From Alphaproteobacteria bacterium (lineage in GTDB: Bacteria; Pseudomonadota; Alphaproteobacteria; Sphingomonadales; Sphingomonadaceae): a DNA stretch of 64,000 nt. Shown piece after piece: positions 1 to 64,000 of the stretch. The notes beneath the pieces are model-generated. The model searched no databases. It saw nothing but the letters and a program-made list of their open reading frames with translations, and was not told where the DNA came from. A program made the translations under genes and the position numbers. Within the stretch, counting starts at the first letter, position 1; each line of letters starts with the position of its first letter. The stretch covers positions 1 through 64,000 of the forward strand of contig JAFANP010000004.1 in NCBI GenBank assembly GCA_019232625.1, written 5' to 3'.

Positions 1-1
1 C

Positions 2-1057
2 GGCGCGAGCCTCTTCACCTACGACGTCGAGAACCGGCTCGTCTCGGCGAGCGGGGCGCGGACGGCGCAGCTCGCCTACGATCCGCTGGGCCGCCTTTGG
101 CGCGCGACCGGGCCGAGCGAGGCGGTGGAGTTCGTCTACGAGGGCGACCAGGCGCTGCTCGAGACGGCGCCGGGCGGCGGCCTCACCCGCGTCTACGTCC
201 GCGGACCGGGCGAGGACGAGCCGCTCGTCTGGTACGAGATCGGCGCCGGCGGAGTCGCCCGCTACTTCCTCCACGCCGACCAGCAGGGCTCGATCATCGC
301 CGCCGCCGACCTCGCCGGCAACGCCGTCGCGATCAACCGCTACGACCCCTGGGGCGTGCCGGCGACGGGCAATGCCGGCCGCTTCCAATATACCGGCCAA
401 GCCTGGCTCCCCGACCTCGGCATGTATTACTACAAGGCGCGGATCTATTGGCCGGCGCTGGGACGGTTCCTGCAGGTCGATCCGATCGGATACGACGACC
501 AGATCAACCTCTACGCCTATGTGGGGAATGATCCGGTGGATCGCCGCGATCCCGACGGTCAGATCATTGATACGCTCGTCGACCTAGCCTTCATCGTCTA
601 TGACGGCTACAAGATTGCCAAGGAAGGCGCGACTGCTACCAACGTCGCTGCTTTAGGCGCGGATGTTGTTGCGGCCGTTATACCTGGCGTTACCGGCGCT
701 GGAGTGGCGGTACGAGCTGGCGCCAAAGGGGCTGAACTTGCCCGAGCGGAACGCGCCGGCGAACTGACGGCTCGGGGGACAGCTGGCGGCGAACGTGCGG
801 GTCGACCATTTACGCCACGGGGGCGGCAAACGATCGATGCGCGGAACGTTGAAAGTCACGGAAGACCCACCTGTGAGAATTGCGGAAGAAATGTTACGCC
901 TGGACAGCGGTCTCAACGCGGGATCTCTCCTCCCGGAAATGAGCGGCACAGAGACCACATTTTTCCTCGTTCGCGAGGCGGAGATGGAGTCCCCAGCAAT
1001 GGTCAGGTTCTCTGTCGGGATTGCAACTTAAGGAAAAAGGACAGGGTGCAGGATTGA
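2..1057 (+). CDS. RHS-repeat polymorphic toxin, C-terminal part with HNH nuclease tail (5' end outside window)
   Basis: The reading frame is open from the window edge. It begins with YD-type RHS repeats (FTYDVENRL, LAYDPLGRL) and runs to the RHS core end (INLYAYVGNDPVDRRDPDG, about 505-560), the usual self-cleavage hinge. After the hinge comes a hydrophobic linker rich in Ala/Gly/Val and then a C-terminal HNH nuclease. Visible nuclease residues are CENC (872-883), the HRDH core (947-958) and a closing CRDCN near 1012-1026, the zinc-ribbon type of HNH fold. RHS proteins deliver such tails into competing cells, often through type VI secretion; the delivery route is not visible here. The tail is clearly less GC-rich than the core, as expected for an exchanged toxin tip. 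The next gene overlaps the stop codon and is probably the immunity gene. Family and nuclease calls are secure; toxicity is inferred. Confidence 0.9.
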   Translation, partial: GASLFTYDVENRLVSASGARTAQLAYDPLGRLWRATGPSEAVEFVYEGDQALLETAPGGGLTRVYVRGPGEDEPLVWYEIGAGGVARYFLHADQQGSIIAAADLAGNAVAINRYDPWGVPATGNAGRFQYTGQAWLPDLGMYYYKARIYWPALGRFLQVDPIGYDDQINLYAYVGNDPVDRRDPDGQIIDTLVDLAFIVYDGYKIAKEGATATNVAALGADVVAAVIPGVTGAGVAVRAGAKGAELARAERAGELTARGTAGGERAGRPFTPRGRQTIDARNVESHGRPTCENCGRNVTPGQRSQRGISPPGNERHRDHIFPRSRGGDGVPSNGQVLCRDCNLRKKDRVQD

Positions 1058-1497
1058 GCGATAAATTCCCAAGACAGCATGTTAAAGTGTTCGTCTATAC
1101 CGAGAGTTTAGACGGTTATCCAGCTGAGGAGTGGGAAGGTATCTGGGCACTACAGCTAGAGGACGGTCATTTTCAAATTGATAATATACCTTTCTATGCG
1201 CGGAACCTAAGCTGTGACGACATTGTAGAAGCAGCCCAAGATGGGGGCAATTATATATTTAAGGGAGTTGTTAATCCTTCTGATAATTCGACGATCAGGG
1301 CCGTGGTTTATGACCTTGGTGACGAAGCCAGTGTGAGGCGTGACCTAATCAATTTGGGGTGCTCTATTGAGGGCACCGGTACCCCCGGTATGATCGCGAT
1401 CAACGTACCCAAAAAGTCCGTTGAGCAGGTTGTCGCTTTTTTGAATCGTGCGTTCGCCGACGAAAAGCTCGATTTTGAGGAAGGTGTATTGAGGTAG
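1054..1497 (+). CDS. DUF4265 domain protein, probable immunity protein for the RHS-HNH toxin
   Basis: This 147-residue soluble protein matches the DUF4265 family, with a WxLxLEDGHFQIDNIPFYAR core followed by a DDIVEA segment and an STIRAVVYD strand. I place the start at TTG 1054, whose bases overlap the toxin stop codon (ATTGA) and which follows a purine-rich AGGGTGCAGGA. An in-frame TTG at 1021 would add 11 residues. The tight overlap with the toxin, the lack of a signal peptide and the small size fit a cytoplasmic immunity protein. One line inside the gene (1141-1200) is only 40% G+C by hand count, against 77% in the RHS core, so toxin tail and immunity gene look like one foreign cassette. 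The immunity role comes from position and is not proven. Confidence 0.75.
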   Translation: MSDKFPRQHVKVFVYTESLDGYPAEEWEGIWALQLEDGHFQIDNIPFYARNLSCDDIVEAAQDGGNYIFKGVVNPSDNSTIRAVVYDLGDEASVRRDLINLGCSIEGTGTPGMIAINVPKKSVEQVVAFLNRAFADEKLDFEEGVLR

Positions 1498-1938
1498 AAA
1501 TGCTAGTATCGCGTCTAGATAGGTCATTAGGCAAGCGACTGGACTAGTTCGAAGCGACTTTGGTCAATTAGCAGGGACGGAGCGAACCTCCGGTGATCGC
1601 CGGCAACTTGTTAGAGTTGACGCAAGGCTCCGGTAGATTCTTCGGTAGGCTACGCGTAGGCGCGACCCACGTGCTGCTCTTGGGAACAATCAATTGTCCT
1701 TGCCGCCTCGTCCACGTGCTGGGCTTCCCAGATTTTACTTCAACCTAGCCAATCGGGCATCCGTCAAAAAACCCTCCAGGCGAGGCGTGAGCGGCTTGCG
1801 GCCCAAAATGTGAATCCAGACCCTTCTCGTGCGAGACCAGCGAGGTATTTCGCCGCGCTTTGCAGCGCCGGTTTGTGGGTCGAATGAATTCGTAAATGGA
1901 CCGGGAAGCGCTTTACTTAGGCGGGGCGCTATACAAGC
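1498..1938. other. Intergenic region without a recognisable gene
   Basis: This stretch of about 440 bases between the immunity gene and the RTX gene shows no convincing coding potential on either strand. Its base composition is more moderate than the rest of the window, like the preceding toxin/immunity cassette, so it may be the far flank of the imported DNA or the remains of older toxin cassettes. I see no clear promoter pair or terminator hairpin. A TTGACG near 1617 has no matching -10 at a proper distance. Confidence 0.5.
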
Positions 1939-4900
1939 ATGGGGGCGGGGAGGGGCGGTCCCGTGGGCGAGTCGCAGCAGAGCAGCAACCTGATTTCCGT
2001 CGCGAATTACTTGCTCGACGACGTGCTCGGGCTCGACCGGACCAACAAGGCGGTCGAGGTCGTCGCCTCTCCGGTGATCAAGAAGGCGGACGGCGACAGC
2101 TACCTCAGGATCGAGTTCAAGTTTTCGCCAGGATCGTGGATCCGCGACGTCGTCGAGTTGCTGCCGTTCGACATCAACCTCGACAAGCTTACGAAGAACG
2201 CCAGCTACAAGTTCGAGCTGCAGAAGGAAATCAAGGACCATCTCGACCCGCAGATAGACGCGTTCGTCAAGAAGCAGCTGGAAGGGGTGAACGGCGTCGA
2301 GCGCGGCGTGGCGGTGGCCGCCGCCGGCGCGCTCGAGCATCTCCTCGCCAGCGAGATCCTGCAGCCGCTCTCGGGCTATCTCGCCGAGGCCGCGGTCAAG
2401 TTCGAGCTGCCGAGGCGCGCCGACATCCAGGCCGTGTTCGGCGGCGCGCTGGACGGTGCAGGCACGGATTATTTCCGTTCGTTCGTCCCTGAGGTCACCA
2501 AGACCTTCGCCAAGCTAGGCCTCGGCGAGATCCTGACCATCGCCACCACCGATTCCAGCCCCGCCTGGGCGGAGGCGATCCGGCATGTCGGCGAAGGGGT
2601 GCTGGCGCCGGTGATCGACAATATCGTCGACAATTATTTCCGCGACCCCGACAGGTCGCCGGTGAAGGTGTTCGACGGGGTCGACTTCGCCAAGGTCTTC
2701 GGCGAAACCATGGCGGGCTTCCTCATCGATTTCCAGGTTCTCGACAAGAAGGTGATCGACGACTTTCTTGGCCTTGACGGCGACAATTGGGTCGAAACGC
2801 AGATCGGCAAGCTGCTGACCGATCAGCTCAACGGCTTCGTCCAGGACACCTTCGTCGATGCCGTCAGGTTCCTCGCCGGCGACTTCAAGGCGTCGGACGT
2901 GCAGGCCCTGTTCGACCATTTCGACGGCCAGTTCAACATCCAGGAACTGCTCGGAAACCTGTTCACGCGATATGCGGGCTCGGAGCTGGCGCAACTGTTC
3001 GTCGAGATCGACAGCCTGCCGGAAGCGTTGGTCAGCCAGCTCGGCTCGTGGATCGCCTCGGGCGCCTTCGGCAAGGCGCTCGGCTCTTTCGCGATGGACG
3101 CGGTCGCCGACATTTTCGGCGAGGTCACCGCCAACGCCATCGGCATCTCGATCTTCCAGGGTCTGGGCACCATCCTCGGCGCCGGCATCGGCGCGGTCGC
3201 CGGCTCGGTCGTCTTCGAGCTGCTCGACGACCTGTTCGACGGCGCTATCTCCGGCATCTTCAACACCGTCATCGAGTGGATCAGGAACGACAGCCCGCAA
3301 GCCTATTACGAGAGCGTGTTCGATCCAGGCCTCAACGCCTTCCACTGGAGCGGCTACTCCTACTCCAAGGACGGCAGCAACCAGCTTCGCCTGGCCGTCA
3401 AATCCACCATGGAAGCCTTCCAGAACAAGGTGAACGCCGTCATCGCGTTCGTGGGGCAGCCGGCGTCCTTCGACACCGCCTATGACGAGATGTTCTTCGT
3501 CTGGGGGAAGAAGCACTACAACGAATCCTATGCCAGCTTCATCGGCCACAACGAGAGCAACAAGGTCAGCTACAATCGCAGCGCCGAGCGGGTCGCCTCG
3601 GAGTCGATCGGCGCGGTGCTCAGCCACATGAACTTCCACGGCGGCAACCCGATCATCGCGCTCGCCTACGACCAGTGGAAGGCCGGCCTGCTGTCGGCGG
3701 GCGCCACCTCGCTCGGCTTCTTCGGCCCGGACGCGATGGTCGAGCTCCAGAACCTCATCGGCCTGGCGCACTTCGCCAACGACTATCGTCAGGATCCGAC
3801 CTATTTCGACCTGCTGATGGCCGGCGACACGCCGATCGCCGTCACCCTGCTCCAGCAATATCTCGAGGCGGAGTCGCGCGGCTTCAACGCGGCGACGACC
3901 CTCAAGGGAAGCGTGCTCGGCCTGGCGACGATCGGGTCGGCGGCGGCCGGCGACACGATCATCCTCGACGGGCCGTCGTGGCGCGCCGTCGCCCGCGGCG
4001 GCGACGACACGATCGTCATCGGCGCGGCCGCCGTCCAGGAGATAGACGGCGGCACCGGTGACGACCTCCTGGTGCTGCCCAAGGACCGCTCCGCCTATAG
4101 CGCGCGGATCGTCGACGGCGGCGGCTACGGCATCGTCCTCACCGATCTCGCGACCGGGATCCGGATCACGGCCGTCGACGTCGAGAGGTTCCGGTTCAAC
4201 GGCGCAACGTTAAGCTTCGACGCCGCCTTTCCCGACGGACACCTCATCCCCGGGACGATCGGCGACGACCTCATCACCGTGCGCGTGGCCCCGCCAGGGC
4301 AGCCGACCGCGACCGTCGGCAACGACACGATCTACGGCGCCGACGGCAACGACCGGATCGAGGCCGGCGGCGGCGCCGACTTCGTGCTGGGCGACGGCGG
4401 CGACGACGCGATCGACGGCGGCGCGGGCGACGACCGTCTCTACGGCTGGACCGGCAACGACCGGATAACGGGGGGCGAGGACGACGATCTGCTCTCCGGC
4501 GAGGCGGGCGACGACTGGCTGCAGGGCGGAGCGGGGGACGACTGGATCGAGGGCGGCCCGGGCAGCGACACCGCCGATTATGCCGATGCGCGGGGCGCCG
4601 TCTCGGTCAGCCTCGCCCTCGCCGGAATCGCCCAGGACACGCTGGGCGCCGGCCGCGACACGCTGGTCGGCATCGAGAACCTCACCGGCTCGGCGGGCGA
4701 CGATACTCTGCGCGGCGACGGGGCCGGCAACCGCCTGGACGGCGGAGCCGGAGCCGACACCCTCGTCGGCGGTCCGGGCGACGACATCTATGTGGTCGAC
4801 GATCCGGGCGACGTCGTCGTGGAGGCGGCGGGGCAGGGGACGGACACGGTCGTGACCTTCCTCGGCAGCCGCACCGACTATGCCCGCCTCTACATGCTTC

Positions 4901-5799
4901 CGGGGAGCGTCGAGAACCTCGTCGGCACCGCCGCCGGCGGCCAGGGGGTCTGGGGCAACGGCCTCGACAATGTCCTGACGATGGGTGCGGGCCCGGACGT
5001 GATCGTGCTCGCCAATGCCGCCGATTATTACGCGGATGCCGGCAACGACCGTGTGGACGGCGGCGGCGGCAACGATTTCATCTTCTTCGGCGGCGGATTC
5101 ACCAACGCCGACCGCGCCGACGGCGGCGCGGGATCGGACACGCTCGGCCTGCTCGGCAGCTACGCCTTGCGGTTCGACGCGGACGACCTCGCCTCGATCG
5201 AGAAGCTCGCCGTCTACAGCTCCGGCGATGCGGCGCGCCCGAACGTCTATGCCCTCACCATGAACGATGCCAACGTCGCGGCCGGCGCGACGCTGACCGT
5301 GACCGCGCTGTCGCTTCAGGCCGGCGAGCATCTCGTCTTCGACGGCTCCGCCGAGACGGACGGCGCCTTCGACCTCTGGGGCGGCCGGGACACCGACGTG
5401 CTCACCGGCGGGCGCGGCAACGACCAGCTCCATGGCGGCCTCGGCGCCGACAGGCTGCGCGGCGGCGGGGGCAACGACCTGTTCGACTATCGCAGCGCCG
5501 CCGAATCGACGCCCGCGGCGCCCGACACGATCCTCGATTTCACGCCGGGCGACCGGATCGGGCTCGCCGCCATCGACGCGGACGGGGCGGCGGTCAATGG
5601 CGACAGCGCCTTCACCTTCATCGGCGGCGCCCCATTCCACGGCACCGCCGGCGAGCTGCGCGCCTGGCAGGACCCGTCCTATTCGCGCGCCTGGCATGTC
5701 GAGGCCGACGTGGACGGCGACGGCACGGCCGACCTCGCCATTTTGGTCGTCACCACCTCGCCGAGCGTGACCTTGGGCGTCTCCGATTTCCTGCTCTAA
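1939..5799 (+). CDS. Large RTX (hemolysin-type calcium-binding) exoprotein
   Basis: The 1286-residue protein has two parts. Residues 1 to about 640 match no family I recognise; they are acidic, rich in Phe/Asp/Leu and include a glycine/alanine-rich hydrophobic stretch near residues 398-440 that could insert into a membrane. The C-terminal half holds clustered RTX nonapeptides of GGxGxDxUx type (GNDTIYGADGNDRIEAGGG, GGAGDDRLYG) at about residues 793-880 and again at 914-950, 1035-1050 and 1150-1180, then a serralysin-like C-terminal module ending in DFLL. Such proteins fold on calcium outside the cell and are exported by type I secretion; no transporter gene lies in the window. ATG 1939 is used. 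GTG 1963 is an alternative preceded by GGGGAGGGGC. The 19555-21348 gene on the other strand ends in a related module. Whether it is an enzyme, adhesin or toxin is open. Confidence 0.85.
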   Translation: MGAGRGGPVGESQQSSNLISVANYLLDDVLGLDRTNKAVEVVASPVIKKADGDSYLRIEFKFSPGSWIRDVVELLPFDINLDKLTKNASYKFELQKEIKDHLDPQIDAFVKKQLEGVNGVERGVAVAAAGALEHLLASEILQPLSGYLAEAAVKFELPRRADIQAVFGGALDGAGTDYFRSFVPEVTKTFAKLGLGEILTIATTDSSPAWAEAIRHVGEGVLAPVIDNIVDNYFRDPDRSPVKVFDGVDFAKVFGETMAGFLIDFQVLDKKVIDDFLGLDGDNWVETQIGKLLTDQLNGFVQDTFVDAVRFLAGDFKASDVQALFDHFDGQFNIQELLGNLFTRYAGSELAQLFVEIDSLPEALVSQLGSWIASGAFGKALGSFAMDAVADIFGEVTANAIGISIFQGLGTILGAGIGAVAGSVVFELLDDLFDGAISGIFNTVIEWIRNDSPQAYYESVFDPGLNAFHWSGYSYSKDGSNQLRLAVKSTMEAFQNKVNAVIAFVGQPASFDTAYDEMFFVWGKKHYNESYASFIGHNESNKVSYNRSAERVASESIGAVLSHMNFHGGNPIIALAYDQWKAGLLSAGATSLGFFGPDAMVELQNLIGLAHFANDYRQDPTYFDLLMAGDTPIAVTLLQQYLEAESRGFNAATTLKGSVLGLATIGSAAAGDTIILDGPSWRAVARGGDDTIVIGAAAVQEIDGGTGDDLLVLPKDRSAYSARIVDGGGYGIVLTDLATGIRITAVDVERFRFNGATLSFDAAFPDGHLIPGTIGDDLITVRVAPPGQPTATVGNDTIYGADGNDRIEAGGGADFVLGDGGDDAIDGGAGDDRLYGWTGNDRITGGEDDDLLSGEAGDDWLQGGAGDDWIEGGPGSDTADYADARGAVSVSLALAGIAQDTLGAGRDTLVGIENLTGSAGDDTLRGDGAGNRLDGGAGADTLVGGPGDDIYVVDDPGDVVVEAAGQGTDTVVTFLGSRTDYARLYMLPGSVENLVGTAAGGQGVWGNGLDNVLTMGAGPDVIVLANAADYYADAGNDRVDGGGGNDFIFFGGGFTNADRADGGAGSDTLGLLGSYALRFDADDLASIEKLAVYSSGDAARPNVYALTMNDANVAAGATLTVTALSLQAGEHLVFDGSAETDGAFDLWGGRDTDVLTGGRGNDQLHGGLGADRLRGGGGNDLFDYRSAAESTPAAPDTILDFTPGDRIGLAAIDADGAAVNGDSAFTFIGGAPFHGTAGELRAWQDPSYSRAWHVEADVDGDGTADLAILVVTTSPSVTLGVSDFLL

Positions 5800-5870
5800 G
5801 GCGTCGAGGGATCGGGCTGGATCCGCTTCATCATTCGCCTTCGGGGCGGTCGGCGATGAGCTTTGCCCCT

Positions 5871-5954
5871 CCGTTCGGGCTGAGCCCGTCGAAGCCCCTT
5901 CCTTCTGCCTTGGGCAAGGGAAGGAGAGCCCTTCGACAGGCTCAGGGCGAACGG
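5871..5954. repeat. Sphingomonad-type intergenic palindrome (copy 1)
   Basis: Two arms face each other: CCGTTCGGGCTGAGCCCGTC (continuing GAAG) on the left and CTTCGACAGGCTCAGGGCGA (continuing ACGG) on the right. About 36 bases lie between them, themselves partly complementary (CCTTCC/GGAAGG). This motif is a well-known dispersed REP-like element of Sphingomonadaceae. It lies downstream of the RTX gene, where it could act as a transcript-end hairpin. No gene is visible in 5800-6156. Confidence 0.8.
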
Positions 5955-5987
5955 TGCGGGCGATCCAATCCAATCCCTCCATGCTCT

Positions 5988-6059
5988 AGCTTGTCGAACG
6001 GGGCCCTTCCTACCTTCAATGGAAAAAGGAGGGCTTCGACAAGCTCAGCCCGAACGGGG
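5988..6059. repeat. Sphingomonad-type intergenic palindrome (copy 2)
   Basis: This second, less perfect copy lies about 35 bases after the first. The left arm is AGCTTGTCGAACGGGGCCCT and lacks part of the consensus. The right arm is GGCTTCGACAAGCTCAGCCC followed by GAACGGGG. The centre pairs CCCTTCCT with AGGAGGG. The tandem of two copies between the convergent RTX and TM2 genes may serve as a bidirectional transcription end. Confidence 0.75.
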
Positions 6060-6156
6060 TTGGGTCGATAGAAGCACCCACCGCTCCAGGGCCAGCTCGT
6101 CCCGGCGTGAAGGCGGCTCGTTTGCGCATGGGCCGGGAAGGGGCCGGAGCCGGACC

Positions 6157-6603
6157 TCAGTCGCGGGCGTAGCGGGCGGCGAACTCGCGGTCGGACATGA
6201 CGAGGTAGCGGATCATGTCGATGAACGCCCAGGGCGCGGAGACGATCAGGCCGACGATCGTGCAGGAGAGGAGGAGCATGACGATTCCGGACCCGATCCG
6301 CCCGAGATAGAAGCGGTGGATGCCGAGCGGGCCGAAGAGGAGGGCGATGACCGCGGCGACATATTTGTTGCGGTCCGAATGCGGCGCGGCTTGCGTTTCG
6401 ACGACCGGCACCGGCGCGGTGCCCGGCACCGGGAAGACGCTGAGCGCCCGATTCTCCTGGATCTCGAAATCGACGTACATGCCGACCGCCGGCTCACCGC
6501 GATGGGCCCAGTCGGTCGGCTTGAACGCGTAGCGGCGGCCGTCGTCGCCCGCGACCATGCCGTCTCCCGTCCTCAGATCCACCCCCAATACCTGCCCGCG
6601 CAT
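6157..6603 (-). CDS. TM2 domain membrane protein with N-terminal OB-like domain
   Basis: This 148-residue protein begins with a compact beta-rich domain of about 60 residues (MRGQVLGVDLRTGDG, then FKPTDW and VDFEIQ), resembling the cold-shock-like domain that precedes TM2 in some proteobacterial proteins. It is followed by a TM2 pair: a hydrophobic helix, the turn FGPLGIHRFYLGR, and a second helix ending in AFIDMIRYL. The product should be an inner-membrane protein; its function is not known. The start at 6603 is preceded on the minus strand by a CGGGGAT ribosome site. A longer reading frame to 6840 is arginine-rich and looks like read-through. The gene is divergent from the amidohydrolase operon. 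Confidence 0.8.
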   Translation of the reverse strand: MRGQVLGVDLRTGDGMVAGDDGRRYAFKPTDWAHRGEPAVGMYVDFEIQENRALSVFPVPGTAPVPVVETQAAPHSDRNKYVAAVIALLFGPLGIHRFYLGRIGSGIVMLLLSCTIVGLIVSAPWAFIDMIRYLVMSDREFAARYARD

Positions 6604-6745
6604 AGATCCCCGCTTCGCAACATCTCGCCTCATCATGCTCACCGGCCCGGCTTTTGCAATCGCCCGAGCACCCAGACACGGCCGATTTTCGAGGGCGCGG
6701 CGAACGGGCCCTTCCCTGGGGGCGCGGGGCCCGCCACACTGGGCC

Positions 6746-8104
6746 ATGCCGCGCCGCCTCCTCCCGCTCCCGCTCCTCCTCCTCCTCCTCCTCCTCCTCG
6801 CAGGAAGCCCGCCCGCCGCCGCGACGCCTCCGGCCGCCACGACCGTCTACCGCCACGCGGCCCTGATCGACGGCACCGGCGCCCCGGTGAGGCGCGACAT
6901 GGCGGTGATCGTGCGGGGCGAGCGGATCGTGGCGGTGCTTCCCGACCGGGGGCTGACCCGTCGCCACCTCTCCGGCGCGGCGGTGGTGACGCTCGCCGGC
7001 CGCTACCTCCTCCCCGGGCTGATCGACAGCCACAAGCATATCGCGACGCCGCCCGACCGGCCGCGGGCGCTGGCCGTGCTGAGACGCGACCTCTACGGTG
7101 GGGTCACGGCGATGCGCGACATGGCCGACGACCTGCGCGAGGTGACCGTGCTCGCCCGCGCCGCCCGGCAGTCGGAGATCGCCGCGCCCGACATCTATTA
7201 TGCAGCCCTGGTCGCGGGGCCGAGCTTCTTCGGCGATCCGCGGACCCGGGCGGCGGCGCAGGGGCTGGAGCCCGGCCAGGCGCCGTGGATGCAGGCGGTC
7301 GCGCCGGGGAGCGACATTGCGGCGATCGTGGCGCGCGCCAAGGGCACGGGCGCGACGGCGCTCAAGATCTACGCCAATCTCGACGGCGCGACGGTCGCCG
7401 CTCTGACCCGCGAGGCGCATCGCCAGGGGCTGCGCGTCTGGGCCCACGGCATGGTCTTTCCCGCCACGCCCGCGCAAGTCGCCGCGGCGGGGCCGGACGT
7501 GATGTCGCACGTCTGCTACCTCGCCTACCAGGCGATGGACAGGCGCCCCGACAGCTACCAGAACCGCTTCCCGGTCGATGCCCGCCTGTTCGCGGAGGGA
7601 GACAATGCCGCGATGGCGCGGCTGTTCGCGACGATGCGCCGGCGCGGCATCATCCTCGATGCGACCGACTACGTCTATCCAGCGGCGGAGCGGGCCGAGC
7701 GGCGGGCGGGGAAGACGCCCCGCTGCACCCTCGACCTTGCGCTGAAGCTGACGCGCCAGGCGTGGCGCAGCGGCGTCGCCCTCTCCGCCGGCACCGACGC
7801 CGAGGCGCCGCGCGAGTCTCCCTGGCCGGCCCTGTTCGAGGAGATGGCCTTGCTCGGGCGCTCGGGCATGACGCCGCTCCAGGTGATCCAAGCGGCGACG
7901 CTGACCGGGGCGGAGACGATCGGCCAGGCGCGGGAGATGGGAAGCATCCGCCCCGGGAAGCTCGCCAACCTGGTCGTGCTCGCTCGAAACCCGCTCGACA
8001 GCCTCGCCAACCTGCGCAGCGTGGTCATGATCGTGAAGCGGGGTCGGCCCTATCCGCGGGGCGACTTCCGGCCGATCGGCAAGGAGGAGATGGAGGATGA
8101 CTGA
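6746..8104 (+). CDS. Secreted amidohydrolase (imidazolonepropionase/prolidase-like metal hydrolase)
   Basis: The 452-residue protein has a signal peptide with a run of nine leucines and an amidohydrolase TIM barrel. Metal-site residues are visible: LPGLIDSHKHIA (HxH, about residue 95), ALKIYAN (the lysine expected to be carboxylated, about residue 209), WAHG and MSHVCYL (two histidines) and SAGTDAEAP (aspartate near residue 350). The C-terminus (GSIRPGKLANLVVL) is the usual beta-sandwich closure. The family hydrolyses amide or peptide-like bonds, including Xaa-Pro dipeptides and cyclic imides; the substrate here is unknown. It is the first gene of a four-gene coupled operon; its last eight bases overlap the M19 gene. 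Confidence 0.85.
   Translation: MPRRLLPLPLLLLLLLLLAGSPPAAATPPAATTVYRHAALIDGTGAPVRRDMAVIVRGERIVAVLPDRGLTRRHLSGAAVVTLAGRYLLPGLIDSHKHIATPPDRPRALAVLRRDLYGGVTAMRDMADDLREVTVLARAARQSEIAAPDIYYAALVAGPSFFGDPRTRAAAQGLEPGQAPWMQAVAPGSDIAAIVARAKGTGATALKIYANLDGATVAALTREAHRQGLRVWAHGMVFPATPAQVAAAGPDVMSHVCYLAYQAMDRRPDSYQNRFPVDARLFAEGDNAAMARLFATMRRRGIILDATDYVYPAAERAERRAGKTPRCTLDLALKLTRQAWRSGVALSAGTDAEAPRESPWPALFEEMALLGRSGMTPLQVIQAATLTGAETIGQAREMGSIRPGKLANLVVLARNPLDSLANLRSVVMIVKRGRPYPRGDFRPIGKEEMEDD
6773..6799 (+). repeat. (CTC)9 trinucleotide run in a signal peptide
   Basis: Nine CTC triplets in a row encode the leucine core of the amidohydrolase signal peptide. Slippage would change the hydrophobic core length in steps of one leucine without breaking the frame. 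Confidence 0.9.
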
Positions 8105-9233
8105 GCTCGACCGCCGCGGCTTCATCGCCGCCGGAGCGGGCGCGGCGCTGGGCGCGGCGGCACCGGCGCCCCGCCGCGGCCCGAGGCTCGTGGTCAACGC
8201 GCTGGGCGGCCTCACCGACCCCAACGTCTGGAGCGACGCCGACCGGAGCAACGCCGTCGGACCCACCGAGCGGAGGACGCTGACGCCGCGGATCCTGCGC
8301 GACGCCCTCGCGAGCGGCCTGGACGCGGTGAACGTCACCCTCGGCTACGTGGCCGGGCCCGGCGATCCGTTCGAGCAGACGGTGCGCGAGATCGGAATCT
8401 GGGACTGGCGCCTCCGCCGCCACACCGGCGTGCTGATGCAGGTCCTCACCGCCGGGGACCTGCTGCGCGCCCAGGCGGAGCGCAAGATCGGAATCGTCTA
8501 CGGCGTGCAGAATGCGGCGATGCTCGGCGACAAGGTGGAGCGGGTGGACCTCTTCGCCGACCTGGGCCTGCGCGTCGTCCAGCTCACCTACAATCCCGCG
8601 AACGGGCTGGGCGACGGGGCGGCGGCGCCGCAGGGGCGGGGCCTGACACCGTTCGGACGGGAGGTGGTGGAGCGGCTCAACGCCAACCGCCTGATGGTCG
8701 ACCTCTCCCACAGCGGCGAGCGCACCTGCCTCGATGCCGCCCGTTTCTCGGCCCGTCCGGTGTCGATCAACCACACCGGCTGCCGCGCGCTCAACGACCT
8801 GCCGCGCAACAAGACCGACGAGGAGCTTCGGCTGGTCGCCTCCAAGGGCGGGTTCGTCGGCATCTACTTCATGCCCTTCCTCGCCCGCTCCGGCCAGGCC
8901 AGAGCGGAGGACGTCGTCCGCCATATCGAGCATGCGCTCGGCGTCTGCGGCGAGGACCATGTCGGTGTCGGCACCGACGGCGGAACGACCGGGATAGACG
9001 ATCTCGCCGCCTACCGCGCCCACATCGCCAAGCAGGTCGCGGACCGGCGGCAGGCCGGAATCGGCGCGGCGGGGGAAAATGCCCAGACGCTGCCCCTCGT
9101 CCTGGACCTGACCGGCCCGACCCAGTTCGAGAGGCTCGCGCTGATGCTGGCGCGGCGCGGCCATCCCGAGCGGCGGATCGACAAGATACTGGGTCTCAAC
9201 TTCCTCGCCTTCGCCCGGGAGATATGGGGATGA
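8097..9233 (+). CDS. Peptidase M19 (membrane dipeptidase)-like protein, Tat-type signal
   Basis: The 378-residue protein starts with a twin-arginine-like signal (DRRGFIAAGAG). The M19 fold is recognisable from VDLSHSGERT and INHTGCRALNDLPRN (the two conserved histidines and the arginine), from the FVGIYFMPF strand and from HVGVGTDGG. Two usual metal-site elements are missing: the N-terminal HxD of the DGHND motif is replaced by VVNALGGLTDPN, and the bridging glutamate of GIEG is GVQNA. It may therefore bind metal differently or act on another substrate than dipeptides. It is coupled on both sides (8-base overlap upstream, ATGA overlap downstream). The family call is firm; dipeptidase activity is uncertain. 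Confidence 0.8.
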   Translation: MTELDRRGFIAAGAGAALGAAAPAPRRGPRLVVNALGGLTDPNVWSDADRSNAVGPTERRTLTPRILRDALASGLDAVNVTLGYVAGPGDPFEQTVREIGIWDWRLRRHTGVLMQVLTAGDLLRAQAERKIGIVYGVQNAAMLGDKVERVDLFADLGLRVVQLTYNPANGLGDGAAAPQGRGLTPFGREVVERLNANRLMVDLSHSGERTCLDAARFSARPVSINHTGCRALNDLPRNKTDEELRLVASKGGFVGIYFMPFLARSGQARAEDVVRHIEHALGVCGEDHVGVGTDGGTTGIDDLAAYRAHIAKQVADRRQAGIGAAGENAQTLPLVLDLTGPTQFERLALMLARRGHPERRIDKILGLNFLAFAREIWG

Positions 9234-10114
9234 GCCCAGCCTTCGTCGCCTTCGTGAACACCGTCTTCGTCCCCGTCGGGCTGATGCTGATCATGTTCAG
9301 CCTCGGCCTCACCCTGGCGCTGAAGGACTTCGCCCTCGTCGCCACCCACCCCAAGACCGTGATCGCCGGGCTGGCGGGCCAGCTCGTCGCGATGCCGCTC
9401 CTTGCGCTGGCGCTCGGGATACTGTTCCGGCTGCCGCCGACGATGGCGCTCGGCCTCTTCATCCTCGGCATATGCCCGGCCGGCACGACGTCCAACGCGC
9501 TCACCTTCCTGGGACGCGGCAACGTCGCGCTGGCGGTGGTGCTGACCGCGCTGTCGAGCTTCGTCACCGTCTTCTCGATCCCGCTGCTGCTGAGCTGGGC
9601 GTTGCCGCACTTCCTCGGCGGCGGCGAGGCGCCGAAGCTGTCGGTCGTCACGACGATGGTGCAGCTGCTGCGGGTGGCGGTGCTGCCGATCGCGGTGGGG
9701 ATGATCGTGCGCCGCTTCGCCCCGGACTTCGCGGCGCGCCTCGCCCGCTGGCTGCGGCCCGTCTCCGCAATCGTCCTCGTCGCCGTCATCGCCTTCTCGG
9801 TGGCGATCAGCCTCGACCTCGTCCTCCTCAACGTCGTGCGGGGAGGTCCGGCGCTCTACGCGCTCAACCTCGCCGCGATGGGCGCCGGACTGCTCATCGC
9901 CAAGGCGATCGGGGCGGGAGCGAAGGACCGCATGACCCTGTCGATCGAGGTCGGCGTCCACAACGTGACGCTCGCCATCTACCTGACGCTGACGGTGCTG
10001 AACGACCTGCCGCTGGCGGTGCTGCAGAACATCTACGGCGTCGTCATGCTGCTCAACGCCGCCTTCCTCATACGCGGCTTCAGGCCGGCGATCGCGCGCG
10101 AGGAGCAAAGGTGA
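9230..10114 (+). CDS. Bile acid:sodium symporter (BASS/SBF) family transporter
   Basis: The 294-residue protein is almost wholly hydrophobic, with nine to ten predicted membrane helices and the conserved LGICPAGTTSNALTFLGRGN crossover and EVGVHNVTLAIYL segments of the family. BASS proteins import organic anions with sodium. I prefer ATG 9230, which overlaps the upstream stop as ATGA and has GGGAG at a good distance, over ATG 9224. The gene ends in a GTGA overlap with the next one. Its place inside a catabolic operon suggests uptake of that pathway's substrate. Confidence 0.88.
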   Translation: MSPAFVAFVNTVFVPVGLMLIMFSLGLTLALKDFALVATHPKTVIAGLAGQLVAMPLLALALGILFRLPPTMALGLFILGICPAGTTSNALTFLGRGNVALAVVLTALSSFVTVFSIPLLLSWALPHFLGGGEAPKLSVVTTMVQLLRVAVLPIAVGMIVRRFAPDFAARLARWLRPVSAIVLVAVIAFSVAISLDLVLLNVVRGGPALYALNLAAMGAGLLIAKAIGAGAKDRMTLSIEVGVHNVTLAIYLTLTVLNDLPLAVLQNIYGVVMLLNAAFLIRGFRPAIAREEQR

Positions 10115-11067
10115 GCCTGCTGGTCGTCTCGCGCGACGAGGTCGCGGCTCACCTCCCTTACGAGGCGTGCATCCCGTTGATGCGGGAGGCGATGACGGCC
10201 CTGTCGCGCGGCCGGACGCGGCAGACGCTGCGCGCGATCATCGACCTGGAGGGGGGCGGCGCGTTCGGCGTAATGCCCGGGGCGGCGGACGGGACGGCGT
10301 TCGGCGCGAAGCTGATCAGCGTCTTCCCCGCGGCGGCGACGGGAGCGCCGTCCCACCAGGGCCTCGTCGCCCTGTTCGACCCGGTGAGCGGCGCCCCTGT
10401 GGCGGCGATCGATGCGTCCGAGCTGACCGCGATCCGCACCGCCGCCGCCTCCGCGGCCGCGACCGACGCGCTGGCCCGGCCCGACGCAAGGCGGCTCGCC
10501 GTCCTGGGCACCGGCGAGCAGGCGCTGCGGCACGTCGAGGCGCTGCGGTGCGTGCGGGACATAGAGGAGGTGCGGATCTGGGGCCGCTTGAGCGACAGGG
10601 CGGCGGCGCTGGCGGAGCGGCTTGGCGGCCGGGCGACGTCCGGGGTCGAGGAGGCCGTCGCCGGCGCCGACATCGTCTGCACCGTCACGGCCTCGCCGGA
10701 GCCGGTGCTCCTCGGCCGCTGGATAGGCGAGGGGACCCACCTCAACCTCGTCGGATCGAGCCGGGCGGGGCCGGCGGAGGTCGATACCGCCCTCGTCGCC
10801 CGCGCCCGCTTCTTCGCCGACCATGCCGAGGGCGTGCGCCGCCAGGGGGCCGAGTTCCTGAACGCGCTGGAGGAGGGAGCGATCGGCGGCGGCCATCTCC
10901 TCGGCGAGATAGGCGAGGTGTTCGCCGGGACCCTCGCGGGCCGCACGGCGCCGGAGGAGATCACCGCCTACAAGTCGCTCGGCAGCATCGTCCAGGACCT
11001 GGCGGCGGGATGGTATCTCTACGAGAAGGCGAAAGCGGAGGGATTCGGGACTCGCGTGCCGTTCTGA
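10111..11067 (+). CDS. Ornithine cyclodeaminase / mu-crystallin family protein
   Basis: This 318-residue protein of OCD/mu-crystallin type starts at GTG 10111 inside the GTGA overlap. The GAKLISVFP strand carries the conserved substrate lysine. AIRTAAASAAATDAL is the family signature helix. LAVLGTGEQALRHVEAL is the NAD(P)-binding loop, and NLVGSSRAGPAEVD follows. Members are ornithine cyclodeaminases, ketimine reductases or N-alkyl amino-acid dehydrogenases; the exact reaction cannot be read from the sequence. As last gene of the operon it probably works on an amino or imino acid released by the two upstream hydrolases. Confidence 0.85.
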   Translation: MSLLVVSRDEVAAHLPYEACIPLMREAMTALSRGRTRQTLRAIIDLEGGGAFGVMPGAADGTAFGAKLISVFPAAATGAPSHQGLVALFDPVSGAPVAAIDASELTAIRTAAASAAATDALARPDARRLAVLGTGEQALRHVEALRCVRDIEEVRIWGRLSDRAAALAERLGGRATSGVEEAVAGADIVCTVTASPEPVLLGRWIGEGTHLNLVGSSRAGPAEVDTALVARARFFADHAEGVRRQGAEFLNALEEGAIGGGHLLGEIGEVFAGTLAGRTAPEEITAYKSLGSIVQDLAAGWYLYEKAKAEGFGTRVPF

Positions 11068-11135
11068 GCGCGTGCATCCAATCGGGCCGCGTCACGTTGG
11101 GGAGGCGAACCTCTCAACCGGAACGGAGACTCCCG

Positions 11136-11498
11136 ATGGCGAGCATCAGCCAAGTCAAAGAGCATATGGAAGTGATCGGCGCCGACGGCGTGCACGTCGG
11201 CACGGTCGATTCGGTCGAAGGGACGCGGCTCAAGCTCATCAAGGCGGACAGCGGATCGCATGGCGGCCATCATCACTACATCTCGGAAGGCCTGATCGCG
11301 GCGGTCGAGGGCGACACGGTGCGCCTGTCGGCGAACGGCGGCAATGCCGTTCTGCTCGAGGAGGAGGCGGACGGATCCGGCCTCGGCGAGCAGAGCCTGT
11401 TCAGCTGGCGCAACATCGGCATCGGCGCCGCCGCCGCGGCCGTCGCGGTGGGCGCGGCCGCCTTCACCTGGAACCGGCGCGGCGAGCGCGAGGACTAG
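11136..11498 (+). CDS. DUF2171 domain protein with C-terminal membrane anchor
   Basis: The 120-residue protein starts at ATG 11136 after a GGAGAC site. Residues 1-70 form the DUF2171 domain (VKEHMEVIGADGVHVGTVDS, then LIKAD and HHYI), a PRC-barrel-like beta fold. After an acidic linker, residues 90-112 form one hydrophobic helix (NIGIGAAAAAVAVGAAAF) followed by arginines, so the domain probably sits on the cytoplasmic side of the membrane. The function is unknown. Confidence 0.8.
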   Translation: MASISQVKEHMEVIGADGVHVGTVDSVEGTRLKLIKADSGSHGGHHHYISEGLIAAVEGDTVRLSANGGNAVLLEEEADGSGLGEQSLFSWRNIGIGAAAAAVAVGAAAFTWNRRGERED

Positions 11499-11517
11499 GG
11501 CCTCCCGCCCGCGCCCG

Positions 11518-12387
11518 TCAGACGAAGTGGGGGTCCCGGCGTTCGCGCAGGGCCTCGTAATGGACGAGCGCGGGCTCGGGTCCGAACGGCACCGGCCGGC
11601 CGCCGCGGAAGGCCCATTCGCCGCGGTCGCAATCCTCGGCTCGGACGTAGCCGTTGATGTAGAAGCGGCGGCGGTGGGCCGACCGGTTGGTGCCCGAGCC
11701 GTGGACCAGATAGGGGCTCCAGAGCGCGAGGTCGCCGGGCGCGAGGAGGATATCGACGGCGTCGGCGGCGTCGAGGCCGACCGCCTCGAGCACCGGGTCC
11801 GACATCGCGGCGCCGAGCACCTCGTCCGGGCATTCGAGCGGGAGCTCGCCCCACAAGTGGCTCCCGGGCACGAAGCGCAGGCATCCCGAGCCCGGATCGT
11901 GGGGATCGATGGCGAGGCCGGTCTGGACGTAGGAGCCGGCGAGGTTGCGATAGGCCTCGTCGGGCTTGCGGAATCGGGAATCCTGGTGCCAGGCGAAATC
12001 GCCGCTGCTGACGGGCGACTTCCAGTGGATCTGGTTGATGATCTGCTTGAGGTCGCCGCCGAGCAGGGGCGCGAGGATCGAGGCGAGCCGCCGGTCGAGG
12101 CGGAAGGCGTTGAGAACGGCTTGGTGGTAGGACGGCCACTGGATCATCTGCACCAGCGGGCCGTCGTCCCCGGCGGCGACGCGGTAGAAGAGATTGCCGT
12201 GGCGGAAGCTTCGGCCGAGCCGCATCCCCTCGTCGTGGACCTGGTCCGCCGCGGCCGCGAGGGCGGCGACCTCGTCGCCGCCGAACAGTCCGCGAAGGAC
12301 GACGAAGCCGTTCCGCCTATAGGCCGAAACATAGTCGCCGGCGGCCTGGGCGCCGTCGACCCGGTACGCATGGGGATCCGTCATCAT
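11518..12387 (-). CDS. Phytanoyl-CoA dioxygenase (PhyH) family protein
   Basis: The 289-residue protein has the double-stranded beta-helix of Fe(II)/2-oxoglutarate oxygenases. Iron ligands are visible as WHQD (HxD, about residue 139) and the distal histidine of LVHGSGTN, followed by RRRFYING carrying the arginine that binds 2-oxoglutarate. LRFVPGSHLWG is typical of PhyH. The start has two ATGs with GGAGG just upstream. PhyH proteins hydroxylate diverse small molecules; the substrate is unknown. It stands apart from the cytochrome gene by 74 bases. Confidence 0.88.
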   Translation of the reverse strand: MMTDPHAYRVDGAQAAGDYVSAYRRNGFVVLRGLFGGDEVAALAAAADQVHDEGMRLGRSFRHGNLFYRVAAGDDGPLVQMIQWPSYHQAVLNAFRLDRRLASILAPLLGGDLKQIINQIHWKSPVSSGDFAWHQDSRFRKPDEAYRNLAGSYVQTGLAIDPHDPGSGCLRFVPGSHLWGELPLECPDEVLGAAMSDPVLEAVGLDAADAVDILLAPGDLALWSPYLVHGSGTNRSAHRRRFYINGYVRAEDCDRGEWAFRGGRPVPFGPEPALVHYEALRERRDPHFV

Positions 12388-12461
12388 CGCCTCCCACCGC
12401 GGCGCAGCCTACACCCAAGCCGTTGGAAGTGCACGCCCTTTTGCCGACGAGGCGGCGCGGC

Positions 12462-12941
12462 TCAGTGGGCCGGCTCGGCGCGGTAGAGGTCGTGGCAGCC
12501 CTTGCAGGCGCCGCCCGCATCCCTGAACGCGGCGGCGAAGGCCTCCTTGTCGCCCGCCTTGGCGGCGTCGTTGAGCCTGGTCGCGGCGGCGGCGAAGGCG
12601 GCCGCCTTGGCATCGAAATCGGCGCGGTTGGCCCAGATCGAAGGCTTGGCCTCGCTCCCGGGCAGCGCCGTACCGGCGGGGAAGAGCGAGGGGATGGCGT
12701 TCGCCCACTTGACCAGCTGGCGCGAGCTGAACGCGAAGGGCTTCACCTCGCCGCCCGCGTCGACGGCGCCCTTGTAGCTGCCGAGTACTCCGGCCGAGAG
12801 GCCCATGCCGGCCTGGCGGGCGGCGACCACCTGCTCGGCCGAGAGCAAGCGCGCCGCCGGCTTCGGCTTCGCGCCGGTCTGCGAGGCCGCGGCCGCGACG
12901 AGGAGCGCCGCGGCGCCGACGGTGATCGCGATACGCATCAT
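12462..12941 (-). CDS. Periplasmic class II cytochrome c (c'/c556 type)
   Basis: This protein of 158-159 residues has a signal peptide (start MMRIAITVGAAALLVAAAAS) and one C-terminal haem motif, CKGCH, near residue 148 in a four-helix-bundle context (GGACKGCHDLYR), as in cytochrome c556. Either of two adjacent ATGs may be used; both overlap the stop of the NfeD gene. Class II cytochromes shuttle electrons or bind small gases. It is the last gene of the SPFH-NfeD-cytochrome run. Confidence 0.85.
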   Translation of the reverse strand: MMRIAITVGAAALLVAAAASQTGAKPKPAARLLSAEQVVAARQAGMGLSAGVLGSYKGAVDAGGEVKPFAFSSRQLVKWANAIPSLFPAGTALPGSEAKPSIWANRADFDAKAAAFAAAATRLNDAAKAGDKEAFAAAFRDAGGACKGCHDLYRAEPAH

Positions 12942-13399
12942 TCCCTCCCTTCGATGAGTCGCGCCGGCTCGCTCTGGACGAGCAGGCAATTGCCTTCGGC
13001 GCCGGTGACGCGCACCCGCGCGCCCTCGTCGCAATCCTCGCCCCGGCAGCTCCACACGCTGTCGCCGACCTTGACCCGCCCCTCGCCGCCGCGGATCGCG
13101 GAGACGACGGTGACGTTGCGGCCGACCAGCCGGGCGGCGCGGTCGTTGAGCAGGGGGTCGCTGCTCGGAACGGGGTTGTTCGCGTACCAGCGCCGCCCCG
13201 CATAGACCGAGCCGATCGAGAAGAGCGCGAACAGGGCGAACTGGAAGGGCAGGGCGATTCCGGTCGCCAGGACGACGAGGCCGGTCGCGGCGGCGGCGGC
13301 GGCGATCCAGATGAGGAAGACGCCCGGAACGATCAGCTCGGCGATGCCGAGCAGGGCCCCGGCGATCAGCCACAGCCATTGAGGCTCGAGGTCGTTCAC
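12938..13399 (-). CDS. NfeD family membrane protein
   Basis: The 153-residue protein begins with three to four membrane helices (from LWLIAGALLGIAELIVPGVF) and ends in a small OB-fold domain (DRAARLVGRNVTVVSAIRGG, GRVKVGDSVW). This is the short NfeD type encoded with SPFH proteins. The GTG start at 13399 overlaps the SPFH stop codon. NfeD and SPFH proteins together organise membrane microdomains and membrane-protein quality control. An odd CRGEDC pair occurs in the OB domain. Confidence 0.88.
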   Translation of the reverse strand: MNDLEPQWLWLIAGALLGIAELIVPGVFLIWIAAAAAATGLVVLATGIALPFQFALFALFSIGSVYAGRRWYANNPVPSSDPLLNDRAARLVGRNVTVVSAIRGGEGRVKVGDSVWSCRGEDCDEGARVRVTGAEGNCLLVQSEPARLIEGRE

Positions 13400-14379
13400 C
13401 GCCCGCCCTCGAACGGCCCCGCCCGGCGCGGCGGCGGCGGCGGCGCGGGTTCGCCGGCGGCGGGAGGCGCATTGCCGCCCAGCGCCTCCTTGGCGAGCGC
13501 GCCGATGCCGCCAAGGGTGCCGATCAGCTGCGTCGCCTCGACAGGGAAGAGGATCGTCTTGGCATTGGGCGAGCGCGCGAACATGCCGACCGCCTCGACA
13601 TATTTCTGGGCGACGAAATAGTTGATCGCCTGGGCCGAGCCGTTCTCGATCGCGTCGGAGACGAGCTGCGTCGCCTTGGCCTCGGCCTCGGCGGCGCGCT
13701 CGCGCGCCTCGGCGCTGCGGAAGGCCGCCTCCCGCGTGCCCTCCGCCTGGAGGATGGCGGACTGCTTCTCGCCCTCGGCCTTGAGGATCGCCGAGGCGCG
13801 CAGGCCCTCGGCCTCGAGGATCTGTGCGCGCTTCTCGCGCTCGGCCTTCATCTGGCGGCCCATCGCGTTGACGATGTCGGCGGGCGGGCGGATGTCCTTC
13901 ACTTCGACGCGGGTGATCTTGACCCCCCAGGCCTCGGTCGCCTGGTCGACGACGATGAGGAGGCGGGCGTTGATCTCGTCGCGCTTCGACAGCGTCTCGT
14001 CGAGGTCCATCGAGCCCATCACCGTACGAAGGTTGGTCGTCGAGAGCTGGAGGATGGCGAGGTAGAGGTCGGACACCTCGTAGGCCGCCTTGGCGGCGTC
14101 GAGCACCTGGAAGAAGACCACGCCGTCGACCGCGACCATGGCGTTGTCCTTGGTGATGATCTCCTGGCCCGGTATGTCGAGCACCTGCTCCATCATGTTC
14201 ACCTTGCGGCCGACGCGATAGAAGAAGGGCATGTAGAAGTTGAAGCCCGGCTGGGCGACGGCGGTGAAGCGGCCGAAATGCTCGATCGTGTAGTGATAGC
14301 CCTGACGGACGATCTTGATGCTGGACATCAGGAACAGGAGGACCAGCAGGACGACCGCGAGAATGCCGATAAGTGCCAT
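13396..14379 (-). CDS. SPFH/Band 7 (stomatin-like, QmcA type) membrane protein
   Basis: The 327-residue protein has an N-terminal membrane helix (MALIGILAVVLLVLLFLM) followed by a Band 7 domain (IVRQGYHYTIEHFGRF, then QEIITKDNAMVAVDGVVFF) and a long alanine/glutamate-rich coiled coil (AEGLRASAILKAEGEKQSA). It ends with a proline-rich tail. The start is at 14379. The protein probably oligomerises at the inner membrane and works with NfeD. Transcription likely starts from the AT-rich promoter in the divergent gap to the CitE-like gene. Confidence 0.92.
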   Translation of the reverse strand: MALIGILAVVLLVLLFLMSSIKIVRQGYHYTIEHFGRFTAVAQPGFNFYMPFFYRVGRKVNMMEQVLDIPGQEIITKDNAMVAVDGVVFFQVLDAAKAAYEVSDLYLAILQLSTTNLRTVMGSMDLDETLSKRDEINARLLIVVDQATEAWGVKITRVEVKDIRPPADIVNAMGRQMKAEREKRAQILEAEGLRASAILKAEGEKQSAILQAEGTREAAFRSAEARERAAEAEAKATQLVSDAIENGSAQAINYFVAQKYVEAVGMFARSPNAKTILFPVEATQLIGTLGGIGALAKEALGGNAPPAAGEPAPPPPPRRAGPFEGGR

Positions 14380-14404
14380 GGTGAAAAGCCCCTCCCCGGG
14401 CGGT

Positions 14405-14450
14405 GACGGCGTTTATAATGTAGACAATGGCGGCCGCTTCCAAGCAAATT
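14405..14450. promoter_or_regulatory. AT-rich divergent promoter region between SPFH and CitE-like genes
   Basis: This is a rare AT-rich island. On the plus strand a perfect TATAAT lies at 14414-14419. On the minus strand TTGGAA, a 17-base gap and CATTAT form a plausible -35/-10 pair for the SPFH operon. For the plus-strand gene the TATAAT is only eight bases before ATG 14427, so transcription would begin almost at that codon or lead to ATG 14457. Confidence 0.4.
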
Positions 14451-14456
14451 CGGGCC

Positions 14457-15272
14457 ATGGCTCCGCACCCCGAACTGCGCCTCGTGCGCTCGCTCCTCTT
14501 CCTCCCCGCCTCCAATCCGCGCGCCGTCGAGAAGGCGAGGGGCCTTGCCGCCGACATGGTCGTGCTCGACCTCGAGGACGCGGTGAAGGCGCAGGACAAG
14601 GCACGCGCCCGCGCGGCGGCGGTGGCGGCCGCGGCGGAGGGCTTTGCGGGGCTCTGCGCGATCCGGGTCAACTCGCACGAGGCGCTGTGGCAGGCGGACG
14701 TGGAGGCGGTGCGGGGCAGCCGGGCCGACTTCGTCATCTATCCCCGCACCGCCGGGCCGGACGACGTCGCCCGCACCGGCGCCGCGACCGGCAAGCCGGC
14801 GCTGGCGATGGTCGAGACGGCGCGAGGCGTGCTGAACGCCGCCGCGATCGCGCCGTCCTCCGTGGGGCTGATCGCCGGCACCAACGACCTTGCCGCCGAT
14901 CTCGGCCTCAGGCCCGGCGGTCCGCGCGCGCCGCTGCTGACGGCGCTGCAGACCATCCTGCTCGCCGCCCGCGCCGCCGGAGTGGCCGCGTTCGACGGGG
15001 TGTTCAACCGGCTCGAGGACGGGGAGGGCCTGGAGGCGGAGTGCCGCGAAGGGCGCAGCTTCGGCTTCGACGGCAAGTCGCTCATCCACCCGAACCAGAT
15101 CGAGGCCGCCAACCGGCTGTTCGCGCCGTCGGAGGAGGAGCTCGCCGCGGCCCGCCGCCTGGTGGCGGCCGCCACCGGCGGCGCCGAGCGCCACGAAGGC
15201 GAGATGATCGAGCGGATGCACGTCGAGCAGGCCCGCCTGATGCTGGCGAGGGCCGGGAAAGGCGCCGGTTGA
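14457..15272 (+). CDS. CoA ester lyase, CitE / HpcH-HpaI family
   Basis: The protein (271 residues from ATG 14457, 281 from ATG 14427) has a TIM-barrel core beginning with LVRSLLFLPASNPRAVEKA. MVVLDLEDAV carries the metal-binding aspartate/glutamate pair, and IRVNSH, MVETARGVLNA, GTNDLAADLG and GKSLIHPNQIEAAN follow. These are hallmarks of CitE-like lyases that cleave malyl-, citramalyl- or similar CoA thioesters. Neither start has a good ribosome site; I chose the one closer to the family start. The gene stands alone, so its substrate cannot be told. Confidence 0.85.
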   Translation: MAPHPELRLVRSLLFLPASNPRAVEKARGLAADMVVLDLEDAVKAQDKARARAAAVAAAAEGFAGLCAIRVNSHEALWQADVEAVRGSRADFVIYPRTAGPDDVARTGAATGKPALAMVETARGVLNAAAIAPSSVGLIAGTNDLAADLGLRPGGPRAPLLTALQTILLAARAAGVAAFDGVFNRLEDGEGLEAECREGRSFGFDGKSLIHPNQIEAANRLFAPSEEELAAARRLVAAATGGAERHEGEMIERMHVEQARLMLARAGKGAG

Positions 15273-15408
15273 GGCGCGGGCCTGATCCGGACGTCGCGGT
15301 GGGCCGCCATTCCCGCAATTTCTGTGCAGCCCGCGGCATTGCCGGACGAAATCCGCGCTGTTAGCACCGTCGCGCGCGGCGGTTTGCGGCCGCGGGGGAG
15401 ATTCACGC

Positions 15409-17475
15409 ATGCACGTTCGTCGTTTCGCTGTTCCGGCGGCCCTCCTGCTCGCCACCGCAGCCGTACCCGCTCTTGCCCAGCCTCCGCAGCCGGCGCCTAC
15501 CGCCGCCGCGGCGGCCGCCAAGCCGCGTTACGGCGATTTCGGCCTCGACCTCGCCGCCATGGACACGTCGGTGAAGCCCGGCGACAGCTTCTGGCATTAC
15601 GTGAACGGCAATTGGGACAAGCGGACGGAGATCGCCGCCGACCGGACCAGCGCCGGCGTCGGCGTGCTGCTCGCCGACGAGGCGGAGCGGCAGGTGCGAA
15701 CGATCGTCGAGGACCTCGCCCGCGACCCCGCAAAGTCGGGCGCGATCGGCCGCCAGGTCGGCGACTTCTACGCCAGCTGGATGGACCAGAAGGCGATCGA
15801 CGCGCGCGGCACCGCGCCCTTGAAGCCGTGGCTGGCGCGAGTCGACGCGGTCAGGAACCGCGGCGACCTCATCCGCCTGTTCGCGACGCAGGGCTATACC
15901 GCGCCGGTCGGCCTCGGCATCCTTCCCGATCCCGCCGATCCGACCCGCTACATCGCCGCGGCCGGCCAGGCCGGCCTCGGCCTGCCGAACCGCGACTATT
16001 ACCTGCTCCCGGGCGCCAAGTACGACGCGATCCGCGCCGCCTACCGCACCTACGTGGTCCAGATGCAGACGCTCGCCGGCATCCCCGACGCCGAGGCGAA
16101 GGCGGACCGCATCATCGCCCTCGAGACGGCGCTCGCCAAGGTCCAGTGGGCGCCCGAGCGGCAGCGCGACATCAAGCAGGTCTACAACCCGATGAACCGC
16201 GCGCAGCTCGCCGAGCTTGCGCCGCAATTCGAGTGGCCCGCCTATCTCCAGGCCTCGGGGCTGGGCAATGTCGACACCGTCATCGCCGCGGAGAAGAGCG
16301 CGATCTCGGACACCGGCAAGATGCTCGACTCGGTGCCGCTCTCCACCTGGAAGGAGTATCTCGCCTTCCACTTCATCCGCACCCACGCGACCTTCCTCCC
16401 GACCGCGTTCGACGAGGCGAACTTCGCCTTCTACGGCAAGACGCTGCGGGGCCAGCCGCAGCAGCGCGACCGCTGGAAAAGGGGCGTGCAGCTGATCAAC
16501 GACGCGCTCGGCGAGGCGGTCGGCCGGATCTACGTCGAGCGCCACTATCCGCCCGAGAGCGACCGGCAGATGGCGGAGCTGATCCGCAACCTGCGCGCCG
16601 GCCTCGAGGCCCGCATCGCCGCGTCGCCCTGGATGGACGATGCGACCAAGGCGCAGGCCAAGGCGAAGCTCGCCGCCTTCGACCCGCGCATCGGCCACCC
16701 GGTGAAATATATCGATTATTCCGCCCTCAAGGTGGACCGCAACGACCTGCTCGGCAACGCCGTCCGCTCCGAGGACTTCGAGTGGAAGCTCCAGCTCGAC
16801 CGGCTCGGCAAGCCGGTCGACCGCTCGCTGTGGGACATGACCCCGCAGACGGTGAACGCCTATTACAACCCGCTGATGAACCAGATCACCTTCCCGGCCG
16901 CGATCCTGCAGCCGCCTTATTTCGACCCGCGGGCGGATCCGGCGGTCAATTACGGTGCGATCGGCGCGATCATCGGCCACGAGATCGGCCACGGCTTCGA
17001 CGACCAGGGCCGGCAGTTCGACCCGTCGGGGAAGCTGCGCGACTGGTGGACTCCGGCGTCGGGCGCCCAGTTCGAGGCGCGCGCGGGCCGCTTCGGGAAG
17101 CAATATGATTCCTACGAGCCGATCACCGGCACGCACATCAACGGCAAGCTCACCATGGGCGAGAATATCGGCGACCTGGGCGGCCTCGAAATGGCCTATG
17201 CCGCCTATCGCCGCTACGTCGCCGAGCATGGCGAGCCGCCGGTGATCGGCGGCCTCACCGGCGACCAGCGCTTCTTCATCGCCTACGGCCAGAGCTGGCG
17301 CTCCAAGGTCAGGGAAGGGGCGCTGAGGGAGCGGCTGCTCGCCGATCCGCACAGCCCGCCGGAATATCGGGTCGACGGCGTCGTCCGGAACGTCGACGCC
17401 TGGTACAAGGCGTTCGACGTGAAGCCCGGAGACAAGCTCTATCTGCCGCCCGAGGAGCGCGTCCACATCTGGTGA
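15409..17475 (+). CDS. M13 family zinc metallopeptidase (neprilysin-like), secreted
   Basis: The 688-residue protein has a cleavable signal peptide (MHVRRFAVPAALLLATAAVPALAQ without its last residues) and the full M13 length. The zinc motif HEIGH lies at residues 524-528 in GHEIGHGFDDQGRQFD. The downstream ENIGDLGG carries the third ligand, and VNAYYNP is the substrate-binding motif. The C-terminus ends in the conserved VHIW. M13 enzymes cut short peptides in the periplasm or outside. GGGGGAG lies upstream of the ATG. A paralog with the same layout lies at 53914-55995. Confidence 0.93.
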   Translation: MHVRRFAVPAALLLATAAVPALAQPPQPAPTAAAAAAKPRYGDFGLDLAAMDTSVKPGDSFWHYVNGNWDKRTEIAADRTSAGVGVLLADEAERQVRTIVEDLARDPAKSGAIGRQVGDFYASWMDQKAIDARGTAPLKPWLARVDAVRNRGDLIRLFATQGYTAPVGLGILPDPADPTRYIAAAGQAGLGLPNRDYYLLPGAKYDAIRAAYRTYVVQMQTLAGIPDAEAKADRIIALETALAKVQWAPERQRDIKQVYNPMNRAQLAELAPQFEWPAYLQASGLGNVDTVIAAEKSAISDTGKMLDSVPLSTWKEYLAFHFIRTHATFLPTAFDEANFAFYGKTLRGQPQQRDRWKRGVQLINDALGEAVGRIYVERHYPPESDRQMAELIRNLRAGLEARIAASPWMDDATKAQAKAKLAAFDPRIGHPVKYIDYSALKVDRNDLLGNAVRSEDFEWKLQLDRLGKPVDRSLWDMTPQTVNAYYNPLMNQITFPAAILQPPYFDPRADPAVNYGAIGAIIGHEIGHGFDDQGRQFDPSGKLRDWWTPASGAQFEARAGRFGKQYDSYEPITGTHINGKLTMGENIGDLGGLEMAYAAYRRYVAEHGEPPVIGGLTGDQRFFIAYGQSWRSKVREGALRERLLADPHSPPEYRVDGVVRNVDAWYKAFDVKPGDKLYLPPEERVHIW

Positions 17476-17483
17476 GGCCATGA

Positions 17484-17628
17484 AACCCTTCTCCCTGCAG
17501 GGGTGAGGGAGGGGCCCGCCGCCGCAGGCGGTGGGAGGGCGAGGGCTCATTTCGCGGCCGAGTGCCCTCACCCTGCCGCCGCTTCGCGACGGCCGTCCCT
17601 CTCCCCTCGAGGGAGAGGGTGAGAGGGA
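17484..17628. repeat. Intergenic hairpin-forming repeat pair (CCCTCTCCC family)
   Basis: The gap between the M13 and DUF885 genes holds a degenerate arm, CTTCTCCCTGCAGGGGTGAG, near 17489 and a strong palindrome, CCCTCTCCCCTCGAGGGAGA (continuing GGG), at 17597-17619. GTGAGAGGGATTGCG follows it. The same type of unit recurs near 33468, 46494 and 52697-52800. It may act as an RNA hairpin at transcript ends. Confidence 0.6.
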
Positions 17629-17682
17629 TTGCGTCCGACCGTCGCCGCTCGCATGGACGGGGCGCCAGAATCGCCCAAGCCG

Positions 17683-19503
17683 ATGGAGAAGCCCTTGGAT
17701 CGCCGTCAGTTCCTCGTCGCCAGCAGCGCCGCCGCCGCGGCTCTCGCCGCCTCGCCCACGAGCGCCTTCGCCCAGCCCGGCTCCGGCGACGCCGAGCTCA
17801 ACGCCCTGTTCGAGCGGATCTTCCAGCAGAACGTCGCGCGCTCGCCCGAGCTCGCCACCTCGCTCGGCCTCGACAAGGGCGCGAACGCGCCGCTCAAGCA
17901 CCGCCTGAGCCCGCGCACCTACGAGGAACGGGCGCGCCAGCTCGCCCAGACGAGGGAGGCGCTGGCGGCTCTGAAGGCGGTCGATCCCAAGACGCTCTCG
18001 CCCGCCGCCGCGCTCAACCGCGAGATCGTCATCTATTCGCTGACCGGGCAGACCGTGGCGCCGACCCGCTTCGGCCTCGACAGCGCGATCCGGCCCTATC
18101 GCATCTTCCAGCAGGGCGGCGCCTATTTCTCGGTTCCCGACTTCCTCAACACCGCCCATACGATCAACGACAGGGACGATGCCGAGGCCTATCTCGACCG
18201 GCTGGAGGGCTTCGCCGCCGCGCTCGACCAGGACAGCGCTCTGCAGCGCATCGAGGCGGCGCGCGGCTATGTGGCGCCGGCCTGGTCGCTCGACCTGTCG
18301 CTCGGCCAGATGGAGAAGCTCCGCGGCCAGAAGGCGGAGGAGAGCTCGATCGTCCAGTCGCTCGTCCGCCGCGCCAAGGCCAAGGACATTGACGGCCGCT
18401 GGGAGCGGCGGGCGGCGAAGATCGTCGAGGAGCGCGTCTATCCCGCCCTCGATCGCCAGATGGCGCTGCTGCGCGAGCTGCGCGGCATGAGCCAGCCCGG
18501 CGACGGCATATGGCGGGTGCCGCACGGCGAGGAGATATATGCCGTCGCCCTCGAGCAGGCGACGACGACGAAGTTCAGCCCCGACGAGGTCCACCGCATG
18601 GGCCTGCAGCAGGTCGCGGAGATCAGCGCGCAGATCGACCGGATCCTTCGCGGGCAGGGGATGAGCCGGGGCGGCGTCGGCGCGCGGCTGGCGGCGCTCA
18701 ACGTCGAGCCGTCGCAGCTTTATCCCAACACGGACGAGGGGCGCGCCGCCCTGATCGCCAGCCTCAACCAGGGCGTCAAGGACATGTACGTCCGCCTTCC
18801 GCAGGCCTTCGCCACCCTGCCCAATGCGCCGCTCGAGATCCGGCGGGTGCCGCCGGAGATCCAGGACGGCGCCTCCAACGGCTATTACAACCGCGCCTCT
18901 CTCGACGGCTCGCGGCCCGCCATCTACTTCATCAACCTGAAGGACGTCGGCGACTGGCCGAGATATTCGCTGCCCTCGCTCACCTATCACGAAGGCGTGC
19001 CGGGCCATCACCTCCAGATCAGCCTCGCCCAGGAATCGCGGGACATACCGACGCTGAGGAAGACCGGCTTCTTCAGCGCCTATTCGGAAGGATGGGCGCT
19101 CTACGCCGAGCAGCTCGCCGACGAGTTCGGCGCCTACGGGTCGCCGCTCGAGCGGGCGGGCTACCTCCAGTCCTTCCTGTTCCGCGCCGCGCGGCTGGTC
19201 GTCGACACCGGCCTCCACACCCGGAAATGGAGCCGCGAGAAGGCCACCGACTATCTCGTCGAGACGACCGGCTTCGCCCGTCCGCGCTCGCAGCGCGAGG
19301 TCGAGCGCTACTGCACCCAGGCCGGGCAGGCGTGCAGCTACAAGGTGGGCCATATGGCCTGGACGCGGGCGCGCAAGCGCGCCCAGGCGCTGCTCGGCCC
19401 CCGCTTCGACCTGAAGCGTTTCCACGAGGTGCTGAAGGACGGGGCCATGCCCCTCACCATCCTCGAGCGGCGCGTAGAGGAACGGGCGCGCGCCCAGGCT
19501 TGA
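17683..19503 (+). CDS. DUF885 family metallopeptidase-like protein, Tat-type signal
   Basis: The protein has 606 residues from ATG 17683; ATG 17653 and ATG 17629 would add 10 or 18. The N-terminus DRRQFLVASSAAAAAL is a twin-arginine-like signal. The family motif YHEGVPGHHLQ (about residue 440) resembles the zinc-binding HExxH site of gluzincins, and EGWALYAEQLADE supplies a likely third ligand. DUF885 proteins are common secreted, presumed peptidases in sphingomonads and xanthomonads. It follows the M13 gene on the same strand after a hairpin repeat. Its substrate is not known. Confidence 0.85.
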   Translation: MEKPLDRRQFLVASSAAAAALAASPTSAFAQPGSGDAELNALFERIFQQNVARSPELATSLGLDKGANAPLKHRLSPRTYEERARQLAQTREALAALKAVDPKTLSPAAALNREIVIYSLTGQTVAPTRFGLDSAIRPYRIFQQGGAYFSVPDFLNTAHTINDRDDAEAYLDRLEGFAAALDQDSALQRIEAARGYVAPAWSLDLSLGQMEKLRGQKAEESSIVQSLVRRAKAKDIDGRWERRAAKIVEERVYPALDRQMALLRELRGMSQPGDGIWRVPHGEEIYAVALEQATTTKFSPDEVHRMGLQQVAEISAQIDRILRGQGMSRGGVGARLAALNVEPSQLYPNTDEGRAALIASLNQGVKDMYVRLPQAFATLPNAPLEIRRVPPEIQDGASNGYYNRASLDGSRPAIYFINLKDVGDWPRYSLPSLTYHEGVPGHHLQISLAQESRDIPTLRKTGFFSAYSEGWALYAEQLADEFGAYGSPLERAGYLQSFLFRAARLVVDTGLHTRKWSREKATDYLVETTGFARPRSQREVERYCTQAGQACSYKVGHMAWTRARKRAQALLGPRFDLKRFHEVLKDGAMPLTILERRVEERARAQA

Positions 19504-19554
19504 GGGTCGGCAGCCGGCCCCGACCGGGCCGGGCCGACCCCGGATGCCTGTCGG

Positions 19555-21348
19555 CTAGAGGATGAAGTCGCTCGCCTGGACGACGTGGCCGCCGAACGTG
19601 TTGACCTGGATGAGGAGGTCGGCCGTGCCGTCGCCGTCGACGTCGCCCTCGACGAACCAGCTCGATCCTTCGCCCTGATAGGCGCGCAGCTCGCCCGCGG
19701 TGCCGCTGAAGTCGCCGTCGCCGATGAAGGTGAAGGCCTGGTCGCCGTTCAGCTCGGGATCGGCGTCGATGGCGCTGAGGTCGATGCGGTCGTGGCCCGG
19801 CTCAAGGTCGAGGATCACGTCCATGCCCTGGTCGGTCGAATCGGAGGCGCTCAGGTAGACGAAGCGGTCGTCGCCGAAGCCGCCGCGCAGCTGGTCCGCT
19901 CCGAAATCGCCCTGCAGCAGGTCGTTGCCGCCCTGCCCGTAGAGCTGGTCGTTGCCGGCGCCGCCATAGAGGAAGTCGATCTGCTGCCCGCCGACCAGTG
20001 TGTCCCCGGCCGCGCCGCCGCGGATGAGGAAGTGGCCGTCGGTCTCGGCCCGGCCGTTGAAGACGAGGACCTCGTCCGACAGCAAGGTGGTGCCGAGCAC
20101 GGTCAGCACCTTGTCGGCGGCGACGTTCGCATCGACGGTGGTGAGCGTGTAGGTGACGTGGCTCTCGCCGCGCAGCGTGGTGCCGCTGAACAGGGTCAGC
20201 CGCTCGATGTTGACGAGATCGTTGGAGTCGAAGGTGAGGGCGTAGGTGCCGAGCAGGCCGACCACGTCGGTGCCCGCACCGCCGTCGACGCTGTCGCCGT
20301 TGGTGAAGGCGCCGCCGAACCAGAAATAGTCATCGCCGCCATTGCCTTGGGCGTTGTCGTTCCCACCCTGCGAGAGGTCGAAATACTCGCCATAGGGCGA
20401 GCCCGCGATGTCGTTATTGTCGCTGTCGCCGGCGAGCACGTCGCCTTCGTGGGCGACGCCGCTGATGGTGACGGTCACCGTCGCCTCGTTGCCCCCGAGG
20501 AGCGTGTAGGTGAAGCTGTCGGTCGCCTGGGTGCCGGTCGCGCCGCTGCCGTCGGCGACGAGATAGTCGAAGGCGTGGTTGGGGTCGTAGGTGTAGGTCC
20601 CGTCGGCATTGACGGTGAGCAGGGCGCCGGAGGCGAGGGTGACGGTCTGGCCGACGGCGTTGGGGTCGTCGTTCACCGCCCCGACCGCGAGGGGCGGCTG
20701 ATCCGGATCGGAATCCGCGCCGTTGCCGTTGTCGGCGAAGACCGACCCCGTCGCCGGCTGGTCCTCGGTGGCGGCGACATTGTCGTCATAGGCCACGGGC
20801 GGATCGTCGTCGGGAGCGACCGAGATCGACGCCGTCACGGGGTCGCTGGTGCCGCCGTCGCCGTCGGAGACGACGAAGTAGACGCCGCGGCTGGCGGCGC
20901 CCGGATCGTCGCTGAAGTTCACATAGCCGATCGAGCGGACCAGCTCCTGGACGATTTCGAGCGTGGCGTCCGTCGTGAAGGTGATGACCAGCGGCGTCGA
21001 CTCGTCGTTGCCGCCGGCGATCGAGCCGACATAGACGCCGCCGTAGAAGAGGTCCTGCTCCTCCACCGTGAAGTTGCCGCTGATGACTTGCAGCTGATCC
21101 CCGGCCGCGCCTCCCTGGTAGAAGGCGACGCGCAGGCTGCCGCCGCCGAAATCGGGCGAATCGGGGTCGGTGAGCACTGCGTCGGGGGCGATGGCGACCG
21201 GCGCCCCATTCTCGTCGAAGGCGGCGGTGCTGCTCGTGCCCGCGGCGGGGCCGTTCAGGTCCAGCGAAGGGGCGATGCTGGCGGCGTCGGCCGCGGCGGT
21301 GAAGGCTTGGCTGTCGGCGATCAGTGCTTTGCTGGCGCGCGCGGCCAT
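19555..21348 (-). CDS. RTX exoprotein with cadherin-like/VCBS domain
   Basis: The 597-residue acidic protein has no classical signal peptide. Residues 30-180 form beta-rich repeats with DPDSPDFGGGSLRV and FVVSDGDGGTSDPVTASI. Residues 180-300 form a cadherin-like/VCBS domain (VAYDDNVAATEDQPATGSV; ADGTYTYDPN). Residues 300-560 carry sparse RTX nonapeptides (GGAGNDQLYGQGGNDLLQG), and the C-terminus ends in a serralysin-like module with DFIL. The last 280 residues mirror the end of the 1939-5799 protein, including a shared FGGxFTNxDxxDGGAG block. Export by type I secretion is likely; the transporter is elsewhere. It faces the DUF885 gene tail to tail. Confidence 0.85.
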   Translation of the reverse strand: MAARASKALIADSQAFTAAADAASIAPSLDLNGPAAGTSSTAAFDENGAPVAIAPDAVLTDPDSPDFGGGSLRVAFYQGGAAGDQLQVISGNFTVEEQDLFYGGVYVGSIAGGNDESTPLVITFTTDATLEIVQELVRSIGYVNFSDDPGAASRGVYFVVSDGDGGTSDPVTASISVAPDDDPPVAYDDNVAATEDQPATGSVFADNGNGADSDPDQPPLAVGAVNDDPNAVGQTVTLASGALLTVNADGTYTYDPNHAFDYLVADGSGATGTQATDSFTYTLLGGNEATVTVTISGVAHEGDVLAGDSDNNDIAGSPYGEYFDLSQGGNDNAQGNGGDDYFWFGGAFTNGDSVDGGAGTDVVGLLGTYALTFDSNDLVNIERLTLFSGTTLRGESHVTYTLTTVDANVAADKVLTVLGTTLLSDEVLVFNGRAETDGHFLIRGGAAGDTLVGGQQIDFLYGGAGNDQLYGQGGNDLLQGDFGADQLRGGFGDDRFVYLSASDSTDQGMDVILDLEPGHDRIDLSAIDADPELNGDQAFTFIGDGDFSGTAGELRAYQGEGSSWFVEGDVDGDGTADLLIQVNTFGGHVVQASDFIL

Positions 21349-21515
21349 AAGAGCTCCTTTGCTTGGCGTGTTTCAGGCTGCGATGGCAGAACGATGTTCT
21401 CCTGGCTAGGGTCCCCGCACGGGGCGGAGCGTATCGCAGCCTCCGGACGGCGCACGCGCCGACGTCATGACGCCGGGATTTGCAGCCGCGTTCGCCGCCG
21501 CTATGCCTTGGCGCG

Positions 21516-23598
<2,083 letters not shown>

Positions 23599-23601
23599 GC
23601 C

Positions 23602-24783
23602 ATGACCCCCGCCGCGCGCGTACAGGCGGCGATCGAGATCCTCGACGAGGTGATCGCCGCCGCCGGCCGCGGCGGCGCTGCGGCGGACACGGTCGTCTCG
23701 CGCTACTTCTCGACGCGCCGCTATGCCGGCTCGAAGGACCGACGGGCGGTGCGCGACCATGTCTACCGCGCCATCCGGGCCTGGCCTGAGCCGCCCGCCT
23801 CCGGCCGCGAGGCGCTGCTCGGCGTCGCGGCGGGAGACCCGGCGCTGCTCGCCCTGTTCGACGGCTCGCCCCACGGCCCGGCCCCGGCCCCGGAAGCGGG
23901 CGCCGCTCCCGCCGCCGGCGAGGTGCCGGCCTGGCTGATCCCCCGGCTGGACCCCGTCGTCGGACCGGACGAATGGCCGTCGCTGCTCGGCCGGGCGCCG
24001 CTGGACCTGCGGGTCAACCGGCTGCGCGGCACCCGCGACGAGGCGCTCGCCGGCCTTCCCGAGGCGGCGCCGACCCCGCTCTCGCCGCTCGGCCTCCGGC
24101 TTTCCGACAGGATCCGAGTCGAGGAGGAGCCGGTCTGGAATAGCGGCCTGGTCGAGATCCAGGACGAAGGGAGCCAGCTCCTCTCGCTCGCCTGCACGGC
24201 CGCGCCGGGCCTGACGGTCGTCGACCTCTGCGCCGGGGCGGGCGGCAAGACGCTGGCCCTGGCCGCCGAGATGGCGAACGAGGGGCGCCTCCTTGCCTCC
24301 GATACCGACCGCGCGCGCCTGTCGCGCATGCCGCCGCGTCTCGCCCGGGCCGGGGTGGACATCGTCGAGACGCGGCTGCTCGACCCGGGCCGGGAGCGGG
24401 AGGCGCTGGCGGACCTGGCCGGCGGCGCCGACATCGTCCTCGTCGACGCGCCCTGCTCGGGCACCGGCACGTGGCGCCGGAACCCGGAGCTGCGCTGGCG
24501 GCTGACGGCGCGGCGGCTAGAGCAGCTTGTGAAGACGCAGGCCTATCTCATTGACCTGGGCGCGGAACTCGTTCGCCCCGGCGGCATTCTCATCTATGCC
24601 GTCTGCTCGCTCCTGGCGGAGGAGGGGAGGGCGCAGGCGGACGCCTTCTCGGATCGTTCAGCGCTGGTTCCGGAAAGCGCGCCCATTACCGGCGGACGCG
24701 TCGCCGGACCGGGCCTGCTGCTCACCCCGGGCCATGACGGCACGGACGGGTTTTTCGTCGCGCGGTGGCGGGCGCCATGCTAA
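23602..24783 (+). CDS. RsmB/NOP family rRNA (cytosine-C5) methyltransferase
   Basis: In this 393-residue protein, residues 1-70 resemble the NusB-like RNA-binding domain of RsmB, though shorter than usual. The methyltransferase domain has the SAM motif VVDLCAGAGGKTLALA (about residue 210), the catalytic DAPCSGTGTWRRNPELRW (motif IV cysteine) and YAVCSLLAEEG (motif VI cysteine, usually TCS). It probably methylates cytosine 967 of 16S rRNA or a related site. It lies directly behind guaB. Exact assignment as RsmB is likely but not certain because the N-terminus is short. Confidence 0.87.
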   Translation: MTPAARVQAAIEILDEVIAAAGRGGAAADTVVSRYFSTRRYAGSKDRRAVRDHVYRAIRAWPEPPASGREALLGVAAGDPALLALFDGSPHGPAPAPEAGAAPAAGEVPAWLIPRLDPVVGPDEWPSLLGRAPLDLRVNRLRGTRDEALAGLPEAAPTPLSPLGLRLSDRIRVEEEPVWNSGLVEIQDEGSQLLSLACTAAPGLTVVDLCAGAGGKTLALAAEMANEGRLLASDTDRARLSRMPPRLARAGVDIVETRLLDPGREREALADLAGGADIVLVDAPCSGTGTWRRNPELRWRLTARRLEQLVKTQAYLIDLGAELVRPGGILIYAVCSLLAEEGRAQADAFSDRSALVPESAPITGGRVAGPGLLLTPGHDGTDGFFVARWRAPC

Positions 24784-24813
24784 GCCGTCGGGCGACCGGT
24801 CATGGAGTTTCTG

Positions 24814-25320
24814 ATGCGCCTCACCCCGATCGCCCTTTCCGCCGCGATCATGCTCGCGACCGTCGCCAGCGCCGGTTACGGGCAGAAGCCGGACGATCAG
24901 ATCGATCCGCGCTCCACGTCGCTGACGCAGCAGGCGCAGGCGCTCAGCGCCCAGGGCCGCTATTCCGACGCGACCGACCTGCTCGAGACGGCGCTCGCCG
25001 TCGATCCCCGCAATCGCCAGGCCTATATCGCCCTCGGCCGCGCCGCGCAGGGCGAGAAGCTGCCGGGCAAGGCGATCAAATTCTACCTCGAAGCGCTGAA
25101 GCTCGAGCCCAACGATCTCACCGCCCTGGCGGGACAGGGTGAAGCGCTGGTCCAGCGCGGCGCCGTCGAGCGCGCCAAGCGCAACCTCGAGCGCATCCGC
25201 ACCCTGTGCAAGGGGCCGTGCCCGCAGGCGACCACGCTCGCCGCCGCGATCGCCAAGGGCCCGCCGCCCGAGGTGCTGACGGCGCAGCGGCCCGAGGTAG
25301 GCGCGCCCACCAGCGAGTGA
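24814..25320 (+). CDS. Secreted tetratricopeptide repeat protein
   Basis: The 168-residue protein has a signal peptide (MRLTPIALSAAIMLATVASA) and about three TPR units: ALSAQGRYSDATDLLETALA, AYIALGRAAQGEKLPGKAIK and ALAGQGEALVQRGAVERAKR. ATG 24814 follows a GGAG; ATG 24802 would add four residues. Its stop codon abuts the stop of rsmA with no base between. It is probably a periplasmic scaffold; no partner is evident. Confidence 0.82.
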   Translation: MRLTPIALSAAIMLATVASAGYGQKPDDQIDPRSTSLTQQAQALSAQGRYSDATDLLETALAVDPRNRQAYIALGRAAQGEKLPGKAIKFYLEALKLEPNDLTALAGQGEALVQRGAVERAKRNLERIRTLCKGPCPQATTLAAAIAKGPPPEVLTAQRPEVGAPTSE

Positions 25321-26139
25321 TCAGCCGAGCGCCCGCGCCACCCGGACATATTCCTCCACCGACAGAGTCTCGGCGCGCCGTTCCGGGTCTATGCCGGCGG
25401 CGGCCAGCGCCTCGATCCCTCCCGGCAGCCCTTTCAGGCTCTGGCGGAGCATCTTGCGGCGCTGCCCGAACGCCGCGGCGGTGAGCCGCTCCAGCGTCGC
25501 GGCGCGGACTCCCTCGGGAGCCGCGGCCGGGACGATGTGGACGACGGCCGACATCACCTTGGGCGGGGGCACGAAGGCGGAGCGGTGGACCTTCATCGCG
25601 AGGCGCGGCTCGGCCCGCCACTGCGCCAGGATCGAGAGCCGGCCATAGGCGCGGGTGCCGGGCCGGGCGACGATCCGCTCCGCGACCTCGAGCTGGAACA
25701 TCAATGTCAGCGACGCCCACCAGGGCGGCCAGCTCTCGCCGCCGAGCCACCGCACGAGGAGCGCGGTGCCGACATTGTAGGGGAGGTTGGCGGCGACATG
25801 GGCTCCGAGTCCCGCCTCCGCGGCTTCGTCGACGCGCAACGCATCGCCTTCGATCACCCGCAGCCGGCCGTCCGCGGCCTCGCTCACCTCGGCCAGGGCC
25901 GGGAGGCAGCGGCGATCGCGCTCGACCGCGACCACCTCGGCGCCGGCGCGCAGGAGCGCGCGCGAAAGGCCCCCGGGGCCGGGCCCGACCTCGTAGACCC
26001 GCTCCCCCTCGAGCGGTCCCGGGATACGGGCGATCCGGTCGAGCAATTGCTCGTCGAGGAGGAAGTTCTGTCCGAGCGCCTTCGAGGCGGCGAGACCGTG
26101 GCGGGCGATCACCTCCCGCAGCGGGGGCAGCGGCTTCAC
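25321..26139 (-). CDS. rsmA: 16S rRNA (adenine1518-N6/adenine1519-N6)-dimethyltransferase
   Basis: This 272-residue KsgA protein starts at GTG 26139 within a GTGA overlap with pdx[36 protein letters not shown] (SAM loop), [11 protein letters not shown] (catalytic NLPY) and [14 protein letters not shown] are all present at normal spacing. It dimethylates two adjacent adenines in helix 45 during 30S assembly. It ends the lptD-surA-pdxA-rsmA block, a conserved proteobacterial order. Confidence 0.97.
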
Positions 26140-27125
26140 GCCTGCCCGAGGCGCCCGGCGCAGGAGGCCGCCAGCTTCAGCGCCGCGATCATCGCGCCCG
26201 GCTGCGCCTGGCCGCGTCCGGCGATCGCGAAGGCGGTGCCGTGATCGGGCGAGGTGCGGACGATCGGCAGGCCGAGGGTGATGTTGACCCCTTCGTCGAA
26301 ATGGACCGTCTTGAACGGCACCAGCGCCTGGTCGTGATAGAGGCACAAGGCGGCGTCGTAGCCGCCTCGGGCGCGGGGATGGAACATCGCGTCGGCGGCA
26401 TGGGGGCCGCTGACCTCCGCCTCCTCCTCGCGGAGCCGCTCGACGGCGGGGATCACCACGTCGATCTCCTCGCGGCCGAGCGCCCCTTCCTCGCCGGCAT
26501 GCGGATTGAGCCCCGCCACGGCGAGGCGCGGCCGCGCGATCCCGAACAGACGCCGGAGGCCGCGGATGGCGGTGCGCCCCTTCGCCACGATCAGCTCGGT
26601 GGTGAGGAGGTCGGGGACGTCCTTCAGCGCGACATGGGTGGTGACGGGAACGGTGCGCAAGGTCGGCCCCGCCAGCATCATCGCGACCATGTCGGCGGCG
26701 ACGCCGCACCGCTCGGCGACGAACTCGGTCTGCCCCGGATGGGTGAAGCCGACGCCGTAGAGCTGCGCCTTGGAGACGGGCCCGGTCACCAGCGCCGAGG
26801 CGGCGCCGGTCCGGGCGAGGCCGACGGCGAGCTCGAGCGCGGCGAAGGCGTTGCGCGCGCCGTCGATCGTCGGGCGGCCCGGGATCGGGTCCGCCGGCCC
26901 CTCGACCCGGATGACCGGCAATGCCTCGTCCCAGGCCGCCTCGGCCTCGTCGGGGTCGGAGACGATCCTCAGCGGCCCCCTCCAGACCGCCGCCACCGCC
27001 TCGGGCGAGCCGACGGCGAAGAAGCATGGGAGGTCCTCGGCCGCGCGCCTTTCCCAGGCGCCGGCGACGATTTCCGGGCCTATCCCGGCAGGATCGCCGA
27101 GCGCGACGGCGAGCGGCTTGGCCAA
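26136..27125 (-). CDS. pdxA: 4-hydroxythreonine-4-phosphate dehydrogenase
   Basis: The 329-residue enzyme acts in pyridoxal 5'-phosphate synthesis. It begins [16 protein letters not shown], contains [13 protein letters not shown] and the metal-binding [10 protein letters not shown], and ends with [11 protein letters not shown] and [15 protein letters not shown], all family hallmarks. It starts 11 bases after the surA stop and overlaps rsmA by four bases. Confidence 0.97.
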
Positions 27126-27135
27126 GCCCAGGGGC

Positions 27136-28503
27136 CTAGCGATAGTCGACGACCGCGTCGCGCCGCAGGTCGCGCAGGTAGCGCCGCGCCCGCATGTTGA
27201 TGCGCTCCTCGGACAGGCCTTCGCGGATCCGCTCCGCGGAGACCTCGGCCACGGGCGGCGGATCGTCGCGGCCGCACAGGACGAGGACGCTGACCCGCTC
27301 CTGCAGCGATCCGAAGGGCGAGGTCGGCTGGCCGACCTGGAGCCCGAGGATGACAGGCTGAAGCGCCGTCGGCAGGTCGCGGATCTTCACCTGGTCGTTC
27401 GAGACGACCTCCGCCTTGATCGCCGCCGCGGCCGCCTCGGCGCCGCCGCAGCCGCCCATCGACTGGGTGGCGCGCACCAGGTCCTGGACGCGCTGCTCCA
27501 CCTGCGGGCGGGGCGTGTTCGGGGCGATGGTGATGGTGATCTGCTTCAGGCTGAGCTGGGCGTCGCGGGGATCGGCGGTGAGGATCTGCCGCGTATCGGT
27601 GACGGCGAGGATCGAGAAACCGCCCGGAATGGCGATCGGGTCGGTGACGGCGCCGACCGGTATCTGCCGGACCGCGGCCGCGAGGGGGTCGGGAAGCTGC
27701 TCGGCGCGGACCCAGCCGAGATCGCCGCCCACCGCCGCCGTCGACGCCTCCGAGAATTGCCGCGCATAAGCGAGGAAGGAGCCGCCGGCCCGAAGCTGCT
27801 GGACGATGCGGTCGGCATTGGCGCGGGCCTGGGGCGCCGTCTCGGGCGTCGCCGAGAGGAAGATCTCCGAGACCTTATATTCCTGCGTGCCCTTCGAGGC
27901 GGTGAGGCGGTCGATGACCGACTTCACCTCTTCCTCGCTGACGTTGACGAACGGCTCGATGCGGTTGCGCAGCAGGCGCTGCCACGACATCTCGCCATGG
28001 ATCTGGCGCTTGACCGATTCCGCCGACGAGCCGTGGCTGCGCAGATAGGCCGAGAATTGCTGGGCCGACTGCCCGAAGCTCTGGGCGTAGCGGGCGTAAT
28101 AAGCGTCGACCTCGCGCGGCTCCACCTTGATGTCGTGCTGCTCGGCGGCCTGGATCTGCAGCGTCTCGTCGACGAGGTTCCTCAGAACCTGCTCGCGCAG
28201 CCGCGTCATCTCCTCCTGCGGGACCTGGCCGCCATTGGCGAGGACGATGAGCGCGAGGCGCTGGTCGACGTCGGTGCCGGTGATCACCGTCCCGTTGACG
28301 ATCGCCGTGGCCTTGCGGATGACGTCGGTGTCGCCGAGGAAGACCGGATTGGTCGGAAGCTGGAGGTTGGTGCCCGAAGGCGCCGGCGGCGCGGCGGCGG
28401 TGCGGGGCGGAGGGGGCGCCGCGGCGGCCTGCGCGAGGGCGGCGGCCGCGATGCAGCCGCCTGCCAGCGCGAGCGCCGACCTGTAGAAAGTGCCGAGCTT
28501 CAT
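27136..28503 (-). CDS. surA: Periplasmic peptidyl-prolyl isomerase / outer-membrane protein chaperone SurA
   Basis: The 455-residue protein starts at 28503 after GGAGG, with a signal peptide and an Ala/Pro-rich segment. The chaperone N-domain runs from about residue 55 to 200 (IVNGTVITGTDVDQRLALI; LVDETLQIQAAEQ). One parvulin domain is clear (YKVSEIFLSATPE to GGDLGWVRAEQLPD); the second is degenerate. SurA escorts beta-barrel proteins to the Bam machine. Its position between lptD and pdxA matches the enterobacterial order. The reading frame extends upstream to 28575, but the signal peptide fixes the start. Confidence 0.93.
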   Translation of the reverse strand: MKLGTFYRSALALAGGCIAAAALAQAAAAPPPPRTAAAPPAPSGTNLQLPTNPVFLGDTDVIRKATAIVNGTVITGTDVDQRLALIVLANGGQVPQEEMTRLREQVLRNLVDETLQIQAAEQHDIKVEPREVDAYYARYAQSFGQSAQQFSAYLRSHGSSAESVKRQIHGEMSWQRLLRNRIEPFVNVSEEEVKSVIDRLTASKGTQEYKVSEIFLSATPETAPQARANADRIVQQLRAGGSFLAYARQFSEASTAAVGGDLGWVRAEQLPDPLAAAVRQIPVGAVTDPIAIPGGFSILAVTDTRQILTADPRDAQLSLKQITITIAPNTPRPQVEQRVQDLVRATQSMGGCGGAEAAAAAIKAEVVSNDQVKIRDLPTALQPVILGLQVGQPTSPFGSLQERVSVLVLCGRDDPPPVAEVSAERIREGLSEERINMRARRYLRDLRRDAVVDYR

Positions 28504-28593
28504 CGTTCCTCCAGTGAAAGCAGGCCCCCGGCCCTGCCCGAAATTTGCTGAACCCCAGCTTAGCGCCCCCGCCAAGCCCTTCCAACGTCGGTA

Positions 28594-30807
28594 TTAACGC
28601 CCCAGATTCTTGAGCGCCACCCGGAACAGGAAGGTGTTGCCCCGCCGGAAGTCGCCGGTCGTGTCATAGTCGCGCCGCCACGTCACCCCTATTTCGATGC
28701 AGTCGTCGTCATAGGTGATGCCGAGCCGGTGGCGGACCGGCTCCCATCCGTCGGCCTGCGACAGCGGGTCCTCGCGGCGGCTGGTGAGGTCGATCACCGT
28801 CGAGCCGAAGATCGACCAGTAGCGGGCGAACTTGACGCGGCCGCCCAGGCGGATCTCCTCGCGGTCCCTCAGATCCTCGATCGACGGGTCGATGTTGCGG
28901 TCGAGGCGCAGATAGCCGATCGTCGCATAGGTCTGCCGGCCGCCGACGACGGCGTCGATCTCGTTGCGGCGGACGGCGAGATTGTCCTTGTCCAGCCGGA
29001 ACCGGTGGACGAGGTTGAGCTTGCGGCCGATCTTGACGGTGGTGCGGCCGACCAGGTCCGAGAAGCGGTCGGAAAGCCCGGTGCCCGGCGGCAGGATGCT
29101 CGGCTTGTTGTCGAGGCGATAGCTCTGGCCGATCGTCGTGCGCACCGCCACGCCGGGGAGGTCCGCGCCCCAGTCGACGCCGTAGGTGACGCGCGGCCCG
29201 TCCTCCCAGCGGTCGTAGCCGGGAAAGCGGTTGAGCGCGAAGAGGTTCGAATCCTCGAGGTCGACCGAGCGGGCGTCCTCATTGGGTATGTCGAGGTTGG
29301 CGGTCGGCGGCGAGGCGACGAACTGGAGGCGGGGCGTCAGCCGCTGCGTCCCGCCCATGAACGGGCCGATCAGGGGCCAGCGCAGCTCCGCGGCGACCGC
29401 GGCGATGGCCCGGCCGTGCCAGCCTTCGTCGCCGCGATAGGGGATGGTGCCGGTGAGGAACGTGTCGCTGGTGTGGTAGAGGTCGCCGCGCGCATAGCCG
29501 GTGAGGATCAGCTCCTGGCCGAGCGGGGTGAGGCTGCGGCGCTCCCACCGGGCGGAGGCGAAGGCGCGCTGGGTGTCCTGCCCTCCGGTGCGCAGGATGG
29601 CGAGGCTGTTGGCCTGAAGCTCGACCCGGCCGCCCCAGACCGGCGCGGGGAGGCGCCAGCGGGCGTCTACCGCCGGGAGCACGATCGGCTGCTGGCCGGC
29701 GACGTCGGTGGCGCGCAGCCCCTGGAAGGCCCAGCCGGCGATCGAGATGTAGCTGTTCGAGTCGATCCGCTCGGCATCGACGAACGAGCGCAGGCGCACG
29801 TCGCGGCTGATGTCGTAGCGCCGCAGGAAGGTCCGGTCGGTCACGTAGCGGGCCGCGGTCGTGACGGTCCAATAGGGGTCGAGCTGGAAGCGGCCGTTGC
29901 CTTCGACATAGCCGCGAAACCCCTCGTCCCGCGCCGTGGACACGGTCGTCGAGGTGAGCGGGATGCGCGAGCCGTAGGTCGCGAAGGCGGCGACCCGGAA
30001 GGCGCCGAGGCGGGTGATCTGCCGATATTCGCCCTCCAGCATCGGCAGGACGCCGCTATAGACGTGCGGGGTCAGCGTCGCGTCGCGGTTGGGGGCGAGC
30101 TTGACGTAGTAAGGCAGAGCGAGCTCGAGGCCGTTCCTGGAGCTCAGCCGGATGTCGGGCACGAGGAGCCCGGTTCCGCCGCTGTTGCTTCCGTCCGGGT
30201 GCGACAGCCAGGGCAGGGCGATGATCGGGGTGCCGAGCACGTTCAGCGCCGCGCCCTCGTAGCGTATGCGGTGCTTGAAGGGGTCGTGGACGACCTTGAC
30301 GGCGGTGATCTGCCAGGTCGGCTGCTTCGGGCAGCCGTTCGGGTTGACCACGGCGCAGGGGGAATAGGCGGCGCGGTAGAGGGTCGTGTAGCCGTCCTTG
30401 CGCTCCGCCTTGATCGCCGCGAGCCGCCCCCCGTCCTCGAGGACCAGAAGCAGGTTGTCGGCGACCGCGTTCTTCATCGCGTCGGTGAGGAGGACGCTGT
30501 CGCCATAGGCGACGTGGCCCTCGGGCGTGACGATGCGGACGTTGCCCTCGGCCCGGACCTCGTCCGCCTTGCGATTCCAGACCACCTGGTCCGCGCGGAG
30601 GTTGTTCCCCTCGCTGTTCATCCGCACCTCACCCGAGGCGGTCACCACCTCGGCGTCGCTGTCGTAGACGAGCTGGCCCGCGCTGAACGCGACCTCGCGC
30701 TCCGCCGGGGCGGGCGAGGCCGCCGCCGCCTCCTGGGCGAAGGCGGAAGCCGGCGCGCCGAGCAGGAGGGGGAGGGCCGTGAGGCAGATGAGGTTGAGCT
30801 TCTTCAC
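28594..30807 (-). CDS. lptD: LPS-assembly outer-membrane protein LptD
   Basis: The protein has 737 residues from GTG 30807, which gives a good signal peptide (VKKLNLICLTALPLLLGAPA). Residues 40-140 form the OstA/LptA-like jellyroll (LVYDSDAEVVTASGEVRMNS). The rest is the 26-strand barrel, starting with ALPWLSHPDGSNSGGTGLLV and ending in FLFRVALKNLGR with an aromatic-rich last strand. Cysteines in SPCAVVNPNGCPKQ may form a disulfide. LptD inserts lipopolysaccharide, or the glycosphingolipid pathway's residual LPS substrate, into the outer leaflet. An ATG at 30918 would add 37 residues without a signal sequence. Confidence 0.95.
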   Translation of the reverse strand: MKKLNLICLTALPLLLGAPASAFAQEAAAASPAPAEREVAFSAGQLVYDSDAEVVTASGEVRMNSEGNNLRADQVVWNRKADEVRAEGNVRIVTPEGHVAYGDSVLLTDAMKNAVADNLLLVLEDGGRLAAIKAERKDGYTTLYRAAYSPCAVVNPNGCPKQPTWQITAVKVVHDPFKHRIRYEGAALNVLGTPIIALPWLSHPDGSNSGGTGLLVPDIRLSSRNGLELALPYYVKLAPNRDATLTPHVYSGVLPMLEGEYRQITRLGAFRVAAFATYGSRIPLTSTTVSTARDEGFRGYVEGNGRFQLDPYWTVTTAARYVTDRTFLRRYDISRDVRLRSFVDAERIDSNSYISIAGWAFQGLRATDVAGQQPIVLPAVDARWRLPAPVWGGRVELQANSLAILRTGGQDTQRAFASARWERRSLTPLGQELILTGYARGDLYHTSDTFLTGTIPYRGDEGWHGRAIAAVAAELRWPLIGPFMGGTQRLTPRLQFVASPPTANLDIPNEDARSVDLEDSNLFALNRFPGYDRWEDGPRVTYGVDWGADLPGVAVRTTIGQSYRLDNKPSILPPGTGLSDRFSDLVGRTTVKIGRKLNLVHRFRLDKDNLAVRRNEIDAVVGGRQTYATIGYLRLDRNIDPSIEDLRDREEIRLGGRVKFARYWSIFGSTVIDLTSRREDPLSQADGWEPVRHRLGITYDDDCIEIGVTWRRDYDTTGDFRRGNTFLFRVALKNLGR

Positions 30808-30994
30808 TTTCCCCGCCGCTCGGAAGAGGTACGCCGCGACGCGCCGCCTATCGCACCGCTTCCCTTCCGCCGCAATGGCGCGCGGGGCCGTCGGCGCCTT
30901 GCAGGCGATCACGCTCATTGCGGGAAGCGAGTGCGGACCCTAGAGGGTTGGGCTGCCCACGCGACACGCGTCATGCGAGGAGTTTTCGCGCCTT

Positions 30995-32476
30995 ATGAAG
31001 ATCAGCTTCGCCGAAGGGCGCCCCACCGGCGCCTATGCCCTCGCCCTCCCGGTGTGGAGCGACGACATGCTGAACGACCGCCTCCAGTCGCTCGCCGAGC
31101 CGTCGCGGACGCTGGCCGCCCGCGCCGCCGAGGCGCAGCGCTTCGAGCGCGAGCCGGGCAGCATCGCCGAGACCTTCGTTCAGGACGGCGACCAGGTCCG
31201 GCGGCTGCTCCTCGTCGGGCTCGGCGCCGCCCGCGACGAGTCGGCGCCGCTCGAGCGGGCCGGCGGCGCGCTGGCGGCACGCCTGCTCACGTCCGGGGAG
31301 AGCCGCCTCGTCATCGACCTGACCGGCGCCGACCTCCCGGCGGACGCGGCGGCCCGCCTCGCCTACGGCGCGTCGGTGCGCGGGTGGCGGTACGACCGCT
31401 ACCGCACCAAGCTCGGCAAGAAGCAGCAGCCGACGCTCAAGGAAGTGGTGGTCGTCGGCGGCGGCGAAGGCGCGAGCGCGGCCTGGGAAGGCCGCTCGGC
31501 CTTGCTCGCCGGTCTCTCCTTCACGCGGGAATTGGTCACCGAGCCGGCGAACATCCTCTATCCGGAAAGCTTCGTCGAACGCTGCCGGACTCGGCTGGAG
31601 CCGCTCGGCATCGAGTTCGAGGTGCTCGACGAGAAGCAGATGGCGGAGCTCGGCATGGGCGCCCTCCTCGGAGTGGCCCAGGGCTCGGTACGTCCGCCAA
31701 GGCTTCTGGCGATGCGCTGGAACGGCGCCGCCGATCCCAAGGCCAAGCCGATCGTCTTCATCGGCAAGGGCATCACCTTCGACACCGGCGGCATCTCGAT
31801 CAAGCCCGCGCAGGGCATGGAGGCGATGAAGTGGGACATGGGCGGCGCGGGCGCCGTCGCCGGGGCCATGGCGGCTCTCGCCGGACGCAAGGCGAAGGCC
31901 AATGTCGTCGGCGTCTGCGCGCTTGCCGAGAACATGCCCGACGGCAATGCGCAAAGGCCCGGCGACGTGGTGACGAGCCTCTCGGGCCAGACGATCGAGG
32001 TGATCAACACCGATGCCGAGGGCCGGCTCGTCCTGTGCGACGCCATGACCTGGGCGCAGCGGCGCTACCGGCCCGAGATACTGATCGACCTCGCGACCCT
32101 GACCGGCGCGATGATCATATCGCTCGGCCACGAATATGGCGGCATGTTCTCGAACGACGACGGGCTCGCCGGAAAGCTCCACGGCGCGAGCGAGGCGAGC
32201 GGCGACAAGCTGTGGCGGATGCCGCTCGGCGATCCGTACGACAAGCTGATCGAATCGCCGATCGCCGACATGAAGAATGTCGGCCCCCGCGAAGGCGGGT
32301 CGATCACCGCGGCGGTCTTCCTCCAGCGGTTCGTCGACAGCGGCGTCAAATGGGCCCATCTCGACATTGCGGGCATGGTCTGGTCGGAGAAGGCGACGCC
32401 GTTCTACGACAAGGGGGCCACCGGCTTCGGCGTCGCCCTCCTGGACCGCTTCGTCGCGGACAATGTCGAAGGCTGA
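30995..32476 (+). CDS. pepA: Leucyl aminopeptidase (M17)
   Basis: In this 493-residue protein, residues 1-160 form the N-terminal macro-like domain. The catalytic domain shows FIGKGITFDTGGISIKPAQG (metal and catalytic lysine), MKWDMGGAG, and the signature NTDAEGRLVLCD. It removes N-terminal residues from peptides in the cytoplasm; in some bacteria PepA also binds DNA. It is divergent from lptD, with about 76 bases upstream of it. holC follows on the same strand, the usual order in proteobacteria. Confidence 0.96.
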   Translation: MKISFAEGRPTGAYALALPVWSDDMLNDRLQSLAEPSRTLAARAAEAQRFEREPGSIAETFVQDGDQVRRLLLVGLGAARDESAPLERAGGALAARLLTSGESRLVIDLTGADLPADAAARLAYGASVRGWRYDRYRTKLGKKQQPTLKEVVVVGGGEGASAAWEGRSALLAGLSFTRELVTEPANILYPESFVERCRTRLEPLGIEFEVLDEKQMAELGMGALLGVAQGSVRPPRLLAMRWNGAADPKAKPIVFIGKGITFDTGGISIKPAQGMEAMKWDMGGAGAVAGAMAALAGRKAKANVVGVCALAENMPDGNAQRPGDVVTSLSGQTIEVINTDAEGRLVLCDAMTWAQRRYRPEILIDLATLTGAMIISLGHEYGGMFSNDDGLAGKLHGASEASGDKLWRMPLGDPYDKLIESPIADMKNVGPREGGSITAAVFLQRFVDSGVKWAHLDIAGMVWSEKATPFYDKGATGFGVALLDRFVADNVEG

Positions 32477-32518
32477 CGGCGAAGGCAGGAGCCGGGGGGC
32501 GTCGCCGCCGGTGCGGAG

Positions 32519-32947
32519 ATGATCCTCGACTTCTACCACCTCACCGCGTCCCCGCTGGAGCGGGTGTTGCCCGCCGTCGCCGAGAAGGTGCTGGCGGGCG
32601 GCGGGCGGCTGCTGGTGGTGGCCGAGGCAGGCCTGCTCAGGCGGCTGGACGAGCAGCTCTGGAGCTACGCGCCGGATTCGTTCCTTCCGCACGGCCGCGA
32701 GTCGCCCGAAGCCCAGCCGATCCTGCTTTCGGAAGTGCCGGCGGCGGCGAACGGCGCCGCCAACATCGCCGTTGCCGACGGCGAATGGCGGGACGAGGCG
32801 CTCGGCTTCGAGCGCGCTTTCTTCTTCTTCGACGGCAGCCGCCTTGACGGCGCGCGCAATGTCTGGCGGGCGATGAAGGGGCGGAGCGACGTCCAGCCCC
32901 GCTATTGGAAGCAGGACGAGCGCGGGCGGTGGCTCCAGGGCCCGTGA
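32519..32947 (+). CDS. holC: DNA polymerase III chi subunit
   Basis: The 142-residue protein has the HolC pattern: MILDFYHLTASPLERVLPAV at the start, VVAEAGLLRRLDEQLWSY, and FLPHGRESPEAQPILLSE. Chi links the clamp loader to single-stranded-DNA binding protein. It lies between pepA and ndk, as in many alphaproteobacteria. Confidence 0.93.
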   Translation: MILDFYHLTASPLERVLPAVAEKVLAGGGRLLVVAEAGLLRRLDEQLWSYAPDSFLPHGRESPEAQPILLSEVPAAANGAANIAVADGEWRDEALGFERAFFFFDGSRLDGARNVWRAMKGRSDVQPRYWKQDERGRWLQGP

Positions 32948-33034
32948 GGCGCCCCTGAGCCTTGCGCCTGAGCGGCGCGGCCCCTAGAGAGCCGGCGAAA
33001 TCCATTCCTTCTTCGACGGAGCTTGAGACCGGCC

Positions 33035-33457
33035 ATGGCGACCGAACGCACCTTCTCGATCATCAAACCCGATGCGACCCGTCGCAACCTCACCGGCGCG
33101 ATCACCGCCAAGCTCGAGGAAGCGGGCCTGCGCGTGGTCGCCTCGCGGCGGATCCGCATGACCCGTGAGCAGGCCGAGGGCTTTTACGGAGTCCACCGCG
33201 AGCGGCCGTTCTTCAACGACCTTGTGACGTTCATGACCTCCGGACCGGTCGTGGTGCAGGTGCTGGAGGGCGAGAATGCCGTCGCCCGCAACCGCGAGGT
33301 GATGGGCGCGACCAACCCCGCCAATGCCGACGACGGCACGATCCGCAAGCTGTTCGCCGAATCCATCGAGGCGAACAGCGTCCACGGGTCGGACAGCGCC
33401 GAAAATGCCCGCATCGAGATCGACTTCTTCTTCAAGCCCGAAGAGATAGTCGGCTAG
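33035..33457 (+). CDS. ndk: Nucleoside-diphosphate kinase
   Basis: The 140-residue enzyme begins [18 protein letters not shown]. The phosphohistidine lies at residue 117 in NSVHGSDS, and [14 protein letters not shown] precedes it. It equalises nucleoside triphosphate pools with ATP as donor. ATG 33035 is preferred over an in-frame start at 33023 because it matches the family start. Confidence 0.97.
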
Positions 33458-33465
33458 GATCCTTC

Positions 33466-33490
33466 CCTTCTCCCGCAAGCGGGAGGGGGG
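33466..33490. repeat. Hairpin repeat between convergent genes (CCCTCTCCC family)
   Basis: The stem TTCTCCCGC pairs with GCGGGAGGG around an AA loop, directly after ndk and touching the end of the facing membrane-protein gene. It could end both transcripts, although a long T run is missing. It belongs to the same hairpin family as those near 17597, 46494 and 52697. Confidence 0.55.
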
Positions 33491-34108
33491 TTATCTGGTC
33501 CGCGCCGCCCAGATCGCGTCGAGGCGCGCCTGCGCCTGGCGCGCGCCCGTCCGCTCCACCAAGGAGAGGCCGCGAAGCTCCACGTCGCTGCCGCCGAACA
33601 GGCCGCCGCCGCTCTCCTTGTAGCCGACGTCGTAAAGGGCGGTGTCGGTCAACGCCTTGCCGTCGGTGACGAAGCGGGTGACGATCGCCACCGGGATGCG
33701 CGCGTCGCCGCGCACCTTGGCGTCTTTCCCGTGCGCCTTCTTCACCGCCCGCTCGACCCATTCCGCCTCGATCCGCGGCTCGGTCGTATCGAACGCGCCG
33801 AGCCCGAAGGCGGACGGAAAGAGGAGCGTCTGGCTCTGGATCGCCTGATCCGGATCGTGCGCCGTCAGAGCGAGGCGCTTGCCGCCGCCGCCGGCCTTGA
33901 GGAGCAAGGTGCGCGAGACGCTCGCCTGCTCCGCCTTCTCGGCCGCCCGCTCCGCCTCGCCGGCGCTGCGCTCGGAATAGCTGTTCCACAAGGCCAGCGC
34001 CGAGATGAGGACCCCGATCACCGCCAGCACCTCGCCCAGCGTGACCCAGCGCCACCGGATCGCGGCCGCCTCCCGGCGCTCCTCCGGCGTCGGCTCCGCC
34101 TTGCTCAT
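33491..34108 (-). CDS. Hypothetical protein with one N-terminal membrane helix
   Basis: The 205-residue protein has a charged N-terminus, one membrane helix (WVTLGEVLAVIGVLISALAL) and a short Glu/Ala-rich coiled segment (SAGEAERAAEKAEQAS). A soluble domain of about 140 residues follows, which I do not recognise. The domain contains LALTAHDPDQAIQSQTLLFP and RIPVAIVTRFVTDGKALT, suggesting a beta-rich periplasmic domain. Its start overlaps the purN stop as ATGA, so it is translated with the purine genes, but nothing links it to purine synthesis. Confidence 0.75.
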   Translation of the reverse strand: MSKAEPTPEERREAAAIRWRWVTLGEVLAVIGVLISALALWNSYSERSAGEAERAAEKAEQASVSRTLLLKAGGGGKRLALTAHDPDQAIQSQTLLFPSAFGLGAFDTTEPRIEAEWVERAVKKAHGKDAKVRGDARIPVAIVTRFVTDGKALTDTALYDVGYKESGGGLFGGSDVELRGLSLVERTGARQAQARLDAIWAARTR

Positions 34109-34719
34109 TCGATTCTCCCGCTTTCGACCATTTCGCGCCGGCCCAGCAGCCGCGCGGCGAAGATATCCAGTGTCTCCGGGTAGAGCCGGTGCTCCTCGGC
34201 GAGGATCCGCTCCGCCAGCGCCTCGGGCGTGTCCCGCTCGCGCACCTTGACCTTCGCCTGGGCGAGGACCGGCCCGTCGTCGAGCGACTCGGTGACGAGG
34301 TGGACGGAGCAGCCCGACCAGCTCTCCCCGGCCTCGATCGCCCGCCGGTGCGTGTCGAGCCCCTTGTAGGCCGGGAGGAGGGAAGGGTGGATGTTCAGGA
34401 TCCGCCCCTCCCAGCCGCGGATGAACTCCGGCGACAGCAGCCGCATATAGCCGGCGAGGGCGATGATCTCGACGCCGTGCGCGCGGAGCGCCGCGTCGAG
34501 CAGGGAGTCGAAGGCGGCCCGGTCCATGCCTTTGTGGCTCATCGTCCAGGTAGGGATGGCGAGGCGGCGCGCCGCCACCAGCCCGCGCGCCTCCGGCATG
34601 TTGGAGGCGACGAGGGCGAGCGCGTAGGAGCGCGGCTCGCGCCGCTTATATTCGGAGAGCGCGATCATGTTGGTGCCGCGCCCGGAGATCAGCACCCCGA
34701 CCCGGACTCGCTCAGCCAT
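34105..34719 (-). CDS. purN: Phosphoribosylglycinamide formyltransferase
   Basis: The 204-residue enzyme makes formyl-GAR in purine synthesis. [15 protein letters not shown] binds the phosphate, [13 protein letters not shown] and [20 protein letters not shown] carry the catalytic Asn/His, and [16 protein letters not shown] the catalytic aspartate. It overlaps the end of purM by eight bases, the usual purMN pair. Confidence 0.97.
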
Positions 34720-35806
34720 GGTGGACGGCGTTCCAGGGCGCCCGCGCCGACCAGGTCCCCCGCGAGCCGGCCACGGCGCAGCCTCTCTCCCCGGCTTGGA
34801 CGAGCCCGAGGCGAAGCACTGTTTCCCCTGCATCTTCAAGCGTCTGCCAGACGCTCTTCTCATTGTCTTGGGAGACGATGACCGCCATGCCCACGCCGCA
34901 GTTGAAGGTCCGGGCCATCTCCTCGGGCTCGATATTCCCCTGCGCCTGGAGGAAGGCCATGAGCCGCGGCTGCGGCCAGGAATCGGCGTCGATACGCGCC
35001 TGCAACCCCTCGGGAAGGACGCGGGGGATATTCTCGAGCAGGCCGCCGCCGGTGATGTGGGCGAGGGCGTTGACCCGCCCGCTCCGCACCAGGGGGAGCA
35101 GCGACCGCACGTAGATGCGCGTCGGGGCGAGCAGCGCCTCGACCAGCAGCACGTCCTGGTCGAAAAGGGCGGGGCGATCGAGCTTCCACCCCTTGTCGGC
35201 GGCGAGGCGGCGGACCAGCGAGAAGCCGTTCGAGTGGATTCCGGACGAGGCGAGGCCGAGGATGACGTCTCCCGCCCGAACCCGGTCCCCGACAAGCGCC
35301 TCGCCCCGCTCCACGGCGCCGACGCAGAAGCCGGCGAGATCGTAATCCCCCTCGGCGTACATGCCCGGCATCTCGGCGGTCTCGCCGCCGATGAGGGCGC
35401 AGCCGGCGATGCGGCAGCCGTCGGCGATCGACGCGACGACGCGCTCCGCCACCGCCGGGTCGAGCCGTCCGGTAGCGAAATAGTCGAGGAAGAAGAGCGG
35501 CTCGGCGCCCTGGACGATAAGATCGTTGGCGCACATCGCCACGAGGTCGATGCCGACGCCGTCGTGACGCCCCGTCTCGATGGCGAGCTTCAGCTTGGTG
35601 CCGACCCCGTCATTGGCCGCCACCAGCAGCGGATCGCGATAGCCGGCCGCCTTGAGGTCGAAGAATCCGCCGAAGCCGCCGAGTGCGGCGTCCGCGCCGG
35701 GCCGCGCCGTCGACTTGGCCAGCGGCGCGATCGCCCTGACCAGCGCATTGCCCGCGGCGATCGAGACGCCCGCTTCGGCGTAGGTATAGCTCTCGCCTTC
35801 GCTCAT
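34712..35806 (-). CDS. purM: Phosphoribosylformylglycinamidine cyclo-ligase
   Basis: The 364-residue AIR synthetase shows [40 protein letters not shown] (ATP-binding), [20 protein letters not shown] and the C-terminal [20 protein letters not shown]. It makes aminoimidazole ribonucleotide. The gene is divergent from the DUF2066-hda-ppk1-ppx operon with about 60 bases between, an arrangement usual in sphingomonads. Confidence 0.97.
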
Positions 35807-35865
35807 CGCCTCGCGCTAGCCACATCGCGCTTGGATTTCCACGCTCAACTCGCCAAAAGGCGGGC

Positions 35866-37098
35866 GTGAAGCCTTCCCGCCGCGTCCGGATCCTCGTTGC
35901 GCTCGCTGCCTCGCTGTCGGTGGGCGGCGCGGTCGACGCGCAGCTCGAGGGGGCGGATCGCGGCATCCCGCCGATCGACAGCGCCTCGACCTTCGAGGTG
36001 ACCGGGGTTCGCGTCGACGTCGTCGCCGCCAATGCCGAGAAGGCCCGGGAGGAAGGCTGGCGCGAAGCGCAGCAGCGCGGCTGGAAGGCATTGTGGGCGA
36101 AGACCAACGGCCGCCCCCTCTCCGAGGCGCCGGCGCTGACCGACGCCGCGCTCAACGGCATGGTCTCGGCCATCGTCGTCGAGGACGAGCAGATCGGCCC
36201 GAAGCGCTACATCGCCACCCTCGGCGTCCTGTTCGACCGCGCCCGCACCGGCCAGCTGCTCGGCGTCGGCGGCGTCGTCCGCCGCTCGGCGCCGATGCTC
36301 GTCATCCCGGTGATGCTGACCGGCTCGTCCTACCAGAGCTTCGAATCCCGCAACGCCTGGCAGGCGGCCTGGGCGCGGTTCCGAACCGGCGGCAGCCCGG
36401 TCGACTATGTGCGGCCGACCGGCTCGGGCATCGACCCGCTGCTGCTCAACGTCATGCAGACCCGGCGGCCGGGGCGCGGCTGGTGGCGGATGCTGCTCGA
36501 CCAATATGGCGCCGCCGACGTCATCGTCCCCGAGGTCCACCTCAGGCGGCTCTATCCCGGCGGCCCCGCCATCGGCACGTTCACCGCCCGCCACGGGCCG
36601 GACAACCGGGTGATCGGCCAGTTCACGCTGCGGGTGGAGAATAGCGCCGCCTTGCCCAAGCTGCTCGACGAGGGCGTGCGCCGGCTCGACCTCCTCTATG
36701 CGCAGGCGCTGGAGGCGGGCGAGCTCGCCCCCGATCCGTCGCTGGCCGTCCCCGAGGCGCCCCCGGTGGAGGAGACGGCGCCGGAGCTTCCGCAGGCGGT
36801 TCCGGCCGCGACGCCGACGCCGGCGACGCCGATGCCGGGCGCGGCGGCGCTCGCCAGCGTCACGATCCAGGTGGCGACGCCCGACGCCGGCGCGGTCAGC
36901 GCCGCGGAGCTCGCGGTCAGCCGGGTGCCCGGCGTCGCCTCCGCCCTCACCACCAGCCTCGCGCTGGGAGGGACCTCGGTGATGCGGGTCACCTATGCCG
37001 GCGATCCCGCGGCGCTGGCCGCCGCGCTCCAGGCGCAGGGCTGGCAGGTGAGCGGATCCGGCGCCAATCTGCGCATCAGCCGGGGCGGGGGCGACTGA
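35866..37098 (+). CDS. DUF2066 domain protein, secreted
   Basis: The 410-residue protein starts at GTG 35866 with a signal peptide (RVRILVALAASLSVGGAVDA). The DUF2066 domain follows: FEVTGVRVDVVAANAEKARE and AQQRGWKALWAKTNG, then VEDEQIGPKRYIATLGVLFD. After a Pro/Ala/Thr-rich linker (residues 290-325) a C-terminal segment resembles a small ferredoxin-like domain (AELAVSRVPGVASALTTS). It is probably periplasmic, function unknown. It heads the operon with hda-like and ppk1. Confidence 0.82.
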   Translation: MKPSRRVRILVALAASLSVGGAVDAQLEGADRGIPPIDSASTFEVTGVRVDVVAANAEKAREEGWREAQQRGWKALWAKTNGRPLSEAPALTDAALNGMVSAIVVEDEQIGPKRYIATLGVLFDRARTGQLLGVGGVVRRSAPMLVIPVMLTGSSYQSFESRNAWQAAWARFRTGGSPVDYVRPTGSGIDPLLLNVMQTRRPGRGWWRMLLDQYGAADVIVPEVHLRRLYPGGPAIGTFTARHGPDNRVIGQFTLRVENSAALPKLLDEGVRRLDLLYAQALEAGELAPDPSLAVPEAPPVEETAPELPQAVPAATPTPATPMPGAAALASVTIQVATPDAGAVSAAELAVSRVPGVASALTTSLALGGTSVMRVTYAGDPAALAAALQAQGWQVSGSGANLRISRGGGD

Positions 37099-37099
37099 G

Positions 37100-37726
37100 G
37101 TGTCGCAGATCGCGCTGCCGCTCGATTGGCCGGTGGCGGACGCCGACGAGGACTTCCTGATCTGCGACGCCAATCGGGCCGCCTTCGACCACCTCAAGCG
37201 CTGGTCGGTCTGGCCGGTCATGGCGACGATCCTGACCGGCCCCCGCAAGTCGGGCCGGAGCCTCCTCGGCCGCATCTTCGTGCGCAAGACCGGCGGGCGG
37301 CTGTTCGACGACGCCGAGAAGCATGACGAGGAGGCCCTGTTCCACGCCTGGAACCACGCCCAGCAGAGCCGCAAGCCGCTGCTCATCGTCGCCGACGTGC
37401 CCGCGCCGATGTGGACCATCGCGCTGCCCGACCTGCGCTCCCGCCTGACCGCCACGCCGCACGTCCAGATCGCCGAGCCCGACGACCTTCTCATCGGCAA
37501 CCTGATCATGAAGCTGATGGGCGACCGCGGAGTGGCCGTTCCGCCCGAGCTGCCGCAATTCCTGATCCCGAGGATCGAACGGTCCTACGTCGCCGTTCAG
37601 CAGGTGGTGGATGCGCTGGATCGCGCGGCATTGTCACATCATCGTCGCATAACCGTCGCTATGGCCAAACGCGCGCTCGCAGAAGCGGGGATCATGAGAA
37701 GGGCCCGGTACCGAGACAATGGTTAG
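37100..37726 (+). CDS. DnaA/Hda-like regulatory ATPase
   Basis: The 208-residue protein starts at GTG 37100 one base after the upstream stop. It has the AAA+ core of Hda/DnaA without a DNA-binding domain: [16 protein letters not shown] (P-loop with arginine in place of lysine), PLLIVADV (Walker B), [16 protein letters not shown] (sensor 1 region) and [20 protein letters not shown] (lid helix). Hda with the DNA sliding clamp turns DnaA to its ADP form. I see no obvious clamp-binding QxxLxxF at the start beyond SQIALPL, which fits it (QIALPL). The role in replication control is inferred. Confidence 0.82.
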
Positions 37727-39878
37727 CCACGTCGCCTCGCCGGCTCCGGAGAGGGAGCCCCCCGCGGCCTTCGGCCCCCGCGAACGCTATTTCAACCGCG
37801 AGCTGTCGTGGCTGGCGTTCAACCGGCGAGTCCTCGAGGAGGCCTGCAACGCCGCCCATCCGCTGCTGGAGCGGCTGCGCTTCCTCTCGATCTCGGGCAA
37901 CAATCTCGACGAGTTCTTCATGGTGCGGGTCGCCGGCCTCAAGGCGCACCGCCTGCTCGGGGTGGAGGAAGCGTCGGTCGACGGCATGACGCCGGCGCAG
38001 CAGCTCGCGGCGGTGACCGAGGAAGCGGATCGGCTCACGGACAGCCAGCAGCGGGTCTGGGAGGAGCTGCGGGCGTCCCTCGCCCGGGAGGGGCTCGTCG
38101 TGCTCGGCAACGAGCCGCTGGACGAGGAGGCGGAGGCCTATATCGAGCGGCATTTTCGCGAGCAGATATTCCCGGTCCTGACGCCCCAGGCGATCGATCC
38201 CGCCCACCCGTTCCCCTTCATTCCCAATCGCGGCTTCAGCCTGATCTTCGACCTGCGCCAGCCGGGGACCGGCGCGACCCTGCGCGAGCTGCTGATGGTC
38301 CCGCCGACGCTGCCGCGCTTCGTGCGGCTGCCGGGGCCGACCGCGCGCTACATCCCCGTCGAGACCCTGATCCGGCGCAACCTGGGCACCCTCTTCCCGG
38401 GGGCCGAGCTGGCCGGGGAAGGCGCCTTCCGGATCATCCGCGACAGCGACATCGAGATCGAGGAGGAAGCGGAGGACCTCGTCCGCTACTTCCGCAGCGC
38501 CATCAAGCGCCGCCGCCGGGGGCGGGTGATCCGCCTGAAGCTGGGCGCCGGAATGCCCGAGGAGCTGGTCGCGCTGGTGCGCGACGGCGTCGGCGCGGCC
38601 GATGCGATCGTCAGCGAATCGACCGGCTTCCTGGGCATCGCCGACCTCGACGCGCTCTATGAGGAGGACCGTCCCGACCTCAAGTTCGCGCCGTTCACCG
38701 CCCGTTTCCCGGAGCGGGTGAGGGAGCATGGCGGGGATTGCTTCGCGGCGATCCAGTCGAAGGACATCATCGTCCACCATCCCTACGAGAGCTTCGAGGT
38801 GGTGGTCGAGTTCCTGAAGCAGGCGGCCGCCGATCCCGAGGTGGTGGCGATCAAGCAGACGCTCTACCGGGCCGGCAAGCAGTCGGCGATCATCCGCGCC
38901 CTGATCGACGCCGCCGAGGCCGGCAAGTCGGTGACCGCGGTGGTCGAGCTCAAGGCGCGGTTCGACGAGGAGCAGAACCTCCTCTGGGCGAGCGCCCTGG
39001 AGCGCGCTGGCGTCCAGGTCGTCTACGGCTTCATCGACTGGAAGACTCACGCCAAGGTGTCGATGGTCGTGCGGCGCGAGGAGAAGCGGTACCGGACCTA
39101 TTGCCACCTCGGCACCGGCAACTACCATCCGGTGACCGCCCGCATCTACACCGACCTCAGCTTCTTCACCGCCGACCCGCGCGTCGGCCGCGACGCCGCG
39201 CAGCTGTTCAACTACATCACCGGCTATGTCGAGCCGCGGGGCCTCGAGCTGCTGGTCATGTCGCCGCACGGCCTGCGTGACGCCCTGCTCGCCCTGATCG
39301 AGACCGAGGCGATCAACGCCCGCGCCGGCGTGCCCGGGGCGATCTGGGCGAAGATGAACGCGCTGGTCGACCCGATCGTCATCGACAAGCTCTACGAGGC
39401 GAGCCGGGCGGGCGTGGAGATCGACCTCGTCGTGCGCGGCATCTGCTGCCTTCGGCCCGGCGTCCCGGGCCTCTCCGACAACATCCGAGTCAAATCGATC
39501 GTCGGGCGCTTCCTCGAGCACGGCCGGATCTGGTGCTTCGGCAACGGCGACGCGCTGCCCAACGCCGAGGCCAGGGTCTATATCAGCTCCGCCGACTGGA
39601 TGCCGCGCAACTTCGACCGGCGGGTCGAGTACATGTTGCCGATCGAGAACCCGACTGTCCACGCCCAGGTGCTCGACCAGGTGATGGTGGCCAACCTCAT
39701 TGACACCGAGCAGAGCTGGCGGCTGCACCCCGACGGGACCTACGAACGGATATCGGGTGTCGGGGACAAGTCTTTTAACCTACACCATTATTTCATGACG
39801 AACCCGTCCCTGTCCGGTCGCGGGGCGGCGCTGAGGAGCAGCGGCTCCGTACCCAAGCTGCGCTTCCGCCGGGGGTGA
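37719..39878 (+). CDS. ppk1: Polyphosphate kinase 1
   Basis: The 719-residue protein has all PPK1 domains: [19 protein letters not shown] at the N-terminus, the head domain, and two phospholipase D-like catalytic domains. [10 protein letters not shown] carries the likely phosphohistidine near residue 463, with [11 protein letters not shown] before it and [15 protein letters not shown] near the end. It makes polyphosphate from ATP and can run in reverse. It overlaps the hda-like gene by eight bases and ppx by four. Confidence 0.97.
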
Positions 39879-41350
39879 GCGGGGGCATGGCCAGGAACGG
39901 TCCGGAGGCGATGATCGACATCGGGTCCAACTCGATCCGGCTCGTCGTCTATGCGGGGGCGCCGCGCATCCCCTCGGTGATCTTCAACGAGAAGGTGCTC
40001 GCCGGCCTCGGGCTGGGGCTGGCCGAGACGGGACGCCTCGACGAGGCGCCGCAGCAACGCGCGCTGTCGGCGCTGCGCCGGTTCCGCCTGCTGGTCGACG
40101 AGATGGAGGTGCCCGATCCCCACGTCCTGGCGACGGCGGCGGTGCGGGATGCCTCGAACGGCGCGGATTTCCTCGCGCAGGTTCGCCGGCTCGGCTTCGC
40201 GCCGACCGTCATCTCCGGGGAGGAGGAGGGCCGGCTGGCCGGGCTTGGCGTCCTGTCGGGCATTCCGGGCGCGCAAGGGCTGGTCGGCGACCTCGGCGGC
40301 GGCAGCCTGGAGCTGGCGGAGGTCGGCGGCGGCGAGGTCGGAACGGCCGTCTCCTTGCCTTTGGGCGTGCTCCGTATCGGCCCGCCGAACGCCCGCACGC
40401 TGAGGGACGTGCGACGGGCGCTGCGGCGGGCGCTCGACGAATCCGGGCTGGCGGGACGTGGGCGGGGCCGGCCCTTCTACATGGTCGGCGGCTCGTGGCG
40501 GGCCTTGGTGCGCCTCGACAACATCTCGAGCGGCTTTCCCCTTCCGATCACCCACCAGCATGTGATGCCCCCGTCGCGGCCCGCGGAGCTGCGGCGCCTC
40601 ATCCGCGACCTCGACCGGGCCGATCCGAAGAGCATCCGCACCCTGACGGCGTCGCGCATCCCGACGCTGCCGGCGGCGAAGCTCGTGCTCTCCGCCCTCG
40701 TCGACGAGGTGGAGCCGAGCGCGCTCATCCTCTCGAGCTTCGGAATCCGCGAAGGCTATCTCTACGGCCGGCTGTCGCCCGCCGAGCGGGAGCGCGACCC
40801 GCTGATCGAGGCGGCGCGCGAGGCCGGCAAGGGATTGTCCCGCTTCGGCGAGCATGGCGACCTGCTCGACGCCTGGATCGCGCCCATCTTCTCGGACCCG
40901 CCGGCCGAGGCGCGCATCCGCCTCGCCGCCTGCCTCCTCGCCGACGTCGCCTGGAACGCGCATCCCGACTTTCGCGCCGAGCGCGGGGTGGAGATGGCCC
41001 TTCACGGCAATTGGGTAGGGATCGACGCTCCCGGGCGCGTGATGATGGCGCAGGCGCTCTTCTCGAACTTCGGCGGCGGGCGCAGCTTCCCGGACCCGGC
41101 CATCGCCGCCCTCTGCACCGAGGCGCAGCTCCGCCGCGCGGTCCACTGGGGGCTGGCGATGCGGCTCGGCCAGCGCCTCTCCGGCGGCCTCGCCGCGACG
41201 CTCCGCCGGACCGCGCTCGCCCGCGGCGGCAACGTCATCCGCCTGTTCCTCCCGCCCGGGGAGGAGGCCCTCTACGGCGAGACGGTGGACCGGCGCCTGA
41301 GGAAGCTCGCCTCGTCGATCGGCTGCGAGGCGGAGGTGGCGAGCGCGTGA
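39875..41350 (+). CDS. ppx: Exopolyphosphatase (Ppx/GppA family)
   Basis: The 491-residue protein starts at GTG 39875 in a GTGA overlap; ATG 39887 is an alternative. [16 protein letters not shown] is the first phosphate-binding loop. [29 protein letters not shown] and [13 protein letters not shown] are the ASKHA-fold motifs, and the C-terminal half is an HD-like helical domain. It degrades polyphosphate from the ends or cleaves pppGpp. Coupling to ppk1 favours the polyphosphate role. Confidence 0.93.
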
Positions 41351-41375
41351 GGAGGCTCGCCGCGGCGGCGCGAGC

Positions 41376-41678
41376 CTAGCCGCAGGCGATCTTGAGCACA
41401 CGGCCGTCCGGGCCGAGGTGGAGGTTGAGGCGGTCCTCGCGATACTCCATCGTCACCATCATGCCCGGCGCGATCCATCGCAGCCTCGCCGCGCCGCTCA
41501 CCCGCATCGCTTCAGCCCCGAGCGCGTCGCTGCGCTCGCGGCCGACGAGGCGCTGCGCCGCCGCGGCGTCGCATCGGCCCGCGCCGCGCTCCCGCACTTC
41601 CGGCTCGCCCTTGTCGGCGGGGGCCGTCGTGCAACCCAGCGCCATCGCCATCAGCAGGCCGGAGGCGACCCGCTTCAC
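41376..41678 (-). CDS. I78-family peptidase inhibitor, putative lipoprotein
   Basis: The 100-residue protein has a lipobox (MAMALGC) after a short signal. The I78 domain has CDAAAAQRLVGRERS, LRWIAPGMMVTMEYREDRLN and the terminal KIACG, with the two cysteines that usually form a disulfide. I78 proteins inhibit serine proteases and may protect the envelope. Its start overlaps the rnd stop codon by four bases. Confidence 0.85.
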   Translation of the reverse strand: MKRVASGLLMAMALGCTTAPADKGEPEVRERGAGRCDAAAAQRLVGRERSDALGAEAMRVSGAARLRWIAPGMMVTMEYREDRLNLHLGPDGRVLKIACG

Positions 41679-42847
41679 TGCCCCACCTCGGTGCGGGTCA
41701 TCAGCAGCTTGCCGCCCTTGACGCCGAACGCGAGCCGCCCCTCGACCAGGTCGAGGGCGTCGCGGCCGAACTGGTCGAAGCGCCAGCCTTCCAGGATGGA
41801 TAGCCCCTCTCGCCGGCCGGCCGCGAGCAGCTCGAGCTCGTCGGAGCGGGCGATGAGGCGCGCGGCGACATTGGTCTCACGCGCCCGGATCTTGAGCAGC
41901 AGCTTGAGGAGGTCGGCGACGAGGGCGCCCTCCTTGCCGAGTCCCGGACGATCCTCCCGCGGCGGCAGCTCGTCGCCGGAAAGCGGCTTCGCCTGCGCCA
42001 GGGCCGCCATCAGGCGTCCGCCTATGTCGTTGTTCGCCCAGGCCGGCGACAGGCCGCGGACCCGCGCAAGCCCCTCCTGTCCGGACGGGGGATGCGCGGC
42101 GACGTCGGCGAGCGTCTCGTCCTTCATGATCCGGCCGCGGGGCAGGTTCTTGGCCCGCGCTTCCTGCTCGCGCCACGCGGCGAGCGCCTTCAGGCGGCCG
42201 AGAACGTCGGGCTTGCGGCTGGCGATGCGCACCCTCTTCCAGGCGAGGCCGGGATCGTTCTCGTAATTGGCGGGGTTGGCGAGCCGCTCCATCTCCTCGT
42301 CCAGCCACTCGCCCCGCGCGGTCTTGCGCAGGCGCTGCAGCATCTTGGGGAACAAGGTGGCGAGATGGGTGACGTCGCCGATCGCATAATCGATCTGGCG
42401 CTTGTCGAGCGGCCGCCGCGCCCAGTCGGTGAAGCGCGCGCCCTTGTCCAGGCTCTTGCCGATCAAACTCTCGACCAGATTGGAATAGCCGACCTGCTCG
42501 CCCAGCCCCAGCGCCATCGCCGCGATCTGGGTATCGAACAGCGGGTGGGGCGTGCGGCCGGTGAGATTGTAGATGATCTCCACGTCCTGCCCGCCGGCGT
42601 GGAAGACCTTAAGCACGTCCTCGTTGTCGACGAGGAGGTCGAGAAGCGGCTGCATGTCCAGCCCCTCCGCCTTCGGATCGACGGCCGCGGCTTCCTCGGC
42701 ATTGCCGATCTGGATCAGGCACAGGTCGGGCCAATAGGTGTTCTCGCGCATGAATTCGGTGTCGACGGCGACGAACTCGGAGCGGGAAAGCCGTTCGCAG
42801 AGGGACTTAAGCGACTCGGTGTCGGTGATCAGCGGGTGGATGTGCAT
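41675..42847 (-). CDS. rnd: Ribonuclease D
   Basis: The 390-residue protein has a DEDD exonuclease domain: FVAVDTEFMRENTYWPDLCL (first Asp/Glu), VFHAGGQDVEIIY, and DYAIGDVTHL with the Tyr/Asp pair, so it is of DEDDy type. An HRDC domain follows (LGRLKALAAWREQEARAKNL), then a C-terminal helical region. It trims tRNA 3' ends. The start is at 42847; a longer frame to 42955 lacks homology. The I78 gene follows. Confidence 0.95.
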   Translation of the reverse strand: MHIHPLITDTESLKSLCERLSRSEFVAVDTEFMRENTYWPDLCLIQIGNAEEAAAVDPKAEGLDMQPLLDLLVDNEDVLKVFHAGGQDVEIIYNLTGRTPHPLFDTQIAAMALGLGEQVGYSNLVESLIGKSLDKGARFTDWARRPLDKRQIDYAIGDVTHLATLFPKMLQRLRKTARGEWLDEEMERLANPANYENDPGLAWKRVRIASRKPDVLGRLKALAAWREQEARAKNLPRGRIMKDETLADVAAHPPSGQEGLARVRGLSPAWANNDIGGRLMAALAQAKPLSGDELPPREDRPGLGKEGALVADLLKLLLKIRARETNVAARLIARSDELELLAAGRREGLSILEGWRFDQFGRDALDLVEGRLAFGVKGGKLLMTRTEVGQ

Positions 42848-42939
42848 CGTTCGCCCTTTAGGCGCGACGCCGCCCGCGGCAAAGGGCCTGTAGGTGCCGC
42901 CGCGGAGCCGTGCTAGTCTTGCGCCGGGAGGGACCGCCG

Positions 42940-44442
42940 ATGGTCCGGATTGCAAGGGGCGCGCCGCGGGCGTGGGAGAATTATCACGAGACGGTGAAGC
43001 AGACCGTCTCGCAGCTCCAGTTCATCGATCTCGACCCGGCGGAGGCCGCGGCGGCGCGGCTTGCAGGGACGGCGCGCCTCGTCGGCGCCGAGCTGGCGCG
43101 AGGCCGCGACATCCGGCCGGTCGGCGGTGCCTGGTCGTTCAGCCAGCTTCACAAGACGGGCGGGGACGTCCTGACCACGCGCGAGACCGCGGCGGTCGGA
43201 CGCCTCGATCCGGCGACGGTGGTCGGCGGGCTCGATTCGCGCCGCCTCCGCCTCGTCTCCGGCGGGACGATCATCAAGCAGCTCAACGTCGCGCTGGAGG
43301 CGGAACGTCTCTCGATTCGCACCTCGGGGGCGAGCAACGGCCAGAGCGTCGCGGGAGCGATGGCGACCGGCACCCACGGCTCGGCACCGAGCGAGGGCGG
43401 GTTCCAGGAGCATGTGCGCGGGATCCATCTCGTCACCGCCCCGGGCAGGTCGATCTGGCTGGAACCGGCCGCGCCGGGCGGGCTGGATCCGGCCTTTGCG
43501 CGCACGTTCGCGGACGAGGTCGTGCGCAGCGACGCCCTGTTCCAGGCCGCGGTCGTCCACCTGGGCGGCCTCGGCTACGTCAGCGGAGTCCTCTTCGAAG
43601 CGGTGCCGCGCTTCCTGGTGGGCATCGTCCAGCGCAAGGCGGTGCTGAAGCGGGACGCGCTCGAGGAGCTCGCCCGCGGCGATTTCCAGGCGTTCGCGGC
43701 CCGCTTCGGCTTCGCCGACCCTTATTTCGTCCAGGCCATCCTCAACCCGTTCCGCCCCGACACGCGGCCCGCTCTGGTGAGGTTGCTGGTGCCGATCCCG
43801 GAGGAGGCGCTGTTCGAGGAGCTTCCCTTCCTCGGATCGCTGTTCAACTTCGACCCGCTCAATGCGCTGAGCGACGTCATCGCCCTGCTTCCGCCGGGCG
43901 CCCGCGGCGAGATCATCGCCATCCTCATGCGCAAGCTCTATCCGGAGCTGCCCAAGGACGGAGGACCGCCGGTCGGCGTCACCTGGGGCACGACGACGCC
44001 GGACCACCACAAGGTGGGGGACCTGTTCAGCACCGGGATCGCGGTCGAGCGCGAGCGCCTCCCGGAAGCGCTCGACGCCATGCTTCCCGCCTTCCGCCAG
44101 CATGACGGCGGCGACGCGGTCTGCACCTTGCGCTTCGTGCGCAAGTCGCCGGGGACGCTGGCGGCGACCCGGTGGGAGCATAATGTCGTGATCGATTTCG
44201 ACGGCCTGCGCTCGAAGGCGAGCCGGCGCGCCTACGAGCGGGTGCTGGCCGCCGTCGACGCCGCCGGCATCCCCTCGCGGCAGCATTGGGGCAAGCTCAG
44301 CCTGCTCGACGCGGCGCGCGTGCGCCGCGACCATGGCGACGCGGCGGTGGATGCCTGGCGGGCGGCGCGCGCGCAGCTGCTCTCGCCGGCCATGGCCTCG
44401 ACCTTCCGAAGCCAGGCGCTGGTCGACTGGGGCCTCGCCTGA
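42940..44442 (+). CDS. FAD-binding (VAO/PCMH-type) oxidoreductase
   Basis: The protein has 500 residues from ATG 42940, which has GGGAGGG at a good distance; GTG 42910 is a weaker option. The FAD domain shows IRPVGGAWSFSQL, SGGTIIKQLNVALE, GASNGQSVAGAMATGTHGSA (pyrophosphate loop) and AAVVHLGGLGYVSGVLFEAV. The C-terminal half is a substrate domain with WGTTTPDHHKVGDLFS, VCTLRFVRKSPG and HWGKL, resembling sugar-lactone or alditol oxidases in the last motif. No bicovalent-flavin signature is obvious. The substrate is unknown. Confidence 0.82.
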   Translation: MVRIARGAPRAWENYHETVKQTVSQLQFIDLDPAEAAAARLAGTARLVGAELARGRDIRPVGGAWSFSQLHKTGGDVLTTRETAAVGRLDPATVVGGLDSRRLRLVSGGTIIKQLNVALEAERLSIRTSGASNGQSVAGAMATGTHGSAPSEGGFQEHVRGIHLVTAPGRSIWLEPAAPGGLDPAFARTFADEVVRSDALFQAAVVHLGGLGYVSGVLFEAVPRFLVGIVQRKAVLKRDALEELARGDFQAFAARFGFADPYFVQAILNPFRPDTRPALVRLLVPIPEEALFEELPFLGSLFNFDPLNALSDVIALLPPGARGEIIAILMRKLYPELPKDGGPPVGVTWGTTTPDHHKVGDLFSTGIAVERERLPEALDAMLPAFRQHDGGDAVCTLRFVRKSPGTLAATRWEHNVVIDFDGLRSKASRRAYERVLAAVDAAGIPSRQHWGKLSLLDAARVRRDHGDAAVDAWRAARAQLLSPAMASTFRSQALVDWGLA

Positions 44443-44457
44443 GGGGGCGGCTCGCGC

Positions 44458-44486
44458 TTGACAAAGCGGCGCGTGGAACCGAAGCG
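44458..44486 (+). promoter_or_regulatory. Possible aspS promoter
   Basis: A perfect TTGACA lies at 44458-44463. The sequence 17 bases further (GAAGCG) is a poor -10, so only the -35 supports this call. It is placed well, about 40 bases before the aspS start codon. Confidence 0.3.
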
Positions 44487-44527
44487 CTCGGCCTCTCTCC
44501 CAGCCCTGACGGAAAACGGATCCGACG

Positions 44528-46489
44528 ATGCACGCCTATCGCACCCACAATTGCGGCCAGCTCCGCGCCTCGGACGTCGGCGAGACGGTGCGGCTTTCCG
44601 GATGGATCCATCGCAAGCGCGACCATGGCGGCGTTCTGTTCGTCGACCTTCGCGACCATCACGGCCTTACCCAGGTCGTCGCGAAGGCCAATTCGGAAGC
44701 GCTGGGGATCCTCGAGCATCTTCGCGCCGAGAGCGTGGTCACCGTCACCGGCGAGGTCGTCGCCCGCGGGCCGGAGGCGGCCAACCCCAACCTCGCCACC
44801 GGGGAGATCGAGCTGGTGGCGGACACCGTCACCGTCCAGTCCGCCGCCGAGGAGCTGCCGCTGCCGGTGGCCGGCGAAGCCGACTATCCCGAGGACATCC
44901 GCCTGCGCTACCGCTTCCTCGACCTGAGGCGCGAGCGGATTCACGCCAACATCGTGCTGCGCTCCAACGTCATCGCCTCGATCCGGCGGCGGATGGTGGA
45001 GGCGGGGTTCATCGAGTTCCAGACGCCGATCCTCACCGCCTCGAGCCCGGAGGGCGCCCGCGACTATCTGGTGCCGAGCCGCGTCCACCCGGGCAAGTTC
45101 TACGCCCTCCCGCAGGCGCCGCAGATGTTCAAGCAGCTGATCATGGTGGCGGGCTTCGACCGCTATTTCCAGATCGCCCCCTGCTTCCGCGACGAGGACG
45201 CCCGCGCCGACCGCAGCCCGGGCGAATTCTACCAGCTCGACTTCGAGATGAGCTACGTGACGCAGGAGGACGTGTTCCAGGCGATCGAGCCGGTGCTGGC
45301 CGGCGTGTTCGAGGAGTTCGCCGAGGGCAAGGACGTGACCCCGGCCGGCCGCTTCCCGCGCATTCCCTATCGCGAGGCGATGTTGCGCTACGGCTCGGAC
45401 AAGCCCGACCTCAGGAATCCGATCCTCATCAGCGATGTCACTGAAGTGTTTCGCGGGAGCGGATTTGGTCTTTTCGCTAGGATGATCGACTCGGGGAGTG
45501 TCGTGCGCGCGATCCCGGCACCAGGAGCGGGAAACCGGTCCCGTAAGTTCTTCGATGAGATGAATGAGTGGGCCCGGGCCGAGGGGTACCAGGGTCTAGG
45601 TTATGCCACTTTCGTGAAGGGGGAGTGGCACACAAGGGGTCTGGAATTCGTCGAAAGTACTTGGGTTAATGGAAACCCGGCTCTCCGAGTTCGTGATGAC
45701 TGCCCAGAGAGCTATCGTGAACTCCTCCAGCGCTTGGTTGACGGAGAAACAGTTCCCGAATTTCAGATGTTGAGTGGCCCAATCGCCAAGCACCTATCGT
45801 CAGCTCAGCAGTTCCGACTCATTCGTGAGCTGAAGCTCGAGGAGGCAGATGGTGTATTCTTCGCGGCGGGGAAGGAAGGGCAGGCGGCCAAGCTCGCCGG
45901 CGCGGCGCGCACCCGGGTGGGCGAGCAGCTCGGCCTGATCGCCGAGGATCGCTTCGAATTCTGCTGGATCGTCGATTTTCCGATGTTCGAATATGACGAG
46001 GAGGCGAAGAAGGTCGACTTCTCCCACAACCCCTTCTCGATGCCGCAGGGCGAGCTCGAGGCGCTGGAGACCAAGGATCCGCTCGACATCCTCGCCTACC
46101 AGTACGACATCGTCTGCAACGGCGTTGAGCTTTCGTCCGGCGCGATCCGCAACCACCGGCCGGACATCATGTACAAGGCCTTCGGAATCGCCGGCTATTC
46201 GAAGGAGGATGTCGACACCAACTTCTCCGGCATGATCAACGCCTTCAAATATGGAGCACCGCCGCACGGCGGGTCGGCGCCCGGCATCGACCGGATCGTC
46301 ATGCTTCTGGCGGGCGAGCCAAACATCCGCGAGGTGGTGCTCTTCCCGATGAACCAGAAGGCGGAGGACCTGATGATGGGCGCGCCGAGCGAGGTGACGG
46401 CGAAGCAGCTGAGGGAGCTCAACATCCGCCTGGTCGAGCCCGCCGGCGCGGCGAAGAAGGATCCCGCCAAGGCGGTGGCGCCGGAATGA
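44528..46489 (+). CDS. aspS: Aspartyl-tRNA synthetase with an enlarged, compositionally foreign GAD domain
   Basis: The 653-residue enzyme charges tRNA-Asp. Residues 1-105 are the OB anticodon domain ([20 protein letters not shown]). Motif 2 includes [19 protein letters not shown], and motif 3 is [12 protein letters not shown]. Bacterial AspRS usually has about 590-600 residues. Here residues 303-443, which match the GAD insert, are encoded by a segment with different codon use (53% G+C over 45601-45780, against 75% in a nearby line). It carries about 50 extra residues between KGEWHTRG and SGPIAKHL. The flanks read straight into normal sequence ([20 protein letters not shown]), so the frame is intact. 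The enzyme is probably active; the segment looks recombined in from another lineage. Confidence 0.95.
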
Positions 46490-46493
46490 ATAA

Positions 46494-46519
46494 TCCTCCC
46501 TTGCATTTGCAGGGGAGGA
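46494..46519. repeat. Hairpin repeat between aspS and PPK2 gene
   Basis: The palindrome TCCTCCC..TTGCATTTGCA..GGGGAGGA lies just after the aspS stop. It resembles the CCCTCTCCC hairpin family elsewhere in the window and could end or attenuate the aspS transcript ahead of the PPK2 gene. Confidence 0.5.
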
Positions 46520-46533
46520 CCTAGGAGCCGCCG

Positions 46534-47313
46534 ATGACGATCGCTCTTTCCGACTATGAGACCGGCGCCAAATATAAGGGGCGCTACGACGACGACCTTT
46601 GCGCCCTGCAGGAGCGGCTCGGCCGCATCCTCGTCGCCCATATCGTCCACGCCCGCCGCGCGCTGATCGTCTGCGAAGGCTGGGACGCGGCCGGGAAGGG
46701 CGGGGCGATCCAGCGCCTCACCGCCGGCTGGGATCCGCGCGCCTTCCAGGTCTGGCCGATCAAGGCGCCGACGCCGGAGGAGAAGGCGCGGCACTTCCTG
46801 TGGCGGTTCTGGACGAAGCTCCCGGGTGCGGGCGAGATCGCGGTGTTCGACCGCAGCTGGTACGGCCGCGTGCTGGTCGAGCGGGTCGAAGGCCTTGCGA
46901 GCGAGGCCGAATGGCGCCGCGGCTATGACGAGATCAACGAGTTCGAGGCTCAGCAGGGCTATGACGGGACGACGATCGTCAAGCTGTTCTTCCACGTCAC
47001 CCAGGACGTCCAGGACGAGCGCCTGCGCGCCCGCCTCGATCATCCGTGGAAGCGCTGGAAGGTGACGGCGGAGGACTTCCGCAACCGGGAGAGGCGCCCG
47101 GCCTATCTCGCCGCGGCCGAGGAGATGTTCGCCCACACCGACACCCCCTGGGCGCCCTGGACGGCGATCGACGGCAACAACAAGAAGGCCGCCCGGATCG
47201 CCGCCCTCACCGCCGTCGCCGACCGTCTCGAGGCGGCCGTGCCGATGTCGCCGCCGAAGGTCGACGCCGAGGTGGAGCGGCTGGCGCGCGAGGCGCTGCG
47301 CGGGGCCGGCTAG
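46534..47313 (+). CDS. Polyphosphate kinase 2 family protein
   Basis: The 259-residue protein has the PPK2 core: VCEGWDAAGKGGAIQRLTAG (Walker A), FLWRFWTKLPGAGEIAVFDR (Walker B with the lid arginines following in SWYGRVLVERVEG) and RERRPAYLAAAEEM. PPK2 enzymes use polyphosphate to phosphorylate nucleotides; the subclass (NDP or NMP kinase) is not settled here. Its stop shares bases with the stop of the facing PAP2-like gene. Confidence 0.9.
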   Translation: MTIALSDYETGAKYKGRYDDDLCALQERLGRILVAHIVHARRALIVCEGWDAAGKGGAIQRLTAGWDPRAFQVWPIKAPTPEEKARHFLWRFWTKLPGAGEIAVFDRSWYGRVLVERVEGLASEAEWRRGYDEINEFEAQQGYDGTTIVKLFFHVTQDVQDERLRARLDHPWKRWKVTAEDFRNRERRPAYLAAAEEMFAHTDTPWAPWTAIDGNNKKAARIAALTAVADRLEAAVPMSPPKVDAEVERLAREALRGAG

Positions 47314-48556
47314 CGCCCCCGGCCTTTCCTGGGTGCGGCGGGAAGGGGGCGCATCACCTTCTCCAGCACCAGCCTCGCCGCCGCCCGCCCTATCTGCTCG
47401 CCCGCCTCGTTCGAGAAACGATAGTGGACGCCGCCATACATGCGGGAGTCCGATACCTGGCGCGCCCATTCGTCCCAGCCGGGCAGGGTCTGGACGATCG
47501 AGTTCGGCACGGCGAGCGAGCCGACCCGCACCCCGCCGGGCGGGTGCGGCGCCTCGACGTCCATGATGCCGGCAATGGCCGCCGCGACGGTGCAGTGGCC
47601 GCACGGATATTCCGGGAAGTTCGGGGTCGGAAGGAGCGGCAGCCATGCCGGATCGGCGGCGGTCGCGTCGTTGCCGTCGTCCGCGCCGTTGCGGATGGCG
47701 GTGATCGGCCGCCAGAAATCGTAGTGGAACTTCGCCGCGATCATCGCCGTGGCGGCGTCGTCGAATGCCATCTGGTAGAGGGCGAACATGCGCGCGTTGC
47801 GGACGGGCGTGCGGCCCGGCTGGTCGGCGATGACGCGCATCGAGGGGGTGAGGTCGAAGGCCTGGCGATAGCGGGCCATCAGCGTCTGTTGCGGCGTCCG
47901 CTCGCGGCTCGCGCGGCCGCCGAGGCGGCGCACTTCCTCATAGTCGCGGGCCCAGCGCGCGCTGCCGAGCGGCGGCGGCGGCGGCGGCCGGAGCGCCTCG
48001 GCGCTGCCGATCGCCCAGGGGTGGAAGGCGTACATGTAGGATTCGATCCCCGGCAGGGCCGTCGCCACCCACGCGCCGGGCGTGGTGCGCGGGCGATAGG
48101 GCTGCTGCGCGATCGCGGGGTCGACGCCGCCGACGGCGAGAGCCGCTTTGGCCGCCGCCTCCCCGATGGCACGGCCGGCCTCCCGCGCCTTCGGGTCGGC
48201 TATCTCCGCCATGGTGATGGCGTAGCTCTCGTCGAGCGCCGTCTTCTGGGCGGGGAAGGCGGCGAGCAGCACCTGATAGGCCGCCGTCGCCGCCGCGGCA
48301 TCCTGCGAGGCGGCGGGGTCCCCGGCGGGGAAGCCGACATAGCTTTCGTAGCGGCGGTCGATCGCGTCCACCGCCTCGAACATGGCAAGGGCGACCGGGT
48401 GACGGCGCGCGACTGGTCGGGCGTCTGCACCGCGGCGCTGAGAGGATTGCCGATCTTGCCGGCATAATCCCACCAGTCGGCGACCGTGTCCGCCGCCGCC
48501 GGCGCCGCTCCGGCCAGGAGCAACGCCGCGGCGATGCTCGATGCGATGATCCTCAT
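47310..48556 (-). pseudogene. PAP2/vanadium haloperoxidase-like protein, frameshifted near the N-terminus
   Basis: The protein would start at 48556 with a signal peptide (MRIIASSIAAALLLAGAAPA) after a GGGAGAGG site. It reads ADWWDYAGKIGNPLSAAVQT to AVTR, then must change frame near 48395-48400 to continue as VALAMFEAVDAIDRRYESYV. One missing G (ACCCGGTCGCC for an expected CCCGGGTC) explains it. The rest is intact: KFHYDFWRPITAIR, YPCGHCTVAAAI and SRMYGGVHYRF are the phosphate/vanadate-binding motifs of the family. It is either a true pseudogene or a single-base sequencing error; the otherwise clean frame makes an error or a recent event likely. Confidence 0.8.
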
Positions 48557-48654
48557 CTTCCCTCTCCCTCCAAGCCCCGCCCCTATCGGCGGCTTCTGTT
48601 TTGGAGTATTATGGCGGCAACACAGCTCCATCCATGACCGGAGGCGCCAAAAGC

Positions 48655-49188
48655 ATGATCGCAGGTTGCATCGAGAAAATGCGGGCGGGCGATTGCGGGG
48701 ACTGCGAGCGCCGCGACGCCTGCGCCTCGCTCCTGGCCCTGCTCTCGCGCCGCCGCCCGCTCGCCGCGGGCCGGCCGACGCGGGAGCCGGCCGGCAAGAC
48801 GCCCTTCCTCGCCTTCGTCGGAATGATCGCCAAAGCCATGGAGGCGAGGCCGAAGGTGCGGCCGGGCCCGACTTGCCGAGCGGTCGAGGCGCTCGTCGAG
48901 CCGCTGCTCGGGGAGGGGCCGGTCAGGGTCGGGGAGGTCGCCCGGCAGATGGGCCTCAGCCGCCAGACCCTCTACCGCCGGCTCAAGGAGGAGGGCGCGA
49001 CCTTCGAAGCGGTCGTCGACGGGCTCCGCCGCCGGCTCGCCTTGGGGCTGGTGGGGCAGAAGGGGCTGGCGGTGAAGGAGGCGGCCTATCGGCTCGGCTT
49101 CGCCGACCCGGCGGCCTTCTCGCGCGCCTTCAAGCGCTGGACGGGCCTCAGCCCCCGCGCCTACCGGGGCGCCCCCGCCTCCGGATAG
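48655..49188 (+). CDS. AraC-type regulator with N-terminal cysteine cluster
   Basis: The protein has 177 residues from ATG 48655 with GGAGG ahead; ATG 48634 would add seven. The C-terminal half is an AraC-type double helix-turn-helix: VGEVARQMGLSRQTLYRRLK and VKEAAYRLGFADPAAFSRAF, then KRWTGLSPRAYR. The N-terminus is short and has four cysteines (C5, C14, C17, C23) in IAGCIEKMRAGDCGDCERRD (continuing AC), which could bind a metal or iron-sulfur cluster. It is divergent from the PAP2-like gene, and its 3' end overlaps greB by 28 bases tail to tail. No ligand domain is evident. Confidence 0.82.
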   Translation: MIAGCIEKMRAGDCGDCERRDACASLLALLSRRRPLAAGRPTREPAGKTPFLAFVGMIAKAMEARPKVRPGPTCRAVEALVEPLLGEGPVRVGEVARQMGLSRQTLYRRLKEEGATFEAVVDGLRRRLALGLVGQKGLAVKEAAYRLGFADPAAFSRAFKRWTGLSPRAYRGAPASG

Positions 49189-49658
49189 CCGATCGCGACG
49201 ACCTCGACCTCCTTCTCGCCGGCGGGGAGGGCGATGCGGCGCAGGTCTCCGACCGCCGCGCCGCGTATCGCCCGGCCGATCGGCGAGCTCCAGGCGATCC
49301 GGCCGGCGGAGGGGTCGGTCTCGTCCTCGCCGACCAGGGTGACGATCCGCTCCCGGTCGTCCTCGTCCGCCAGGGTCACGGTGGCGCCGAAGAAGACCCT
49401 CGCCCGCTCCGGCTGCTGCGCCGGATCGATCACCTTCGCCGCCTTCATGCGCTTCGACAGCCAGCCCAGGCGCCGGTCTATCTCGCGCAGCTTCTTGCGG
49501 CCGTATATGTAGTCGCCATTCTCCGACCGGTCGCCATTGGCCGCCGCCCAGCTGATCGTCTCGACGAGCTTCGGCCGCTCCTCGCCGAACAGGCTTTCAT
49601 ATTCCTGGCGCAGCCGGCGATAGCCCTCCGGCGTGATGTAGTTGGGACGGTCGGTCAT
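49161..49658 (-). CDS. greB: Transcription elongation factor GreB
   Basis: The 165-residue protein begins NYITPEGYRRLRQEYESLFG. Its N-terminal coiled coil carries the acidic tip NGDRSENGDYIYGRKKLREI typical of GreB, and the C-terminal FKBP-like domain contains ETDPSAGRIAWSSPIGRAIR. It stimulates transcript cleavage by stalled RNA polymerase. It lies between slt and the AraC-type gene. Confidence 0.95.
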   Translation of the reverse strand: MTDRPNYITPEGYRRLRQEYESLFGEERPKLVETISWAAANGDRSENGDYIYGRKKLREIDRRLGWLSKRMKAAKVIDPAQQPERARVFFGATVTLADEDDRERIVTLVGEDETDPSAGRIAWSSPIGRAIRGAAVGDLRRIALPAGEKEVEVVAIGYPEAGAPR

Positions 49659-49676
49659 CGACGGAGCCGGGCCGGA

Positions 49677-51710
49677 CTAGCCCGGCCCGCTCTTGCCGAG
49701 ATAGAAGCTCAGCCGGTTCTGGCCCAATCCGCCGCCCTCCCCGAACGTGTCGTAAACGACGGCGTTCTCGAGCACGCGCTGCACGTAGTTGCGGGTCTCG
49801 AAGAAGGGTATGTCCTCGATCCAGCGCACCATGTCGACGCCCGGCGTGCGGGGGTCGCCATTCTGCGCCACCCAGCGCCGGACGTTGCCGGCCCCGGCAT
49901 TGTAGCTGGCGATGGCGAGCGGCATGCTGCCGCCCCATTGCTCCAGAAGGGTCGAGAAATAGCTGGTGCCGAGCATCATGTTGTAGGCCGGGTCGGACGT
50001 CAGGCGGCCGAAATCGTAGCCGATGCCGAGCTTGCCGGCCGTCTCGCGGGCGGTGCCCGGCATGAGCTGCATCATGCCCCGCGCGCCGGCATTGCTCACC
50101 GCCGCCCGGTCGAACGAGCTCTCCTGCCGGGTGATGGCGTGGGAGACGGTGCGGTAGCGCGAGAAGACGGGCGCGACCGGCACTTCGGGAAAGCCGCCGC
50201 GGGCGTAGAAGGTGGCGCCCTTGTTGCGCGCCTCCCGGGCCACCCAGACGCCGAGGTCCGGCCGGCCGATCGCTCGGCCGAAATCGGCGGCCAGCGCGCG
50301 ATCGGAATCCGTTTCGGCGGCCTGGGCGATCGCCCGGACGAAGAGCGTCTGGTCGGTCCACCGGCCCATCTGGCCGAGCGCCTTGGCGGCGGCGACCAGG
50401 CTGCGCTGGCCGAACGCGGCGCGCTCCGCCGGCCCCGGCTCGGCGATCATCGTCGACGGCGGCGGAGGCACCGAGCGCCCGAGCCGCTCGATGGCGAGCT
50501 GGCCGTAGAATTGGTCCGGAGCGGTGGCGGCGCGGGCGAGATAGTCCTGGCTCTGCGCCTCGTTGCCGGCGGCGTGGGCGGCGCGCGCCGCCCAATAATA
50601 GCCCTTGGAGCGGGTCTGCTGGGAGCGGGCGGCGGTGGCGTAGCGCTCGAACATGCGGACGGCGTCGCCCGGGCGGCCGAGCCGGTTGAGCGCGGCCGAG
50701 CCGGCGAGCCAGGCGAGGCTCGTATAGGCGTCGCGCTCGCCATAGCTGCGGTCGCTGACGTCGGTGCCCGCCGGAAAGGCGTCGTCGAGCTTGGAGGCGA
50801 TGTCGTAGGCGGTGCTCCACTGCCGGTCGTTCCCGGCCTCGCGCGCCAGCGTCAGCAGCGTCTCCAGCCAGGTCTCCGCATTGGCCGGCGGCCTGCTGAG
50901 CGCCGGCCGCTGCGCGAGCAGCTGACGCGCCGCATAGGCCTGGCCGCTGTTGCGCAGCCAGTTCGCGCGGTCCTGCAGAAGGCCGGGATCGCCTTCGAGG
51001 CCGGAGGGAAGGGCGGCGAGGCGCGACGCCGCGTCGGCGGCCCGCGTCTGGAGCGCGAGCCGGGCTTCGAACCCGCCGCGCTGGCCCGCCGAGGCCAGCG
51101 GCAGCATCCGGGTCGCGCTCTGGCGGTCGCCGTTGGCGAGGAGCGCGTCGATGCGCCGGTCGTGGTCGGATGGGCCGAGGATGCCCGGATAGGCGGTGAG
51201 GAGGCGACTCTCGTCCTCGGGCGGTAGCACGCCCATCGTCCAAGCCGTGCGCGCCGCCTCGGCGGCCTCGCCCGTCCGGCCGCTGGCCTGCAGCGCCCAG
51301 GCGTAGCGGGCCTGGCCCGTCGCGGTGGTCGGCGGGAGCGCCCGGAAGAAGGAGACGACCTGCGCGGGAGAGGAGGAGCCGGGATCGATCGCCTTTTCCG
51401 CCGACTTGCGCAGCCCCGCCTCGCCCGGCCAGCCGCGGTGGGCGACGAGAAAGGAAGCGTAGGCGGAGAAGGGATTGCTGTCGCTCTGCCTCAAGCTGTT
51501 CCACTGGGCGAGCGCCGCGCTCACCGCGGGCGGAACGTTGAAGGCGGGGGGCGCCGGCGGGGCCGGCGGCGGTGCGTAGGGAAGGACGACGCTCTGGACG
51601 GCGGCCGGCAGCATCCTCGCGACATGCGTCGCCGGGATATGGATCCCGGCCGCCGCCACGGCCCCCGCCGAGACTCCCAACAGGCTCAACACCAACGCTT
51701 TTTTCTGCAT
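49677..51710 (-). CDS. Soluble lytic murein transglycosylase (Slt-type)
   Basis: The 677-residue protein has a signal peptide, a long alpha-superhelical U-domain with TPR-like units (ALLANGDRQSATRMLPLASA; KGYYWAARAAHAAGNEAQSQ) and a C-terminal lysozyme-like domain. The catalytic glutamate lies in HAITRQESSFDRAAVSNAGA, followed by RGMMQLMPGTA, MLGTSYFSTLLEQWGGS and IASYNAGAGNVRRW. It cleaves peptidoglycan in the periplasm with 1,6-anhydro product formation. It is divergent from dapA. Confidence 0.93.
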   Translation of the reverse strand: MQKKALVLSLLGVSAGAVAAAGIHIPATHVARMLPAAVQSVVLPYAPPPAPPAPPAFNVPPAVSAALAQWNSLRQSDSNPFSAYASFLVAHRGWPGEAGLRKSAEKAIDPGSSSPAQVVSFFRALPPTTATGQARYAWALQASGRTGEAAEAARTAWTMGVLPPEDESRLLTAYPGILGPSDHDRRIDALLANGDRQSATRMLPLASAGQRGGFEARLALQTRAADAASRLAALPSGLEGDPGLLQDRANWLRNSGQAYAARQLLAQRPALSRPPANAETWLETLLTLAREAGNDRQWSTAYDIASKLDDAFPAGTDVSDRSYGERDAYTSLAWLAGSAALNRLGRPGDAVRMFERYATAARSQQTRSKGYYWAARAAHAAGNEAQSQDYLARAATAPDQFYGQLAIERLGRSVPPPPSTMIAEPGPAERAAFGQRSLVAAAKALGQMGRWTDQTLFVRAIAQAAETDSDRALAADFGRAIGRPDLGVWVAREARNKGATFYARGGFPEVPVAPVFSRYRTVSHAITRQESSFDRAAVSNAGARGMMQLMPGTARETAGKLGIGYDFGRLTSDPAYNMMLGTSYFSTLLEQWGGSMPLAIASYNAGAGNVRRWVAQNGDPRTPGVDMVRWIEDIPFFETRNYVQRVLENAVVYDTFGEGGGLGQNRLSFYLGKSGPG

Positions 51711-51803
51711 GCTTGCCAGAATGGCGAACCCCTCCTTATCAGGCAGTGAACGGCCTTCCCCAGACCATGTCCTGTCAGCCGCTCCATTTGAAGGAGATAA
51801 TCG

Positions 51804-52679
51804 TTGTTTCGCGGCTCTTTACCGGCCCTGGTGACCCCGTTTCGCGACGAAGCGTTGGACGAGAAGGCCTATCGCGATTTCGTGGCCTGGCAGATCGCCG
51901 AGGGAAGCCACGGACTGGTGCCGGCGGGGACCACCGGCGAATCGGCAACGCTGCGGCCGGAGGAGCATCGCCGGGTGATCGAGATCTGCGTCGAGCTTGC
52001 GGCGGGCAGGGTTCCGGTCGTCGCCGGCTGCGGCTCGAACGACACCGCGCATGCCATCGCGCTCACCTCGATGGCCAAGGCCTGCGGCGCCGACGCGGCC
52101 CTCCACGTGCCGCCTTATTACAACCGGCCCAACCAGGAGGGCATCTACGCCCATCTCGCGGCGATCGCGGAGGCGGTCGATATCCCGATCGTCCTCTACA
52201 ACGTGCCGGCGCGGACGGTGACGGACATCTCGGTGGAGACGATGGCGCGGCTCGCCCGGCTTCCCAACGTGGTCGCGGTGAAGGACGCCACCGGCAATCT
52301 GGCGCGGGTGACGGCCCAGCGCCTCGCCTGCGGAGAGGATTTCATCCAGCTCTCAGGAAATGACGACATGGCGCTCGGCTTCCTCGCCATGGGCGGCAGG
52401 GGCTGCATCTCGGTCACCGCCAACGTTGCACCGGGTCTTTGCGCCCGGTTTGAAAACGCTTGCTTGTCAGGCGATTGGGATGAGGCGCTAAGACTGCAGG
52501 ACAAGCTTTATCCGCTCCATACGGCGCTGTTCAGCGATGCTTCGCCGGGCCCGGTCAAATATGCCCTGAACTGCGTACGCCCGGATTTCCCGGCCGATCT
52601 GCGCCGTCCGATGACGCCGCCCTCGGAGGCAAGCCGCAAGGCGGTCGACGCCGCGCTCGCGCATGCGGGGCTTGCATGA
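51804..52679 (+). CDS. dapA: 4-hydroxy-tetrahydrodipicolinate synthase
   Basis: The 291-residue protein starts at TTG 51804 with a strong AAGGAGATAA site. GLVPAGTTGESATL is the substrate loop, PPYYNRPNQEG carries the catalytic tyrosine and NVPARTV follows. VAVKDATG has the Schiff-base lysine at residue 160. It joins pyruvate and aspartate semialdehyde in lysine and diaminopimelate synthesis. smpB follows after a repeat-containing gap. Confidence 0.96.
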   Translation: MFRGSLPALVTPFRDEALDEKAYRDFVAWQIAEGSHGLVPAGTTGESATLRPEEHRRVIEICVELAAGRVPVVAGCGSNDTAHAIALTSMAKACGADAALHVPPYYNRPNQEGIYAHLAAIAEAVDIPIVLYNVPARTVTDISVETMARLARLPNVVAVKDATGNLARVTAQRLACGEDFIQLSGNDDMALGFLAMGGRGCISVTANVAPGLCARFENACLSGDWDEALRLQDKLYPLHTALFSDASPGPVKYALNCVRPDFPADLRRPMTPPSEASRKAVDAALAHAGLA

Positions 52680-52696
52680 AGGGGGTGTGTGACTTC

Positions 52697-52800
52697 TTCC
52701 CCTCTCCCGTTCGCTGGGGAAGGCAGGGTGAGGGTCTCCCTGTTTCCCGCGCCCTGCCCAGGCCCCTCACACCGACCCTCTCCCGCGAGCGGGAGAGGGG
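52697..52800. repeat. Dimeric hairpin repeat between dapA and smpB
   Basis: Two inverted units face each other. The left one is CCCCTCTCCCGTTCGCTGGG followed by AGGCAGGGTGAGGG; the right one is CCCTGCCCAGGCCCCTCACA followed by CCCTCTCCCGCGAGCGGGAG. The second contains a perfect short hairpin (CTCTCCCGC/GCGGGAGAG). The pair resembles REP dimers and is the most complete copy of this family in the window. Confidence 0.65.
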
Positions 52801-52816
52801 AATTGCAGGATTCTAG

Positions 52817-53299
52817 ATGGCCCGCCCCCGCCCGGAAGCGTTCGACAAGCGGAAGATCGTCGCCGAGAACCGGCGCGCGCGCTACGATTATGCGATCGAG
52901 GACAAATATGAGGCCGGGATCGCGCTCACCGGGACCGAGGTGAAGTCGCTTCGCTTCGGCGAAGGCTCGATCGCCGAGAGCTATGCCGAGGTGAAGGAGG
53001 GGGAGGTGTGGCTGATCAACGCCAACATCCCCGAGTTCAGCCACGGCAACCGCTTCAACCACGAGCCCAAGCGGGCGAGGAAGCTGCTGCTCACCGCCCG
53101 CGAGATCAACAAGATGTTCGGCGCCGTCGCACGCCAGGGCATGACCCTGGTGCCGCTCTCCATCTACTTCAACGGCCGGGGGCGGGCGAAGGTCGAGCTC
53201 GCCATCGCCAAGGGCCGAAAGGCGCACGACAAGCGGGAGCACGAGCGGGAGAAGGACTGGAAGAAGGAGCAGGGCCGCCTGATGCGCCAGCATGGCTGA
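52817..53299 (+). CDS. smpB: SsrA-binding protein
   Basis: The 160-residue protein shows [59 protein letters not shown] and a basic C-terminal tail ([20 protein letters not shown]) as in SmpB. It brings tmRNA to stalled ribosomes. It overlaps the DUF2062 gene by eight bases. Confidence 0.97.
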
Positions 53300-53852
53300 G
53301 GCGAGGGGCCTCAGGGGGTGGGTGCGCGGCCACCTGCCGACCCGCGACACGCTCCACCGCTACCGCCTGCTCCGGCCCTTCGCCAAGCAGCTCTCCCAGC
53401 CCAATCTGTGGCACCTCAACCACCGCTCGGTGCCGCGCGGCGTGGCGCTCGGGCTCGGCATCGGCGTGATCATCCCGTTCATGCACGTCGTCATCGCGAT
53501 GATCGTCGCCATCCCGTTGCGCGCCAACGTGGCGCTGGCCGGCGCGTTCACCCTGGTGGTGAACCCGCTCACCATCCCGCCCATATATTATGCCGCCTAC
53601 CGGATCGGCGCCTGGGAGCTGCACCACGACAGCCTGGTCATCGACCCGGCGCGGGCCGAGCACGCCTCGGGCGAGCTCGGCCGCTTCCTGTTCTGGATCC
53701 ATCACGCCTCGGGTCCGATCGCGCTGGGCATCCTCACCATCTCCGCCTCCGCGGCCCTGCTCGGCTACGCGGTGAGCGCGATCGGATGGCGGCTGTGGAT
53801 TCGCTCGAAATGGCGCCGCCGGCGGGAGGAGCGGCGCGCGGCGAGGATTTGA
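53292..53852 (+). CDS. DUF2062 membrane protein
   Basis: The 186-residue protein has the DUF2062 pattern: [20 protein letters not shown], then two hydrophobic helices including [40 protein letters not shown] and a third helix near the end ([20 protein letters not shown]). It is an inner-membrane protein of unknown role. It is translationally coupled to smpB, a pairing seen in other alphaproteobacteria. Confidence 0.88.
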
Positions 53853-53913
53853 AAGCCTCGGGCGGCCTGCTATCAGGCCGCCGTTCCGCTCCGCCCCCCG
53901 GGAGATCGCCCTC

Positions 53914-55995
53914 ATGCGTCGTTTCGCCATCCTGCTCGTCGCCTCCACCGCCCTTGCCGCCTGCGCCACCCGCGGCGCCTCGCCGGGCGAGGTCCGCGAG
54001 CAGACCGCCACCGTCGCCACCGCCGCCGAAGGCCCGGTCGCGCCGGCCGGCGCGGACCGGCCGCAGCTCGGCACTTTCGGCTTCGACGAGGCGGGGATGG
54101 ACCGCTCGGTGGCGCCGGGCGACAATTTCTACCAATTCGCCAACGGCACCTGGGCGAAGAACACGCCGATCCCGGCGGACAAGTCGAATTACGGCATGTT
54201 CACCATGCTCGACGACCTCTCCCGCCAGCGCACCCGCGAGATTCTGGACGAGGCGCGGGCCGATTCGGCGAGCAAGATCGGCAACGCCTATGCCGCCTTC
54301 CTCGACGAAGCGGCGATCGACGCGAAGGGCCTGGCGCCGCTCCAGCCCTGGCTGAACCGGATCCGGGGGCTGGGCGGCAAGGCCGGCTATCCGGCGCTCG
54401 TCGCGGAGGCGACGCGCAACTCGCTGCGCGGGCCGGTGGTCGCCTTCGTCGGCCAGGACGACAAGGAGCCGGAGCAATATGCCTTGTCGCTGGTGCAGTC
54501 GGGGCTCGGCATGCCGGACCGGGACTATTATCTGAAGCCGGACCCCAAGCTCGCCGAGACCCGGGCCGCCTATCTCGCCCATCTCGAGAAGATGCTGACC
54601 CTTGCGGGCGAAGCGAACGCCGCCGCCCGCGCCAAGGCGCTCCTCGACTTCGAGACCGGGATCGCGCGGGCGCACTGGACCCGCGTCGACAGCCGCGACG
54701 CCACCAAGACCTATAACAAGATGAGCGTCGCCCAGCTCGCGAAGCTCGCCCCGGGCTTCGACTTCCAGGCCTATTTCCGCGGCCTCGGCGCCGACGTTCG
54801 CGACGTCGTCGTCGCCCAGCCGAGCGCCGTCACCGGTATCGCCGCCCTCGTCGCGCGCACGCCGCTGCCGGTGCTCAAGGACCAGCTCCTCGTCCGTTCG
54901 CTCGACGAATATGCCGACGTCCTGCCCAAGGCCTTCGACGAGGAGCATTTCGCCTTCTACGGCACCGTCCTGTCGGGCACGCCGCAGCAGGAGGAAAGGT
55001 GGAAGCGGGCGGTGAGCTTCACCACCGAAGCGCTGACCGACGAGGTCAGCAAGATCTACGTCCAGCGCTACTTCCCGCCCGAGACCAAGGCGGCGGCGGA
55101 CAAGCTGGTGAGGAACGTCATCGCGGCGATGGACCGGCGGATCGACCAGCTGGAATGGATGGCGCCCGAGACCAAGACCGCCGCCCACGCCAAGCTCGCC
55201 TCCTTCACGCCCAAGATCGGCTATCCCTCGCAGTGGCGGGATTTCTCGGGCCTGGAGATCCGCCGCGACGACGCGCTCGGCAATGCGATGCGGGCGGCCC
55301 GCTTCGACTACGAATATAACGTCACCAAGCTCGGCAAGCCGATCTATCGCTGGGAATGGGGCATGACCCCGATGGAGATCAACGCCTATGCCAATTTCGG
55401 CATGGTCGAGATCGTCTTCCCAGCGGCCATCCTCCAGCCGCCCTTCTTCGATCCCAAGGCCGACCCGGCCGTCAATTACGGCGGCATCGGCGCCGTCATC
55501 GGCCACGAGCTCAGCCATCATTTCGACGACCAGGGCGCGAAATATAATCGCGAGGGCCGGCTGGTCGATTGGTGGACTCCGGCCGACGTCAAGAATTTCG
55601 GCGCCCGCCTCGACGCGCTCGGGGCGGAATATGACGCCTACGAGCCGCTGCCCGGCCTCCACGTCCAGGGGAAGCTCACCATGGGCGAGAACGTGGCGGA
55701 CCTTGCCGGCCTCACCGTCGCCTATGACGCCTGGAAGGCGAGCCTCGGCGACGAGACGCCCAAGGTGATCGACGGCTTCACCGGCGACCAGCGCTTCTAT
55801 CTCGGCTGGGCGCAGGTGTGGCGGCGCAATTATCGCGAGGCCAACCTCCGGCAAAGGCTGCTCACCGACCCGCACTCGCCGTCCGAGCAGCGGGCCGCGG
55901 TCGTCCGCAACCTCGACCCCTGGTATCCCGCCTTCGGCGTTCAGGCCGGCCAGCGCCTCTACCTGCCGCCGGCGCAGCGCGTGCGAATCTGGTAG
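53914..55995 (+). CDS. M13 family zinc metallopeptidase, lipoprotein type
   Basis: The 693-residue protein has a lipoprotein signal (LVASTALAAC). The zinc site HELSH lies at residues 531-535 in GHELSHHFDDQGAKYN, with GENVADLAGL supplying the third ligand and INAYANF the substrate motif; it ends VRIW. The layout equals the 15409-17475 enzyme, with which it shares many blocks (LPAVNYG-type loop, AILQPPFFDPKADPAVNYGG), but lipid anchoring points to a fixed envelope location. Its last base is shared with the start codon of cckA. Confidence 0.93.
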   Translation: MRRFAILLVASTALAACATRGASPGEVREQTATVATAAEGPVAPAGADRPQLGTFGFDEAGMDRSVAPGDNFYQFANGTWAKNTPIPADKSNYGMFTMLDDLSRQRTREILDEARADSASKIGNAYAAFLDEAAIDAKGLAPLQPWLNRIRGLGGKAGYPALVAEATRNSLRGPVVAFVGQDDKEPEQYALSLVQSGLGMPDRDYYLKPDPKLAETRAAYLAHLEKMLTLAGEANAAARAKALLDFETGIARAHWTRVDSRDATKTYNKMSVAQLAKLAPGFDFQAYFRGLGADVRDVVVAQPSAVTGIAALVARTPLPVLKDQLLVRSLDEYADVLPKAFDEEHFAFYGTVLSGTPQQEERWKRAVSFTTEALTDEVSKIYVQRYFPPETKAAADKLVRNVIAAMDRRIDQLEWMAPETKTAAHAKLASFTPKIGYPSQWRDFSGLEIRRDDALGNAMRAARFDYEYNVTKLGKPIYRWEWGMTPMEINAYANFGMVEIVFPAAILQPPFFDPKADPAVNYGGIGAVIGHELSHHFDDQGAKYNREGRLVDWWTPADVKNFGARLDALGAEYDAYEPLPGLHVQGKLTMGENVADLAGLTVAYDAWKASLGDETPKVIDGFTGDQRFYLGWAQVWRRNYREANLRQRLLTDPHSPSEQRAAVVRNLDPWYPAFGVQAGQRLYLPPAQRVRIW

Positions 55996-58313
55996 TGGCG
56001 AGCGCGGCCCCCGCAGCGCCGGCCCGGCTCGGGCTCGGCCTCGCCGCGGTGGCCGCCGCCGCGGCCCTGTCGGCGGGCCTTCTCTACTGGGCGGTCGGCA
56101 ATCCCGTCTTCGCCGCCGCCTTCGCCGCGGGCTTCGTCGCGCTGGGGGCGCCGCTGGCCTGGCTCGGACGCGGGGCGCCGCGGGCCGCGGCTCCGGACCC
56201 GGTGCCGGCGCTCGACCGCGCCTTGCTTCGGGACGTGCTTGACGGCAGCCCGGACCCGCTCGCGGTGACGGATTCCGAAGGGAGGCTGGTCGCCGCCAAT
56301 GCGGCCTATGACGCGGGAATCGGCGCCGACCCTCGCGCCGTCCCCGAGCTGGCGGAAGCGATCGAGGGGGCCCGGCGCGACGGCGCCGGCCATGCCGCCG
56401 GCCAGCGCTACCGCGTCGACGTGTCGCGCGCCGGCGCGGGCGGCGGCCGGTTCCTTTGGCGCTTCCACCCCGTCGAGGGCGCCGCCGCCGCGGACGACGG
56501 CCGCCGCCTCACCGGCGGCGAGGCCGGGGAGCGTCTCGCCGGCGCCGGCGTCATGACCGCGCTCACCGATGCGGAGGGGCGGCTCGTCGCCGCCAACCGC
56601 GCCTTTCTCGCACGCTCCGCCGCCGAGTCGGGCACGCCGCTGGCGGAAATCCTCGCCGCGGGCGAGGACGGGCGGTTCCGCTTCGCCCGCGAAGGCGCCG
56701 AGGCAGGGCCGCTGCGCATCCTCCACGTCCCCGTCGGCGCGGGCGAGGCCGGACCGATCCTCTTCCTGCTCCTCGACGAGACGGGTGGCGGGCACGACCG
56801 CGGCGGGAGCCTCAACGGCCTCCTCGAGATCCTTCCGCTCGGGCTCGCTCTGGCCGACCGGGACGGGCGCTTCGTCTATCTCAACTCGGCCTTCCGCCGC
56901 GCCGCCGGCCTGTCGCGCAACGCCGCGCCCACCTGGCCGAGCGACCTCGTCGTCGACGAGGACAAGGCGGCGGTCGCCGACAGCGTGCGGCGCTTCGCCC
57001 GCGGCCCTTCGCTCTCCGGGGACATAGCGGTGCGCCTCAAGACCCGGGCCGACGAGCCGGTCGCCCTCACCGTCGCGGGCGCTCGGGGCCTCGGCGACGC
57101 CGCCGTGCTGCTCAGCCTCAAGGACAATAGCGAGGAGGATCGCCTGAAGCGGCAGGTCGCGCAGGCGACGAAGATGCAGGCGGTGGGGCAGCTCGCCGGC
57201 GGCGTCGCCCACGACTTCAACAACATCCTCACCGCGATCATCGGCCATTGCGACCTCATGCTGATGCGCCACGCGCCCGGCGACAGCGACTATGACGACA
57301 TCCAGCAGATCCGCTCCAACTCGAACCGCGCGGCGAGCCTGACGCGGCAGCTGCTCGCTTTCTCGCGCCAGCAGACGCTGCGGCCGCAGGTGCTGCAGCT
57401 GCCGGACGTGATCTCGGAAGTGTCGACGCTTCTGAAGCGGCTGATGGGCGACACCGTGAAGCTGCAGGTCAAGCACGGCCGCAGCCTGGGCGCCGTCCGC
57501 GCCGACCCGGGCCAGCTCGAGCAGGTGATCGTCAACCTCGCCGTCAACGCGCGCGACGCGATGCTGGCGAAGGACGAGGCGGGCGGCGGCACCCTCACCC
57601 TCCACACCTATTCGGTCACCGCCGACGACGTCCGCCGGATGGGGAGCGAGATACTGCCGATCGCCGATTATACGGCGCTCCGCGTCTCCGACACCGGTAC
57701 CGGCATCCCGCCGCATCTCCTCCCCAAGATCTTCGAGCCCTTCTTCACCACCAAGGAGGTGGGGAAGGGGACCGGCCTCGGCCTTTCGACCGTCTACGGC
57801 ATCGTCAAGCAGTCCGGCGGCTTCATCTTCGCCGAGAGCGAGCCGGGCAAGGGCACCAGCTTCACCCTCTATTTCCCGGTCCACCGCGCCGAGGCCGTCA
57901 AGCCGCAGCGCAAGGCGCGGGAAACGGCGGGCGAGCTATGGGGCACCGGCACCATCCTTCTCGTCGAGGACGAGGCGACGGTGCGCGCGGTGGCGGAGCG
58001 GGCGCTGACCCGCCACGGCTATACGGTGCTCCTGGCCGAGAACGGCGAGGCGGCGCTGGAGATCCTCGCCGGGGAGCCCGAGCTCGACCTGATGATCTCG
58101 GACGTCGTGATGCCGACGATGGACGGGCCGACCACCGCCCGCGAGGCCCGCAAGACTCACCCGCAACTGCCGATCCTGTTCATCTCGGGCTATGCGGAGG
58201 AGCAGCTCAGGGAGTCGATCGACCTCGAGCGGGTCGCCTTCCTCGCCAAGCCGTTCAGCGTCCAGAAGCTCGCCGAAGCGACCCGCGACGCGCTGGCGAT
58301 GAAGGCGAAATAG
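55995..58313 (+). CDS. cckA: Hybrid sensor histidine kinase CckA
   Basis: The protein has 772 residues from GTG 55995, which overlaps the M13 stop (TAGTG). It has two N-terminal membrane helices, then two to three PAS-like regions (SPDPLAVTDSEGRLVAANAA; LEILPLGLALADRDGRFVYL). A HisKA domain with the phospho-accepting histidine at residue 406 (GQLAGGVAHDFNNILTAIIG) is followed by an HATPase domain (NLAVNARDAM, GTGLGLSTVYGIVKQSGG) and a receiver domain with aspartate 703 (LMISDVVMP) and FISGYAEE. This matches CckA of Caulobacter closely, the kinase that feeds ChpT and CtrA. chpT and ctrA are not in the window. Confidence 0.9.
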   Translation: MASAAPAAPARLGLGLAAVAAAAALSAGLLYWAVGNPVFAAAFAAGFVALGAPLAWLGRGAPRAAAPDPVPALDRALLRDVLDGSPDPLAVTDSEGRLVAANAAYDAGIGADPRAVPELAEAIEGARRDGAGHAAGQRYRVDVSRAGAGGGRFLWRFHPVEGAAAADDGRRLTGGEAGERLAGAGVMTALTDAEGRLVAANRAFLARSAAESGTPLAEILAAGEDGRFRFAREGAEAGPLRILHVPVGAGEAGPILFLLLDETGGGHDRGGSLNGLLEILPLGLALADRDGRFVYLNSAFRRAAGLSRNAAPTWPSDLVVDEDKAAVADSVRRFARGPSLSGDIAVRLKTRADEPVALTVAGARGLGDAAVLLSLKDNSEEDRLKRQVAQATKMQAVGQLAGGVAHDFNNILTAIIGHCDLMLMRHAPGDSDYDDIQQIRSNSNRAASLTRQLLAFSRQQTLRPQVLQLPDVISEVSTLLKRLMGDTVKLQVKHGRSLGAVRADPGQLEQVIVNLAVNARDAMLAKDEAGGGTLTLHTYSVTADDVRRMGSEILPIADYTALRVSDTGTGIPPHLLPKIFEPFFTTKEVGKGTGLGLSTVYGIVKQSGGFIFAESEPGKGTSFTLYFPVHRAEAVKPQRKARETAGELWGTGTILLVEDEATVRAVAERALTRHGYTVLLAENGEAALEILAGEPELDLMISDVVMPTMDGPTTAREARKTHPQLPILFISGYAEEQLRESIDLERVAFLAKPFSVQKLAEATRDALAMKAK

Positions 58314-58328
58314 GCCGCCGGCGGCGGC

Positions 58329-58868
58329 TCAATCCGCGTGCTGCCGCGCCAGAACTTCGGCGTCGCTCGCCAGGCCGTGGAGATAGGCGCGCCGCTCGTC
58401 GCTTCCGGGCGCAAGCCTCGCCAGGTGCCTGCGCTGGGCGCCGGTGAGCCGGAACTCGCGATAGCCGCGCCCGGCGAGGCACCGGTCGAGCGACGCCTTC
58501 ATGAGGTCGCCGGCCTTGGCGATCTGCCGGTCCGGGCCGATCATGCGGACCGCGCCGGCCGTGGAGCCGGCGCCCGCCACCGCGTCGACGGCGACGCCGC
58601 CGCCGGCATTGGGGTCGAAGGTCGCGCCGGGTCCCGCCGTCGGGTCGTTCTCGATCATCCGGGACGCGACGACGAGCGCCCTCGCCGGGTCGCTGCCGGC
58701 GAGATCGAGCGCCGCGGCCTCGCGGGCGCAGGCGAGCGAATCCTCGCGATAGGCGGCGAACGAGACTCCCGCCTTGCCCCAGCTCCGCCCCGCGCCGGCG
58801 GAGACCAGCTTCGCCCCGGCGGGGCCTGAGAGGAGGACGGCGGCGAGGAGGAGGAAGGCGGCGCGCAT
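58329..58868 (-). CDS. Hypothetical secreted protein
   Basis: The 179-residue protein has a signal peptide (MRAAFLLLAAVLLSGPAGA). The mature part has CAREAAALDL, RMIENDPTAGPGATFDPNAG, an Ala/Gly/Val-rich stretch and a final helical part with CLAGRGYREFRLTGAQRRHL. Two cysteines could form a disulfide. I do not recognise a family, although similar small secreted proteins occur in sphingomonads. It faces cckA tail to tail. Confidence 0.7.
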   Translation of the reverse strand: MRAAFLLLAAVLLSGPAGAKLVSAGAGRSWGKAGVSFAAYREDSLACAREAAALDLAGSDPARALVVASRMIENDPTAGPGATFDPNAGGGVAVDAVAGAGSTAGAVRMIGPDRQIAKAGDLMKASLDRCLAGRGYREFRLTGAQRRHLARLAPGSDERRAYLHGLASDAEVLARQHAD

Positions 58869-58955
58869 GCGGGAAGGCTAACATGAACCCAAACGGGTTC
58901 AAAGCCCGCGAAATAATGGTTTCGCCAGCGCTTCGAAGGCCTTAAGCGCATCGCG

Positions 58956-59309
58956 GTGACCGCCGCCCGTTCCGTGCTGATCGTCGAGGACGAATCGCTC
59001 ATCTCGATGATGCTCGAGGATTTCCTCGAGTCCCTCGGCTATCTCGTCGCCGGGACCTGCGAGACGGTGGGCGACGCGCTCGAGCGGGTCGAGCAGGGCG
59101 ATTTCGACGTCGCCATCGTCGACGTGAACCTGAACGGCGAGCGGATCTGGCCGGTGGCCGATCGCCTCGCCGCCAAGGGAATACCCTATGTGCTGGCGAC
59201 CGGCGGCCATATCGAGCCGCCGCCCGAAGCCCATGCCGGCGTGCCGGTCCTGTCCAAGCCCTTCACCCTCGACGCGATCGAGCCGGTGATCGAGGAAGCC
59301 TGCAAATAG
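58956..59309 (+). CDS. Single-domain response regulator
   Basis: The 117-residue protein is a lone receiver domain starting at GTG 58956. VLIVEDESLISMMLEDFLES gives the acidic pair, aspartate 56 in VAIVDVNLNGE is the phosphorylation site, the switch threonine is in LATGGH, and the lysine is in VLSKPFTL. Without an output domain it probably acts as a phosphate sink or protein-binding switch. It lies close to cckA but is separated from it by an opposite-strand gene; a link is only possible. Confidence 0.9.
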   Translation: MTAARSVLIVEDESLISMMLEDFLESLGYLVAGTCETVGDALERVEQGDFDVAIVDVNLNGERIWPVADRLAAKGIPYVLATGGHIEPPPEAHAGVPVLSKPFTLDAIEPVIEEACK

Positions 59310-59377
59310 CGAAGGCGAAAATTGCGCTTCCCAGCGCCGTCCCCGTGTGCGAAGCGGGGGGGGCGAGGAGAAAAGCT

Positions 59378-59794
59378 TTGCGCCTCAAGACCTTGACCTA
59401 CACGAGCCGGGCACGGCTCGATCTTTCCTCCGCCGACCTGGCGGACATCCACCAGTCCGCGCGCCACCTGAACGCGCTCGACGGGATCACCGGCCTGCTG
59501 ATGTTCGACGGCACCCGCTTCCTGCAGATCGTCGAGGGGTCCGAGGAAGCCGTCACCGACCTCGTCGAGCGGTTGCGCACCGATCCCCGCCACTCCGCGA
59601 TCGAGGTGCGGGACGAGCGCTTCGTCGGCGCCCGATCCTTCGCCGACTGGTCGATGGAGCTGGTCCGGGTCAGCGCCGGCTATCTCAGCGCGCGCCAGGA
59701 GGTCGAGGAGATCCTGCCCGCCACCGTCGCGCCGGCCGTTCGCGAGCTGGTGCTCGGCATGTCCGGGGCGATGGCTACGCTGGAGATGGAATGA
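59378..59794 (+). CDS. BLUF-domain blue-light photoreceptor
   Basis: The 138-residue protein starts at TTG 59378 with GAGGAG seven bases ahead. The FAD-binding BLUF domain spans residues 1-95, with the key tyrosine in [15 protein letters not shown], asparagine in [16 protein letters not shown], glutamine in [11 protein letters not shown] and tryptophan in ADWSMEL. A C-terminal helical tail of about 40 residues ([11 protein letters not shown]) completes a short, single-domain BLUF protein. It would transmit light by protein contacts. Its last 20 bases overlap the end of trmFO. Confidence 0.9.
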
Positions 59795-61118
59795 GCCGCG
59801 CCTGCGGCGCCAGCCACTCGGCGAGGGCGGCGCGCGCGCGGCCCGTGTAGAGCGCCTTGCGGTCCGCTTTCCTCGATTTGCCCGCGATCGGCGGGAACAG
59901 CCCGAAATTGACGTTCATCGGCTGGTAGCTGGCGGCGTCGGCGCCGCCGGTGATGTGGCCGAGGAGGGCGCCGAGCGCCGTCTCCGCCGGCGGCGGCGCG
60001 AGCGCCCGCCCAGCCCGCTCCGCGGCGGCGAAGCGACCGGCGAGAAGCCCGACCGCGGCCGATTCCACATAGCCCTCGCAGCCCGTGATCTGCCCGGCGA
60101 AGCGGATGTGCGGCGCCTTCCTCAGCCTCAGCTCCCGGTCGAGCAGCATCGGGCTGTTGATGAAGGTGTTGCGGTGCAGGCCGCCGAGCCGGGCGAATTC
60201 CGCCTTCTCGAGCCCGGGGATGGTGCGGAACAGGCGGACCTGCTCGGCATGCTTCAGCTTGGTCTGGAAGCCGACCATGTTCCACAAGGTGCCCAGGGCA
60301 TTGTCCTGGCGCAGCTGCACGACGGCGTGGGGCCAACGGCCTGTCCTTGGATCGTCGAGGCCCACCGGCTTCATCGGGCCGTAGCGGAGCGTGTCCACGC
60401 CGCGCTCCGCCATCACCTCGATCGGCATGCAGCCCTCGAAATAGGGCGTGTCCTTCTCCCACGCCTTGAACTCGGTCTTCTCGCCCTCGATCAGGCCCCG
60501 GTGGAAGGCGAGATACTGCTCCTTCGTCATCGGGCAGTTGATGTAGTCGTGGGTGTCGCCCTTGTCCCAGCGCGAGGCCATCCAGCACACGTCCATGTCG
60601 ATGCTGTCGCGATGGACGATCGGAGCGATCGCGTCGAAGAAGGCGAGGGCGTCGGTGCCGGTGGCGGCGCCGATCGATTCGGCCAGCGTCATCGCGGTCA
60701 GCGGGCCGGTCGCGACGATCGTGGCGCCGGAGGCGGGGAGGGCGTCGACCCGCTCGCGCACCAGTTCGACGTTGGGGTGCGCGGCGAGGCGCGCGGTGAC
60801 GGCGGCGGCGAAGCCCTCCCGGTCGACGGCGAGCGCCGAGCCGGCCGGCACGCGATGCACGTCCGCCGCGGCCATGATCAGCGAGCCGAGCGCGCGCATC
60901 TCCGCGTGGAGCAGGCCGACGGCGTTGTGGTCGGCATCGTCGGAGCGGAAGCTGTTCGAGCAGACCAGCTCTGCAAGCGCGTCGCCCTGATGCGCCGGAG
61001 TCGTGTCGCCGCCGCCCCGCATCTCGCTGAGCCGCACCTTCGTCCCCGCCTCGGCGAGCTGCCATGCGGCTTCCGACCCGGCAAGACCGCCGCCGATGAT
61101 ATGAACCTGGTGAGTCAT
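59775..61118 (-). CDS. trmFO: Methylenetetrahydrofolate-tRNA-(uracil-5-)-methyltransferase
   Basis: The 447-residue flavoprotein makes ribothymidine 54 in tRNA from methylenetetrahydrofolate. It opens [20 protein letters not shown], contains [20 protein letters not shown] and [18 protein letters not shown], and shows [20 protein letters not shown], all family hallmarks. The C-terminal [13 protein letters not shown] is also present. It is tail to tail with the BLUF gene. Confidence 0.96.
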
Positions 61119-61365
61119 CGGGCGACCTTGGAAGCAGCGGGGCGGCGGCGCAACGGGTTGATGGGCGGCGGTGCGTCCGAGGCGCCTGAGGACGCCATCC
61201 GGCGTGGCCCGGCGTCGAGGGACCGCGCCACCGGCTAACCCTCGCCTTCGGTGTCCGGCTTTCGTCTCACTTTGGGCTTTGGTGGGCGTGCAATGAGGCT
61301 GTGCGGAGCAGCGACCATCGCTTATCGCTGATCGCCTTTACTGTAGAGGGGGAGGGAAGCTCGAG

Positions 61366-62262
61366 ATGATAGAAAGACAATCGCTGGTCACTTACTGGCT
61401 TCCGTCGGTCGGCATCGGACAAGAAGGGCAGATGAAGATCGTTCATGTGCCGCTTCTAGACATCCTGAACTACAAGCGCGCCGATGGCTCCCTGCAGGTC
61501 GATGTGGTCAACTTGTGGGGGGCGAGCTTCACGCTGCCGAGCGTCTTTCCCACCATTCCTCTCGCCCTCGATCCCGACCTGGAAAAGGCTCTCACCGACG
61601 GAAGCGTTCAGAAGCTTCAGGCCGCCGGAGTGAAGGTCGTCCTCACCATCGCCGGATCGGGCGGCAACTCCGTCGGCTGGGATTCCGTGCCGGCCGCCTC
61701 GATCTACCCGTTCGCCAAATATCTCGACGAGACCATATTGGGTGAGGCCGGCTACGGCCTCGACGGGGTCGACATCGACGCCGAATATGCCCGGCAGGGC
61801 ACGGGCACGCTTCCAGCGGTGGTGCGGGCCATGCGCGAAACCTTTCCGAGCACGAAGATAATCTCCAAGGCCCTGTGGTCGGATCTGGGCATCATCAGGG
61901 AGATCGCCCCCGATCTGAGCTTCGGAAGCATCATGACCTACGGCGACGACGCGGGCGGCCTGGAGAGCATCTTCAACTCCTACGTCGAGCACGGCATGGC
62001 TCCCGAGAAGATGGCGATCGGGGTCAGCGCCGGCCCGGTGGGCCACGGCCCGCAATTCACCTCGATCCCGACCGCGCAGGCGCTGGCCGGCTGGCAGCCG
62101 GCGAACGGGCGGAAGATGGGGATGATGGTCTGGAGCTTTTCCCAGGACATCCAGCAGTTCACCGCCTGGCCGCAGAACCAGCCGGACAAGACGTTTCCCA
62201 ATCCGGATGACCACAGCGTCCAGCGCGCGATCATACGGGTCTTCGACGAGGTCGCGCCCTAG
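61366..62262 (+). CDS. GH18-family glycoside hydrolase (Endo H/chitinase-like), no signal peptide
   Basis: The 298-residue protein has the GH18 barrel. LQAAGVKVVLTIAGSGGN is the SxGG-type strand, and GLDGVDIDAEYARQG is the catalytic DxxDxDxE with the acid glutamate. SIMTYGDDAGG and MGMMVWSFSQD are the later substrate strands. The order and size resemble endo-beta-N-acetylglucosaminidases of the Endo H group. No signal peptide is visible at ATG 61366 (MIERQSLVTYWLPSVGIG), which is unusual for this family. GGGGGAGGGAAG lies upstream. The 61119-61365 gap shows no gene. Substrate is unknown. Confidence 0.82.
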   Translation: MIERQSLVTYWLPSVGIGQEGQMKIVHVPLLDILNYKRADGSLQVDVVNLWGASFTLPSVFPTIPLALDPDLEKALTDGSVQKLQAAGVKVVLTIAGSGGNSVGWDSVPAASIYPFAKYLDETILGEAGYGLDGVDIDAEYARQGTGTLPAVVRAMRETFPSTKIISKALWSDLGIIREIAPDLSFGSIMTYGDDAGGLESIFNSYVEHGMAPEKMAIGVSAGPVGHGPQFTSIPTAQALAGWQPANGRKMGMMVWSFSQDIQQFTAWPQNQPDKTFPNPDDHSVQRAIIRVFDEVAP

Positions 62263-62293
62263 CGCGGCGCGAGTGGGACCACTCCTGGCCGCC

Positions 62294-62827
62294 CTAGGTG
62301 CGGGCGGGAAGGAAGCGGCTGTTCCTGAGCAGGGCGGCGGCGACGAGGCTGACCAGCACGCCCACCGGGAAGATCTCGGCGAAGGTCATCGGAAGCCGCC
62401 ACAGCGGGTTGGCGTAGCTGCGGCGGAAGTCGGCCATCTCGGCGGCGTAGCGGGCGAGCGCCTGCCCGCTCACGCCCGCAGCCTTCCGCTGCGCGATCAT
62501 CGCATCGGCATAGGTCGCCGCGAAATCGCTGCCGCTCAATCCCGATCCGATCTCCCATGCCGCGACGTAGAAGAGCCCGGCGACGAAGGCGATGCCGAGG
62601 CCGAGGCCGAAGGCGGGCCAGAAGCGTATCGTGCCGCCGCAGGGGCCGTCGCGTCGCTGCTTGATAGCGATGAAGATGGTGGTGAAGGCGAGGAGCATGG
62701 TCGCGTAGCCGACCAGCATGCCCCATTCCATCATCTGGCCGCCGCTCATCGACAGAGTCATGACGGTGAGCGGCACGCCCGCGACGAGGCCGGCGATGGT
62801 GCCGTAGCCAAGGATGGTCTTGAGCAT
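62294..62827 (-). CDS. DUF4199 membrane protein
   Basis: The 177-residue protein has four membrane helices: ILGYGTIAGLVAGVPLTVMT, WGMLVGYATMLLAFTTIFIA with the following IKQRRDG loop, FGLGLGIAFVAGLFYVAAWE, and FAEIFPVGVLVSLVAAALL. This is the DUF4199 layout common in sphingomonads and Bacteroidetes. Its function is unknown. It lies downstream of the frameshifted LuxR-type gene on the same strand. Confidence 0.82.
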   Translation of the reverse strand: MLKTILGYGTIAGLVAGVPLTVMTLSMSGGQMMEWGMLVGYATMLLAFTTIFIAIKQRRDGPCGGTIRFWPAFGLGLGIAFVAGLFYVAAWEIGSGLSGSDFAATYADAMIAQRKAAGVSGQALARYAAEMADFRRSYANPLWRLPMTFAEIFPVGVLVSLVAAALLRNSRFLPART

Positions 62828-62912
62828 CGTCCTGTCCCCCTATTCGACAACCTCCCCTAGGCGCCCCAGCCGGACGGGAAAATCAATCGCCCGAAAGGGT
62901 GATTTCGCGGGA

Positions 62913-63355
62913 TTAGGGCAAAATCCCCAGGCTGCGGGCGCGTGCAACGGCTTCGGTTCGTCGGCGCGCCTCGAGCTTCTCGCAAAGCCTCGCGACGTGG
63001 GTCTTGACCGTGTGCGGCGAGATGTGGAGCGCGGCGGCGACCTCCTTGTTGGAGCCCCCGTCGGCGATCGCCCGGAGCACCGCCAGCTCGCGATCGCTGA
63101 TGCCGGCGAGGCCTGGGCCGCGGCAGTCCCGCCCGGCGCGGAGGGCGCGCGCCGCGCGAAGAGGCGCGCGCCGGCCCACAGGCCGAGGGCGAGGAAGCCT
63201 GCCGCGACCAGCACCAGATAGAGGTCGGCCGTGCGGGCGCGGGCGAGCCGCTGATATTGCACCCAGTCCAGCGCCGCCGCGCCCGCGGCCAGAGCGAGGC
63301 CGTAGAGGAGGAGCTGCGGATAGGTGACGGCGCGGGCGGCGCGGCGGCGGGGCAT
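62913..63355 (-). pseudogene. Membrane-anchored LuxR-type regulator, frameshifted in the linker
   Basis: The first frame (from 63355) gives two membrane helices, LLLYGLALAAGAAALDWVQY and DLYLVLVAAGFLALGLWAGA, then RLFARRAPSAPG. The second frame gives a LuxR helix-turn-helix, GISDRELAVLRAIADGGSNK and ISPHTVKTHVARLCEKLEAR, ending LGILP. One missing G in GGGCGGGAC near 63125-63140 would join them as APGGDCRGPGLAGIS. The whole matches small sphingomonad regulators with two helices and a C-terminal LuxR domain. It is either truly broken or a one-base sequencing error. Confidence 0.8.
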
Positions 63356-63414
63356 GGCCGCAGCGTAGCGCGCCGCGGCCGCCGTTCAAGCGCCTCGCCG
63401 CCCGCGACGGGCGC

Positions 63415-64000
63415 TCAGTCCCCCTCGATCACCGCGTCGCTGGCGCTCAGCGTCTGGTCCTCGACGTCGACCACCGCCTCGGCCTCGTCCTCGCTCTCCT
63501 CGATGCGGGCCGCCGAGACGACCTGCTCGCCGGGAGCCACCTTGAAGATCGTCACGCCCTGGGTGTTGCGCCCGGCGATGCGGATGTCGCCGACGGTGGT
63601 GCGGATGAGCTTCGCCTGGTCGGTGACCAGCATCAGCTGCTGGCCGTTATGGGCGGGGAAGGAGGCGACGACGCAACCGTTCCTCGCCGAGGTCTCGATG
63701 TTGGTGATGCCCTGGCCGCCGCGATTGCTGCGGCGATATTCGTAGGCGGAGGTGCGCTTGCCGAAGCCGTTCTCGGTGACGGTGAGGATGAACTCCTCCG
63801 CGGCCTCGAACTCGGCCATCCGCTCGGGCGGCAGCGAGGGCGGATTCTCGTTCTCCTTCCACGGCGCGGCGCGCAGATAGGCCTCGCGCTCCTCCACGCT
63901 CGCGTCGAATCCCTTGAGGATCGAGAGCGAGATGACCTCGTCGTCCTCGCGCAGCCGGATGCCGCGCACGCCTGCGGCGGTGCGCGACTGGAACTCGCGC
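63415..64000 (-). CDS. gyrA: DNA gyrase subunit A, C-terminal part (5' end outside window)
   Basis: The visible 194 residues are the last blades of the GyrA beta-pinwheel, with GVRGIRLREDDEVISLSI, FILTVTENGFGKRTSAYEYR, GQGITNIETSARNGCVVASF and RTTVGDIRIAGRNTQGVTIF. An acidic tail (EESEDEAEAVVDVEDQ) closes the protein. The GyrA box and the catalytic tyrosine lie beyond the window. A short GC hairpin (CGCCCGCGACGGGCG) lies just downstream at about 63398-63412. Confidence 0.95.
   Translation of the reverse strand, partial: REFQSRTAAGVRGIRLREDDEVISLSILKGFDASVEEREAYLRAAPWKENENPPSLPPERMAEFEAAEEFILTVTENGFGKRTSAYEYRRSNRGGQGITNIETSARNGCVVASFPAHNGQQLMLVTDQAKLIRTTVGDIRIAGRNTQGVTIFKVAPGEQVVSAARIEESEDEAEAVVDVEDQTLSASDAVIEGD

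Follow-up and report, generated by a model that had tools for sequence, protein, structure and literature searches.

The aspartyl-tRNA synthetase gene (aspS) in the 64,000-nucleotide stretch of an Alphaproteobacteria genome (family Sphingomonadaceae) analysed here, referred to below as the window, carries an internal tract of foreign codon usage that coincides with an enlarged GAD domain. The best explanation, and a probable one, is that the domain was replaced by recombination with unsampled donors, and that this occurred in several genera. The features concerned are as follows.

44528..46489, + strand: aspS, bacterial-type aspartyl-tRNA synthetase (AspRS), 653 aa (matches to NCBIfam NF001750 / TIGR00459)
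45392..45433, + strand: 5' border, residues 289-302, conserved, with host-like codons (alignment, GC3 scan)
45434..45856, + strand: GAD-coding tract with foreign codon usage, GC3 0.58, residues 303-443, probably replaced (change points, codon comparison, Pfam GAD)
45608..45772, + strand: enlarged loop, residues 361-415, about 48 net extra residues (alignments, AlphaFold2 model)
45857..45913, + strand: 3' border, residues 444-462, conserved, with host-like codons (alignment, GC3 scan)

The aspS gene and its enlarged GAD domain

The aspS product scores above the cut-offs of both NCBIfam equivalogs for bacterial-type AspRS (NF001750, 816 bits, cut-off 443; TIGR00459, 611 bits, cut-off 374). It is the sole AspRS match in this genome, and a second aspS copy was therefore dropped as an explanation. 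The tract on its own matches Pfam GAD (PF02938) at 45.3 bits (gathering cut-off 23.4), and the tracts of four other enlarged enzymes, described below, likewise exceed this cut-off. The protein is in these respects like any bacterial-type AspRS with a GAD insertion domain, but it departs from the usual form in the length of the domain, 145 aligned residues compared with a median of 97 in a set of 136 AspRS, and in an extra helix-hairpin-helix in one loop, which when searched alone has no Pfam match. The 48 additional residues, close to the 50 or so estimated in an earlier reading of the window made from the DNA alone (the sequence-only reading), sit between GLGYA and SGPIAKHL. The set of 136 was obtained after 26 loci were dropped (fragments or unreadable) and 16 set aside (overlapping or context-only), with identical proteins counted once. 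In the AlphaFold2 model, the loop is predicted to form a helix (366-372), a beta hairpin (375-380/383-388) and a second helix (394-404), at block pLDDT values of about 70-85; overall domain placement in the model is poor (rmsd about 23 Å to AspRS crystal structures), and the GAD part alone was used.

The same loop is also longer than usual in L163 and L188, and less so in L191 and L193, so that enlarged length by itself is unremarkable. L163 (genome G435) has a repetitive in-frame insert (VSGSGRDSDVVSGSGRDS-like), which is unlike the aspS loop of this genome. A scan of viral sequences with the whole AspRS gave 14 loci, 12 of them alignable, and apart from L185, L188, L191 and L193 these look ordinary. 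In L188, on a viral-labelled IMG/VR contig, the GAD loop enlarged in the present gene is lengthened by about 27 residues; L191 and L193 have smaller extra loops. L185, also on a viral-labelled IMG/VR contig, carries a different long insert further downstream in the GAD domain, and its GC3 is lowered over a broad stretch.

A tract of foreign codons with sharp borders

Third-position G+C content (GC3) was scanned for change points without knowledge of the borders proposed in the sequence-only reading. The best change points in aspS enclose codons 303-443 (45434-45856), which agrees closely with the segment claimed earlier (45432..45857), and the base counts made then by hand are exact (95 of 180 G+C over 45601-45780, and 45 of 60 over 45301-45360). 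Within these codons GC3 is 0.58, compared with 0.91 outside, and the log-likelihood gain of the change points is 38.8, whereas 300 codon permutations gave at most 11.3. The reading frame is intact and both borders lie within conserved sequence (the 5' one with KPDLRNP), as had also been proposed and is borne out by the alignment and GC3 scans. Nucleotide identity to congeners shifts no more than about 8 codons from either border. The composition changes abruptly and in one frame, as would be looked for in a foreign tract. An overlapping gene was sought in 45381-45900, where each of the other five frames is broken by 3 to 11 stops and stays open for no more than 71 codons; a hidden gene was dropped as a cause because of these stops.

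As a control, ORFs with 200 or more codons were taken from 1.12 Mb (31%) of this genome. When native flanks were required (GC3 of at least 0.82 over at least 50 codons on each side), 494 of 685 ORFs could be scanned, and within this 31% of the genome the aspS tract was the strongest internal dip, the runner-up gaining 15.2. Without the flank filter, 19 of 695 ORFs outscore aspS; in most of these the dip begins at the N-terminus and resembles an over-called start. Among the 19 is an RHS-repeat ORF (L235:16081-17598), the C-terminal part of which (about codons 272-461) has a GC3 of 0.50 compared with 0.91 for the remainder. Elsewhere in this genome, genes with a ValRS domain (L258:216-3074), an IleRS-like domain (L262:12923-15835) and an RNB (RNase) domain (L229:3464-6007) contain in-frame low-GC3 inserts of 30-31 codons that resemble spread repeat elements.

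Codon identity was scored against 20 congeners, only at residues where the strain and the congener share the amino acid. It is 295/1056 (0.28) in the tract and 5277/7760 (0.68) in the flanks, so that codons differ at the same residue, whereas normal congener pairs (n=190) have a mean identity of 0.68 in tract and flanks alike. The GC3 of the tract is 0.58 at residues conserved among congeners and 0.55 at the remaining ones. Selection on the protein sequence alone would not yield codon change at unchanged residues, and the mismatch therefore argues that the DNA was replaced and that the protein was not merely diversified.

Carriers among relatives

The family sample comprised 653 distinct genomes (397, with 15 more of the genus and 241 more of the large genus g91), of which 639 gave some aspS match, part of them fragments. 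Carriers were judged by alignment splitting and E-values, partly without the sequence, a procedure that misses same-length swaps beyond the 136 genes read. By this measure, five of the 653 genomes have an enlarged GAD domain: this genome (G000), G096 (Glacieibacterium frigidum, Sphingomonadales), G153, G086 and G287. From their sampling, the genera of the carriers appear to hold 26, 2, 3, 1 and 6 genomes, each including a single carrier. The presence of the same insert in close relatives, which would have told against the sequence-only reading, was not seen: 25 of the 26 genomes of the genus matched, and all 24 others of these (24/24) have an ordinary GAD.

Four of the five enlarged genes show a GC3 dip at nearly the same borders, with tract minus flank values of -0.37 (L031), -0.32 (L032), -0.32 (L001, the gene in the window) and -0.29 (L033), compared with -0.14 to +0.11 (sd 0.041) for the other 131 of the 136 AspRS. 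Change points were found independently for each of the four, and in the numbering of the present protein they fall at 303-443 (this gene), 303-459, 297-440 and 301-467. The fifth, L036 (genome G287, which is 76% complete and has its aspS at a contig end), is enlarged yet lacks a dip (0.78 in the tract, 0.81 in the flanks). All four dips are close to GC3 0.5, which is odd if the donors differed and counts against that view. L119, L115, L006 and L011 also rank among the highest for dips; these are ORFs of 873-1105 aa with an over-extended N-terminus.

In Escherichia coli, no swap of the GAD domain was found: out of 5426 genomes, 5375 have a match to the aspS segment that encodes the GAD, each with at least 80% coverage and 90% identity. 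In another family of the class, L171 (genome G580, 69% complete) has a GAD of normal length with a sharp GC3 dip (0.37 compared with 0.68; tract minus flanks -0.30), the best segment being codons 360-401, and it may possibly be a same-length swap. The genome G325 contains two different AspRS genes, one of which (L071) lies on a very long branch of the flank tree, and contamination of 6% may account for the pair.

Phylogeny of tract and flanks

Trees were quick reconstructions without bootstrap, and the columns of the insert were mostly left out of the tract tree. The free tract tree groups L001 with L031 and L032 (98), and L033 with L036 (97), the tree tool warning that L033 and L036 are long branches and possibly joined falsely. 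The flank tree groups L031 with L036 (100), L032 with L033 (93), and L001 with eight neighbours of its own genus (85). The flanks reject both tract groupings (p 0.0002 for L001, L031 and L032; p 0.006 for L033 and L036). In the other direction, the tract fails to reject L031 with L036 (p 0.64, the likelihood being even higher when this group is held), L032 with L033 (p 0.43), L001 with its eight flank neighbours (p 0.083) or L033 within its family (p 0.84). A further test of the tract, against L001 with the whole genus (p 0.0004), was set aside as void, because leaving L001 out of the genus still leads to rejection (p 0.0019). The tract is too short and too diverged to reject the host tree, so the conflict between the two trees is no more than suggestive, and how many events took place is uncertain. 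The earlier proposal of domain replacement by homologous recombination is supported by the codons at unchanged residues, the sharp borders and the normal congeners; the free tract tree differs from the flank tree, but the tract does not reject the flank groupings.

The tracts of different carriers have codon identities of 0.22 to 0.37. Between flank sisters, identity is lower in the tract than in the flanks (L031/L036, 0.33 and 0.63; L032/L033, 0.42 and 0.64), which suggests that different DNA came into each. L001, L031 and L032 resemble one another in their extra modules, whose pairwise scores are reached by 0, 1 and 2 of 5000 shuffles, and the tract identity within a type (L001, L031 and L032 forming one, L033 and L036 the other) is only 39-46%.

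Donor searches and origin of the tract

A donor lineage with the same sequence was sought in plasmid, phage, viral, GTDB, class, phylum and order sequences, and none was found. Plasmids gave 14 records, the best with 39.7% identity over 294 bases and of ordinary length, and phages a single record, a Microcystis phage aspS with 36% identity over 41% of the query. Viral contigs and GTDB contigs searched with the tract gave no donor, and a three-row alignment of type A returned from the GTDB contigs a single locus, the gene of Glacieibacterium frigidum (G096) already described; all three of these searches used short exact peptide patterns, which miss distant donors. Among 385 genomes of the class only this genome and two partial matches were returned, and 299 of the phylum gave this genome again with a single partial match. 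The type B tract, used on 147 genomes of the order, matches 138 of them, as GAD domains do, and the best match reaches 63% across the first 67 residues. The titles and abstract openings searched in the literature contained nothing on GAD replacement.

Mosaic genes arise by the transfer of gene fragments. The present aspS resembles them in its sharp composition borders in one frame and its native flanks. Unlike them, it belongs to a set in which near-identical borders recur at one domain in four genera, with diverged incoming sequence each time; the searches above gave no donor, and the tree conflict is of the suggestive kind already noted. On the preferred reading, the native aspS would have lost its GAD-coding middle to homologous recombination, with the conserved stretches that flank it as anchors, the incoming GAD being diverged, longer and derived from an unsampled donor with a GC3 near 0.5. 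Similar replacements would have taken place in other genera of the family.

The two types in the free tract tree cut across the flank tree, and each flank sister pair holds both types, one per member, which is what would be seen if a few GAD alleles predated the split of the genera and have since circulated by recombination without any outside donor. This old polymorphism is unlikely, as carriers make up just 5 of the 653 family genomes sampled, the tract has kept its low GC3 without adapting to host composition, the identity within types is low, and the two types themselves are not firmly resolved. Slightly less likely again is diversification in place, with very fast evolution of the host's own GAD and a drift of its codons towards a mutational equilibrium at a GC3 near 0.5. 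The empty donor searches, the GC3 shared by the four dips, the long tract branches, the failure of the tract tree to reject host groupings and the fact that four of the five carriers are two sister pairs on the flanks all speak for it. Against it are the low codon identity at unchanged residues, where GC3 is equally low, and the extra module common to three carriers on separate flank branches. The host assembly consists of 66 contigs with 3.89% contamination, which might raise the question of a chimera or contaminant; this is hardly credible given the frame kept within native flanks and the recurrence of the pattern in three further assemblies, each with 2 to 7 contigs. Replacement by recombination accordingly remains the preferred reading.

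Function and possible selection

The AspRS insertion domain contributes to tRNA positioning in the active site (available text of PMC4237437), and the modelled hairpin and helix would alter that surface. None of eight genomes has a match to TIGR00457 (AsnRS) above the cut-off, and on the strength of these profile searches the AspRS with its swapped GAD presumably also charges tRNA-Asn, serving GatCAB. The aspS product probably still works as the only AspRS of the cell. This genome and the normal congeners G003 and G015 have identical tRNA-Asp, as do G153 and G078; across the nine genomes compared the acceptor stem does not vary, and the differences in G016 and G163 lie elsewhere in the molecule. 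The swap therefore does not follow an altered tRNA-Asp, which was dropped as a driver.

The sequence-only reading had offered, as a speculation, escape from an antibiotic of the microcin C type. AspRS is the known target of microcin C, which when processed acts as an aspartyl-adenylate inhibitor (available parts of PMC4237437 and PMC10926693). In the available part of PMC10926693 a single natural aspS change is tied to microcin C resistance, Gly544Asp of K. pneumoniae, which lies outside the GAD domain. In the alignment, the conserved catalytic stretches sit in the native flanks, so that the adenylate site is unchanged, and the proposal is left unsupported and very improbable. The catalytic motifs belong to these unchanged flanks.

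Target-modified synthetases that resist natural inhibitors exist. The present case is like them in having an altered synthetase within an otherwise ordinary genome, and unlike them in that aspS is single-copy, the change is outside the catalytic motifs and no inhibitor is known. The GAD domain is not known to be a target of attack, and little is known of its role beyond tRNA positioning. That the switch is seen in three related genera as well, with borders that nearly coincide, is a hint of repeated selection on this domain, and recurrence there might conceivably reflect selection on the GAD surface by a partner or inhibitor. More specifically, the insertion domain could be the docking site of an antagonist (phage protein, bacteriocin, toxin or natural product) from which recurrent replacement by foreign GAD domains gives escape, but this is doubtful. 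If replacement is correct, an essential synthetase encoded by a single gene copy has had one internal domain exchanged on more than one occasion, with borders that nearly coincide, while the catalytic core and tRNA-Asp stayed as before; selection on the GAD surface would then be indicated, with five natural enzymes named in which to seek its cause. Even without selection, the five would be natural chimeras for probing GAD function.

Gene order around aspS is broadly common to relatives in the nine neighbourhoods compared, some neighbouring genes being common to sister pairs only. No gene in these nine is present beside aspS in all carriers and missing from normal genomes, and an adjacent gene cluster was dropped as an explanation for that reason. 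Directly upstream of aspS is an ORF with a FAD-binding domain (42910-44442), which is absent from the eight other neighbourhoods.
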